The notes beneath the pieces were generated by a model, which was not told the DNA's origin, did no database searches, and saw nothing but the letters and a program-made list of their open reading frames with translations. Of a stretch of 64,000 nucleotides of DNA, positions 1-64,000 are shown one piece after another. The stretch covers positions 13,584,348 through 13,648,347 of the forward strand of contig CAIIXF020000006.1 in NCBI GenBank assembly GCA_903813345.2, read 5' to 3'. The DNA is from Owenia fusiformis. Its lineage: Eukaryota > Annelida > Polychaeta > Sabellida > Oweniidae. The translations under genes and the position numbers were made by a program. Every line of letters starts with the position of its first letter. The stretch's first letter is position 1.

Positions 1-88
1 NNNNNNNNNNNNNNNNNNNNNNNNNNNNNNNNNNNNNNNNNNNNNNNNNNNNNNNNNNNNNNNNNNNNNNNNNNNNNNNNNNNNNNNN
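1..88. other. Assembly gap (N run)
   Basis: Unknown bases at the left edge of the window. The first called base is 89. Confidence 0.99.
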
Positions 89-790
89 CGGGACGTCATA
101 AAGTCCGATATTTCGATTTCGTCGGTAGAGCCCCAAATCACCCAGCCATTTTTGATTGTTCCTAACTTTGTGAATTTTTGATGAAATTGAATTCTGTTTT
201 CAGTTTTGAGTTATATAAGTCTAGAACTTAGTTCATTGGAGTGGATATGACTCAAAGCTCGTGAAAATGCAGCTGAAATGCTTTCGAAACAATTCGAATT
301 TTTTTCAAGCGATTTTTTAAGAAATTAAAACTTTTTCGAAAAAACTGGCAGAAAACCATCTCCCCCTGCTCTGAGATTCAAAGTGGTATTTAAATGATAC
401 AAGACGATATGGGAAACATTTTTATCCACTTACCTTTTGTGAAGAATACGTGCAACTCGCTGAAAATTACTTTCAAACCTAGATCATTATTTTCGATTTT
501 CTTGTTTCACTATTGAAGAGCGATCGTTAGTTTCCGGTTCCGCCGTGCGTTACAAACTTTTTGCTTTTGAACATGTTGAACATTTAGACCTTTTTAGGTT
601 GAATATAATGGTAGACATGCAGATTTACTATGTTGTATATGTATGCTGTATATCTGACTACCCATGGACCTCATAATGAGTAAGTACAAACGCTTAATTG
701 AGCCTAGGATCGACGAAACATGTCAGTTAATTGACCTAGATTTTTCAAAATGGATGCCATATTTTCGATTCCAAATCGGTAAAAACTATG
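89..790. other. Non-coding stretch left of the LINE
   Basis: AT-rich sequence with no open frame of note. A short piece near 345-370 (ggcagaaaaccatctccccc) resembles sequence repeated at 11.6 and 12.03 kb, so part of it may be a dispersed repeat. I see no gene. Confidence 0.4.
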
Positions 791-939
791 TTTTGATCAT
801 CATCATCATCATAGTACACGATTCAATCATTTACTGATTACTACATCGCGGGTTAGTATGCATAGTAAAAGATAAAAACAGTGTTAGAGTAAAAGGTAAA
901 GTTAAAATCGGTTTAAAAACAGTTACACAACAGTAAGAG

Positions 940-3900
940 TTAAGGAATGGGGTTTTGGTAGTAAGAACCCAGCGTGGTTTTAAAGCCTTCTAATGTTCCC
1001 GCTGTCACTATTGATTCTGGAAGTGAGTTCCATTCCCTGATTGTATTTGGGAAGAAAGACTGCAAAGTGACATCTTTGTTGTATCTGTGGCGGACAAAGG
1101 CTTGGCTGTTAGTTACTTGTAATCGTCTGGGTCTATTGTGGGAGGGGGGTTCAAGATATTGGTCCTTGGGAATTCCAACTAGGCTATTGTTGATTTTATA
1201 GAGCATGGTGAGCCGTTGTTGTTGTCTTCTCTGCTCCAGAGACTCCCATTGTAGCTTGGACAGCATAGCACCGACAGAGCTAACACGGTTGAAGTCATTC
1301 ATGACATACCGTGCTGCTCTTCGCTGGGTCATCTCCAGAGCTTGTTTTTGGGTTGATGTGTAAGGGTCCCAGACACAGCCTGCATATTCAAGCCTTGGTC
1401 TAATCAGGGTGAAATATGCAGTCTGCTTAGTATGTTGAGGAGCTTTCCATAAATGACGTCTCAGCATGCCAAGGAGCTGGTTACTCTTGGTTATGGATTT
1501 AGCAATATGCTGGTTCCACTTAAGGTCTGCCTGCACTGTAACACCAAGATATTCTGCAGACGATACCTGTTTAAGGGCATGTCCCTGCATGTTGTAGATG
1601 GAGACAGCAGGTGTTCGTCTTCCAGTTGCCGACAGCACAGTGCACTTGTCTGGGTGGAATTGCATCAGCCATTGATTTTCCCAGGCTACTGCAGCATTAA
1701 GGTCTTCTTGTAGTAATGCTGCATCGAGTGGTGAATCAACTTGTCTGTAAATGATGCTGTCATCTGCAAAAAGCCTCAAGGTACTATGTTGCAGGACATC
1801 AGGTAAATCGTTAATGTAAATGAGGAAGAGGATCGGACCGAGGACAGTCCCCTGGGGGACTCCTGATGTTACAGCTGCCTCATCCGATGTCACTCCATCT
1901 ACACTAACTCTTTGGGTTCTTGCATGCAGGAAGTCTTTGATCCAGTAGTTGGCCTGACCTCTGATACCGTAGTATTGGAGTTTGTAAAGCAGGTGGCGAT
2001 GTGATACTTTGTCAAATGCCTTTGCAAAGTCCATCACTATGACATCAGTCTGGTGATTAGTGTCATTCGCCAGTACAAGGTCATGGAAAAAGGTGACAAG
2101 TTGTGTTTCACATGACCTCTTACTCCTGAAACCATGTTGCAAGTCATACAGGATCCCATTGGTCTCAAGAAACTGCATCATGTTGCTAACTAGAAGATGT
2201 TCAGCAAGCTTGCAACATATGCAGGTAAGGGACACTGGTCTGTAGTTGGAGGCCTTGTATCGTTCACCCTTCTTGTAGACGGGGCATATTGTGGCTTTCT
2301 TCCAGTCAGCTGGTATTTTGCCTTGATCTAGTGACCGCTGGAAGATTAGTGTGAGCGGCATGGCGATGTCGGATGCCAGCTCCTTCAAGACTCGAGATGG
2401 TATTGAGTCTGGGCCACTAGCCTTGTTGGGGTTCAGGCCTTCGAGCATCTTCCGGGCTCCTTCTTGGGTGATGTTGATGTCCGGCATGGTTGGGTGAGGG
2501 CTATGTCCTTTGTCTGGCAAGGGGGTGTTAGGGTCCTTGGAGAAAACAGACTGAAACTGCTCATTGAGTATATTGGCCTTGCCGATGTTATCGCAGGTCA
2601 ATACTCCATCCTTTTTTAAAGGAGCCACAGAGTCAGCTGTTTTCCTCAGACTTTTGATGTACGAGAATAGCCTCTTAGGTTTAGTCATTCGAGCACCTGG
2701 AGATGTTGATTCAGGTGATGGCTCAGAGATGACATTCTCGATGTAGGTCCAGTAGGCTGCTCTTGTTTGCTTCTGGACAGCGGCTTTAAGGGACTTATAG
2801 TGACTTAAGTTTGACGTGGACTTAAACCGCTTGTGAAAGTATCTGTCACGTCTCTTCATGAGTCTTCTGATGTTGTCGGAGACCCAAGGCAACTTGTTCT
2901 TACTGTTAAGCCATTTGTGGGGGATGTGTGTGTTGATGGCATTACACAAGCTATCTCTGAACAGAACCCAAAGGTCTTCTACAGGTGTTGTTCTAGGGAA
3001 AGCGTTCATTGTTCGGTAGGTTGAGTTGACATCAGCCACGATCTTTTCCCAGTTGGCTTTATTGTAGCGAAGTGTTTTCCTAGGAGCAGCTTTAGATCTT
3101 GTAGCTTTTAGGTTGACATCAACAAAGACCACATTGTGGTCACTTTCGCCAATGGGAGGAGCGATCTCAACTCTGTTGACTAATCCGGGGAAGCTGGTTA
3201 GAAAGAGGTCAAGTGTGTTATTCCCTCTTGTTGGTTTGTCAATCATTTGGGCAAGATTAGCATCATCAAGGGTGTCGAGAAGCTGCTGATGGAGTTGTCG
3301 ATCCGGCACTCTAGGTGGGATATGTGCTTCCTCATTGCCCCATGAGATGTGCGGGAGATTGAAGTCACCGCTGACCCAAATGTGTGGTTGTGTGTGTTGT
3401 TTGGATAGGAGGTCCAGGGATTTCTGAAGTTCAGTCAGGCTGTGACCTTTATCATCTGGTGGCCTGTAGTAGGATGACAAATACAAGCGCTTAGAACCAA
3501 CTAAGTTGATTGAAGCCCAGGCAGCTTCACAATCAGTCTCCAGGTCTTTCGCCTCGCTGCTGATGAACTCTTTCGAGATGGCAAGGAGGGAGCCACCATA
3601 GAAATGACCATTGGCTGCTGGAGTTTGCCTGTCACGTCTATAGACTGAGAATGCGCTGAGGTCAAAGATGGTGCCTGATGGGATAGATGAATCAAGCCAT
3701 GTTTCTGTTCCAAAGATGACATCTGGTTTAGTTGACTGGATGACTGCATCAAGTTCAGCTCGTTTGTTCTTGATCGATCTGAAGTTCACATTCAAACAAC
3801 GAATAGGACGGCAGAGGGTCTTCTTTACTGCTGTACGTCTATGGTGTTTAGGTGAAGAGGTGGCTATGGGGCTACCAGGTATGCTGTCATCTGACAAAAT

Positions 3901-4188
3901 TGAAAACTGGTTGGTAGATGTATCAAATATTGTCAGGTCGAACAAACCGGATGAGAAATTGGGTAAACCACATGTCGTGCAGATCCATGTGGTGTTGCTA
4001 CTGTTGAGGTACTCATAGCATAGAGTGTCTATTCCTTGGCAATCTGCATGAAACCATGTGTCACAATTCTCGCAGCACACGCCTCTGTGTTTCCATGTCA
4101 CACCTTTACTACATGTACCACAAGGCCATTTAGGGGAACTTGGTTTGGGGCCTGGGTTTGATTCAATATCAGTAGATTGACTAAGCAA
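940..4188 (-). CDS. LINE polyprotein: 2A-like peptide, PHD finger, endonuclease, reverse transcriptase
   Basis: Retrotransposon protein of at least 1082 aa, numbered from the codon at 4188, which is TTG and not a true start. Residues 7-14 read DIESNPGP, a match to the 2A ribosome-skipping consensus D(V/I)ExNPGP, preceded by a Leu-rich stretch. Residues 23-73 form a C4HC3 PHD finger. Residues about 129-358 are an AP-like endonuclease with ETWL (162-165), GDFN (274-277) and SDH (349-351). Residues about 585-860 are the reverse transcriptase with NYRPVSL, SGVPQGTVLGP and the catalytic FADD (807-810). The C-terminus (LEYAGCVWDP, then FFPNTIREWNSLP) is typical of CR1-like elements. The frame stays open upstream to 4362 but contains no ATG, so initiation is unresolved. 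The protein would nick target DNA and prime reverse transcription there. Confidence 0.93.
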   Translation of the reverse strand: MLSQSTDIESNPGPKPSSPKWPCGTCSKGVTWKHRGVCCENCDTWFHADCQGIDTLCYEYLNSSNTTWICTTCGLPNFSSGLFDLTIFDTSTNQFSILSDDSIPGSPIATSSPKHHRRTAVKKTLCRPIRCLNVNFRSIKNKRAELDAVIQSTKPDVIFGTETWLDSSIPSGTIFDLSAFSVYRRDRQTPAANGHFYGGSLLAISKEFISSEAKDLETDCEAAWASINLVGSKRLYLSSYYRPPDDKGHSLTELQKSLDLLSKQHTQPHIWVSGDFNLPHISWGNEEAHIPPRVPDRQLHQQLLDTLDDANLAQMIDKPTRGNNTLDLFLTSFPGLVNRVEIAPPIGESDHNVVFVDVNLKATRSKAAPRKTLRYNKANWEKIVADVNSTYRTMNAFPRTTPVEDLWVLFRDSLCNAINTHIPHKWLNSKNKLPWVSDNIRRLMKRRDRYFHKRFKSTSNLSHYKSLKAAVQKQTRAAYWTYIENVISEPSPESTSPGARMTKPKRLFSYIKSLRKTADSVAPLKKDGVLTCDNIGKANILNEQFQSVFSKDPNTPLPDKGHSPHPTMPDINITQEGARKMLEGLNPNKASGPDSIPSRVLKELASDIAMPLTLIFQRSLDQGKIPADWKKATICPVYKKGERYKASNYRPVSLTCICCKLAEHLLVSNMMQFLETNGILYDLQHGFRSKRSCETQLVTFFHDLVLANDTNHQTDVIVMDFAKAFDKVSHRHLLYKLQYYGIRGQANYWIKDFLHARTQRVSVDGVTSDEAAVTSGVPQGTVLGPILFLIYINDLPDVLQHSTLRLFADDSIIYRQVDSPLDAALLQEDLNAAVAWENQWLMQFHPDKCTVLSATGRRTPAVSIYNMQGHALKQVSSAEYLGVTVQADLKWNQHIAKSITKSNQLLGMLRRHLWKAPQHTKQTAYFTLIRPRLEYAGCVWDPYTSTQKQALEMTQRRAARYVMNDFNRVSSVGAMLSKLQWESLEQRRQQQRLTMLYKINNSLVGIPKDQYLEPPSHNRPRRLQVTNSQAFVRHRYNKDVTLQSFFPNTIREWNSLPESIVTAGTLEGFKTTLGSYYQNPIP

Positions 4189-4230
4189 GACTAGGCTAAG
4201 ATATAGGAGTGGCAGTCTACTATTAGTGCT
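4148..4230 (-). other. Hydrophobic leader plus 2A-like skipping motif
   Basis: On the minus strand this stretch encodes a Leu/Val-rich segment (PLLYLSLVLLSQST) running directly into DIESNPGP. In known 2A sequences the ribosome fails to join the final Gly-Pro, releasing the upstream peptide. N-terminal 2A sequences preceded by a signal-like leader are described in sea-urchin LINEs and NLR genes. The motif is seen directly; activity is inferred. Confidence 0.75.
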
Positions 4231-4400
4231 ATGGGAATTAATATAGACATGGCTATTGAAATTCCTTGGTCTGAGGAAATTTATGGAAACAGGCAGTGTT
4301 TGGGTGGATTTGACATGTACTGGGTGGACTGAGATACATGGTCTCAGTTGTAAAGTTAATATCTACAATAACATATTTTCAGGGTAATAAATTGAACGAT

Positions 4401-4674
4401 TACAATACACCTGGACTGCTAACGACATATTGTGGACATCAGAAGAATTGCAGCACTTAACACATTGAACAGGTTGGTTATTTCCTTATTTCATTGGTTC
4501 CAAGCTTCAAAATTTTGATACATTCTCTCTGACTGCAATTTTGAACCAGGGTAAACGGTTTTAGAATCTGTCTTTATATTCTCAAGTCAATTTATAATTT
4601 TTGACTCAAATTGCTGTAGATATTGACTCTACCTTTACTTGAGATACTGTTTTAGCTTCTAATCATTTTCTATT
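4401..4674. other. Spacer between LINE and TIR element
   Basis: No gene seen. Part of this may be LINE 5' UTR, since the 5' end of that element could not be placed. Confidence 0.3.
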
Positions 4675-4829
4675 ATCATAACGAGACCCTATCTGTTGCA
4701 AGACTAATGCCTGGCGTAACCGTCACCATGTTATTCAGTGTTTTTAAGTAGCGCAAGGATCCTGCCATGACCGCGGTAATGTTATCATGAAAGCTTGGTA
4801 TAACGATAACCGCGACAATGCTGTATTAT

Positions 4830-5285
4830 ATTGCAATGCCTGCCATGACCGTGACAATGTAATATAGTACTGCAAGGCCTGGCATGACCGTGACAATGTT
4901 ATATAGTTCTGCAAGGCTTGGCATGACTGTGACAATGTAATATAGTATTGCAAGTTCAGGTATGAGAGTGATAAGGTATACATTTACGATTAGGACTGCT
5001 ATAACCGTGACAATGTGTATTGCAAAACCTGGCATGATCGTGGTAATGTAATATAGTACTGCAAGGCCTGGCATGGCCGTGACAATGTAATATAGTATTG
5101 CAAGGCTTGGTATGACCGCCGTGGCAATGTGATATAGTATTCCAGGTTCGGGTATGAGAGTGGTAATGTAGAAATTTATGATTACTATAAGTGACCGTGA
5201 AAATGTGTATTTGAAAACCTGGCATGACTGTGACAATGTATTATGGGATCACAAAGCCTGGTATGACCATGACAATGTAATATAC
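4830..5285. repeat. Subterminal tandem repeat, ~40 bp unit
   Basis: Diverged copies of gcaaggcctggcatgaccgt followed by gacaatgtaatatagtatt repeat about every 39-43 bp. Related copies in inverse orientation lie at 6365-6480. Short open frames here are by-products of the repeat (ITLSRSCQALQY-like strings) and not genes. Confidence 0.85.
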
Positions 5286-5288
5286 AGA

Positions 5289-6085
5289 GTTTTCAGTAGG
5301 CTTGTCCAAAATTGCGTCCCTTGGACGTAATGATTTTCAAAAAATGCGTCTCCCTTCAAAAAACTGCGTCCCTTGAAAAAATGTTCCCGGGAATTCAAAA
5401 GTCACGTTTTTACACTGGATGAAATAAATTGATGAAATTTTGTACCACTGCTTTTGCTATTTATCGGTCTGAATCAGCGTTCTTGCAAGTCTAGTATGTC
5501 ATTGAATGATACAGATACCATCATAACTTATATTCTCCCATTTAAAACACCTTTTCCTTGCGAATTTCGAAACAATTTGCTATTGATTTTGCTTTAGCAT
5601 GTTTAGTTTAGGGGCAATCTGCGCGAGGTTCAACTTTTTAGTTCAGTTTCTTGCGCATATGCAGTCTCAAATAATGATCACGTGATCACACTTGACCAAT
5701 TGAAAATGGTTTGAATCAGGTCTTAAGCTACCGGCCAATCGTAGGACTCATACTGATTACTGCTCGGAAATCGAGTATTGTATAAATTTTTGTCCTATCA
5801 CATGCCTCGTACTATTTCGATCAGAAATCAACTTCCGGGAAGGAAATTTCGAAAGAAAATTTTATTTCTTTTAGAAATAGAATTTTCTTCAATTATTTAT
5901 TGGATTCTGACGAAATAAAGAGACTGAAGGTAAGATCTTTATCAAATCATTCATCCAAAGTTGATTGTATGAGTATGGCTTGCACTGCGTCCACAAAACG
6001 CAATCACTTTTTATTTCCGGGTCCATGGATTTTTCATTACGTTTTTGCAATACTTGGACGGCGTTATTGAAATAGCAGAATATAG
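5289..6085. mobile_element. Internal segment, possible nested insertion
   Basis: Sequence unlike the surrounding ~40 bp repeats separates two parts of the array. The repeat resumes at 6083 with the phrase atatagtattgcaaggc. Both ends carry cgtcc and cgtaatg strings in opposite orientation (near 5315-5330 and 6035-6062), hinting at a second TIR element. It could also simply be the original core of the outer element. Confidence 0.35.
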
Positions 6086-6571
6086 TATTGCAAGGCCAGG
6101 TATGAGGGTGGTAATGTAGAAATTTAGGCTTAATTAGTCCTACTATGATCGTTATAATGTATTGCAATGACTAGTAAATATGTATGACATTAATGCTAGG
6201 AATATCCTTAACAATTTTAAGTGATCGTCATTACAATTAAACAGTTTAATACTATGATCATGGTGTTTAACTACCTTAATCATGTCAAAATCAAAATTAC
6301 TACTAAACATTAATATTCACATTCGCTTATAAACCACAATAAAGGCTACGGTCGCGCCAGGCTTCCACGATAACACTTCGAGGGTCATGACAGGCCTTGC
6401 AATATAATACAGCATTGTCACGGTTATACCAGCCTGTCACGGTTATACCAGGCTTACACGATAACACTACCACGGTCATGGCAGGATCCTTGCGCTACTT
6501 AAAAACACTGATTAACATGGCGACGGTTGTGACAGGCGTAAGTCTTGCAATAGATAGCATGTGATCATAAC

Positions 6572-9254
6572 TCCCCTAGCTTTAGGCATAAATCTGTTTC
6601 AGCTCTCTGATTTTTTTCTCTATCAGACTCTGCTCGGACTGAATTTCTAGGCTCTAGGCTTATTCTTTTATTCACTGTATTTTATTGTTACTCTGACAAT
6701 GGCTGCCTTTATACATATGAATATTTTATTTCAGAACATTTCAAATGATTATTCTCTACAATCTATGGATGCATCAGGTAAACTTGTAACATGATATAAT
6801 GAACTTTGAATATCCTTATAATCAAAAATTATGTTCTTCTCCAGACCAACTTTGGCACACTCTTCCCAATATGGTGGTAGAATGGAATGAAAGGAGTTGG
6901 ATTATCTTCTCTAATTGGTGCAGATAACATAGATTGAGGACATGCCAGATGAATCCCAGAATGCACTAGCTGTAATGATCACATCTAGTATTGAGGAGCA
7001 ATGTACTACTCAACATACCAGATTACTGGGACCCCATGCTTCAAACACAAAAGGTGGAGCATTTTAATATTCCCTCATGATGATGATACAAAGATGATTG
7101 GGTTCTGTTTGGTTGTGGGCTGTTACTCTGTGAAAAGCACCATCAATTTTATAGTCACATACACTGTCCTTATTGAAGGCAATTTTGAGTTTGGAGTAAG
7201 AAAAACTAAAAAACATTAAACTATAAACTTTATCTTTTAAAGGTTTCATATGATTCTCAATATTTCACAATTACTCAGATGCGAGTAGGTAGTTACCAGT
7301 TTCGCCACCAGGGGGCTGATTCGGGGGAAATAACATGGCAGGGTATTACAAAATTCCCTTAAACCTGAATATTGATAAGTTTTAGTGGTTCACTTTTCAT
7401 ATTATCCTCATGTATGTGATAGTTATACAAATTAAAATATGTCCAGTAAAAGAAAATATTATCTGCCACACATAAGAAAATATATTTCACTTTTTGTGGT
7501 TTTACAACATGGGGTCTATGGGGAATCTCCCGACCTAGAAGTCACATTTTCAAAGAAAATTAAATTTTCAAAGTTGATAAACTCTTTTCAAAACCACATT
7601 TCTAGATATAATTTTACATGTAGATTCCAAATATGACATCAGTTTGAATGAATTGTGAATTTCTAATGATGGAAATCAAGATTATTTCTACTCGCATCTA
7701 GGATATTTAATATGACTCAAATTATGATCAAATTAATTCCATCACTTTTGGATACATGTACTGTATGTAGTAAAATGAAAATATCTTCAGCTTTGACTTC
7801 CATTTTGAATAAGCCATCAATATTGTTGATATTCTATGTGTTCATTTTCTAAATGTGTTTCATTTTTGTAGGATCATGTGCTTCTAATGTGGAGTGAGGA
7901 TGCCTCAAATATGAGCAGCTGGCTTTGAACTCTTATGCAACTGGCTCTTACAGACATCTCTCTGAAATGTTTACAAAACCACACAACAGGAAGTTCTTAT
8001 CAGTGTAAGTCAGCTTCTCATATGGTTCATAATATGTTCTACCTGCTGTCAAGGTTGGAATTATCATTTTGGAGATTTAACCCTGGAAGGCCTAAGGGAG
8101 GTACATGTACAAAAAGCTCCTGGAGTTTTGTTTTTTCTTTGAAACATTTTGTCGGTTTTGGGTAGTGTCTTCAAATAGCTGGGGCTACAGGTACATCAAA
8201 TGTATTCTTAAAAAATCAGTGGAATTGTACATAGGGTAATTAATTTAATATGCTTATGCCCTTTGTACCCCCTCCCCCTCTTGGGACTTTGTGTGAAATT
8301 CATACCTAAGGCTTCAAGGGTTAATATAGATGTACTTTGCCAATGATGTGATACGCAATATATTTTTATAATGAAGTAATATTTCTGTAGATCTGACCTA
8401 TGGTTAATAATTAAAAATGGATTGGAAACAATGTTTTCAATGTCAAAGAAATCATAGATTTCCTTTTGTTGGATTAAGTGTGAAACTTGTGTAATATATG
8501 ATTGACATTGATCGAATATTGTATTTGTTTTTATTATCATTTATTGCAGCAAAGTTAAGATAGAACAAACCAATGGGAAAGAATCTATCATGGATTGTAT
8601 GTTGCTTCATGCAGCACATCTGATTGGTCCTATATGTTAGACAAACTTGACCGGAGGGTATGCAGATCCTATGATAAAAATGATAAAAGTAAGCTGATAC
8701 CTGTATGTCTCATTATTTATTCACATGTAGGCAGGCATGACATCCAAAAATCCAGTCAATCAGAACACACCATTCAAACTTATATGCATTCTACATTTTA
8801 CAACTGATTAAATATTAACAATTTACTTAATGACCTTCCTCAATTTTGTAAGCAGCTGAGTGAATAGTACCAATTTAAATAAGTATTAATCAATAACAAG
8901 GTAGGTACTTATGCTGGTCAAAATGTTAAAAGATTGAACCCTTTTGAACAGGGAAACCACTCTCATGCAAAGTATTGAGCTTTATTTTACATCAAATGTA
9001 TACATGTATATTTGCAGGATTATAAAGCAGGAGAGATTCCAAAAACTCGAATCTTAACACTTTGGCTGTCAGGAGGTCATCTTCCAACTAACAAACATTG
9101 AACAATGGGAATACAGGAGGATAGCTTTCCCAAGATCATCTGGGCTTATTCCAATAACATTCAAATAAATCCAGTTCCCAAATACAATTTCCATATACAT
9201 CAGATATATTGAATGTTCATGTTATCCCACATGGAATATCCAAGCATATGTGAC
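6572..9254. other. Intergenic or intronic sequence, no clear gene
   Basis: AT-rich, with short open frames only. A possible MITE with ends AGATGCGAGTA/TACTCGCATCT spans about 7275-7701. A splice-like island at 6735-6776 (ttatttcag before it, gtaaac after it) could be a small exon of the gene that continues at 12.8 kb, but nothing confirms it. Confidence 0.35.
7275..7701. mobile_element. Possible MITE with TIR AGATGCGAGTA
   Basis: Matching inverted ends of about 11-14 bp (ctcagatgcgagta at 7275; tactcgcatctagg at its right end) enclose about 425 bp of non-coding sequence. Short TIRs alone are weak evidence. Confidence 0.35.
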
Positions 9255-10418
9255 TACAGTAAAACCTGTCTAATCCGAACACCCATGGGACACCCATGGG
9301 ACTATTGTTGGTCGGGGGGAGGATTATCATTGTTCAGTCCACTATATTGAACACTTAATACTTAGTCAGAAAACAATACATGTTGTTGCTGAGTTTATTC
9401 TACAATAAGCCTATAGCCTACATGTATATGCTATGTTTTATTTACATATTGAACAATTTCATTATTTTGGGAAAAATAACTCTTTAATTTTGGCAAAAAC
9501 TTTGTAATACACTGAATAAGTACATTCTAATACTCATAGCATATTTCTGTTTCACCTGAAACATGCTCTGATATTATGAGGCATATTCTGTGATCTGAGC
9601 ACATCAGATGGGAAGAGCTATAATTGTCAATAAGGAGGCATTTTAGTGATAGGATATTACGAAGTTGAATTTTTTCTCTTTCTCATGATATAATCTTGTC
9701 TGCAAATGTGTCTGTGTTGTCTTTGTGATTATAAAATGTTTACTGATTGAATCCTAGCTGTCATAACAGACCCATGGGATATAAAACAGTTAAGACTTGT
9801 TCATAATCCAAATCAAAAACATACAGTTAATTTAAAATAAGGAAAAACCAATTATCTCCCAGATTCTCACCTTTCTCTTAGTCCAAATCAAAAACATCCA
9901 GGTAATTTCTAATAATGATAAAACAATTATAATCTTGTCTGCAAATGTGTCTGTGTTGTCTCTGTGATTATAAAACATTTACTGATTGAATCCTAGCTAT
10001 CATAACAGACACATGGGATATAAAACAGTTAAGACTTGTTATTCATAATCCAAATCAAAAACATCCAGTTAATTTAAAATAAGGATAAAGCAATTATCTT
10101 CTTGATTCACACCTTTCTCTTAATCCAAACATAAAACATTCAGTTCTTTTCTAATAGGATAAACCAATTAACTCCCGTATTCACACCTTTCCTGTTGTTT
10201 TCCACAATTAGGTTCATTTGATTCCTGATAAAATGTTCAGATTAGACAGGTCAGTTTTTCAAATCTGGTTGTTCACTGTTCAGATTAGGAGGTGTTCAGA
10301 TTTCAATTTTTTTTTAACATGGGGGTCAATGGGAGGAAAAAATGGGACTGAAAAAAAGGTGTTCAAATTGGAAGGTGTTCGGTTTAGCCAAGTGTTCAGA
10401 TATACAGGTTCTACTGTA
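9255..10418. mobile_element. pogo/Tigger-like non-autonomous DNA transposon
   Basis: The left end reads TA-CAGTAAAACCTGTCTAATCCGAACACC and the right end, reverse complemented, TACAGTAGAACCTGTATATCTGAACACTT. Both are flanked by TA. TIRs starting CAGT with a TA duplication are the signature of the pogo branch of Tc1/mariner. The interior (~1.16 kb) has no transposase. Extra copies of the GTTCAGATTAGAC TIR motif lie inside at 10237-10300, and a ~240 bp segment is directly duplicated. Confidence 0.85.
9687..10160. repeat. Internal direct duplication in the pogo-like element
   Basis: The stretch starting ataatcttgtctgcaaatgt (about 9690) recurs at about 9930 and remains alignable for over 200 bp, including gattgaatcctagct and cagttaagacttgtt. 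It is a tandem duplication within the transposon. Confidence 0.85.
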
Positions 10419-12088
10419 TTTTAAAAATATTAAATGTAGGCATAATGGTCAAAATAAAAGTGTTATTATAAACCTTGAAGTAAATGTTGATCAATGTGAA
10501 AAAACTCAACATTTATATATTTTTTTATGTTGAACTCTACCTGTATATGATAGCTTAGTACATTTAATTATGCTTTGGGTTAAAATATATTTTACTGTAT
10601 ATTCTGAGAACACATCTGCCATCGAAGTTTGTATAACTAGTTTACATTTTTTAAAGAAGTTCCAATCATATTTTTAGTTCTTGGCAAATGTGCACAGTCA
10701 CAGTATGATGTTTCAATTTTATATCTATCCTTATCAATTAGGCCTATATGTATTGAATAAGATATGTCCAGTGCTGCCATATTTGAATTGGATAAATAAA
10801 TATTTTTACTTTCGCTCTACACAGATTTCTATTTGTCAATTCACATGATCTATACCCAGGGATCCATAATAATTTCAGAATCTTTTTTATTTTATTTAAC
10901 TGTCACATTATTAGAATAGTACTGGCAAATGGATGGATATGCAAAGTATGTGTATTATTTACCAATTTATCCAATCGGTTTTGAAAGACAGGAATCATTG
11001 ATTTATCCATTTAATTAGTTAATGAAAACAGGGAATGAAATTCTGCACAAAGGGCTAATGTGAAAAATACAGTCCAATCTAGTGGGGACCCGAGGTCTTG
11101 ATCTTAAAACAATTATCGCTGAAGCTAATTGACGAAAGCCGTGAACATCTCTATGACTTTTATCGCACATTCAATAGTTGGCGAAAATAAATAAGAAAAT
11201 TTGGACATTACACGCTAAAAAAGTTGATCATCACTTTCACCAGTCCATGCCATTTTAAAAGAAATCACATTTTTGCGTGTTCTTTTTGTTTCTGTCGTTT
11301 TTTCTCATTCACGCGACATTTAATGAACAATGAAATATAAAATTAACTTACTTAAACTACTTATTTCATGAAATACAATTCGGATATAAAACAGGGGCAT
11401 GTAAACACAATAATAATATACAATAATTTTTTTAATCCGATCGTCAACGATGTGTCCGCAAGGCTTGAAAGGTTAGCGAGATATCATACATCGTGTAAAA
11501 CGGCTGCATATCCATTCATATTTCTTTATGAAAGTTGCCGGCGACGACGTAAAATGAAGGAAATGGAAGTGAACTTAAATTAGAATTGGTCGCACTAAAA
11601 ATGGCAGAATCTCGTTTTCCCCAGGATAGGTAAAAAAGAATACTAGTAACGATCATTGAAATCCTCTTATTTTGATCTACAAGTGGTGAAATAATTTTAG
11701 ATAAAACCGGTTGTTAGCGATGTGTCCGTTAGGCTTGAAACAATATCGTTGTTGGATTTTTTAAATATCCGGATGCGATTTTAATTATGGCGGAGACTCT
11801 ACCTTCAATATAATGTATATATTAGATAAGATAATGAGAATAACCTTCTGAAATTTCTTAATATAAGCTTTGCAAATCAGTTTACTTTGTGGGAAACCGA
11901 TAAAAGACGAGTGCTCTAATATCATGTAAAAATGGGTGCATCTCCCAGGAAGTTCAGTCACGCGACAATCTGGTATTATGTGACGTTAAATGATGAAATA
12001 AATGGCTAAAAGACACTTGCACTAAACATTGGCAGAAACCCATCTCCCCCAGGGTTGGTAAAAAAGAATAACACCATTGAAATCGTCT
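10419..12088. other. Non-coding sequence with diverged direct repeats next to the gap
   Basis: No gene seen. From about 11300 diverged repeats appear: gatgtgtccgcaaggcttgaaa (11449) and gatgtgtccgttaggcttgaaa (11718); ggcagaatctcgttttcccc (11600) and ggcagaaacccatctccccc (12031), each followed by an almost identical ggtaaaaaagaata string. The array runs into the N gap, which may represent collapsed repeat copies. Confidence 0.5.
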
Positions 12089-12588
12089 NNNNNNNNNNNN
12101 NNNNNNNNNNNNNNNNNNNNNNNNNNNNNNNNNNNNNNNNNNNNNNNNNNNNNNNNNNNNNNNNNNNNNNNNNNNNNNNNNNNNNNNNNNNNNNNNNNNN
12201 NNNNNNNNNNNNNNNNNNNNNNNNNNNNNNNNNNNNNNNNNNNNNNNNNNNNNNNNNNNNNNNNNNNNNNNNNNNNNNNNNNNNNNNNNNNNNNNNNNNN
12301 NNNNNNNNNNNNNNNNNNNNNNNNNNNNNNNNNNNNNNNNNNNNNNNNNNNNNNNNNNNNNNNNNNNNNNNNNNNNNNNNNNNNNNNNNNNNNNNNNNNN
12401 NNNNNNNNNNNNNNNNNNNNNNNNNNNNNNNNNNNNNNNNNNNNNNNNNNNNNNNNNNNNNNNNNNNNNNNNNNNNNNNNNNNNNNNNNNNNNNNNNNNN
12501 NNNNNNNNNNNNNNNNNNNNNNNNNNNNNNNNNNNNNNNNNNNNNNNNNNNNNNNNNNNNNNNNNNNNNNNNNNNNNNNNNNNNNNNN
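12089..12588. other. Assembly gap, 500 N
   Basis: Exactly 500 N. It may hide one or more upstream exons of the gene continuing at 12817. Confidence 0.99.
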
Positions 12589-12816
12589 ATTAAAGAACAT
12601 CTTTTTTGTTTTTGTAATGAACGGGAAAATCCTGAACTGAACTAAACATATTTGAAAGTAGACGTATATTATAAAGTTAGAGAAAAATTTATCCACTAAA
12701 TTTATTGACTGTTCAAGGGAACTTTTTGTCCGAATGCCATGTTATAATACCGGAAATAACCACCTGGTGGGGCAAATGTTAATTTCTAGTATTAATCTTT
12801 TCTACACTGTTTGTAG

Positions 12817-12928
12817 GTATTTAGAGCAGTTAAGTGTACGCTACATAAAACAGATGGAAGAAATAATAAAGACGTTTAATAAAACAATCACACGATTGTC
12901 TAATACATCTAGAGCTGCTGAAGATAGG
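12817..12928 (+). CDS. SUCO: SUCO exon: conserved coiled coil
   Basis: Follows ctgtttgtag and precedes GTTTGT. It opens with one base completing a codon and ends in phase 0 (112 nt). It encodes 37 residues including [20 protein letters not shown], the most recognisable SUCO block, with two candidate N-glycosylation sites (NKT, NTS). Confidence 0.85.
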
Positions 12929-15900
12929 GTTTGTAGATTTTTGCATACTTTTCCATGTTTTCGTGTAAGAACTTACATATTGTAGGCCTAGATAAAATAT
13001 TTAGCTAATAACTTAACCTGACCAAAATTAAACTGTTCTCATTACACTTCTTGAAAATACTTACATTTAATTTTGTTATTTCGGTGGCCTAAAAAGGCCA
13101 TCATCAGAAAGTGTTTGCTGACTGTCACTTCAATTCAATTCAATTTATTGGGAAGAACAAATATGATTTACATAATAAAACATAGTAGGTGACGTCATTT
13201 TCAGACGTTTATACCCACACATACGAGAACAAAATAAGTGGTACAAAAATCTAATCTAAGAATTAAAATTTAAGTCGAACAGTGATAAAAAATGTTCATA
13301 TCAATTGACACTACTTTAATTTTTAAAGGTGAATGGAAGAATCAACTGATATCTCAAATGGGAATCGATCATGTTAATTATAAGGCAAACAGTCATATTC
13401 TAAGTCTGATACTCAATGTTAAAGAACTAATCAATCGTAAAAAAGCAAGGTCAGTAAATATATACAGAATATAAAATATAAGAATGAATGAACCCAACTG
13501 AAATCAAGTAATGTATTAGGAAACATGTGTATAATATCCAAGAGTGGTTATAAAAGCGGTAATATTTCAGAAACGTTACTAGGCTATTTCATTGCCTTAG
13601 TTTGTTTAGGTTACATTTTCATCATGGATAGTAACAATTCAATTGTAAAGTCATATCTACATAGATCTGCTATTCACAAGTTGTTGATATATTGCGTGAG
13701 GATTTGAATTTATGTCCAATTCTGTACGATGACAACGACTATCAAACCCTTCAAACGAACAGAAGATTTTCCCATTGAAAATCCAACAGTCTTTCACAAA
13801 ATCCATATTTCTAACAGTTTTCATCAACTTGACATTCTTTACAGTGGCGTCCTCATGAATAGCAATACCAGATTTGGCAAGTTTCTTCCTGTTTTTGATC
13901 ATAGACTGTCTGGAGTCATTGGTGTTGAATTTTACAATCAGTGCCCTCTTTCGACCAGGTACTTTTAGTCCAATTCTATGTGCAACATCAATATCATTAT
14001 TGGAAATATTTGCCTCTATCCGCTGGGCAACTTCGAGAACTAATGCCTTGCAATCTTCATGTTCTGTTTCCTCTACTCCAGTTATCTTAATGTTACTTTT
14101 GCGTGAATATTGTTCATTCTTGTTTGCTTCTGCTTCAAGTTCTGCCAGACGTTTATTTAAACCAATAATTTCATCGTTGGCTTGTATCAGATCAGATTCA
14201 AAGGAATCATTGATGTCTTTTAGTTGTCGTATAGATTCTTCAGTCTCAGACAGTCTTTGATTGTACACTGCCATGGAGCTATTGATTGATTCTGGAATTA
14301 ATTTATTTAGTGAGGTGCTGATTTGAGACTCTATACCTCTTATAATGTCACTTATATTTGTACTGGAGATTTCAGATGTACATTCATTGTCTGTATTAAT
14401 CTGTTGTTCTCTATTTACATGGTATTGTTGCTGTGGTAGTAACAGATCTGCTTTATATGATGTTGAGATCGGAAATGAACTCATGGGTTGAGATACGGTA
14501 TTGTCCAAACAAGGTTGATGTGGAGATTCTGAGACAATTGAATGGAAACTTGCAGACATATTTTCCATTGATGGTACTGTGAATGTCATATTGGCTGATG
14601 AGGCTGTTGATGATATCACACTAGTTGTAATGACTGATAAAAAGGTGGAAGACATTACAGGTAGACAGGGTTGAGACAGTCCTTGATCTGCTTGTGTTGT
14701 TATTGTTGTTGCATACTGGGTAATTGGTGTTTGTATAAGCTGTGACATGATGTTAGGTTCAGTTGATCGCACTCAAAACAATAATCCTATTTCAGTGAGG
14801 TCAGTCAGGTAAGTCACACTGGCATATAACTGGTAAATCCGATAAGTAGCTGATTAGTGTTACTAGAGTTGGTACATGTGCTCTGGTTTGACCTATGACC
14901 TGTGTCAGTTATAAGTCCAACACATAAAATGTGTTTTTTCTTCTCCAAATATCTTCTTATTCACAAGTAATATTCTGATGATTCACATCTGTCTGTGATG
15001 TCTGTCTATTCATGAATTCTGTAGTATCTATATATTTGTCCAAATAATCCTAAATATCCTTTAATTTCACATAATAACAGGAGCAAAATAAGTGTGTCTG
15101 AACTCAGCTGTACTAATGTTTAACAACTTCCAGTTCTAAGTATGGTTTTCGAAATTACATCACTTGCAGAAATAGTTTTGAATATGATGCTTTATTTAGT
15201 TCATGCGTAACTACCAGAAACAAAGGTGAATTACATACAAATGAGCTTAAATCTTGTAGAGAAATATAAAATAAACACAAAACCTAGAACGAGGCTGATA
15301 TGTGCTCCACCTATCGGCAGAACTCAAAACTACATTTCTGCATTGATTACACCTTGCCAACTAAAAAACTAATGCTAAAATAAAGCAAAAATAAAGCTGA
15401 CCAATTTGAATTTTCTTCTTTAAGTCTTGTCGATATGTTCTGTTTGATTTATTGATTTAAAATTCACAGGGATGTTTCTTTGTCTCTGGACAGGTCAATA
15501 ACTACATCTATGTATTGTACCATTGTAGGATATGAAGCAACAGATGAGAATTCAGGTGCTTGAATCTCATGTTGACAACATTACAGAGACAATGATTGGA
15601 CTAAGTGAACAGGTCAAGTCAATCAGTCAGCAGGTATGCTTCCTATAAGTCAGGCTTTCCATCGGTCATGATATTTCAATGGAAAGGTTTTCAGTATTTA
15701 GTCAGCATATAAGCTTTCTCACAGTGAACCACTTGATGTGTGGAGTAATATCAGGCAACCAATCTGCCAACAAAACACCATTATATCAATCAAATATTGT
15801 TTTGAATTTTTGTTTTGTCTTCAAACAAGGTACATGTAATGTAGTATATTCAAAAAGCTGAAATCAATTTTTTAGGCTGTAATTTTCTTTTCATACATCT

Positions 15901-18900
15901 ATCTGTTTGAAATAGTCAGTTTCAAACTATGTTTATCTGTACCCTGTAAAAATTAAATTTATGTTTAACTTTTTGTTTCAGGTTCAAGACAAACATTTGC
16001 TCATTGTGGTGCTAGAGGTGGTTGTCATGGTGCTGTTAGTTGTGCTATGCATAATGGGAGGTCGAAGGTCAAGCAGAGAGTTAACCCATGAACAAGTAGA
16101 GCCTGTATATACAGTAGTGACACCTATGTATGTTGAAGTTTTATTATCTCATTGAAAAAAATTCAAATTGGCAATTTTATTTTGTTTTAAAAATTAAATC
16201 AATTATAGTTTTTGTTAAATATTATATCAAATTCGGACAGTAATAACATCTTGTGAAAATATTGATGATTGCATTTAGGAAATGGAGAAGGCGTCGACAT
16301 TCCATAGATGGTTCTATAGGGCACAGTCCAGAGAAGGATAAGGTGGAAAACATTGGCCAGACATCTGAAGGTAAGACTGTGAGGCTATGTAATCAACAAG
16401 GCATCCACTTTTCAGTCCCTCCATCCATCTGTCAATTGATGGTACAAATCAAAACTTCTATTTTTATCCACAAAATGTTTATCTAATGTAGTATCTATCT
16501 AGATGTTCTTACAGCAACTTAGTCTGACTAATACCACTGAATTGAAACTGTACATTCTGACTAATACCACTGAATTGAAACTGTACATTCTGACTAGATG
16601 CCACTGAATTGAAACTGTACATTCGTTTTTCTGAATGAATGAAAGCAACACTTCATTTGTCCATGTGAGTCATCTCCCCAGCATGTTTTGTGATCAATAT
16701 TTTATTTGTTGCTTTCATTGTTTCTTATTTATATTTCAGATGCAACTGTGAAGGCCTCTCAGCCTCAGAATATGTTGCCCTTTTTCTTTGATGATATTAA
16801 AGTAAGTCATCATTTGTTTGTTTTGGTTATTTTTCGTCTTGCATGAAATCGTTGCGTAACCATCCCTCCCCACTCTTACGCATAACAAGGTGATATCATA
16901 TTGGAAGAGACTTGATGCAGCTTCTTATTTGTTTATTATTCAGGTGTTTGAGGACAAATGCATCCAGTTTTTTTTTCATTTAGACTTATTAATGGATTGA
17001 TTTACATTAAATTTGTAGATGATTATAAAAAAGTTTAGATGCATTTTCTAATAACATACTAATTGCTCTCTATAAGTATCATAGATTTATTACTACTTCA
17101 TCTATAAGAGATATAAACAGGTTCCAGTGAAGTTTGACATTTTTCCAGTTTGACAAAAGTATTAAACAAAACTGTTTTATAGGTGTTTTTACTCATGACA
17201 TATTTATTCATTTCATCTTCTTACATTAATTCAGGCACATGTATTTCAGAGGGAAACAAGTTGTCTGAATTCAGACAGAAACATTCCTTAGGTAAACATA
17301 TAGTGTATCTTATACTTGAATATTCTGTGTCTGAATTCAGGCAGCGGCTTTCTAATCTATAAGAAACCTAAATTTTCACTGTCTGAATTCAGACACAACT
17401 TGATAATAGTAAGATGAATTTGTTTATCTCTTGTGTCTGAATTCAGACACAGGCTTTTCCATATTAGAAAACAGAAGCTGATTTCAACTGTCTGAATTCA
17501 GACACAATTTGATAATAGTAAGATGAATTTGTTTATCTTATGTGTCTGAATTCAGACACAGGCTCTTCCATAATAGAAAACTGATGCTGATTTCCACTGT
17601 CTGAATTCAGACACAACTTGATAATACTGTAAGATGAATTTGCTTATCTCTTGTGTCTGAATTCAGACACAGGCTTTTCCATATTAGAAAACAGAAGCTG
17701 ATTTCAACTGTCTGAATTCAGACACAATTTGATAATAGTAAGATGAATTTGTTTATCTTATGTGTTGTGTCTGAATTCAGACAGTGGAAATCAGTATCAA
17801 TTTTCTCAGATTGAAATCTTGTCTGAATTCAGACACATAAACAAATTCATCTCACTATAATGAGACTGTGTCTGAATTCAGACATAGGCTTTTCCATGTT
17901 AGAAAACTGATTCAACTGTCTGAATTCAGACATGGACTGATCATAGTGAGGTGAACCCTAATTAAGTTATGCAATGTTGCATATGACCACATTATCCATA
18001 CTTTTCTGACAGAAATGGACATAATATACTCTAATTCACATCAAAGTAATTAGAAAACAAGGCATTAACATGACAAAATGTCACCACCTCGTTGCTCACA
18101 ATATTATGAGTTCAAACTTAAGTCAGATTTGAATTTCTGAGAACTTGTAAAGTCAAATTTGAACTTCTGAAAAGATGTAGATGATTTTGAAAAAAAAATT
18201 TGGTCAATTTGAAGCAAGTTGAAAACAGACCTTTTTGACCTTTTTTGACCTTGAGAAGGTCATTAAAGGTCAAATGTCAAATCTAAAGTCAGATTTGAAT
18301 TTCTGAGAACATGTAGATGATTTTGAAAAAAAAAATTAGTCAATTTGAAGCAAGTTGAAAAAAGACCTTTTTGACCTTTTTTGACCTTGAGAAGGTCACT
18401 GAAGGTCAAATGTCAAATCTAAAGTCAAATCTAAAGTCATATTTGAATTTCTGAGAACATGTAGATGATTTTGAAAAAAAATTTAGTCAATTTGAAGCAA
18501 GATGAAAAAATACCTTTTTGACCTTTTTTGACATTGAGAAGGTCATTGAAGGTCAAATGTCAAATCTAAAGTCTAAAGTCAGATTTGAATTTCTGAGAAC
18601 ATGTAGATGATTTTGAAAAAATTTTTTAGTCAATTTGAAGCAAGTTGAAAAAAGACCTTTTTGACCTTTTTTGACTTTGAGAAGGTCATTGAAGGTCAAT
18701 GTCAAATCTTAAGTCAAATCTAAAGTCAGATTTGAATTTCTGAGAACACGTAGATGATTTTGAAAACTTTTTTTAGTCAATTTGAAGCAAGTTGAAAACA
18801 GACCTTTTTGACCTTTTTTGACCTTGAGAAGGTCATTAAAGGTCAAATGTCAAATCTTAAGTCAGATTTGAATTTCTGAGAACATGTAGATGATTTTGAA

Positions 18901-21900
18901 AAAAAAAATTAGTCAATTTGAAGCAAGTTGAAAAAATACCTTTTTGACCTTTTTTGACCTTGAGAAGGTCATTGAAGGTCAAATGTCAAATCTAAAGTCA
19001 TATTTGAATTTCTGAGAACATGTAGATGATTTTGAAAAAAAAATTTAGTCAATTTGAAGCAAGTTGAAAAAAGACCTTTTTGACCTTTTTTGACTTTGAG
19101 AAGGTCATTGAAGGTCAAATGTCAAATCTTAAGTCAAATCTTAAGTCAGATTTGAATTTCTGAGAACACGTAGATGATTTTGAAAATTTTTTTTAGTCAA
19201 TTTGAAGCAAGTTGAAAACAGACCTTTTTGACCTTTTTTGACCTTGAGAAGGTCATTGAAGGTCAAATGTCAAATCTTAAGTCAGATTTGAATTTCTGAG
19301 AACACGTAGATGATTTTGAAAAAAAAATTTAGTCAATTTGAAGCAAGTTGAAAACAGACCTTTTTGACCTTTTTTGACCTTGAGAAGGTCATTGAAGGTC
19401 AAATGTCAAATCTAAAGTCAGATTTGAATTTCTGAGAACATGTAGATGATTTTGAAAAAAAAATTTAGTCAATTTGAAGCAAGTTGAAAAAAGACCTTTT
19501 TGACCTTTTTTGACTTTGAGAAGGTCATTGAAGGTCAAATGTCAAATCTTAAGTCAAATCTAAAGTCATATTTGAATTTCTGAGAACACGTAGATGATTT
19601 TGAAAAAAAATTTTAGTCAATTTGAAGCAAGTTGAAAACAGACCTTTTTGACCTTTTTTGACCTTGAGAAGGTCATTGAAGGTCAAATGTCAAAACTTAA
19701 GTCAGATTTGAATTTCTGAGAACACGTAGATGATTTTGAAAAAAAAATTTAGTCAATTTGAAGCAAGTTGAAATTGAAGGTCAAATGTCAAATCTAAAGT
19801 CAGATTTGAACTTCTGAGAATATGTAGATGATTTAGAAAAACATTGAAGTCAGTCTAAACAGTATTTGTTAAGTTATAGGAAGTTGTAAGAAATTGTTAC
19901 AGACGCCGGACGCCAACCGCCGGATGCCAACCGCCGGACGCCAACCGCCGGATGCCAACCGCCGGACGCCAACCGCCGGACGCCAACCGCCGTCGCAAAA
20001 AAACGGAGACCATAACAATATGTCACCACTTTTGGTGGTGACATAAAAAAAACGGAGACCATAACAATATGTCACCACTTTTGGTGGTGACATAATAATA
20101 ACAGTTTCTTTTTATATATGGTTCTCAGTGACAGTTCTCATGGTTTAATCTACTGTACATCATTACAAAATGTATATGTTCAACCTTAAGTTCATCAAAT
20201 TGTATGTCTGACTACTTTAATATAATATATTTCAGCACATATTTTTGAGTACACTCAGTACATACAGAAAAAGTTGTCAAGTTATTCCATTCCATTTCAT
20301 TTGATTTTTCATTTATTTGATCCTTTTAACTTAGAGATGTTAACGTACATTCTGCATCACATGATTGAAGCTGATTTAAAATTGATGAACTATTTACAAT
20401 CAAATTCTTTTGTTAATAACTATTATGATACTAGTATAGTAACTATATAGTAAATATAAAAGGTATAATATACAATGTACAACCCAAGGGAAAAGTGAAC
20501 CATGTCACTTTCACTTCATTTGATAGATCTTTGACAATTTGTAGCTGTCAAAATACTAGATTAATAGTATTTATCTGTGTGTCTCGAATTGTGGCGGGGG
20601 GGGGGGTGTCAATGTTTTTTTTTAAATTTTGTTGTAAGTTGATCTTATTTCTGATTTGTTGTGGGATTCAATTAATTGGACTGTGTTAAAGCGAATGCTT
20701 AACTTCAATTTTAAGTTCCCTGTCAATAGTCATGGTACAGTAGATGCCATTGGATATAAAGTTTGCCGTGTTCAATTGATATCCCGTTAAAAGTAAATTT
20801 TAATGTCCAATTTCCACAACCAAACCAATCTTCACTGCTTCACCAGGACTCATTCTATATCCTACTATGTATTCCACCTCAAACTTCTGTCTTATTTGGA
20901 GGGGTCTCTGGTTTCCCCCTGATTTAATGGACATTTGCTGGTTACAACCTGAAATAGTATAGATTAAACAGTTTTATCTATGTTATCATGAAGACTCACC
21001 TTGACGGATGGACAGACAAAAGCAGACAGACACTCCTAATAATAAAGAAAAATAACAAAATAAGCGGGAAAATAACACACTTCATATTTCATATGGAGTG
21101 TAATGGACTATAATAATTTGAGTGGAATATACCTTTTTGACCATTATTGTGTTTTGATTCAATGTAATGCTCATACCTTTTTCTGCAGACCTTGACTTTG
21201 TTCGTTCAATAATGCTGTTAGGATTAATCACTTTCTTTTTTGACTCATGTGTATGTCCTTCTCATATAGCCATGAGAGTTTGACCGGATTTTCTGAAATA
21301 TTAATTATCAGTCTATCAATGTCAAGTAAGAATAAGTTAATTAATTAAGTAGAATTTAAAGCAAACAATTTTTTTTAAAATTAAATATACATTTTGATGA
21401 TGGTGTTACATACTTGCAGTGCAAACATAGATTCCTTCCAATATATGCAAACTCTCTTTGTTATGTTCACTGACTTTTGTCACTTTGTATAGCTCGGCAA
21501 GTCGATATTCAAATGATATCGGCCCTGTTTCAAATGTTGGTACCTTAGTTGCCATCTCATATTTTCCAAGTTAGTTTTGCATTGTGTTTTCTACCACAAG
21601 TAAATGCATCTAGGAGTGTTGTCTTCATAAGATCTACATCTAAAGCCTTCTCTTTTCTAGTATTAGTGGTTCTGCAAAATAAACAGTGCTAACATATTAT
21701 TTGACCTCACAGACTTGACGTTTTTGTCTAATACAAGATTAAAAAACCATAAGAGTCATTATAATATTTTGAATTCCCATATTAAGCTGTCACCCAAGGA
21801 GGATTGGAAGCCAGGGTTCCAACTCAATATTCTTTAATCTCCAATCGATGCGATAGTTTCCGATCCTGCCTGTATATTTCTACGGCTGCCAGGAGAATGG

Positions 21901-24900
21901 CTGATATTCTTGATTGAATTTTGTATTCATAACATGGCTATGTGATACCCATATATGAAACAGAATATCAATTGGCGTCACTGGGAGGAAATCCTCCTTG
22001 GCTGTCACATTAGTTATTTATGAAGAAATGTATATTATTTAGGGTCTGCCTAAAAAACAGATGACTGGGTAGCCGGTGACTCAGGGTACCTAATGTGTCT
22101 AGCAGGGTTACCAACTTTCAAAGTTGGACATTTTCCCCTAATATAGTAGCAAATTGACATGATAGCCCCAGCCTCCTAAGTGTAAACTATACTGTTCTAT
22201 ATTTAAACATTATCTTTTTATCAAAAACCTACCAGAGACCAAGCACTTTTTGAATAATCAAATATTTTTTCAATATCAGAATACCTGGAAGGCATAAAAT
22301 CAAATCCTAGCCCTGCTAAGAGTGTTATTAAGTCACCTGGCAACCCGGTTATCCAGTCACCCCAATTTTACACAAAACCTTTAATTCTCCCCTCAAGCTT
22401 AACCCTCTTCTAAATTATTTTTACATCTTTCTATCCTAATCTGGACTTAAAATTATGATAAATTGACTTACCAAATTCACAATTCCCTGTTGATGTATCT
22501 GCCATGCTGTACATTAGCATGTTCCAATAATCCAGTGTTTAACTGTTTAATTCAGATCTCTTTCTTCAAAATGTAAATAATTTCTAATATTGTCTGTTAA
22601 ACCCGTTTCCGCCAAAAATTTGAATGGGTGTAACTTAAATCCCTTCTTTCATTGGATAGTGTAAAGTTTGGGTGAGTCTAATATTTCAAAAAGGGTACAC
22701 AGTGATTCAATGGACTGATCTGAAAGCTTATTCCCTAAGTGCTACTAACTGTATCTGTATGCAATATACACCACAAAAGTAACATTAAACATCTTCAAAT
22801 AAAATAATTTCCGTTGGACAATTGATTATACAGTATACAAAAGGAAAATAACAAAAGCATGACAGTTGGAGAAATCCTAGGTGCTGGAAATTTGAAGAAG
22901 ATTCTAGGATTTATTTCCAATATGTTGATGATAGCAGGGGTAAGTTATTTTTATTAAGATAGTTTTAAATACTTTTTCAAAAATTACATTTAATTTAAGG
23001 AAATCCAACTAATCTTAAATATAAAAAGAGATATTGAAGATTAGAATTAATGCGGATTATGTTAGCTTCCCCCTTAAACCAACTAGAACTTTTAAACCAA
23101 GAATGAATCACAGCCCCTTCAATGAATGATATTAATTTATTTAAAACTTATGAATTTGAAAATTTTAGATGAATAAATCACTGGCCCTTAGGAGGGGAAT
23201 AATAGTGCAATGATGGTGGTCTTTCACAACATGGACTCAACCACCAATGATAGGGTTAAATTACTGTTGCTGCAAAATGTTGATTATATAAAGCTATTTA
23301 TAATTTACATAATTTTTTTTAGGAACAAAGCCCTACATGCATACATAAAATACATTGATTGTGAAGAAGAGTCTGCTACCAACATATGGAAAAAAGGTGA
23401 GTTATTAATTCTAACATGTTTATTTGCTTTATGTTTTCTTTAAAACAATTTTTCCTGGAATTTTGAAACAATATTCAACATTTTTCCCTTTCGTTTGGTG
23501 CCCACATCTTTTGTATTAAAGGATAGTACCTTGTTGACTCCTTACTTTTTATTCATTATAAGTTCTAGTTCAGTGTTCCATCTGTACTTTGTTGCATTAG
23601 GCCATATGATGTAGATACTTTGTTTTATGTCCTGCTTTTAAGTCCAAATTACACAATGGCATAAGGAAAACAAACATTAACACTTGTTTGCTGGGAAATG
23701 TATATGATAAATTGCTTGAAAAGGGTATGGTATTCCTATTTGCAGTGATTTCAAATACACATTTAACTAATCGTGTACATTGGTACATGTGGCATGCAGT
23801 TTGTTTCAAAGATATTCATAGAAATAAAATGCTCAACTATTCAATTGATTATAATTAATCCAACCTTATTGATAATTAACAAATCAATTATATTTTAATA
23901 TCAATCTCAGTGAGGTAATTTCCAAAAAATTTAAAGCAGGTAATTTTATGATGAAGTAAATGGGTCTTCACATGCAGTGTTACTCTGAACAGATTTCTCA
24001 TTAAAATTCAGAGTATACCCTCACAAAAAGATAAAAACAGATGATTAAATAAAGGAAAAGGAAAGCAACACAAATTAACGAAACAGAATAATTACTTATA
24101 GTATGAACCTAAAAGTTAATTCATCACTTTTGTTTATTTTTAGTGAATATTTGTTGAACATCTTTTAAGGGCAAATTCTTTGAAATTGAGATGCATATCT
24201 AATAACCACAAATTGCACAAGCATTTACACTGCCATATAATTTAATTTGATATCAACTACAATGTTTAACTCCTTGATATTATGACAAATTCCATCTGAA
24301 ATTCACAAAACCACTTAGCGATTTCTTATATAATATAGCACAAACGAGATACTTATCCATTTCTATAGCATAACATCTTTACACAAAAGCTAGGCTTTTC
24401 AATAGGTTGAGATCACTCAGTTGTGAACCATATAATAAAATCAACTTCTAGATTGAGTTTCATGATTTAAGTTTGGAGAAATCTGATGAAGTTGAATTTG
24501 GTTATATTGCTTCAAATGTTCATAAAAATGTGAGCATTACAAAGAGAATGCTGTGTTTGGAAATAAATATATCACAAAAATATGTTTTTTTAAATAAATG
24601 GTTACATCATTTCTCATTAAAATTCTCCCAGATTCTCCTATTCTGAAGTCCAATAAACATGACAGTTACCACTTAAATGGATCAAACTTTCCAATGACTG
24701 ATTTTGACATTATCTGTTGTAACGAGTTGATCTAATAGAATGGACTGTTGGTACTGTCTCCTAAAATAAATAAAATACCACCCTTTATTTACCAGTGATA
24801 GACCACTTCAAAATGGGAATGTTAACCGTATAAAAACTAATTTGATTATGAATTTCTTTTTAATAAAATGTGTCAAATACAGAATCCAGGCTAGTTTAAC

Positions 24901-27900
24901 CTTGTTAGAATACAGCATGTTTCAAATGCAATTCAGGGCCAAGCTTGATACTAATTAATTGATATTAATGAATATAGGCTAATAGGACCATCCTGATGCT
25001 AAAGTGTCAGCAAGGGCTCAAAATTCATTTGATGTACAAGTATTGCAAATATTAGAAATAATGTTCAAAAACATCAAAGAAGAAAATGGATAAACAACCA
25101 ATAGGAAAAATAAGGCATGTTCTAATCAGTGGACTGGCCCCAAGAAAAGATGGACTGGACTCTGGGCCATCTTTTAGACATTGCTTCACAAAATTACTAA
25201 AAAGTGGACTTAACCCTCTATACTCCATTATGGGCCACACTTTAGGTTTTCTGTAAGTATTTTGACTAAAAGATGGCCTCAAGCAATACATATCTAAAAT
25301 TGAATTATCCCAGCAAATGAAGTTCGATAGGGATGTCACAAAGCCCTCCATTTGTCAAGTCCTTTTCCCAAGCACAATAAAAAATACGTGAATTTTTAAA
25401 TATCTTCCTTTCGAATTAAAAAGATGGAATTTAGAAGGTTTGACCGCCAAGGGTCGAGCACAGACACACATAACATGAGTAGCGGGATGAGTAGACGGTG
25501 TTTATCTAAAATATAGCTTTGTTTCATGCAAGAGGAAGGCATTTTAGCATAGATTGGAGAGCAGGGGCGTAATCAGCTTTCAGTCAGGTGGGTGCGATCG
25601 CCAAATTTTTTGGTTTCAGTCAAGTGGGTGGCATAATCAAGGCATAAGCAAGGCAAAACAAAAAAATAAGATCTGTTTTGGATTTTACAAAAATTGATGC
25701 AACTTTGCTCAAAATTGAGCTAAGCTTAAAAAATCATTTTAAAGCTCTTTTCTTCCACTATGTAATGGTTCTATTTTTATAGTTATGGTTATGGAGGGGA
25801 TGCGACCCATCACACCCCCCTCTGGCTATGGAGAGATTGTGTTACCCCTAAGCAATTCACTCACAAGGAATGGAATATTGTTTCCTATAATATATTTGTT
25901 CTCTCATTAATATGCTACTGATCTCCAGATGGCAGGTATTTAAATTAATCCAGTTCTTTCTTCCATATCCCAATTTTTAACAAGAACACAACGTTTACAA
26001 TATGTCCATACCAATGGGTGGTCCTAGAGTTTTTATCTCCAATGCCCAATTCTTTAATCAGTTGAAAATACAAGATTTTAGGTAAACAAAATCAAAATGG
26101 CAACATCAGCCAGAATGCCGCAAAACTAATCAGTTTGAGATTTTCATACAAGGAATCACATCTGAAAAGTTGAATTCGACCTTTCAGATGGTTCATCTGT
26201 AAACGTGTAGATAAGTCTTAAATAATGAAAATTTTAAAGTTGACATTGCAGATTGATATTAAGTTAAAGGTTCAGCATGTATCCAAGTTTCAATGTGATA
26301 ATTTGGATCACTAGTCGAATTATGAAGCAAACAAGTGAATGTCTATGATCTCTGTATGTTCATGTATAACTCACTATGTATGCCATGCGCCAGATAATCC
26401 ATTTGAGCATCGCTATATCAAAAAAAATTCATTAAATCCAGCAGCAGAAAAGACATGCTAACTACTGAACTATATTCATCATGTCCATGTACCCATTGTG
26501 TTAATTCAATATCAAGTGTGGTCATTTCCATAAAGATTATGAAGCATTTTGAGATTCTAGAGATAAAGTATGTAAAGGTATTATCACCACATGCACTTCA
26601 ATACTTATGAATTTTCATTTAGGTGCGGAAATTGACTTTTATCAATAAGTGATAATATACAATTGCATTGTTACCAGCCACCCCGAAAAAATATATAATA
26701 AATAAAAGTAATAGTTTTGATAAAAGTTAAATTACCAAAATTAGCAATAGATTTGATAATTATCAATTGTTTTTATAAATTATCAGATAATGCTAATTTC
26801 ACATGGGCCCTTTTCTATGAAACATTTGCTAGAAATAGTTATCAATAAAAGTGATAGTTTTGATGTAACTAAAATTATAACTGTTAGTTATAGTTTTGAT
26901 AATTATCAATATTAATCAATATTTAACTTAGGCAACATTTGCCCAAGACCACAAAAAATGTTAGTGATAAAAAAGTGCTGGAGAAATCATTGCCATTAAC
27001 GATAATACTCAAATCACACGGGCTTTAGCATGTTCAAGGAAAACAGATTTTTCAGATTTAGTCTTTATAGGAATAAGCGAAACTTGTGGCAATTTTAGAT
27101 AAAGGTTACCATTCAAATGACATGGGGCTGGAAAAATTAGCAAATAAAAGTGACTTTCCGCACCTACGTCCATATTTCCCTGCCATTAAGAGTGGACCCT
27201 TTTAATGAAATGATAAATAATTCTGATATATTTACAAAACAAAAAAATGAATGGATTTATATTTGTCATTTTACAAAAATATAATTCAATACTATGCCAT
27301 ATGTTTTTTTCATTTTCATAAAATATATACTGAAGGATTTAAACTACTGACTGCAAACTTCTATGATATTTTCAGTAAGGGAACATTTTATATCAATTGG
27401 AATTCACATCTCTCCTTACAAATTGATAGTTGTGGAAAAAAGAGTAAGTAAATTTAATCAATTGTTTTACCATTTTACCCCCCCCCCTCTCCAAATTAAA
27501 TTGAGTTAAGGTTGGTTGTCCAGCCCTGGGGTTCAACATTATACCATGAGGAGCTTCACTTTTCAAAATATACAGTCAACATTTGTAAGGGAAACAACAA
27601 AGATATTTAAGTGGCGTGCAGTGTGTTAGGTAGATTGTCGGCTGATTGTCTTCATTGAAAAGAATGTGAAGGATAATTTAAGTTTGACAAATTATGCAAA
27701 TATTATACAAGTGTGGTCATACTAAATTTATAAAGCAAGGCAATTTTAGATTTCAGAGATAAAGTATGATAGCCTTGTAATTCAGCTCTTCCAGATTTAC
27801 TCTGCCTTAAACTTACAATGGAATGCTATTGATTCTGATATATTTACAAAAAATGACGTAACTTCATAATTTACATCAACAATAGAATTCAACTATATCT

Positions 27901-30900
27901 GGTTCTTTTATTTTTTGCAAATCACAGCTTAAAACTAATGATTGCAAACTCCTCCAACATAATCATTTAATAGGGAAAATTCTATATCAATTGGGATACA
28001 CATACACCCTTACCAACTGCAAGTAGTGGAAAAGTTTGTAATTAATTTTTTAGCATTGTTTACCCCCACCTCTCAACATAAAGCTGTCTCGAGACTGTTT
28101 TGGGTCATATAAAGTTATGAAACCAGAGCTTCATTGTTTGTGATAATTGTTATTTTGACAAAATTATATAAAATTTTAAAGGGATACTAAGATACAATAG
28201 TTGATGGTGTCAGGTACAGATTGTATCACTTGATAAGGTTTCATGATTCTACTAGGCATGCATCTTGGGTGGGTTGGATCACTCAGTACCATCATTTTAC
28301 TTAACCCTTTATACTCCAGTTTGAAGCCACTTTTTAGTCATTCTTCTATCAAAATACCTAAACAGTGGCCTTTGTATCAGTCCACCTTTTAGTCATTCTA
28401 ACCACACAATGACTAAACAATGGATAAGGCCACAGAGTCCACTAAATTGGAGCCAGCACACCTTTTAGAACATGCCGAAAAATAAATATGAAACACAGCA
28501 GATGCTCATCAAGTTTCAACCTCAATCTAAAGCATTGTTATATTCCTTGGGCTATGAGGTAAGTTATGTGTTAGCATGCCACCAAGAGAATATTAATTGT
28601 CAAGATTTGGGTGATGATTATTGATCAAAGTATCAAAGACAAGGTGTCAATTTTTCTAGGGGATACTTAGTGTTTTGATATGGGTGAAAGACTAAAAGAT
28701 AGTAATTGAGATGCAACAAATATGATTGTAATCACAGATACTCTTATCAATTTGGCTCAAAATTATGTAATGACATGCAAGTTCCTCAAATACAAAGTTA
28801 AATTAGAAAGTTGATCAAAGTTGAAGATACATTGTGGACTATTGTGACTATTATTAAATTGTGAAAATACTTAGTTACACCCAAATTCTTGAGTACATAC
28901 ATGTCTCAGCTAAAATCCAGTTTTAGAGGAACACTTTTTATGTTATAATGTTAAAGCTTTAAAACAATGAAGCCACTATGTATTTGGTTTATAACAAGAT
29001 TCAAGGACACGGCATATTTATGCTTCCTTGCAAATGCTGATGCCAAAGTTCTGGTACCAGGGACATGTCAAATTAATCAACCTACTTAGGTGATGTGATC
29101 ACCAACTTGTCAACACTAAACAGTTTTCCATGACCTTCAATCATTAATCACGGAAACTTGAATTTGAATCAGGTCATTTATATTTGTAATAAAGGGAATA
29201 TCTCAAACTTTTTAGAAAAGGAAGGATATTTCATATTGAAAAGGAAGCTTATTTAGATTAAACATATATGATACCACCCCTTTTAAAATATATCCCATGT
29301 TAGTTGTGTTACATCCACACCTCTAGCATCTGATACACCGATACAAGTGGGTTAAATTTCAAAATGTTAATTTTTGCCCTCCCCAAGTAAAATAAACATT
29401 AACATTATGTAATGTTGTGATAAGGGGGAGAGGGTTATATCATATTAAGTAAGCTTTAGAGAACTGATTGATCTATTTCATTGCATGGAAACCAGTGTTT
29501 CCTAAGTGAAATTTTTGTGGTTTTGAGAAAATGGGTTTAAAGTTGAATATGAACCATTTATGGGTTTATGATACAAAGCTGATTTTATACTATCTCATGT
29601 CATTGTAAGGTTTGTGTATATGATTTCAAAACTATTATATTTGCAATGGTAAATGTAGTTTTTTCAGAAAGGAAATTGTGGCAGAAGATATTTTAGCTGT
29701 TTTGCACGTTTTGACATTTACGTTGACTCATTGTATCAAACTGATCAATTCATTGATTTTGCAGTTTGGAAAATAAAACTTATTGCATCATTAAATTTCC
29801 TTTCAAGTTTATAATGTTGAAGTTTTCAATCAACTGTTTTAATTGTAATTAATAATTTAATTAATGCCATATATCACAGTCATTGTTTTTTTAGTACATT
29901 GTTTTTGTCATTATACCATTATACTGTACATTAAACATTATTGCAATATTAGCATATACTGATTATTTGTTGAATGGGTTGACTCAGAATTTTAATGCAG
30001 AGTAGGCCCATTTGTAAGTTGTATGTGATGGAACCTTTGAATATATTATAATTACAACCTACATGCATCCTTCATTTCCAAAATACACTTATGTAATACA
30101 TTAATTAAACAATTCCATTTACTTAAAAAGTAGAATCAATTTTGAATAAATATAATTAAATTCATTGTTCCCCACCAAAGGAAAGTCTTTAATGCCCAAT
30201 GGAAAGATATTCATTGTATATAATTATAAAATAAAATATCATTGCAAATAATATACCCATTGCATGGGATAGGTTATTTTCTTTGGTATAACAAAATATT
30301 TGAGCTAAGAAATAATTTGTGAAGTTTTCTAAATGTTTTTTTAAATGAAAAATAGCATGCTCCCCTAAGCTGGACAAATCTTTGACCACCTGTGACTTAC
30401 CAACCATATTTCATGACTACCAGCCTGATATAGTCACAATGTTACATGACTTTAAATATCAAGTAGTTATTTCCTAAAATGACAGGGTTGCAGCTTTTTT
30501 TGACCACCCTGTACAGCAATATTATTTAATATTATTATATTACTTAAATAATATTAGTTTTCTTTTGTTTAATTCCAGGTGATGTTTGAGACCAAAAAAA
30601 CGGTGAGCCGTTTATGTTGGCTATTTCCAAAGCAACAACATGTATGCATGTCAATACAAGGATTGCCATTGCGCATGTTCATTTGTTGCACAATACAACA
30701 CAGAAAAAGCAAGCAGGATCAAAGATTATTAATTGAGCCATAAGAGCCAAATACGACACCAATTTCGAAAAAGAAGCTTTAAGAAGAAATTGGGGAAGAT
30801 AGCATCTCTCTATATAGGAATGAACACTCACTGTTGAGTCAAAGCCAGTGATATGGTGGGATCAATTTATGTGGCAAACGTCAAAGCCATTGTAAATTCC

Positions 30901-33900
30901 TTGAAGATGAATCTGACAAAATGCGAAGATAGACTTGATGAATATGACCCTAATTTACTTCAGATTTTTTTTTGAAATCGTTAGATTAGAACTTGGGCTA
31001 GTATAATGATGAAGCTAACAGATTATAATGTATTATGAAAGAACTAGAGTATTACTCATATTTACACGCCTAACCATCGACAACGTAGTGACAAAATATA
31101 CCATTGCACACTTTATATTGTACAGTGTCACTAAAAACTGATGATGCAGGTGTGATGTAGGTTTTCAAAAATTAATTTTGGGAATACTTGAAAGATTTCA
31201 ATTTCATCTTCAACTTTTAGCTTTCTGATTACATTAAAAGATTTAAAAGCAATGCTTGATTTTTTCCTATTTAGTCTATCAACAAAAATTGATCGGTTGG
31301 AAAATGTTGGGTTTTTCACATTTCCTTTGAATATTTTTCTCCTGTCACCTAAGAGTGTCATTTATTTTTATGAGAATATGTTTCTCTAAACTACACAATT
31401 TAAGATGAGTGAAGATTTGATAAGTATTATGTATTGGGTGTAATTTTAATAAAAAATCAGAAGAGTAGTTGTCAACTCCACTGAAGGGTGTCAGTGTAAA
31501 TGAAATTCACTAGATGTTATATTGAACAATGCAATAATTAAACAAGTTATGTTTAAGGAACATGTTCAATTATCCCCAATACAGATGTTCTAAAGTTAAG
31601 GTAAATTTGATTTTTAAATCTTGTTGAATGTTATTTCATTTTATAAAAGTGTTGGTGTGGTGATTAATATGTGACCATGGGGTGTTAGCCTCTTACCTCT
31701 TGATCACTTGACATCTGTACTTTAACGTAATAAGAAACACTTTTATGAATTTTAATTATCTTAAGAAGTTGATAGTGAGATTTATACTAGCTAGTCGAAG
31801 ATGACTTTTTAAAATCCTCTTTATGCTATATCTGGAAAGTGTTGAGGTTCAATACGATGGTTCAATCAAGTTTAAGTAATACTGTGATTGTTAAGTTTCA
31901 GTTTTAAATCAATCTGATCCCCCTGCCCATTAGTGTTATTAAAAATATGTTGTCAGGGTTAACTGTGAATTCAGATATGTAAGTTCATTGGGACAACGTA
32001 CATCAAGATGACAAGGCACATTTGTAATTTTTTGATTTTTATTATTTTAACTAAAACATGAATATTTATTAAATTTTCAACCGACCTTAATTGTGTAACT
32101 TAAGGAAACATATTCTCATAAAAATAATTGACACTCTTAGGCGACAGGGGGAAAAATGATCAAAGTAAATGTGAAAAATTCAACATTTTCCAACCGATCA
32201 TTGTTTGTGGTTAGATTTACTATGAAAAAAATCGAGCACTGCTCGAAAATCTTTTAACGTAATCAGAAAGCTAATGGTTTTCCTAATCGAATACACACAA
32301 AATTAAACATGAAATTCTTTATGCATTCCTCAGATTAATTTTTAAAACCTACATCACACCTACATCATATCTTTTGCTTCATATCAGTTAGAATAGTGAC
32401 ACTGTACATCAAAAGTCTACGAGGGTATATTTTGTCACTGTACTTTTTCGATGATCAGGTGTGATTTAAAATAAAAAAGTTAAAATGATCAATCTTCTGC
32501 CTGTTGTACCATCTGTTACAGTATCTTCTAATGAAGTATTTTCTGTAATGCTAAAGATTACTTGATCTGTACGTGATGAACTACTTTTTAAAAATATCTT
32601 GTCATAAAATTTAAAATTATACTTATATAGAATTGCAATTAAAACATTATATAGGACATGTTAATTGCAATCTGATGAAAATTTCTGTTGCCAAACTTAT
32701 GAATGGAAGCGAAATTGCTTTTAACACTCAAATGTTGACTTAATGAATTTGAATTCAAACATCAATTTCGATTAAAAAACAGAAGTGAAAACTATAATTT
32801 CTGAATCCTTACCTGTAATGTCAGTTTACTAGAATGTCTGAATTCAGACACCTTATTTTAGTTTTATAGATTGTTGTCTGAATTCAGGCACCTCATCCAA
32901 GCTTAGCAAGTTGTCTGAATTCAGACACTATATTTCAGTTTTATAGATTGCTGTCTGAATTAAGGCACCTCATTCAAGCTTAGTAAAGTGTCTGAATTCA
33001 GACACCATATTTCAGTTTTATAGATTGTTGTCTGAATTCAGGCACCTCATCCAAGCTTAGCAAAGTGTCTGAATTCAGACACCATATTTCAGTTTCATGG
33101 AATGTTGTCTGAATTCAGGCACCTCATCCAAGCTTAGCGAGTTGTCTGAATTCAGACACCATATTTCAGTTTTATGGAATGTTGTCTGAATTCAGGCACC
33201 TCATCCAAGCTTAGCAAAGTGTCTGAATTCAGACACCTTATTTTAGTTTAAGAGAATCTTGTCTTTTTAAATTAAAAATGTGTGGGCATGTCTGAATTCA
33301 GACACATATTTTCCCATACTAAGAGTTGCATAGAGTAAAACATCTGCCTGAATTCAGACACTTCATTTATCTACACAAAAAGCTTGTAAATATGTTGCTG
33401 ATGTCTGTACATAACATAGATATACAGTACCTAGAAATATATATCTTTATTTTTATACTTTGCTGGTTGTTTATAATCTTTTCTCATACAAAAAACTTCT
33501 CCAACACCTGAAGAATACATTAATTGTCAAATATATTTCTTAATTTATATTAATAATTCAAACTTTTGTCACCTATGGAATTGCCAAACTACACTGGAAC
33601 CTGTTTATATATATTCCAGAATATATCATAATTATACTCTTTCTTATTGTAAATGGCGTACAATTTTGGTATTTCCTTCCCCAACAAATTCAATTCTGTA
33701 GATGTTGTTTTTCCAGTGATCTCCACAAATTCTCCAAGGTTCACCTGTACATTTAATTGTACATTCACTGTCATCTACCTTCCCATGTTTCCCATATGAG
33801 TTCCCACACCAACATTGTGCTCCTATTTGTATACCAGCATATACGTAGCCTTCTGCTGCAAGTAAAAAAATGACTTATGTGAATTTCTTTTTTTCTGTTC

Positions 33901-36900
33901 AATATACAAGTTATGTACAAGTAAAATAGATAAAAATAAAACCAGGTCATCTATTTTTCACACCACCTCCATTCATTCAGACATTTGCAGCAGTCATACC
34001 ATTCAGCTCAGGTTCAAATGAAAAAATACATTTTTTAAATTGACCAGGTGACCAGACTTGTTGTTTTATTTGGAAAATTATTTCAAGTTACCAGTAAGCG
34101 ATGGCAAAATATTTCTTTTGTAAGGGCAATTATTTTGGCTTCCAGTCGACTTTGACCCTCGTCAACTTGGACCCTAAAGTCAACTCAGACCCTAGTCAAC
34201 TTGGATTTATGTATTTCTAAGGGCCTTACCCTCATGACAGCCTTTCAGACATTTTTCCAGTGTCATATCCCCATAGCTGTGGAAGAGAGGCAGGTCACGG
34301 TCCCTGGTATCTTTATAGCAGCCCAGTGTCAATGATGTTACTAAATAAAAAGAAAATCTATGTGCAAAATATATTGTTCCTGAATGTAGAGCTGGATATT
34401 GCAAGTTATATTTGGAACAGTTGTCACAAATTAAGAGATCTATTATTGTCTAAGCTTGAATGTTACAGCAAATATCTTTGCCTTGCTTAATCAATATGTC
34501 AGTGACGTTGATATACACTCCCCTAGTAAAGTTTAGAAATATTCTTTCTTCATTTAACTACATCTTAAATGGCAATTGTGTTTAATTTATTTTTTGAAAA
34601 GCCTGGAAAAGTGGACTTAGTTTAGTTTAATAATGCATAGTATTCAGTTGGTAATGGTGAAATCTTGATCACGGGTTAATCATTTATGTCAGTAATTAAG
34701 AAAAAATATTTCTTTTTAGAAAACGATTTTGCTTATAGTATTTTATTTGACTACAAATTTGTACTGGTTTTGGATCAAAAATCAGGCAATAGACAATAGG
34801 TTTCCATCGTTTTGGACCTGAGTGTACTTAAAACTTACTTTTTCTTGTTTCGTTCCGGCATTTGTCTTTCTCTGCTATATCTCCCAATCTTTCATTAACA
34901 TCCTCTATCAGTTGTTTTATAGTATTAATGTCTTCCTTTACCTCATCCAATCCCTCATTGAGTAGATTTCTAATGCCCCTTTTTACCTGCCTCAGGTTTG
35001 ATATGGTAATTTCATTCTCTTTATTTGTTTCAGCAGATAGTTTGGTTACATCAGTTGTTAAGACTATAAATAGCAGTGCTTTTAGCATCTTGTTTAATCG
35101 TATTCTATGACCTGAATGATTGTTACATTTAATACATGATCGTTTAAAGTTATTATCATGATGATATTTATGTTGAAATTTTTTCTAATAAAGCTATCAT
35201 ATAATGATAATGTCATCAAAGGGCATAATATATAATTAACCTAGATATTAATGCACTTAATAAAAAGAATAGAATTAACCAAGCTGATAATGTAGTTATA
35301 AATTTAAGAAAAAAATTGTTACAAAATCTTTTGTCAAATTGCTTCATAGTATGATGAAGCAATAAAACCTGATGTGTACCTGTAACTCTCAACCAGACAT
35401 TAATAGTGCTGTATACTTAACCTCTTGACTACTGCTGTATACTTAACCTCTTGACTACTGCTGTATACTGTTCTTAACCTCTTGACTACTGCTGTATACT
35501 GTACTTAACCTCTTGACTACTGCTGTATACTTAACCTCTTGACTACTGCTGTATACTTAACCTCTTGACTACTGCTGTATACTTAACCTCTTGACTACTG
35601 CTGTATACTTAACCTCTTGACTACTGCTGTATACTTAACCTCTTGACTACCTGGAGTAACGAGATTTCTCGTCACCTCAGAAATGACCTTGAAACCCAGA
35701 GTGACAAGAAAATCTGTCACAAAATTTTTCACTAAAATCGCTCTTGTTTGAAAATTTCATCCAATTTACACAAAAATTGTTTTAAAATGTATAGAAATGA
35801 TCTCTGCCATCTAATTTTACTAAGTTGAGCATCTAATAAAGTTATATAGATATGTAGTAAAATGTCAAAAGGTGGAAAAGATAAAAAAATCTCTTGTTTC
35901 AACTGACTTTAGAGCCTGGGATTCAAGAGGTTAATGAGTAAATTAATAACATGTAGTTTTATTGATGGAATTAAAAGTAAAACAAAACAATTATGAGTCT
36001 AATTCCGTTTAATTGCAGTTTATATTTGCCATGTCGACCATGAAATGCTTGATCAAAGCTTATATTTGCCATGTTTTCAATAACATGCTTGGTCACAACA
36101 TATGTTTTATGATCTTCTATTATTCAAATATACACCAAGTCTTGAATTAATGTACATTTCATTGTAATATAATATGAGGTTGCACTCATTTGAGCAATTG
36201 TTATTATACATATCATTTCTATTATTCATACGTTTGTTATAATGCCATGTATATATTACAATACTTTACAACATCTTGCTGATTGGACAGGGTGCTCCAT
36301 AATTAATGACTATGAGAATTTAATATTTCTGAAATTCAAAACATACATATTGTCACTACATTGTATTTTTGAAACAGTGTCTAAATGTCAGTATCATAAA
36401 ATACATTACCATGGGCGTAGCGCCCGGTACGCTGGGTACGCACAGGCGTACCAGATGGTTGCAAATTCGCTAAAAATACAACCAAATTTCCAGACCCCCC
36501 TGAATGCTCGTTTTTGATTCTTGACTCTTGTTCCTGTGGTGGTGGCGTACTACTAAGAAAAATAGCGCTACACCCATGATTACGTTATCTATCACTCTTG
36601 ATTCTCTCTTGTTTTATGACATATGGTATGAAACTATAGCAATTGCAAGTGTACGGTTCGTCATGTTGTATAAGAAGGCACATTATTGTATTTGCACATT
36701 ATTGTTTTTTCAGGCAGGTGCAGCAAAGAAAAAGCGCAAACGCCAACGCAAATCCAGGTATGTACATTTTAATTATTGCCACAGCCAAAGATACAGTATT
36801 ACCAAGACTCTCTTTTATATTATTTTATGTTTAGAGGCATTTAATAACGAACATGTTATCTATACTTATATACATATTTTTGAATTGAAAGTCATAAAAC

Positions 36901-37584
36901 TCCTGAAGTATTACCATTCTTTAAATAGGTCAGTAGATATTGTCACGATGTCCAGACAGGTTCATTACCATTTCCATTCACAACAAATTATATTATTTTC
37001 TATATTATTTCTATAATTATATTATTTGAAATAGGTCAGCAGCAGTATTGGGTGAACTGTCAACAATGGGCAGTTGCCATCCACCAGAGGATATCCACAG
37101 TGATGTCTCCAGCCAGTGCAGCACAGTGTCTAGTCAGGAGAGTGGAGTACATGGCGTCACGGACAACAGGCGACATTCAGCACCATTGAAAAGTGCTGCA
37201 AATGCTAGCAATCATTCGGCTAATTCCTTGAACAATGTGGGAGTTCGCCCATCCGCCTCATCGAATACTAATGTTAGTCATTTAGACCTAACAACAGGCC
37301 AAGGAAAATGCCAGCATTTAAAAGCGACAAAAAAGAACAGTGAAACAAAATTCTTAAACAAAAAAGATGGCCATATTAAAAATGGCGTCCCTGTACTTGT
37401 AAAACAAAATGGTGCCCTAAAGACAAACTGTAGTAAATCTCAACATGCTAACAAATCTCAGAATAGTGTAAATCATGCTCAAAAGGAAACTAGAACTGAT
37501 ACCAAATTAAAGGAGAATGGTACTGCTCATATACCTGGTGAATCAGAAAGGAGTGGAAGTTATTGGTTTGGTTGGAGTAAATAA
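12817..37584 (+). CDS. SUCO: SUN-domain ossification factor homologue, 3' half (seven exons)
   Basis: Join 12817-12928, 15529-15633, 15982-16127, 16279-16370, 16740-16801, 36714-36757, 37035-37584. All introns are GT-AG and phases agree throughout. SUCO proteins are ER membrane proteins with a SUN-like domain, a coiled coil and a membrane helix near the C-terminus; the yeast relatives Slp1/Emp65 protect folding proteins in the ER. Here exon 1 encodes YLEQLSVRY...FNKTI...NTSRAAED, which closely resembles the conserved membrane-proximal coiled coil I remember from vertebrate SUCO. Exon 2 continues the coiled coil, exon 3 holds the membrane helix, and exons 4-7 a basic then Ser-rich tail. The SUN domain and the start lie to the left of the window or in the 12.1-12.6 kb gap. 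The last exons are assigned by phase and composition and are less certain. Confidence 0.8.
13128..14900 (-). mobile_element. LINE remnant with ORF1 and 3' tail but no ORF2
   Basis: The minus-strand sequence runs from an ORF1-type gene through ~530 bp to a (TTGAA)n microsatellite tail (plus strand ttcaattcaattcaattta, 13129-13147), the kind of 3' end found in L2-like LINEs. No endonuclease or reverse transcriptase lies between. It is antisense within the first visible SUCO intron. The 5' boundary is approximate. Confidence 0.65.
13657..14748 (-). CDS. LINE ORF1-like protein (coiled coil plus RRM-like domain)
   Basis: 363 aa from ATG at 14748 (MSQLIQTP); the frame is open slightly further but without an ATG. 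The N-terminal ~125 residues are Ser/Thr/Gln-rich and low in complexity. A heptad-like coiled coil follows (about residues 165-210, ending [20 protein letters not shown]), then NIKITGVEE, a block typical of the RNA-binding domain of L1-type and related LINE ORF1 proteins, and a basic segment ([27 protein letters not shown]). Such proteins trimerise, bind LINE RNA and act as nucleic-acid chaperones. The frame has no stops, unexpected for an old relic lacking ORF2, so it may be a young ORF1-only element. A domesticated host gene is the alternative. Confidence 0.75.
   Translation of the reverse strand: MSQLIQTPITQYATTITTQADQGLSQPCLPVMSSTFLSVITTSVISSTASSANMTFTVPSMENMSASFHSIVSESPHQPCLDNTVSQPMSSFPISTSYKADLLLPQQQYHVNREQQINTDNECTSEISSTNISDIIRGIESQISTSLNKLIPESINSSMAVYNQRLSETEESIRQLKDINDSFESDLIQANDEIIGLNKRLAELEAEANKNEQYSRKSNIKITGVEETEHEDCKALVLEVAQRIEANISNNDIDVAHRIGLKVPGRKRALIVKFNTNDSRQSMIKNRKKLAKSGIAIHEDATVKNVKLMKTVRNMDFVKDCWIFNGKIFCSFEGFDSRCHRTELDINSNPHAIYQQLVNSRSM
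15529..15633 (+). CDS. SUCO: SUCO exon: coiled coil continued
   Basis: 105 nt, phase 0 at both ends, after cattgtag and before GTATGC. It encodes [20 protein letters not shown] and on to SISQQ, with regular hydrophobic spacing continuous with the previous exon. Confidence 0.85.
15982..16127 (+). CDS. SUCO: SUCO exon: transmembrane helix
   Basis: 146 nt after ttgtttcag, ending in phase 2 before GTATGTTG. After VQDKH comes about 20 hydrophobic residues ([20 protein letters not shown]), then a basic GGRRSSR. By family topology the coiled coil lies in the ER lumen and the tail in the cytosol; the basic flank agrees. Confidence 0.85.
16279..16370 (+). CDS. SUCO: SUCO exon: basic cytoplasmic segment
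   Basis: 92 nt between gcatttag and GTAAGA; completes a Met codon split across the intron and ends in phase 1. It encodes [19 protein letters not shown], an Arg-rich stretch with phosphorylatable Ser residues. Confidence 0.8.
16523..16623. repeat. 33 bp tandem repeat, three copies
   Basis: tctgactaataccactgaat plus tgaaactgtacat is repeated three times in the SUCO intron; the third copy has tagatgcc in place of taatacc. Confidence 0.9.
16740..16801 (+). CDS. SUCO: SUCO exon: short acidic segment
   Basis: 62 nt after atatttcag and before GTAAGT, phase 1 in and phase 0 out. It encodes [21 protein letters not shown]. The next exon with matching phase is nearly 20 kb away. Confidence 0.75.
17262..17933. 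repeat. Array of the palindrome TGTCTGAATTCAGACA (13 copies)
   Basis: Thirteen perfect or near-perfect copies of the 16 bp palindrome, each centred on GAATTC, are spaced about 50-60 bp apart. The spacers also repeat (aacttgataatagtaagatgaatttgtttatct; aggcttttccatattagaaaacagaagctgattt). Confidence 0.95.
18105..19850. repeat. Satellite, 136-147 bp unit with 420 bp higher-order period
   Basis: About 12 units built around gattttgaaaaaaaatttagt, caatttgaagcaagttgaaa, gacctttttgaccttttttg and gagaaggtcattgaaggtca. The marker gagaagg falls at 18253, 18389, 18536, 18679, 18826, 18962, 19099, 19246, 19382, 19519 and 19666. From 18826 the spacings run 136, 137, 147 and then repeat exactly, so three-unit blocks of 420 bp were amplified. 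Stop codons fall in every frame. Confidence 0.95.
19902..19994. repeat. GC-rich 14 bp minisatellite (GCCGGACGCCAACC)n
   Basis: Six to seven copies, alternating GGACG and GGATG variants, in an otherwise AT-rich region. Open frames reading [10 protein letters not shown] on the minus strand come from this repeat. Confidence 0.95.
19997..20094. repeat. Duplicated hairpin TATGTCACCAC-TTTT-GGTGGTGACATA
   Basis: Two identical ~49 bp units, each starting aaaaaacggagaccataaca and ending in a near-perfect inverted repeat with 11-12 bp arms. The hairpins are at 20019-20045 and 20068-20094. Confidence 0.9.
22063..22358. mobile_element. Probable MITE (about 300 bp)
   Basis: gactgggtagccggtgactc at the left and, inverted at the right, gactggataaccgggttgcc; secondary inverted similarity continues (agcagggtt against agcagggct). 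No coding capacity. Confidence 0.5.
25112..25275. repeat. Dispersed repeat copy (inverse copy at 28307-28482)
   Basis: ggcatgttctaatcagtgga, ccctctatactccattatgg and gactaaaagatggc correspond in reverse orientation to the copy near 28.3-28.5 kb. The 99 aa open frame on the minus strand here is part of this repeat. Confidence 0.5.
26455..28080. repeat. Diverged direct duplication, left copy split by a MITE
   Basis: Left copy 26520-26619 plus 27167-27500 parallels the right copy at about 27710-28080. Shared stretches include gtgtggtcat, gagataaagtatg, ttctgatatatttacaaaa, gggaa..attttatatcaattggga and a C-rich end. The MITE at 26620-27166 is present only in the left copy. Confidence 0.65.
26620..27166. 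mobile_element. MITE with TA target site and TIR GGTGCGGAAA
   Basis: The left end TA-GGTGCGGAAATTGACTTTTAT mirrors the right end ATAAAAGTGACTTTCCGCACC-TA. The interior is AT-rich with repeated gataattatcaa motifs and is non-coding. The TA duplication suggests Tc1/mariner mobilisation. The homologous right duplicate at 27.8 kb lacks it. Confidence 0.8.
28307..28482. repeat. Dispersed repeat copy, inverse of 25112-25275
   Basis: aaccctttatactccagttt, gccactttttagtcattct and ccttttagaacatgcc match the reverse complement of the 25.1 kb copy with divergence. Confidence 0.5.
31069..32459. mobile_element. DNA element with ~350 bp terminal inverted repeats
   Basis: The outer ends pair as cctaaccatcgacaacgta..gtgacaaaatatacc against cctgatcatcgaaaaagtacagtgacaaaatatacc. 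Similarity then continues for about 350 bp on each side (tgacactgtac, aacctacatcacacct, gattacgttaaaagatttt, ccaaccgatcaa, cctaagagtgtca, gagaatatgtttcc). The central ~700 bp are unrelated and non-coding. Confidence 0.8.
32836..33362. repeat. Second array of TGTCTGAATTCAGACA palindromes (13 copies)
   Basis: Perfect palindromes alternate with a variant ending TTCAGGCA at about 38 bp spacing, giving a ~77 bp period. Spacers alternate between ccatatttcagttttatagattgt and cctcatccaagcttagcaaa. The core matches the array at 17.3-17.9 kb, but these spacers are different. Confidence 0.95.
33644..33855 (-). CDS. WSC gene exon 3: second half of WSC domain and stop
   Basis: 212 nt after acttgcag, ending TAA at 33644-33646. 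Encodes [20 protein letters not shown], two further Cys pairs, and a short tail after IYRIEF. Confidence 0.88.
33644..35088 (-). CDS. Small secreted WSC-domain protein (three exons)
   Basis: Minus strand, join 35088-34839, 34340-34230, 33855-33644; 190 aa; GT-AG introns, phases 1 and 1. A signal peptide ([12 protein letters not shown]..) is followed by a charged coiled-coil segment ([20 protein letters not shown] and on) and then a WSC domain: [60 protein letters not shown] is a Cys-rich carbohydrate-binding module found in yeast stress sensors, polycystin-1 and many secreted proteins. With no membrane helix after the signal, this looks like a secreted lectin-like protein whose coiled coil may oligomerise it. 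It lies entirely within the last SUCO intron, antisense. The specific ligand is unknown. Confidence 0.85.
34230..34340 (-). CDS. WSC gene exon 2: first half of WSC domain
   Basis: 111 nt after ttttatttag, ending G-GTAAGG, phase 1 both sides. Encodes [17 protein letters not shown] to KCLKGCHE. Confidence 0.88.
34839..35088 (-). CDS. WSC gene exon 1: signal peptide and coiled coil
   Basis: ATG at 35088; 250 nt to the donor AAAA-GTAAGT. The first ~19 residues are hydrophobic with a likely cleavage after KLSA. Residues 30-72 have heptad-like hydrophobic spacing. Confidence 0.85.
35407..35650. repeat. 26 bp tandem repeat, nine copies
   Basis: Unit tgctgtatacttaacctctt gactac. Copies three and four carry a 5 bp insertion (tgttc/tgtac). 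The units are otherwise identical, which points to recent expansion. Confidence 0.95.
36411..36577. mobile_element. Short MITE with ends ATGGGCGTAGCGC/GCGCTACACCCAT
   Basis: Inverted ends of 13 bp with one mismatch enclose ~140 bp of non-coding sequence. Confidence 0.55.
36714..36757 (+). CDS. SUCO: SUCO exon: Lys/Arg-rich microexon
   Basis: 44 nt after gttttttcag, before GTATGT; phase 0 in, 2 out. Encodes [15 protein letters not shown] comparable Lys/Arg-rich block follows the membrane helix in vertebrate SUCO as I remember it. Confidence 0.6.
37035..37584 (+). CDS. SUCO: SUCO terminal exon: Ser/Asn-rich tail
   Basis: Follows gaaatag, completing the Arg codon split from the microexon, and ends TAA at 37582-37584. 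It encodes about 183 low-complexity residues including [16 protein letters not shown] and a closing GSYWFGWSK. The Ser-rich block resembles the vertebrate SUCO tail loosely. The final residues do not match what I remember of the vertebrate C-terminus, so this exon could be lineage-specific. Confidence 0.65.
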
Positions 37585-38354
37585 ATGATTAAGAAATATT
37601 ATCCGATTGGGGTAAACGTGCAAGGATTCAGTTTGCCATTTTGGCTCATGGGCAATCAGTGTATGCTAATACTGGTACATTAACATCAGGGGTTTCATTA
37701 GCAACAGGCAACAGGCAATTTTCACTGGTTGTTCACAAAATCGCCAGTTGTTTTTAGAGACTTTTCCATGTTAAATTTGTGATTTCCATTTACTTTGCCT
37801 GTTGTTCTCATTTATTAAGCCTGTTATGAGAAATTCTAGTGAAACCCTGAACATGATCAGCAAATACTCAGAACTAGCACACAAGGGTATAAGATAATAG
37901 CTTGGTTCACTGTTAGATTCAGTGACCATTTAAGTGCTCATTTTTGCACATTTTACCCAATAGGAACAAAATGAAATAAAAGTTACCAATGTTCAAACAT
38001 TCAGATTCACATTTAAAAATGTTCATATAACATGTACCAAAGCACAAGACGTAAAGATGTAGTTGTATTATCAATACATACACTACATGACATGTACAAG
38101 TATAAAATGGACATAACATGCACATCTATAAATGAAAAGTGTTTAGGTTCAAGAAGTCTTGCACCAAGCCTTTGAATAACTCCTTGATATACTCCTACAT
38201 ACAATTAAGTAGGAGTATTTGAGACTAGGTGCAAGACTAGGAATGTATCATTTCAAGATGAATGTTATCTAAGTGGACTTCCATTTATAGCAAATTAATA
38301 CGGTGCAATACAGTAGGTTAGGAAATACTAACACAAATATTAGGTGTGATAAAT
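37585..38354 (+). other. Probable SUCO 3' UTR and flank
   Basis: Non-coding. AATAAA overlaps the stop region (37580) and another lies at about 37974; which is used cannot be told. Confidence 0.4.
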
Positions 38355-38765
38355 TTAGTGGACCAACTGTATATATTATAGTATAATGGTGGCCATTATG
38401 TAGGGGTGGGTCATTTACATGTCAAGTCACTAAATACATTTCTCCCAGCAAAAACTAATTCTGAAAAAATAAGTAATGTTCTAGCCCTTATGTGTTACAT
38501 AAAGAAGATAAGGTTAGGGTTAGTTAATCATCTGCTTTGGGCGAAGAAAATTACTGAATTATACCGGTATTAATTTTGAGAAATTTAAATGTCAAATCTA
38601 AGTCATGAATCCATTGATTTGAATATGGGTATCATGAAATCACATGCATTTACATTATTACTAGTTCTCTATTTTAACACATACATGTATTCTCATTTTA
38701 TTTGAAATAAGTATGGAATAAGCTAGCATTTCATCTGATCTTGTTATCCATCATTGATACTATGA

Positions 38766-38972
38766 CAGGCCCGTAGCCAGGGGTGGTTCGCAGGGTTCGG
38801 GCGAACCCCCCCCCTGGCCAAAAATTCTTTCAAAATCATGCAGTTTTTCACCATTTTGAGCACTTTTCAAGTGATTTTAGCCATATTTGGGCCAAAATTG
38901 TCAAATGTGAACCCCCCCCCTGGAAATTTTTGAAAACTGAACCCCCCTTGGCAAATCCTGGCTACGAGCCTG
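38766..38972. mobile_element. MITE, ends CAGGCCCGTAGCCAGG/CCTGGCTACGAGCCTG
   Basis: 207 bp with ~16 bp TIRs and flanking CTATGA copies (38760-38765, 38973-38978) that look like a 6 bp target duplication. An open frame across it (ANPPPGQKFFQNHAVF) recurs in other copies and is a by-product of the repeat. Confidence 0.8.
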
Positions 38973-39602
38973 CTATGAACATACATTTAAACATTTTAAA
39001 TGATATGATTACTGATATGTATGCAGATCAAGCAATATTCATAGGTCATATTCAGGAGGAGGGTTGAGCTTTGGGAAGAGCTGGCTAACATAGGAGATAA
39101 ATACAAAAAAATACTTGATAATAACCATTATTTTTATCACCGCAACAGATCATACTTAAAGTAACTCCTTCATGTGGAAAAATTGGCTAATTTAGTGGAC
39201 CAACTGTATATATTATAGTATAATGGTGGCCATTATGTAGGGGTGGGTCATTTACATGTCAAGTCACTAAATACATTTCTCCCAGCAAAAACTAATTCTG
39301 AAAAAATAAGTAATGTTCTAGCCCTTATGTGTTACATAAAGAAGATAAGGTTAGGGTTAGTTAATCATCTGCTTTGGGCGAAGAAAATTACTGAATTATA
39401 CCGGTATTAATTTTGAGAAATTTAAATGTCAAATCTAAGTCATGAATCCATTGATTTGAATATGGGTATCATGAAATCACATGCATTTACATTATTACTA
39501 GTTCTCTATTTTAACACATACATGTATTCTCATTTTATTTGAAATAAGTATGGAATAAGCTAGCATTTCATCTGATCTTGTTATCCATCATTGATACTAT
39601 GA

Positions 39603-39806
39603 CAGGCCCGTAGCCAGGGGTGGTTCGCAGGGTTCGGGCGAACCCCCCCCTGGCCAAAAATTCTTTCAAAATCATGCAGTTTTTCACCATTTTGAGCACT
39701 TTTCAAGTGATTTTAGCCATATTTGGGCCAAAATTGTCAAATGTGAACCCCCCTGGAAATTTTTGAAAACTGAACCCCCCCTTGGCAAATCCTGGCTACG
39801 AGCCTG
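39603..39806. mobile_element. Second copy of the CAGGCCCGTAGCC MITE
   Basis: Carried by copy 2 of the tandem duplication, differing in C-tract lengths. Confidence 0.8.
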
Positions 39807-40928
39807 CTATGAACATACATTTAAACATTTTAAATGATATGATTACTGATATGTATGCAGATCAAGCAATATTCATAGGTCATATTCAGGAGGAGGGTTG
39901 AGCTTTGGGAAGAGCTGGCTAACATAGGAGATAAATACAAAAAAATACTTGATAATAACCATTATTTTTATCACCGCAACAGATCATACTTAAAGTAACT
40001 CCTTCATGTGGAAAAATTGGCTACTGTAAGTCTAACATATAATGAGTCCCTGTTTATAAGAGATATATGCTGAATTATGTGTTCATTCAGTGAAAATATC
40101 AATGAATAGGGAAATGGTTGGGGTACTAATGAAGTACATGACTTTGAGCTGCTAAGGTATTTATCAGTTTTAATCAGCATTATTAATGATTTAAAAGAAT
40201 CATATAATTTATATTTATGTGTGATTGATTTATTTATTTATATAGAATTGTTTGTCTTCAAATGTTGATTGTGATGCAGTCAAATGAAATTTTACAATGC
40301 TTATTCCTTCTATGTAAGTAAAAGGGAAAAAGGGTAGATAACAGTTAACATGGAACTTTACTCTATAATGTTCTGAGAGGTTCCTCATTGGGCAACATAT
40401 TAAGGGAAACCTTGGAACATGTAAGGCATCGCCCTATTGGTGTATTTTAGGCTTCTGTGCATATTATGCATATCTGGTGTCCCTCCATATATGAATGGAA
40501 TAAGCATTGTGCTATTTTAACGCTTAAAAGGAATAAGGTGCAGTTTCAATATGAATACTACGACAGTGACTCGGAGGGTTTTACGTTTGCAAAAACGCCA
40601 TGCGAAACACACCATTGATACATATTTTATTGCCAAAATTATTTTTGTATGCTTAATTTAAATTATTTCAAATTGATTTTCATATCAAAAAACTTATGTT
40701 TTATGTGGGTCAGAAGTAAGAAAATGTATTTTGTTTTAAATTTTGTGTCACCACTGGGAAGTGATGACACTGTACATTTGCAATAACTGACCATGTGGTG
40801 ACATTTTCTCATGTCACTGCATTGTATTTTAATGTTTCAACTTTCAACTGTGACATATCACAACACAGTCTGGTGCAGAACAACAGGAATTACCCAAACC
40901 TGAGACATGTTTGTACAATAGACTAAAA

Positions 40929-41023
40929 AAAGATGTATTGTATATCCCAAGTATGAGATACACCAGTTATGCACGGTCGGTTTGGATACATGGAATATCC
41001 CTTGGGATATACAATACATCTTT
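40929..41023. mobile_element. Small inverted-repeat element
   Basis: AAAGATGTATTGTATATCCCAAG and its exact inverse (23 bp arms) enclose 49 bp. A related fragment (gatatattgtatatccctcgggatatt) lies at 41221-41248. Confidence 0.75.
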
Positions 41024-41678
41024 CCTCGGTTTAGGGTAGATATAACCTTTTCCACCTTTTTCAGATGACAAGATATTTATACTTAACATTTTCGTAATAT
41101 TCTTTTTGTTCAATACAATGAAATTGTAACATTTAAACTTAAAAAAATTAAATTTTAAAATTAAAAAATTAAAACTTTTGATATTTAAACTTTTTTAAAC
41201 TTTTGAAAAATTCCCGGGAAGATATATTGTATATCCCTCGGGATATTCCCTGTATCCAAAACCTCCCAGTGCATAACCCCTATATACACTTGTATATATG
41301 TGTATGACTATTCTCCTGTTTTGGTATATCTACTTTTGATTCAGTAGTCAATATAGTATTGATATGTCTGCATTCAAGTATTGTCCCAATGATGTATTTA
41401 ATTCAGTTGTGAAATAAAAAATATTTTTATGAATCATGTATCATGTATTTGTATTGAAGAGTTATGGCAACAATTTCTCTTTGCTTAAGGAAGTACCACT
41501 TGTTCAAAGTGGTGATATGAGTATAACCTTGTGAATTACATGCATAATTTTACCCATGGACCTGCATCTTGCAGAATATTCATGTGTCCTGAAACCAGCT
41601 CACTCAGACTAAGTTAGATGCTGTAAGTTGTTTATAAAGCAGTTTGTTCTTGATTCTCATAAACCCCATACAGACATG

Positions 41679-42163
41679 CAGGCCCATAGCCAGGTTTTGC
41701 TAAGGGGGGTTCACTTTTCAAAATTTCCAGGGGGGTTCACATTTGACAATTTTGGCCCAAATATGACCAGTCACTAGAAAAGTGCACAGAATGTTGAAAA
41801 ACTGCTTGATTTGAAAAGAAATTTTGGCCCGGGGGCCTCAGGCCCGTAGCCAGGATTTGCCAAGGGGGGTTCACTTTCTGAAAATTTCCAGGGGGGTTCA
41901 CTTTTGACAATTTTGGTCCAAAAATGGCCAAAATAACTTAAAATGTGCTCAGAATGATGAAAAACTGCATAATTTTGAAAGAGGTTTTGGCCGGAAGGTG
42001 TGTGTGGGGGGGGGGTGCTCAAACCCATCAACCCTGGCAATGGGCCTGAAGTTTAAATATACAACATATTTTTTACAATGCTGAGAACTTTTTAAGCGGT
42101 TTTGACCATTTTTGGACCTTTTAAAAAGTGAACCCCCATTGGCAAAAGTTGGCTACGGACCTG
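41679..42163. mobile_element. Nested pair of CAGGCCC-TAGCCAGG MITEs
   Basis: Left ends occur at 41679 and 41839 and right ends at about 42048 and 42163. The simplest reading is a 210 bp inner copy (41839-42048) inside an older copy. Both share the ttcacttt..ccaggggggttcac core with the 38.8 kb copies. Confidence 0.6.
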
Positions 42164-42169
42164 AACTTC

Positions 42170-43026
42170 CTGAAGCTGTTTATTCAACTTGAAATGTATT
42201 CATAATTTACTTCCAAGTTATACATTCATAACATCGATCACCCAGTTAATGTCATGTTTATTATTTGAAACACTATATTTGAATATAGTTACTATTATGA
42301 GAAGGTATCATGAACCCACAAATAAAGTATCTGGATGATTATGTCTTTAAAGTACAATTGAGAGGATTTTTTGAGAAATTAAGCCAACTGTTTTATAGTT
42401 CATATTGAAAATAGTGAAGGATTGTCAAATATTAAATATTTAAATTGTTTTATAAAGGAAATGTTTGGAATAAGCCTGGTCATATAGTGAGAATTTAGCA
42501 TGGATATCTGTGATATGTTAAACTGAATTGTGGAGCTTATTTTACTTAGTCCCTATTGTAGAACGTATTGTGAGCCATAGAATAAACTCAATATGGGGAA
42601 AGGATCATAGAATTATTGTTCAATTATACAATCACTTTTACTGATGTTGTTCCAATGAATTTGGATATTGACTGCGACCATGGTATTGTCAAGTTACATG
42701 TATTGCTCTTCATGAACTCTACTGTACATTTCTATATGTTTATAGAACGGGTATGTAGAAATAGAATTTTAAAAACTCTGGTACAACAAATCTGTAAAAA
42801 ATTGATAATGAATATGACTTTTTATTTATTTTGGTAATATTCATAATGATGTATTATAATTGTATTAGATATTTTTTCTCAAATATTATTCAAAATAGTC
42901 ATAATCTCTATTAAGGCATAAAATATTGAGCCATTCTGCCCTCTGATCAGACTTCATCTGCCTGTTAATGAGGAAAAACATGGAGTAAAAATGTAATCTG
43001 TCAATAACTGATTCTTTCTTTTTCAG
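42170..43026. other. Non-coding spacer
   Basis: AT-rich. It ends in a splice-acceptor-like tract (ctttctttttcag) at 43026, preceding the exon with ATG 43175. Confidence 0.4.
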
Positions 43027-43174
43027 CTATGCTACTACCAGAACATGAATAAATAAACAGAGTAGAAAATATCCAATATTCACCAATATAGAGTTTAGAA
43101 CACATTTAAAGAATGCTCCACATAGTGACAATTGTGAACCAACAAATGAGCAACATTTAATTCCCAGGATAATT

Positions 43175-45049
43175 ATGTCAATTCCTAGACAATCAGATGA
43201 TCTTGAGGAGGGACCCAAGTGGAGATTCCAAGTAAGTAAATGTATTCAGTAGTTTATATAATAACATAGCATAACAAAAAATAATCACATCCGAGACACT
43301 GGGATCATAGTATTAAACAAATTATTAAATCATATGACTTGGATAAATTACTGACATTTTTATGTTTATAGAAATAGCAAGGCAACAAATTTTTAACACA
43401 CATGGCATTATCCCCAATCTGAAGAAGTCCATCTGAGATTTCAAAAGTATGATTTTCACATGAAATCAATGGGATAAGGATATTGGAAAATTTCAAAATT
43501 GCTCCAAATATATTTCATCTCTTGAAGTTTACAGTACACATAATTGAATCATATTTCTCCCATATTTCTCCCATATTTCTCTCATATTTCTCTCATATTA
43601 ATTTATTAATTGTTTTGAGTTATTATTTCATCAATTTCTTAACATTGTTAAGTTAATTATTTTCCAGGTCGGCAGCGAGAAGTGTAAAGACCTGTCATCC
43701 AACCTAAGACTTATATACAAAGTTAAAGGTGAACAATTAAAACGAACGCATCACAAGTAAGAATGTTACAAAAATTCTCATCACATGTTACCTGTTAAAG
43801 TCCCCGTGTAAAGTTTGAAAATATGTTTTTATCATTCATTTATTTACTATTTGTCATGACTTTAAAAGTTATTTTAGATGTTTTTGAAAAAACAGTCGTC
43901 GGCTTTTCATTTCCCATATATTCAAATTTCCCTCCACTTTTCCAAAAAGTTAAAAAAATTTAATCGTCAAATATATTCCACCATACATTTCAAAAAAGAT
44001 TATCTTTTCAACATCAATGCAAAGAATGAACAAAGGAAACACTATTTCAATAATCAAATGCCATATATAATGTGCCACTTCAATGTTTAGCATATCAAAA
44101 CTATTTTGCAACCTAAGTGATGTCATCATGACTCATTCAGGTGGCAAAAACTTTTTTATCAATTGAAATTTCTATTTCAATCATTTCTAAATATGATAAA
44201 CTTCAAAAATAAACCAATAATGATTGTATAATCAGGTTAAAAGGAATAATATATTATGTCTGAGATATTATTGTACCATTTGTTTCTATGAGAACTATAA
44301 TTTTGAAATGCATTTTTCCCTGAACCACTTTCATGCATTGATGAGTTCGTGTCTCGCTTATTTATGAACCGATTTTCTCACTTTTTTCGCCAAAAAACAT
44401 TTGAGGATGAATGCTATACACTGGTATGAATTATCGCTTATTCGCTTATTTCAAGATACATATAATTGCCTCTAAAAGTCAGTTTTGAACAAATTCACGA
44501 TTTTTCGGACAAAAAGTCCTTCAAATCCACTTTTTGAAATTAAAAAAAAGACTTTCACATACCACACTTTGATAACAATATAAGCCAAAGTGATTTAAGA
44601 AAAAAAAAGATGAAAATCTTCGAGATTTGTTGAATTTTCTAGCAAAAATTGTCTGTCCTCCTCCCCCCACTCCCTCCGTCCCGTTTTTCCAATCACCGGG
44701 CGTGATCTTATTTAAGATAAGTATGTTCAAAATGACAGAATACTTTAGTTAATTACGGAAGTTCATTTTAATTGATCAATATACAAAGAAAAGAATATTT
44801 AATATTATTGACAAATAGAATATTATTGTCAAATAAAGATAAAATGACTTGAATAATGACAGAACACATTCCTTTAACTTTGCTTAAACCAGGATAAAGA
44901 ATTCCATGTATTTTACAGTAACTACATTCGTGGATGGCATATATTCCGTAGACTGCACTCAAGATTTAGGAAGGAAAGTCCCAAAGCCTCTGAGACATTG
45001 CTCCCCATAAGGAAACCAGATGATCCTATACCTGGTTTCAAGGCTTGCA
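43175..45049 (+). CDS. Unidentified spliced gene start, or alternative 5' exons of the Mab-21 gene
   Basis: Join 43175-43231, 43668-43756, 44919-45049, with strong donors (GTAAGT, GTAAGA, GTAAGT) and acceptors (ttttccag, attttacag) and consistent phases. The first exon follows an acceptor at 43026 and has stops before ATG 43175, so it would carry 5' UTR. The 92-residue product reads MSIPRQSDDLEEGPKWRFQ, VGSEKCKDLSSNLRLIYKVK, then a basic segment (GWHIFRRLHSRFRKESPK) and RKPDDPIPGFKAC. I do not recognise it. The third exon ends in phase 1, matching the acceptor at 46777, so it could feed exon 2 of the Mab-21-like gene. If unspliced, the frame ends 19 codons later at a TAG. Confidence 0.5.
43553..43600. 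repeat. 10 bp microsatellite catatttctc
   Basis: About five tandem copies (CCCATATTTCT/CTCATATTTCT) between the first two exons of the unidentified gene. Confidence 0.9.
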
Positions 45050-45966
45050 GTAAGTGTCCTGGTTTTCAAAAACTTTGCTATTGTTGGTGGAAATTTGTTA
45101 TATAGTAATTATTGTTTTGCTGATGTGACCTGGTAACAGAAATGTCAACATCATCCAAAGGATTTATTATTGATCCCGCCCCCTTCTGGCACCCTTACCA
45201 GCCCTGCTAAAGTTCCTGTATAAATGACTCGGAGCGAAAGACAATGTCTTGGTTGGGTTTTAATTGCAAGGTATGTAAAATTGTCGCTTAATTTCTCATT
45301 TATCAATTATTTCCAATTTCGGTCATCGATGAGCTTATGAAAAAATGAAGTACCCTTGGACGAAGTATGCATTTTTTGCTGTAAGGAATCTCACGTCATT
45401 TTTAGAAAAACAATGGGCAAGATGTGTATGGAGAGGAGTGTTTTATACTTCATCACAATATTTAGTATTTAGAGTTATACTAGCGACATCTATTTAAATA
45501 AGCAAATATAAAATATATGGATAGCCTGGCATTCAAGGGCCTCAGATCTAGACCCTAAATATAGCTGATATTCGAGACTGTTGTTTGATTTAGGAAACAT
45601 AAACCGTATGCAAAATCAAGGAATCCACTAAGAGCTTAAAATAATGTGGTTTTGGCCTGAATAGCTATCTATTCACAAGAGATTATAGTTATATAATTCT
45701 CCCGATTGTATTGTAATATAATATCCGATTTGGATGTTAACCAAATAATGGTCTCCAAGAAGAAATTAACACTAAATAAAATGATTGAAGACATTGTTGT
45801 TGAATGAATAGGAACCGTCGTTGAAATACTTGTCTGATATTAAAAAAAACATATCTCGGTACACATTGCTATAATTTTTCCATTGACTAATTCACAAGGT
45901 ATGGACTAAAAATAGGATATCATCAACAGGAATAAGCAAACAATATTGTTAAAAATTTAGAAAAAT
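45050..45966 (+). other. Intron or promoter region before the Mab-21-like ATG
   Basis: No coding exon seen. This would hold the promoter if ATG 45967 lies in a first exon; no TATA box or initiator was convincing. Confidence 0.3.
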
Positions 45967-46327
45967 ATGGATAAGACCAACGATGATCAATATGAGTATG
46001 ATGGTGATAGTATGTCCATGTATACGGAGGACGATGTCAAAGAACCTTCTCCGCTCTCGGGTCAGAGGTCATCAATTACCAACGAGGCTGCCCGAGCCTC
46101 GGAGAAGATCCCTGATCGTCCGTGGTATATGGATCGTAAAGATCTAACCATATTCTGTCGTATGATATCCATGGAGACAGGAAAACAACTGCATACGAAG
46201 CAATTGAGGAATTTAGAGACAGGGGCGCGTGTTTGCAACAAATTGTTGACACTGGTGCAAAAGATCGAGCCATTGTTTAAGCGTTACTTCCTCAATGTGA
46301 AAAATGTTGCATTGGAAAAGGATGCAG
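45967..46327 (+). CDS. Mab-21-like gene exon 1
   Basis: ATG at 45967, donor GCAG-GTATAG, ends phase 1. Encodes an acidic leader, then a helical block (DLTIFCRMISMETGKQLHTK, VCNKLLTLVQKIEPLFKRYF). The upstream ttag suggests a 5' UTR intron acceptor. Confidence 0.75.
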
Positions 46328-48907
46328 GTATAGCATACTACATGGAAATATATAATTCATCTTTGAAAATTAAAAAAAATATAGGACCTTGGTATGCATG
46401 ACCTTCCCTTGCCCGATAGGTTACTCTTATGCAACATGGCCTTTTTGTCTTTTATATAGCCGCTAGGGCTAGGCACAAAAGCTTTCGAACCGCTCACTCC
46501 CTTTGGTCGTTCGGGGTACAGAAAACGTTTGTGCCTAGCCCTGCGGGGTGTATATTACCCCTACTCTTCGGTCTATATTTCTTAAATAGATGCCTTCTAA
46601 ACTAGGACTAATACCCCTAGAACAGGCCCGCCAATGTGATAATAATCTAGATTATTTCATCCATTCTCCTATATTATTGCCCGCTATTACATTTTCATTT
46701 CCAAAACTTGCATATGGCGTATGGTAACAGTCTACATCACTTACATGGTACTGTAGCATCGTGTATACTTTTTCAGATGGTGTCAACTACAAGCAAAGTC
46801 CCTGGATTTACCAGACTGATATCGATGAGATTCAATGCAGGGTTCTCATGAAGCGAGATATTCACCGCGGATGCTTTCAGGTAAATATTACTGGTGTTCC
46901 TCAAGTTTTTATTCTTGGTCGTCTCTTGAACAGATGACGGTAAACGTGGATATTCATGTTAATGCACTTCGTGTTTAACAAGCTCATGGGTTATAAAACG
47001 ATATCCATGCAAATTACATTCGATAAGGACAGATTCCTGAGATGACACCTTTATCAATGCGTCGCCAGTTTCTTACCAGCACTGAACGCCCATGTACGTG
47101 CAATGTTTCACATACTAACCCGAATATATTTTGGAATAAGTTACCCCTAGATCTAGATCTAGAATTATGCCTGATTTATTGTATACGGTTATTGTATTGG
47201 TATATGTTCGGGCTGCCAGTTATTGCAAATAAGAATCTACTGCTATAGACCATTGAGTTCTGTGCTTACATTCTTTAACATATGATCGATATTTTATCAA
47301 ACATAATATATATATATTTCAACACCTTTATCATAATTTGATGAACATGTTGAATCATTGTTGAATTGTAAATTTTGTTTACAGTTGTGTCATCCCTACT
47401 ATCCTGCTATATCTTTGATTTTGATTCTAGCTCTGATTCATTTTACCATATTAATTGCAGACAGTATCAGGTCTGAACAAAGATGTCCCTCCAGGATTTG
47501 CCTTCTATCAGATGAAGAATAGTAATACCAATGAAGAGAAAGTTGCAATCAGGAATGAATGGAGACATTGCATAGACGAGAGTGATTTCCTCTCCCCTGC
47601 CTCTATGTATCTCTGGTTTGTTGATGGTAAGCATTGCTGTTACTTTGTATTGTACCATGTTCCTGAACGCCTACGCCCATACCCCCCTCCCCATCACTGT
47701 GCCCCCTCCCCTCCACCGTGCCTCACCCCCGAAGGCACCAGCTTTTTTCAAGCTACTTTGCAATGTATTGTAAAAGTGATTTCAGTTATGGTACGCCAAT
47801 CAATTTTTCAAAGTGTATTTTGAATTGCAACATTATAACATTGAACTAGAATTATTGCATGTTATAATGAAATGCCTGAGCGACACAGATAACTCAACAC
47901 ACATGTGTGTAGCCTATCATAGGGGCTGTTTTATGTTTCCGAATGTTGCTTTTTTTCTTGGTTATAATATATCACATATGGGTCATATCATATTAGCTTG
48001 TTCTTCCATGGAATATTTATTCATTCCAGGCATGGCCCAGGCGCTAAAGATGCTCCAGGATGAAGATGAAGAAATGGCACAGATAGAGATGTTCGTCACT
48101 TTCCCAATGGTCACGTTGAAAGTGTACGATATCCCTCCGCCGGTAGACGGAGCACAACCCAATGATTTCACAGACTGTCTGCCCAGTTGCACTATAAATA
48201 TATTCCCGGCTATCATGGGGACAGGGTGGCCTGAAGGAGTTTCATTGCATCATGCTTTGCCCAATCTTAACCCATATCTGAAACTAGGACAACGGTGCAT
48301 TGCTGAGATAAAGGAAGAAATGGCTGATGGTCAACCTATGTGGTTCTTGGAGGCCCGGCCATTGACCGGAACAACTAAACTCGAAGGCGTGAAGTTATTC
48401 TCACGAGTACTCAAAGACCTGGACAGATCTTCACGCTTGTGGAAATTTAGCTTCACTACAGTTATGACTCGTTTGTTTCAGAACATTGAAGAAGTGAATG
48501 AACTTGGGTATTGTGATGATGTTTTGTATATCATGCAGGCTATTAGGAGAAATCTGAATGATAGTGCTGCTTCAGTTCTACGATTTGACATTCTGAAGAC
48601 GATCATGCTCATTGAACATAAACGTCAAGCAGCAAAACTTCGCACACCAGGAGATATTTTCATAGTCGTTTTGACTAAGCTCAGAGATATGGTCAAATCT
48701 GCCACATGCCCGCATTACCTGCTTAGAAACATTAACATATTTGATACAGTCAATTCACAATCTCTACAAGAAGCATTTTCCCCTATACAACAAATGTTGA
48801 AGGATATCACAAAGAGACCTTATAAGGTATTGAAGTATGCAGGCTCTGTGAAACATGCCATTCCTGAGGTTCATGAACTGAGAGACCAAACTCCAGAGCC
48901 GGTGTGA
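45967..48907 (+). CDS. Mab-21/cGAS-like domain protein (four exons, 502 aa)
   Basis: Join 45967-46327, 46777-46880, 47461-47626, 48030-48907; GT-AG introns, phases 1, 0, 1. The family comprises Mab-21 developmental proteins and cGAS-like nucleotidyltransferases. The C-terminal half shows the family order: TINIFPAIMGTGWPE (265-279), GQRCIAEIKEE, MWFLEARP, LWKFSFTTVMTRLF (347-360), LKTIMLIEHK (399-408), CPHYLLRNINIFDT (437-450). The N-terminal ~50 residues are acidic and disordered. TDIDEI (134-139) may be the paired metal-binding acidic motif, but the usual GS-x-x-E before it is absent. The third catalytic Asp position appears as Asn 267. It is probably enzymatically inactive, acting as a binding protein or scaffold. 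The exact subfamily is unclear. Confidence 0.82.
46465..46542. repeat. Hairpin AGGGCTAGGCACAAA...TTTGTGCCTAGCCCT
   Basis: Inverted arms of about 20 bp with an inner weaker pair (tcgaaccg/ggtcgttcg), within intron 1 of the Mab-21-like gene. Probably a small foldback element. Confidence 0.75.
46777..46880 (+). CDS. Mab-21-like gene exon 2
   Basis: 104 nt between ctttttcag and GTAAAT, phase 1 in, 0 out. Encodes DGVNYKQSPWIYQTDIDEIQ and on to HRGCFQ. Confidence 0.8.
47461..47626 (+). CDS. Mab-21-like gene exon 3
   Basis: 166 nt after ttaattgcag, ending GATG-GTAAGC, phase 0 in, 1 out. Encodes TVSGLNKDVPPGFAFYQMKN to SMYLWFVD. Confidence 0.82.
48030..48907 (+). CDS. Mab-21-like gene exon 4 (core of the domain) and stop
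   Basis: 878 nt after ttcattccag, ending TGA at 48905-48907. It carries the second half of the nucleotidyltransferase fold and the helical C-terminal lobe. The open frame runs further upstream, but splice phase requires the acceptor at 48029. Confidence 0.87.
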
Positions 48908-50950
48908 AAGAAATGATGGTCCCCCAGGGATTATGGTCCCTTTTCTTAATGGCCCTTACTGGCCCTGATTGCGTATAAGATAATAAGGGGAAGAGGTCAC
49001 CATATAAATCAATGAAGAGTATGACCATATTTTGATAGGACCTCCTACCCTTTTACACCTGGCCATATTTTGTTTGCAAATATTATATATTGGTATAGAC
49101 TTTAGTCGTTGTACTAAACTGTAAAATATGATTCGATACCGATAAAATGCAGTGTTACAAAATGACTGATACTTGTTTTGTTTTTCTTATAATCTAGACC
49201 TTTATTTAGATTATAGGCATATCATGCTATTTCCTCCTATATTCGCGTCGGGGAACGACATGCAGCTGATCAGAATTAAGCTCCAAAGGAAGTGCTATTA
49301 TTTACTGCATGTATTAGATAAGATCATCTGTTGATTTGTTGTAAAACTTGATCGCCAAACATGTCAGAAATTATAACTAAGCATTGCCTCAAGAGTAATT
49401 TTAAAAAATATAAAACAAAAGATAAACATCGAGCTCCTTTTTCATTATAGTAATGTGGATGATCACATTTCTTAATGTATGGCATGTATTGGTATTCTCA
49501 TGGATTTTATCTGTCCTTTAACATTTGGGACTAAATACTGTGTTATCATACGATTGCTTTCTTCTTTAAATGTTCTTGATGTCAGAGTTTGCCTATTTCA
49601 TTATTCACCATGTACATCGTTATTGTACTGTAAGTTTATTATTTTGGGATATTGGGGTGTCGTTTCCGTATTTTTGTCATGATGTTCCTCTTTCTGTTTT
49701 TTAAAATAATAATGATTATATGATCTCGAACAGAACAAATACAATCAATACTAAAGCAATCTCACCAATAAATTTTAATATCATTGTAAATCCAATACAG
49801 AGTAGACTATGATGATCTGTATCGTATACATTTATTAAATTCATATGAAATTGCACCAAGATGAATTATAGGTCCCGTATGGCACACCGTCAGTTTATGT
49901 CAATAGATAAAACGGTTATTATATTTCATTCAACATAACATGTGCGATGCTTTTAATTTCTGAAATAGAAATCTGTCATTATGGAGTCAATCTTACCATG
50001 GGCAGAGGTCCATGATCTTTCTAAGAACGATACACCATGGCAGGGTTAAACGTTATATCAAGGGAGGATTAATTTATATATATATTCAAAGCCTATTTCG
50101 AATCTATATCATCATCATTTGGAACTAGCTAGACTATTGTTATAAAATACGAATTTGTGCCAAGACTTTTAGCTCCAATATCTGAAAATGTCAGGAAAAC
50201 TACATTGTACTTGATTATCAGATCGTAAAGGGAGATAATAAATCATAGCATCGTAGTCGTGCCTGGGGGACATCCTAAATGACCAATCCTCCGCCTAGCT
50301 TGTGACAATTACTGAAAATTATCTAGAAAATTAAGAGATGTCTGTTTCAAAGAATCTCATCCAAGAGGCAATCAGGTCTGACTGAAGATGATTCCTCTAA
50401 GGATCCAACTCATCTATAAAAAGTCATAACGGCCTAATTTATTTATTTTTGTAAAACAAAGCAAAATATGATGGTTATACAAACGAAAAAGGCCACTGAT
50501 TTGTCTGTGGCTTTCTAGACTCTATATACTTTTGACAAACGAGAGACGTCGTCCATTTTCAAGGAAAATGATTGAATGTTAGTTTATGAGATTGATGTTT
50601 TCATCAAGGGATCCCGATGATAGGTATTCTTGGATCGTTCATTCAATCTGAGAGTGTATATTTTTCTCAATTCATATTTTGCATACGATTTCATCAAACG
50701 TCTTTGATTTTCTTTGTATAAGTGGTCATTGCAACATCAATTTTGTTCTTGGAATTCTTTGTATACGTATGATTGATGCACCTTTTCGACTTTTTTTAAT
50801 CCTACTTGTATGTACACGATATCATTTTATTAAACAATAAGCAGTTGTATATTCCACATTTTGTATCCTTTACAAGGTTTGTGATTTGATATTTGTTTTC
50901 CGATGCTTGCGTCGAAATGTTCAATAAAAGCTTTTGTTAGTTTTGAGTCA
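48908..50950 (+). other. Probable 3' UTR of the Mab-21-like gene
   Basis: No gene seen. Poly(A) signal candidates AATAAA lie at about 49769 and at 50923-50928, the latter followed by T/G-rich sequence. Confidence 0.4.
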
Positions 50951-52600
50951 AAATATTCGCAATTCGATTTTCGAATCAGAAATTCCTATCTGGTATCGAA
51001 GTTAATCAGTTCACGTATTTGAAGTCATTATTGCACCCTTGATTGTCGTTATCTTGCAACTTATTAAAATCAGAACGCAATCAATGGATGATAATGCCTA
51101 GTTAGGGAATTGCGAGAAATATGGAATTATAACCCCATATCTTAATCGTCATTAGCCTGTGCATAGAGAGGTCATCGCTAAGACATTTGCCGTATTGAAA
51201 CGATTTTCAATCACACTCTGTTTTGCCCATTGATAACTGATAACATATTTTTAAAACACGGATTGGCAAAATTGTAATGTATTAAAACTAGGGACATTTA
51301 ATCCTCGATTTCTGATTGGCTACATCTTAAACATGTCTGCATTTTTCCAAGAAACAAACTTCGGAATTATAATTTAAGCCATTACTGTTCTTTTTGGTCT
51401 ATTGCATGTTAGTTTAGCTCAACAAAATTGTAAGAATATTGGAAAGATATGCCCTAGTTCAATACAAAACACGATTGCCAGACCTCTCTCGAGTCCCCCG
51501 AGAAACAGAAACAAATGCGTCCGTCCACCAATAATGGGGCGCTGGGGTCCTTAATATGTATTTAAAGATATAATCACGGTATTGTAATTACTTGACCTTT
51601 TCCGCTGGGGATTAAGACAATCCATTCTAAGGATTATCCTGAATGCCTATTCTAATAACCATGCAATTTCATAATTAATAAAATTGTCAATATCTCAGCT
51701 TTTCCATTGTTATTTAATAATACATGAAAGGGCAATAATATTGTTTAATCTGAAGAGGAACCCGGTGTTGTACTGTGGTATACTTGAGATTCATGACGCG
51801 TCCATACGTAATCTTAAAGACCGTATCTCCAGTGAAATCACTGTAGTAATTACACACCACGGCCCCATAAATATGCAGATTTTTCACGCCGAAAATAATG
51901 AGTTTTCTACATTTATTGAATTACAAAGTGGGAGAGAATATGAAGTATCAACAATATAACAGTATGATAAAAGCTGAAGATTTGGTAATCTAGGGGATAC
52001 GTCGATAAGGGATAATTAGATTTGCACTTGCCTTCTAAAACATGCTAAAATTTCCATGTCTATGAAAACAACATTACAGGACGAAGACGCGTATTCAAAT
52101 CAGTATGTTATAATACCAAAGATCATTCCGTTTCACTTAAAGGAAGACTGTTTATAACGAGACTGTTAATTTGGGCACTTCTATCAAATGCATGCTTCCT
52201 CATAGTCATACCACGCGCAGAAATACCCTTTGCATTCGTTCGACTTCGCTTCTTAAAAGAGAGCTTCGTCTTCAGTTTATAACTAGACTCTGGGCGCAAG
52301 GTAGGGCAGACACGACCAAAAATAAGTGACGTCGAAAATGCATTAGGACGAAGAGAAACTTTTTAAACTACTTACAAGTAATTGCCAATTGTTGACTCAA
52401 CTAAATTTAAGATCGGCAAAATACATTTTAGTCAACTCGTAGCCTATCACACACTGCAAATAAAGGAAGAATCAAAGAAATCACGTTAGATTGCAGAGAT
52501 TTAATAAACGTCAGTTTGAATTCATTTCGTTATTTTCCTGGATGATTGGATTTTGTGTTTGGAAACTGTCCCTATGTTGTTTCTAAGTTTATTATGCGAT
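50951..52600. other. Intergenic, no convincing gene
   Basis: A 91-codon open frame at 51684-51959 (ending ELQSGREYEVSTI) has unremarkable composition and no recognised domain or splice sites that make it a gene. Confidence 0.35.
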
Positions 52601-52629
52601 GCTGTTACAAGTATATTTAGCAAGTCTTA

Positions 52630-53120
52630 GAGTTTATCATGTCGTGTTTGTATATCATTCGATTTTATCATGTCATGTTTGGATATCATTCTCACTTTCA
52701 GTAGTGATCGTAGCATGTCTTTATAATTAACCATGTCACGTGTATCATTCTCAGTAGTGATCGTAGCAAGTCTTACATTGTGATCGTAGCAACACTTAGA
52801 GATAATCATGTCTTACTTGGATATCATTCTCAGTAGTGATCGTAGCAAGTCTTATAGTTAATCATGTCGTCATACTTGGATATCATTTTCACTCGTGATC
52901 GTAGCAAGTCTTATAGTTAATCATGTCGTCATACTTGGATATCATTTTCACTCGTGATCGTAGCAAGTCTTATAGTTAATCATGTCGTCATACTTGGATA
53001 TCATTTTCACTCGTGATCGTAACAAGTCTGGTAAACATGTATATCATTCTCAGTAGCGATCGTAGCAAGACATTTGATTTAATCATTATGTCGTATCATT
53101 ATTCACAATAGTAGTCGTAT
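52630..53120. repeat. 59 bp minisatellite
   Basis: Unit atcatgtcgtcatacttgga + tatcattttcactcgtgatc + gtagcaagtcttatagtta. Three nearly perfect copies at 52861, 52920 and 52979, flanked by shorter, diverged copies. Confidence 0.92.
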
Positions 53121-54880
53121 TTATCATGTCAAGTATTTATATCAAGAATGTACCAATAATGCATGTCTTAAGAAGAGTGGTTTTTGATGTAGCTTGCTGC
53201 ATTGTTTGAGTTGCGTTGAACACATCATCAACGATAATATGTAAAAGTACGTTGTTGGTTCATTGATATTCTGAGGTTTTATCTCATTAGCGACGTCTTG
53301 TATCATTACATTGTGTGATACACCACCTTGGAGATATACTTATGCTCTGATTTTTCTGATTTCCACTGGCTTGACAATTTGCTTGTTGTGGTCGTGGCAT
53401 GCTAATTTTCGGCGTAAATTCACTGAGGGGCATCCGCAATCCCACCTGACATGACGTCATTAAAGGGCATTGGAAACTCAATCTGTTTAGAGTACAGACA
53501 ATCTCAATTAGGATGAAAGAATTATTACAGAGCAGTCTCCAGCGTCCCGTTCATGTTTTGATGAATTCTGTTTGCGGTCACGAGGGAAGATACAAAAGAT
53601 TGACACGTCAAATTAACGTGAAAGCCATGTTTCATGCTTGAAATTGACAAAGCTGTAGCTTTATACTTTCAGAGGAAACGCAATTAAACATGACTTCTGG
53701 ACATCCGTCTTGTTTTACTACCATGAAATCAACACGATTTAGATAAATAACAGAAGAATCTTTCAAGTTACAATTAGTCATTTTTGACTAACACGTCTCG
53801 ATCAGAATGGAGTGGAACACTACATGTAATTTTACAACTTTAAGAATTCTGTTTTTATGAGCCAACGTCTGACATTTAGTGTGGTATGGTGCAAATAAGT
53901 AATTTGGGAGAAGTCAGTATAAAGAATAGGGAAGACATCATACGAAATATACTGTACAGGGTGGTCAAAAAGATGATTTGCTCTCATTCATTTATTTAAG
54001 GAATAAAGACCGAGATTTTATGATTCATGGCGTAATATATATGACCGAAAATTTTATTCTGTTCATTGTTAAAAGACCGAAATCGCGTAGGTCATATATC
54101 TGACATAAATCATAAAATCGAGGTCTTTGTTTATGAATTTTAGCGGTCATACATACTCCAATATAGACCAGTAAATCAATTGTTCTTTAGTTATTGTGAC
54201 GTCACGTATCATATAAGAATTGTTAATAATTTCGGAAATTCGGAAGCCATTCAACTACATTTAGATGCGAGATTTTAAAAAATATTTTTCCCTGGCCCCT
54301 GGGAGATATTTTACTGACTTTTACATCGTTAATTAGTCCCTGGATTTACAAAAATAATCTGACACTAATTTAACACAATAACTTATGACATTGATGAGAG
54401 CTATATAAAAGACAACTGATTTTAAATGTACACAATCTTTTGTTTGTACAACATAGATGGCATTGAAAGTCATTGACTGTCAGTTTATGTTGGCTGTCAT
54501 TTTTTGTGTCGGAGAAAATTTATCATCAGGTTAACTTAACTTGAATTAAGTTTGAATGATTAAAACAACAATTCACTGTGAATTAAAAAACATGTTACTT
54601 AGTGGAATTGTGTGATAACCTTAAATTATATTGTCTTTGTGTGCTTTATATTGTCTTAAAAAATGTTTTAAAACACAATACTTGTCATGAAATTGTTTTA
54701 AATAAATACGTCGACGAACATTACTATGATACGTAACTGAAGGTAAATATGCAGTTGTGAATACTAGTGTCTGTGTGACTTTGAATTATTTCTTTTGGGT
54801 TGATTTATGCAATGATTTGTGTTTTTTGTTTTGATCCAGTGTTATAGTATTACATTGGTTTGGCAATTCTATCGGGTGTC
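53121..54880. other. Intergenic, no gene seen
   Basis: Contains the inverted repeat at 54003-54134; otherwise unremarkable AT-rich sequence. Confidence 0.35.
54003..54134. repeat. Imperfect inverted repeat (about 130 bp)
   Basis: aataaagaccgagattttatgattcatg pairs with cataaatcataaaatcgaggtctttgttt; an inner pair uses atatgaccg/gtaggtcatat. Sequence gtacagggtggtcaaaaag at 53955 precedes it, and an inverse gaccaccctgtac occurs at 30508. Confidence 0.8.
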
Positions 54881-54949
54881 CCAAAAAAGTGTACCACTTC
54901 GATGCGCTTTTTGAAGAAGCGAAGTCGAACGAATGCAAATTGTATGGCG

Positions 54950-55560
54950 GTACATGCGTACGTCTCTCTAGATAGCTGGATATCCAATAATCTTTAGCTC
55001 GATATTTCGATATTCAATAATAATCTCATGACGGTATTTTGGAAATTGGACTTCATTTTTTGTAAAATAAATCAAGTTATAAATATGGATCCAAATAATC
55101 TTCAAATGTTCGTCCCAAACCACCTGCATTATGAGTATCCAGATCCGTCCCTTGCTTTACTGTTAGGATATGACCTTTATCTCAGGTTAAATCTGCAAGT
55201 GCCACATCATTTATAAAATAGTAGTCACATGAGTGAAATCATATTCAATGCATGTAATTATCGTTGATGTGACGGTATATTATAAACCAACCTGCTATGT
55301 ATTTATTGATCAAAACGGGAATGATCCCAGTATGCAATGGTACACCATTTACTCAACCCTGTCAATCGAAGCACGTGGAGGTATTAGGTATACAAGGGAT
55401 CGTGTAATCATGCTTTATGCATGTGTATAGATCTGTATCTTCATACCTAACATCCCGACTTCGTCCCAACATTTATGACTTGCTCAACCTGTTACAGTAA
55501 GTAAATTATGTCCTAAACAATAGCGGTCAAATTAACAGTATTTGTCTTCATGCAGAAGTT
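54950..55560. other. Intergenic, no gene seen
   Basis: Short open frames only (about 60 codons), lacking recognised domains or splice context. Confidence 0.3.
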
Positions 55561-55569
55561 GTCAATAAA

Positions 55570-56305
55570 ACAAACAATTTACCGAACCTTTACACCAATT
55601 TATCGAATGATTTTTATTTCATCGAATGTAATAATCTATACAATTTATATTCGCTAAATAGTTTCACTGTTTTTTGTGTTGGCATTCACATTTGATATTT
55701 ATACATGTATTTGTGTGATGCAGCGAATCAATTTGTTTTCCTTTACGCACGTATAATGCAATTAATTATTTGTACATTCGGTATTTAAATTATTTATATT
55801 CGATAAATACCGAATGCCACATTTGATAAATTTCGTTATTTTTGGATACTTTACGAGACTTTCAGTCACGTGATATATTTGAATGATGTAGAATAGCTGC
55901 GCGGCCATTTTGCAAATCTCGAGGTCACGTGACAAAATATCGAACAATAACGAAAGTTATCGAATATTACTTTAGTGCATTCGGTAAATAATAAATCAGC
56001 TTTCGGTAAAATGCATTAACTATGTCATAGAAAAATGAACCATTTGGTAAATATAGGCAAACTTATTTCGGTAGGGTTCAAATAGAAATTCAATATTGTG
56101 CATTATAATGTGTTACTCTTAAGGAATACTATAACAATTTACGCAAAAAACATATCATTTAGCGAATGAAATATGTAATTTAATGTACATAGTATTAAGT
56201 GATTGGTTATTTTGAAAACTTATTTTGCTGTAACAAACATAAAAACGTTTTTACCGAATGGAAAATGATTTAGCGAATATAAATATTTCATGTATCGAAT
56301 AAACT
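55570..56305. repeat. Scattered TTTAYCGAATG-type motifs in both orientations
   Basis: About fifteen degenerate copies (tttaccgaac, tttatcgaatg, attcggtatttaaat, ataaataccgaatg, cattcggtaaat, tttagcgaatg, tttaccgaatgg, tgtatcgaat) lie at irregular spacing in AT-rich DNA. They are not a simple tandem array. Confidence 0.6.
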
Positions 56306-57465
56306 TAGGTGGTTCAAAAGGTTTTGCAGTTGATGCCATAACTTCAAGAAAAATAGGACTTTTGCAATGAAACTTGGTACACATATGTGTTATATATTTA
56401 TAACTTCCAGGAAAATAGGACTTTTACAATGAAAATTGATACACGTATGTGTTATACATTTATACAGTATATGTTAAGATTTGGGACCTCAATTTTGATT
56501 GGTTCTTGAGATATGGTTGCTATGGTAACCAGAGTGGTGGGTACCATGTTCAACCCGAAATTACGTTTTTCCAAATAGTTTTCTTGCTTGAATAAACTCT
56601 TTGTAAAGTGGCAAGTAGCAGGTGTAAGTCTCTTTGGGTGGCTATTTTTCTTCAAATTCTTCAATTTTTCTAATTGTCTCTATGACATCACAATGGAAAA
56701 GTGACCCAGTTCCTTTGTGATGTATACTGTCCGAAACCCAGTTGAAAAATTGAGATGGAAAAGTGAGGAAATTTTGAATTTTTTCCAAAATTTTCAAAAT
56801 GGCAGATGTTTGGATTTTTGAAGCATAATTATCATTCCATATGACACCCTGCAAGTCTGGTTTCACAAAACTTAGGTCGCCCTTTTATACCAGTAGCCTA
56901 GGGTTGCTTCATGTGAGTATGCACCTCATGTCCTTTCAGACAGGTCTCCTTTGTTAGTAGTTGACAAACGGATGTTACCGAATCAGGATTGGGATTGGAG
57001 GGATATGTGCTGAGCTCGTTATATTGGACTTGTTTTACCTGGTTTTACGCTGTTTTGGTCAACGAAGATTCATAGTATCTGAGAAATCAAGATACGCGTG
57101 TGTATACTCACTGTGTGTATACCATACGTGGGCTGGTCTGGCGCCACAGGGATTCGATTCGCCACAAATGTCGACATTTAGTAGACTTTTATTTGATGTC
57201 CATTTTGTCTCTGGAATGTTGCTAGTTTTAGCGATCCAAGTGATTCCCTAAGGGGGTATCAGTATCTTAAGTATTGGGCTTTAAGTTGTGATTAAAATAT
57301 AAATAAATCATGCGTTGGGGACTAGTGATATTGTACAACAGAAATCACTTGAGAAATGCAATAATGTCCCTTCAAACTCCAGTTGAGAAAGATCGTGCTC
57401 CAAGGAATCGTAGAGTGACCAGATTAGGCAACTATATACATTATACACGCGGGTATTGATCCATA
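56306..57465. other. Intergenic, no gene seen
   Basis: Contains a short diverged direct repeat (aacttc-aggaaaataggactttt-caatgaaa-ttg-tacac, 56340 and 56401). Open frames here have no recognised domain. Confidence 0.35.
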
Positions 57466-57770
57466 TAATACGGGGCAGTCCAAAAAGTGAACCCTTGCAA
57501 CAGTCATTACTGGCATTAATGGGTTATTTTCTCACATGTTTAGAAGAAGGTCTAAAATGTTAGTTCCCAATCCCAATCTTAGTTCTTGCAGAAGATGCAT
57601 GGCATCGACAGACATGCCTGAATTCTGGCTGATGTGCTCAATAAATGCTCCACGATTCTGGATGACTGCTGCAAAGCGAATTTTGAGGTTATTCACTGCT
57701 CTACCCAGCATATCTAGGGGTATTTTATGAGTAGCTCCTGTAGATGGTTAGTTGTAAAACGTGATACATT
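57466..57770 (-). mobile_element. 3' end of a Tc1-like DNA transposon
   Basis: A TIR-like end (acggggcagtccaaaaagtgaaccc) at 57470-57494 lies just beyond the stop of a transposase C-terminal fragment. The rest of the element to the right was not recognised. Confidence 0.6.
57532..57759 (-). pseudogene. Transposase C-terminal remnant (Tc1/DDE type)
   Basis: Minus strand, stop TGA at 57532-57534, broken upstream by an in-frame TAA near 57760. It encodes IPLDMLGRAVNNLKIRFAAV followed by IQNRGAFIEH, matching the last segment of Tc1-type DDE transposases (the IP-x-E-M...RAV..RL..C....G..IEH pattern). The catalytic domain is missing, so it is dead. Confidence 0.7.
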
Positions 57771-58620
57771 GGACACCTGCTCAAAAGACCATCTAAATGA
57801 GCTATACATACAAAGTCTCTTCTTTCTTTCCTGAAAAAAATGAACATAATTGAATTAGTATTTTCCAGGATATAGCGATTTCTTTGAGTTGTGTTTTTTG
57901 ACTCCCTGTATAAGCAAATGAGCAAAATTGATATAGAAATTATGCTTGCTTTGCTAACTTATGATGTCTTTGAAAAAACTGTTCCATTATAATTCTTTGC
58001 TTTGATATAATTCATGTGGGCAATATACTCCTTTGTAATTTCATCCGTGTGGTTAACTTTTTTCCTTGGATCACCACATAGCTTTTGAATGAAATTAGCT
58101 CAGCAGTGATATCTATCAACATTGATATTATGAATTTAAATCGCTGGGATTTGCATTTTGATTCCGTACGAGGTTTTCAAGAAATCGCCATGATGTCTGC
58201 AACGGTTATTGGATTATAACGCCCCAAAGGAGCTGAAACTCATAGGTCAGGCTAAAGATTTAATCAACTGGAGTCAATCATTTTTTGTTTATCACGATTT
58301 CCGTTCCCTTTACGTTTCTGATGAGATTTTGGCCGAGATTATTTATGTATCTGTTGTTCCTTTGAGTGCTTGCAGTCAATAATTGATAAGCCAAGCCCCG
58401 TTAAGATTCCCGAGTTAAAGACCCCCAGCTCCCATGGGCTAATATTGCCAACTCGTATGCACGAATCGACAGATTTAGCCGGCCTTTGACAATATAAATA
58501 GATACAATTGTAATTTTAAATTTCCTTCTTTAGCACAAAATAGTGATGCGATTAATATCCATCTTGATTCATTTAAGGTATCTCTCCTAAGTAAGTCCAG
58601 CAATGATGGACTGATCTGTC
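57771..58620. other. Intergenic, no gene seen
   Basis: No supported feature. Confidence 0.3.
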
Positions 58621-58639
58621 GCCAATACGATAAACATCA

Positions 58640-59575
58640 ATGAATTTATTTTGAGACCGTTTACATTGTTTAAGTTTGTGTACGAGGCCTGGAGTCGTTT
58701 GTTCTTTGGTAATGTTACTTTTGTGCCTTTTCATAAGCAGTGGGCAGGTTTTAAGGGACTATTATGGTATTGGGATGGACTTGGTCTCTTCTATTCTACT
58801 GTGAGAGTGGTATGACGCCAACATGTTAACATACAATGGATTTATTTGGCGACTGTTTACATTGTTTAACTTTGTGTACGAGGCCTGGAGTCGTTTGTTC
58901 TTTGGTATTGTTACTTTTGTGCCTTTTCATAAGCAGTGGGCAGGTTTTAAGGGACTATTATGGTATTGGGATGGACTTAGTCTCTTCTATTCTACTGTGA
59001 GAGTGGTATGACGCCAACATGTTAACATACAATGGATTTATTTGGCGACTGTTTACATTGTTTAACTTTGTGTACAAGGCCTGGAGTCGTTTGTTCTTTG
59101 GTATTGTTACTTTTGTGCCTTTTCATAAGCAGTGGGCAGGTTTTAAGGGACTTTTTATGTATTGTGTGGCCTTAGTCTATTTTATTCAACTATGAGAGTG
59201 GTATGACGCCAACACGTTAACATAAAATAAATTTATTTGGCGGCTGTTTACATTGTTTGTTTGTTTGTTTGTTTGTTGGACTTGTTTGTGCTTTGGTATT
59301 GTTACTTTTGTGCCTTTTCATCGGGCTTTTCATAAGCAGTGGGCAGGTTTTAAGGGACATTTTATGGTATTGGGTGGCCTTAGTCTATTTTATTCTACTA
59401 TGAGAGTGGTATGACGCCAACACGTTAACCTAATATGTTGTTTAATTCTGTGCCCGGGGCTTGGGCTCGTATGTGCTTTGGTAATTTTACTTTTGTGCCT
59501 TTTCCCAGCGATGGGCAGACTAAGGGACTATTATGGTATTGGGTGGACTTAGTCTATTCTACTGTGAGAGTTGTG
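58640..59575. repeat. 196 bp tandem repeat, about five units
   Basis: The marker acgaggcctggagtcgtttg falls at 58682, 58878 and 59074 (period 196), with two more diverged units to 59575. Shared strings include cttttcataagcagtgggca and gagagtggtatgacgccaac. A 62-codon open frame appears in unit two, but 196 is not a multiple of three, so the frame is not maintained between units. The fourth unit has a (GTTT)n expansion. Confidence 0.93.
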
Positions 59576-62100
59576 GCAGCTTGTTGCATCAGCTAAAAGC
59601 ACTTTTTATCGCTGTGTAAAGAATTGTAAAGAGAAACACTTGACATTGTGTTTATATTTTATTAGCTAATGACTTTTAGCGTGAGACGAGTGATAGGAGT
59701 GTAAAAACGAATCATGTAGAAAATCATTGTTTAGACAATTAATTGAAATATAGAGACGTAAAAAGCAAAGAACATATACGATAAAATATTCATAAAATAA
59801 TCAATTACCCTTAGAATGGTGAAATTGTATGGAATCAACTGCATAATGAGACTGCTAGTTGACATGATTTGTGCATTTCCCTAACAAAACAGAGCTATTA
59901 ATGATAATCTTTAAATCATGATACCATTAATGACAGCCACCATTGAATTAAATCGTGAACAATCAAAAATAATCAAACATAATATTGAAATTCACAAGTA
60001 TTCAAATATGAGAATCCTCCGCATTTTTTAAACATAAACATTTAATCAAAGCGATTGCGTTTCACCTTTGGATAGAGTGACTTAGTCTTAGTAATAATTC
60101 TCACTCTAAACGACTGTTTGCTCAGCTGATTATAATGTTCCTATAGTCTCGGGAAGAAACATAGGTTTATGAAATTGCAAAAGTTAATTGAGAAAAAATG
60201 TTTTTTACTAAATGTTTTGGTTTAATTTAACCTAAATGGGCGTCTTGGAAAGCATTATTGACGCCAGGATTTACGCTTGAAGTTTATTTCACAACCTATG
60301 TTGTTATTATATTAATTAACCTTTCATTAGGCTTTTCAATAACACTTGCGAATTAACCATATATTTCTTGGCCTTATTTTGTAATGAAATTTCCTACGTC
60401 GTCTTTCTTTCCATAAGCATATCACACTTGGTTCGAGCACCTTTCTTATGAGCCTTGCTACTAACTACGATATTATCAAGAGACACAAATGTAACTTTAA
60501 TTTTCAATGTATGAGAAAAGTGGGTGTATAGACAATCGGAAAAATCATAAGGAAATAAATTAATAAAGCAAATGGTTTTGACTAATTGATACACTGAAAA
60601 CATCTGATCGTCAGTAATTGCGGAATGCTTTAAATGACTTTGCCATCAGATTATGCGTGGTGGAACCATTGATCTACGAATTGAAATTCAATAATAAAGT
60701 TTAATAATGCTACATTATAACGAATGCTGTGTGATAACATCAAGAAATTGCGGTTTTCAGCCGTAATGTAATACGAAGCAACCTGTTGCGCCATTCTCTC
60801 TGAAACGATAAGTCAGAATCGATGATGCGGAACAGTAAACTCAAATAATCTCGGCCGAATTATTCTCAGATTTTGTATTGATAGACATTTAATGAAATAC
60901 AATAAACTGAAATTGCAACCATTATTACTGCATGTATGTGTCGCAGTGTAGTTGGTCGGGATTGCCAAGTTGTCATGCATGGTTGGCTACGGTTAATTGG
61001 AATCCTAAGAAGACATTTCTAATTGATTTCTTTTTTTACTAAAAGAAAAATCATAGCGTGCACAGATGAATCCAATAACCTTGAACATGTTTAATAGAAT
61101 ATTTCATTAAGTAGAAAAAGAGGAGAAGTTAGATTGATATGTTATGATTTTTATTAGTTTTTGAGCTGTTGTCTATCAGATAATATGTACACACACCTGA
61201 GGCATGTGCAAATACCACAATAACTTTAACACAATAATTCTGGAACAAATTAATTTTCTGTATTTGTACTTCTATGTTGTATGTCGAACAGCATCGTACC
61301 AGACACCATGGAATATGTAGCTGAGAAAACCCAAATGATTGTATGATCAGCAGGTTTGTCAAATGCTATGCCTAAGGTTGTGCTAATATAAGTGACATAA
61401 TTCTATTTTGAGCGTCTATGCCTTGTATCTTGACACATAAAATCTGGGGGTGGGGCAGGTTCCATTTACTGTCTTAATACAATTATAAGACATTTAGTGT
61501 GTCTAGCATTTAATCATGATAGAGTGATCAAATTAAATCGGTTTCCCTAAGCTCTTCAGTGGTATCATTAGTTTTAGTATTCCTTTACATTAAGCAGCAT
61601 ACAATAAAAAAAGCAAATAACACTCAGCACCATTTTGCGATGTATCAATTCAATAGCTAACATATAGCTGTCATTTATCAAATACACTGATGTTGTCTAA
61701 GCATTTCCGGGAACACGTTGCTTTCCCATCTAATCCAAACCAATTTTAAAACATTCTTTGATTTATCACATGTAGAATTCTCATTAGAAATGGGCGCCAT
61801 ATTGGATTCAGCTTTTTTAAAATACAACATATTGAAATCAGGTTAGACGTTTGTAGAAGTTTGAATTTAAAAGAATGCGTTGCAGTTCTCAGGATCTATA
61901 AAAAGTTGATCTAACCTAGGGCCAGAGATCGGAGATTTTACAGTTGGATTTCCAGTTTTGAAATGTCTTAAAAGTGAATATTTCTCAGTAAAAATATATG
62001 CAAAGGTACAGTAGTTGTTTCTAAATAAGGTCCCAAATATTATCACTGTCACTGACAGATATAGCATGACCACATCCCAGTATGGCGTTCGAATAACAAA
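59576..62100. other. Intergenic, no gene seen
   Basis: AT-rich, with no repeats or coding signals that I can support. Confidence 0.35.
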
Positions 62101-62101
62101 G

Positions 62102-62260
62102 TACAGTAAAACCTGTGTGTATTAAACATTTTTTTGCTGTGAAAATCACTACAGAGAGGGTAATTTAACAGAAGTCGATAGGGTATGTACTGAGGAGGGG
62201 TGTCCACTAAAGATAGGTGTTCGCTAGAGAGAGTTGTACACTAAGACAGATTTTACTGTA
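62102..62260. mobile_element. 155 bp pogo-type MITE
   Basis: TA-CAGTAAAACCTGTGTGTATT at the left and AAGACAGATTTTACTG-TA at the right. The ends match those of the 9.25 kb element, so both could use the same transposase. No coding capacity. Confidence 0.8.
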
Positions 62261-63078
62261 TTTGTATCTGAGACGTCTTTCATGTAGACATCTCGGCCAT
62301 TGCATCTTAGACGTGTAGTCCAGCAGTCTTCAGTCATGGCATGTCATAGCATTTCAGGCTACCAAATAACACAGTATCTTAGACATCCCTGTCCGGGGTA
62401 CTGTATATTGCCTAGATGCACTGGTTTCTTAACATTTGAACTATAATTAATTTAGTGGTTTATAGTTTAATGGCTTTCTAAGAGATGCCGAGTTTTATAG
62501 GTTTTTGAGAAGAACGAGTTTGTATTCAGACTAGAACTTTAAGATATAATTTATACCCCCCCCCCAAATGTGTGGCAACATTATGGCACTAAATTAGAAT
62601 GCAATAAGTTCGAATTATTTCCTCAATTGAATAAGCTTGGAGATTTCTGACATAGATTGGTCCGATGGAACGTGTTGCCAATCTTTTGAAAGAGTACTTC
62701 TGGGACAACTCTCGTATACACTTACTTGAGAAAACACAGGTACAAAGCTATGTTTCTTAAATCCTTGTTTATTTTTAACTCGACTAAAATTAGTAATTTG
62801 GGAAATCAAAATATGTAGTATGATTACATTTCATCTTGGAAATACATCCAGGTTATAATACATGTACATAAAATTCTTTAAAACATTTTGAAGAAATCGT
62901 TATTATTTCATCAAATAAATGTCACTGCTAATCTTTTTATAAAAGTATAATTTTTTATAGATGGTATTCTCATATTTTGGAACCCTAGTTATGTGATACT
63001 TTTATACCACATTATTAAGGTGAACCAAATAAATAGCCCTTCAAATCAAATCATACATGTAAAAGGTCCAAGTGAATC
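62261..63078. other. Intergenic, no gene seen
   Basis: Includes a poly-C tract near 62557-62566; nothing else supported. Confidence 0.35.
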
Positions 63079-63866
63079 ACTCCCCTCCATAAGTTTGGCA
63101 ACCTTAGTCCCCCCATTGAACTACGTGTTAAAGCCTCTTTACGTTTGAATTTTTATTTACTTAACCGGCGATGAAATAACTTATACTATTGATGGAAACG
63201 TAACTTGACTTTATTTCCAATACCTCCAAATTTTATCAATTTTTCCCTCAATTACAATGGGTCGAAAATTGATGATAAATGTGATGAATTTTTGAAAATT
63301 CATTCCCATGTAATCCAATGGGAAATGGAAGGTTCGGGGCAAATCAGAAATCAGGATATCTTTTCAGTAAAAGATTCAGCAAAAATATTTTTATATAGAA
63401 AACTGAATTGTCTAGCATTTTTGTACACTAAGTGTTTAGGCTATTTGATGAATACTTAAGTTACAGCGCTTCAAAGTCATTTTTGAAAATCATTTTTCGC
63501 CTCCTGTGTTATTTCAATGGGAGAGGTTTTTTGAAAAACAATTTTGACTTTAAAGCCCTATAACTTTGTTGAACCTGAAGAAATTTATCAATTTTTTTGT
63601 TAAATAAAGTTAGCAATTGCAATTGCCTGCCTAACTCGTATTTTTGCAAGGACTCAGATGGATGGATATTCTGTTATATGACTTCCGACAAACCTACCGT
63701 TTCCCATTGGTTTACATGGGAATGCAGATTTTCGAAAATTCATCAAATTTATCATCAGTCTTCGACTTATTTTCATCGCAGGTTAAATAAATAAAAATTC
63801 AAAGGTAGCGAGGCTTTAACACGTAGTTCAATGGGGAGCTAAGGTTGCCAAACTTATGGAGGGGAG
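63079..63866. mobile_element. Foldback element, 788 bp
   Basis: The ends ACTCCCCTCCATAAGTTTGG are inverted copies over ~95 bp (gcaaccttag, ccattgaactacgtgttaaa, gcctc). Inverted similarity resumes inside (gtcgaaaattgatgataaat, attcccatgtaatccaatgg) with the other arm. Most of the element is thus one imperfect palindrome. Open frames of 84 and 65 codons inside mirror each other and are by-products. Confidence 0.9.
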
Positions 63867-64000
63867 TGTATTCTACTTGCCCTACCTAGAACCGTCCAAA
63901 ATTAATACGCACCAAGATTTTTTGTTTAATCTTCAAACAGAAACATACGATATACTCTATGAAATGTATATTTTATAGTAAAGATCTTCTTCTTCCGCCC
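63867..64000. other. Right edge
   Basis: No feature seen. Confidence 0.3.

Follow-up and report, generated by a model that had tools for sequence, protein, structure and literature searches.

What a ribosome-skipping peptide may do at the front of a retrotransposon enzyme, and what the protein segment ahead of it is for, are the questions raised by a locus in the window analysed here, that is, the whole stretch of 64,000 nucleotides of Owenia fusiformis DNA. The minus strand of the window encodes the octapeptide DIESNPGP (4147-4170), a core of the 2A or StopGo type D(V/I)ExNPGP, inside a PHD-endonuclease-reverse transcriptase (RT) frame of 1140 codons, and the same octapeptide is carried by a sister copy, L002 (G000:C16). 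When the six frames of the window are considered, D[VI]ExNPGP is observed once, against 2.6e-5 occurrences expected by chance.

The element in the window

The features of the element, from its outer limits inwards, are the following.

796..4360, minus strand: 5'-truncated LINE insertion, 3565 nt aligned, gapless and 99.2% identical to L002; its 3' end is a short ATG/TGA repeat
940..4362, minus strand: open frame of 1140 codons, stop to stop, lacking a Met ahead of the 2A core; one or two codons at its start belong to flanking DNA
4171..4221, minus strand: Leu-rich tract SRLPLLYLSLVLLSQST, the upstream part of the 2A-like element, different from the N-terminal signal-like segment of the longer copy
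4147..4170, minus strand: 2A/StopGo core DIESNPGP, with the break predicted between Gly and the last Pro
3970..4122, minus strand: PHD finger (Pfam PHD, E 5.2e-4, by itself under the curated cut-off)
3127..3792, minus strand: APE-type endonuclease domain (domain match; motifs TETWL, GDFN and SDH in the translation)
1534..2274, minus strand: reverse transcriptase domain with FADD (RVT_1, E 3.7e-31)

The sequence-only reading of this DNA had recognised a 2A-like core, for which it gave no strand, in a LINE protein with a PHD finger directly behind the core, and both points are borne out: PHD finger, endonuclease and RT follow the core in one frame, as in type IIIA single-ORF PHD LINEs. The PHD finger is further supported by a profile of nine relatives that matches solved Pygopus PHD fingers (best E 9.2e-14), and the three endonuclease motifs are likewise present in L002. 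The same reading had placed the motif at the head of the protein, which does not apply to this copy: no Met is found in the window frame between the motif and the stop codon just upstream, in flanking DNA, and the leader is cut by 5' truncation. As to the hydrophobic leader that had been described, a hydrophobic Leu-rich stretch does precede the core, but it corresponds to the upstream tract of the 2A itself; in the longer copy, the signal-like segment is found about 60 residues earlier, at the far N-terminus. The stretch resembles the L-rich (LLLLSG-type) StopGo class (PMC12846837).

L002, which has a start codon and a leader of 81 aa ahead of the core, came to light when the host genome (498 Mb, 525 contigs) was searched with a query of 108 residues spanning the motif; this gave 38 rows, 33 of which were fetched as loci, and L002 is the one other place that is 100% identical over the query. 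Its alignment with the window begins at window position 4360, 53 nt past the A of the L002 ATG (the 5' junction of the window insertion being uncertain by about 3 nt), and ends at 796, with 28 differences, 14 synonymous and 14 non-synonymous, the first of which possibly belongs to flanking DNA. Since the alignment starts inside the L002 frame and no Met precedes the motif, the window copy has to be seen as 5'-truncated with a cut leader, and without an in-frame start codon this leader is not made by ordinary initiation. The window copy is thus a dead, 5'-truncated LINE insertion of the single-frame PHD-endonuclease-RT type. The 5' region of L002 is present in at least two places, which among the matches listed are those of the window and of L002 alone. 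The 3' end of L002 gave 41 rows in the genome, 14 of them with a length of 450 nt or more and an identity of 96% or more, and 12 of these 14 are without a match to the L002 5' region among the matches listed. A target-site duplication is not claimed, the longest word common to both flanks being 9 nt and lying away from the junctions.

The rest of the window holds several features of other kinds. Adjoining the LINE, two inverted arms (4689-4804 and 6442-6557, 89% complementary) enclose a 39-bp tandem array at 4832-5139, and the element that they delimit (4689-6557) looks like one of the fold-back or MITE type. A long tandem array of period 136, with overlapping periods of 284 and 420, occupies 18148-19773, while two separate tandem arrays, at 17374-17765 and 32835-33264, have units with the common word TGTCTGAATTCAG. 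Finally, an open frame of 375 aa on the plus strand (47780-48907) matches the Mab-21 C-terminal domain above cut-off (E 1.4e-7) and is possibly a host gene exon.

Leader architecture in the PHD group

What the window copy has lost can be followed in its relatives, which were compared through one representative for each of nine subfamilies: L002 (a), L003 (b), L004 (c), L006 (d), L010 (e), L027 (f), L028 (g), L029 (h) and L030 (i), the frames of b and g being short (240 and 413 codons). In each of the nine, a hydrophobic 15-mer that starts at residue 1-8 and has a mean Kyte-Doolittle value of 1.78-2.89 comes directly after the first in-frame Met, and, beyond a linker, a second such 15-mer ends 0-3 residues short of the core. 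As a control, 114 Mets that follow the core in these frames were examined, and none reaches 1.78 (best 1.64). When leaders were shuffled within themselves, the observed N-terminal value was equalled in 12 to 1861 of 20000 shuffles, the test being weakest for d (1861 of 20000) and i (1145 of 20000), and a stricter hydropathy cut of 1.6 over 19 residues is failed by d, h and i, that is, by three of the nine. The core is preceded by 70-103 residues in the eight subfamilies that have one, whereas 68 residues stand before the D of i; counted to the Gly, the leader measures 77-110 aa in those eight, with 88 aa in L002. The P-site Gly of NPG comes 55-89 residues after the end of the first hydrophobic segment in the eight representatives with a core (70 residues in L002). 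A purine is found at -3 of the start codon in seven of nine cases, the exceptions being the window family (C) and i (T).

Sequence likeness between the leaders is uneven. Those of e and i align better than any of 500 shuffles, and this still holds when the last 22 residues are left off. Outside these last 22 residues, the number of shuffles (of 500) that reach the score of the real pair is 0 for e-i, 6 for a-c, 19 for f-g, 89 for a-d, 102 for a-b, 148 for f-h and 216 for e-d, so that four of the seven pairs tested are no better than shuffles. The dN/dS ratio of these leaders was not used, since most of the 36 pairs show either saturation at synonymous sites or little alignable sequence. Hydropathy suggests that the PHD-group leaders may be signal-like or membrane-bound, and it is on hydropathy that this reading is based.

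Conservation of the core

Genomic copies were proposed by the sequence-only reading as the place to look for a motif that drifts freely, and such drift is not seen there: NPGP is kept in 29 of the 33 fetched loci (38 rows in the search) and p15 is free. The four loci without NPGP are L027, with QPGP, L030, with the core lost in frame, L031, which begins after the core, and L033, in which no core was seen. Among the nine subfamilies, D12 is present in nine and NPGP in seven, with differing codons. The full core is held less strictly. Position 14 is E in a, b and c, H in d and e, N in f, S in g and Q in h, i having no core; five of the eight subfamilies that possess a core thus have another residue in place of E14, and the strict D(V/I)ExNPGP occurs only in a and b, c having DLE. 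Upstream, where the L-rich tract is present, p11 is the usual G in six of nine representatives and T in the window family. The core of f is DINIQPGP, and the frames of f and i both exceed 1100 codons. L030 (G000:C8:37262100-37264100) is a natural core-less variant, whose frame from Met still counts 1124 codons. The pattern is best read as probable constraint for a 2A with a relaxed p14 rather than as free drift, f and i indicating that loss is possible; as both keep frames of over 1100 codons, the 2A may even be dispensable.

Some of these substitutions have counterparts in published work. A passage of PMC12846837 describes p14 as almost exclusively E in RNA viruses, H14 being rare there, and gives an activity of about 90% or more in reticulocyte lysate for a natural H14 core; Q14, in older mutants as recounted in the same part of that paper, is only partly active. 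In the genome studied here, pattern matches with H or Q at p14 (99) are about as common as those with E (95), these counts being of copies and not of independent families.

Subfamily e and the absence of ORF1

Subfamily e, with its H14 core, is the PHD-group family with the most near-identical copies in the 108-residue search, and an intact Met-leader-DIHPNPGP is present in 15 of the 20 copies examined. Fourteen copies with an intact leader were compared against each other at their 5' ends (L009, although its leader is intact too, was not included), and eight of them (L013, L014, L016, L017, L019, L020, L024 and L025) are alike as far as a common 5' end, which lies 511-519 nt before NPGP and about 295 nt before the ATG, while the other six stop sooner. 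An earlier estimate, in which 11 of 20 other loci had alignments to L010 starting at the same base, was dropped, as that base reflects the truncation of L010 itself. With a shared end about 295 nt before the ATG, there would be no room for an upstream ORF1 of usual size in subfamily e. For the window family, just one copy reaches the 5' region among the matches listed. To our knowledge, no explanation has been given for why some LINEs have a 2A but no ORF1.

The front block of these elements seems, in addition, to have passed from one RT lineage to another. A tree built from the RTs of 12 elements, all from this genome, carries a long-branch warning and places f and h in one lineage (100/100) and a, c, d, e and i in another (100/99). 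The PHD piece of h, however, is 54% identical to that of e and 42% to that of f, whereas its endonuclease and RT are only 24% and 31% identical to those of e against 50% and 61% to those of f. This pattern, probably a sign of exchange, is in line with the reticulate ORF1 evolution and module exchange between LINE lineages described in a section of PMC4120745.

Long leaders in other 2A-LINEs of the genome

At the level of the whole genome, exact matches to a DNA pattern for D(V/I/M)ExNPGP number 95, the reversed control having 0, and a pattern for D-x-(H/Q)-x-NPGP gives 99, with 1 for its control. From the two match lists, 62 loci (L042-L103) were chosen by reading and fetched, one for each distinct string not already in hand; the octapeptide is intact in 60 of them, L094 and L100 having a stop inside it. 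In 57 loci the core is followed by 25 aa or more, and 53 of these belong to a single endonuclease cluster; no PHD finger was seen after the core in this cluster, and Pfam finds endonuclease and RT in both of the two frames tested. The remaining four are L064 and L067, which pair together, and L102 and L103, which stand alone. In L064 and L067 the core DVEMNPGP is followed, instead of by an endonuclease, by sequence that resembles, by eye, the coiled coil of a LINE ORF1; the leader of L064 has 55 aa and the frame of L067 lacks a Met. A 2A in genes of other kinds is not evident among the 62 loci.

Thirty of these loci have leaders of at least 128 aa, with a family of about 145 aa (for instance L052, L058 and L063) directly before the 2A core and the endonuclease frame; L079 was excluded from these counts on account of a chimeric upstream frame of 263 aa, apparently the tail of another LINE. 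At least three hydrophobic 19-mers at like positions are found in 27 of the 30, and a second hydropathy script, which places the segments differently, finds them in 28; as a control, the 142 aa behind the core contain no hydrophobic segment in 25 of 25 cases. A (W/Y)RxxxG motif lies near the start of 28 of the 30 leaders, the N-terminal motif being WRxxIGxFN-like. Four partly related pairs give dN/dS values of 0.35, 0.31, 0.26 and 0.63; they are what was left of all pairs of 27 leaders after filtering to a dS of 0.1-1.2 and an identity over 0.3, closer and more distant pairs being dropped. Pfam gave no match at the curated cut-off for the ten leaders searched, and weak matches to TMEM175 (E 0.015) and DUF5083 (E 0.72) were not used. 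By their hydropathy, the long leaders look like membrane proteins ahead of a 2A and a LINE enzyme, with insertion and release predicted.

What the leader may do

The build of the leader, its recurrence and the conservation of NPGP are shown by the sequences; from them we infer the skipping, the ER targeting and the purpose of the leader. The account that we favour, with somewhat better than even confidence in it as a whole, is that the leader carries the LINE mRNA, while it is being translated, to the ER membrane and remains there, the skip freeing the enzyme from its signal. The leader would emerge first, as 68-103 residues in which a hydrophobic signal-like segment following the first Met is joined by a polar linker to another hydrophobic stretch that runs into the 2A-like element. 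At NPGP, the ribosome is predicted to skip the Gly-Pro bond, which would release the leader, and translation would continue into a Pro-PHD-endonuclease-RT protein that bears no signal. According to a passage of PMC2978324, 30-40 residues fit in the exit tunnel and 65-70 in ribosome and translocon together, so that a first hydrophobic segment lying 55-89 residues before the P-site should already be out of the tunnel at the moment of the skip. Thus exposed, it could bind SRP or dock at the ER beforehand, and the leader might then hold the translating mRNA at the membrane while the skip separates off the enzyme.

Several points count against the proposal, among them the weak N-terminal test of d and i, the failure of d, h and i at the stricter hydropathy cut, the leader pairs that align no better than shuffles and the altered or lost cores of f and i. 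A passage of PMC5478143 reports that human L1 is not hindered by drugs that block the exocytic pathway, and the window family itself has T at p11 and C at -3 of the Met. Part of PMC2978324 also shows that upstream proteins can inhibit the 2A when they are targeted to the ER, and the outcome of the skip behind a leader of this kind may for that reason be mixed.

The most serious competitor, which we judge unlikely at perhaps one chance in a few, is ordinary 2A processing, with the leader being a 2A peptide plus whatever open frame happens to lie upstream and the N-terminal hydrophobic segment having no targeting role. Skipping by itself would account for the conservation of NPGP, and the four leader pairs that do no better than shuffles outside the 2A tract are what such an origin would give. 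It leaves aside, however, that the signal-like segment follows the first Met in all nine subfamilies and none of the 114 other Mets, that the likeness of the e and i leaders extends beyond the 2A tract, and that a recognisable leader family with three hydrophobic segments recurs in other 2A-LINEs of the genome. The sequence-only reading had instead suggested dual targeting, in which incomplete skipping sends a signal-bearing share of the RT protein to the secretory pathway and this share matters. Such targeting is described for the 26-aa 2A sequences of SpNLR proteins in a part of PMC4981915, and the core-less i and the QPGP-bearing f might yield the fused form only. We nevertheless regard it as improbable here: a secreted endonuclease-RT has no evident use, the signal-like segment lies well ahead of the skip site instead of within the 2A itself, and f and i copies each appear once in the genome searches run. 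That the motif is a functionless relic across the lineage, kept since the copies are young, is very improbable, because the truncated window copy without normal use of its motif, the replaced E14, the QPGP of f and the lost core of i are outweighed by subfamilies so deeply diverged (PHD pieces 31-61% identical, except e-i at 67%) that still keep NPGP in seven of nine cases with differing codons, and by the 2A constraint pattern of a free p15 with a fixed D12.

The docking account can be extended, with a good deal less assurance, to the genome's 2A-LINEs in general. Conceivably, they all have a first product of one kind, as yet without a name: a StopGo-released membrane leader that replaces ORF1 and is either signal-like and of 68-103 aa (the PHD group) or of about 145 aa with three segments and the WRxxIGxFN-like motif; it would dock the mRNA on the ER before the skip, the RNP would assemble at the membrane, and the leader-2A-PHD block would move as a cassette. 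This generalisation is tentative, and we would sooner bet against it than for it. Membranes have come up in this field before: a membrane role has been suggested for esterase-type ORF1 proteins (in a passage of PMC3905857), and a section of PMC5478143 raises it for L1 via ESCRT. If it is true that the released leader is a membrane protein, these elements would offer a direct test of a part for membranes in non-LTR retrotransposition. They also supply natural H14 StopGo cores, a variant rare in RNA viruses, from cellular elements that were copied recently. As regards the window itself, the point remains modest, its copy being truncated.

Comparison with known systems

Among the closest systems with which these elements can be compared are the single-ORF APE-type LINEs in which 2A-like sequences were reportedly described, and linked to one-ORF elements, by Odon et al. 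2013 in Mol Biol Evol. What they have in common is a one-ORF LINE of endonuclease and RT with a 2A-like sequence close to the N-terminus; the signal-like or multi-segment build of the leader is not known to have been the subject of that study. By domain order, the window element resembles the type IIIA LINEs of CR1 subgroup 6 and L2 subgroup 4, with an N-terminal PHD finger and a single endonuclease-RT frame, as set out in part of PMC4120745; in the main text of that paper, the words ribosome skipping, self-cleaving, hydrophobic and leader are absent. It is important to stress that 2A in LINEs, single-ORF PHD LINEs (in the same part of PMC4120745) and 2A-based dual targeting (in a part of PMC4981915) are known already. 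No report of signal-like or multi-segment leaders in 2A-LINEs was found in the open-access literature searched, which is weak evidence. The leader build of the relatives looks under-described and worth testing.

With the 2A signal sequences of the sea urchin SpNLR proteins (in a part of PMC4981915), the elements share a hydrophobic N-terminus and a 2A core ahead of a cytosolic protein. Dual targeting by these 26-aa sequences is already published there, and the idea of two destinations from one ORF is thus prior art. The two systems differ in build: in SpNLR, a single segment of about 26 aa is both signal and 2A, whereas L002 has 81 residues before the core and 88 aa to the Gly, with a signal-like segment at the far N-terminus that is predicted to be exposed before the skip. 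Judged by its length, the sea urchin signal should still be inside the ribosome when the skip takes place. Finally, the L-rich StopGo motifs 2 and 6 of RNA viruses, as presented in a section of PMC12846837, resemble the cores described here in their L-rich upstream tract, D12 and NPGP; unlike them, five of the eight subfamilies with a core have H, Q, S or N at p14, and the window family has T at p11.
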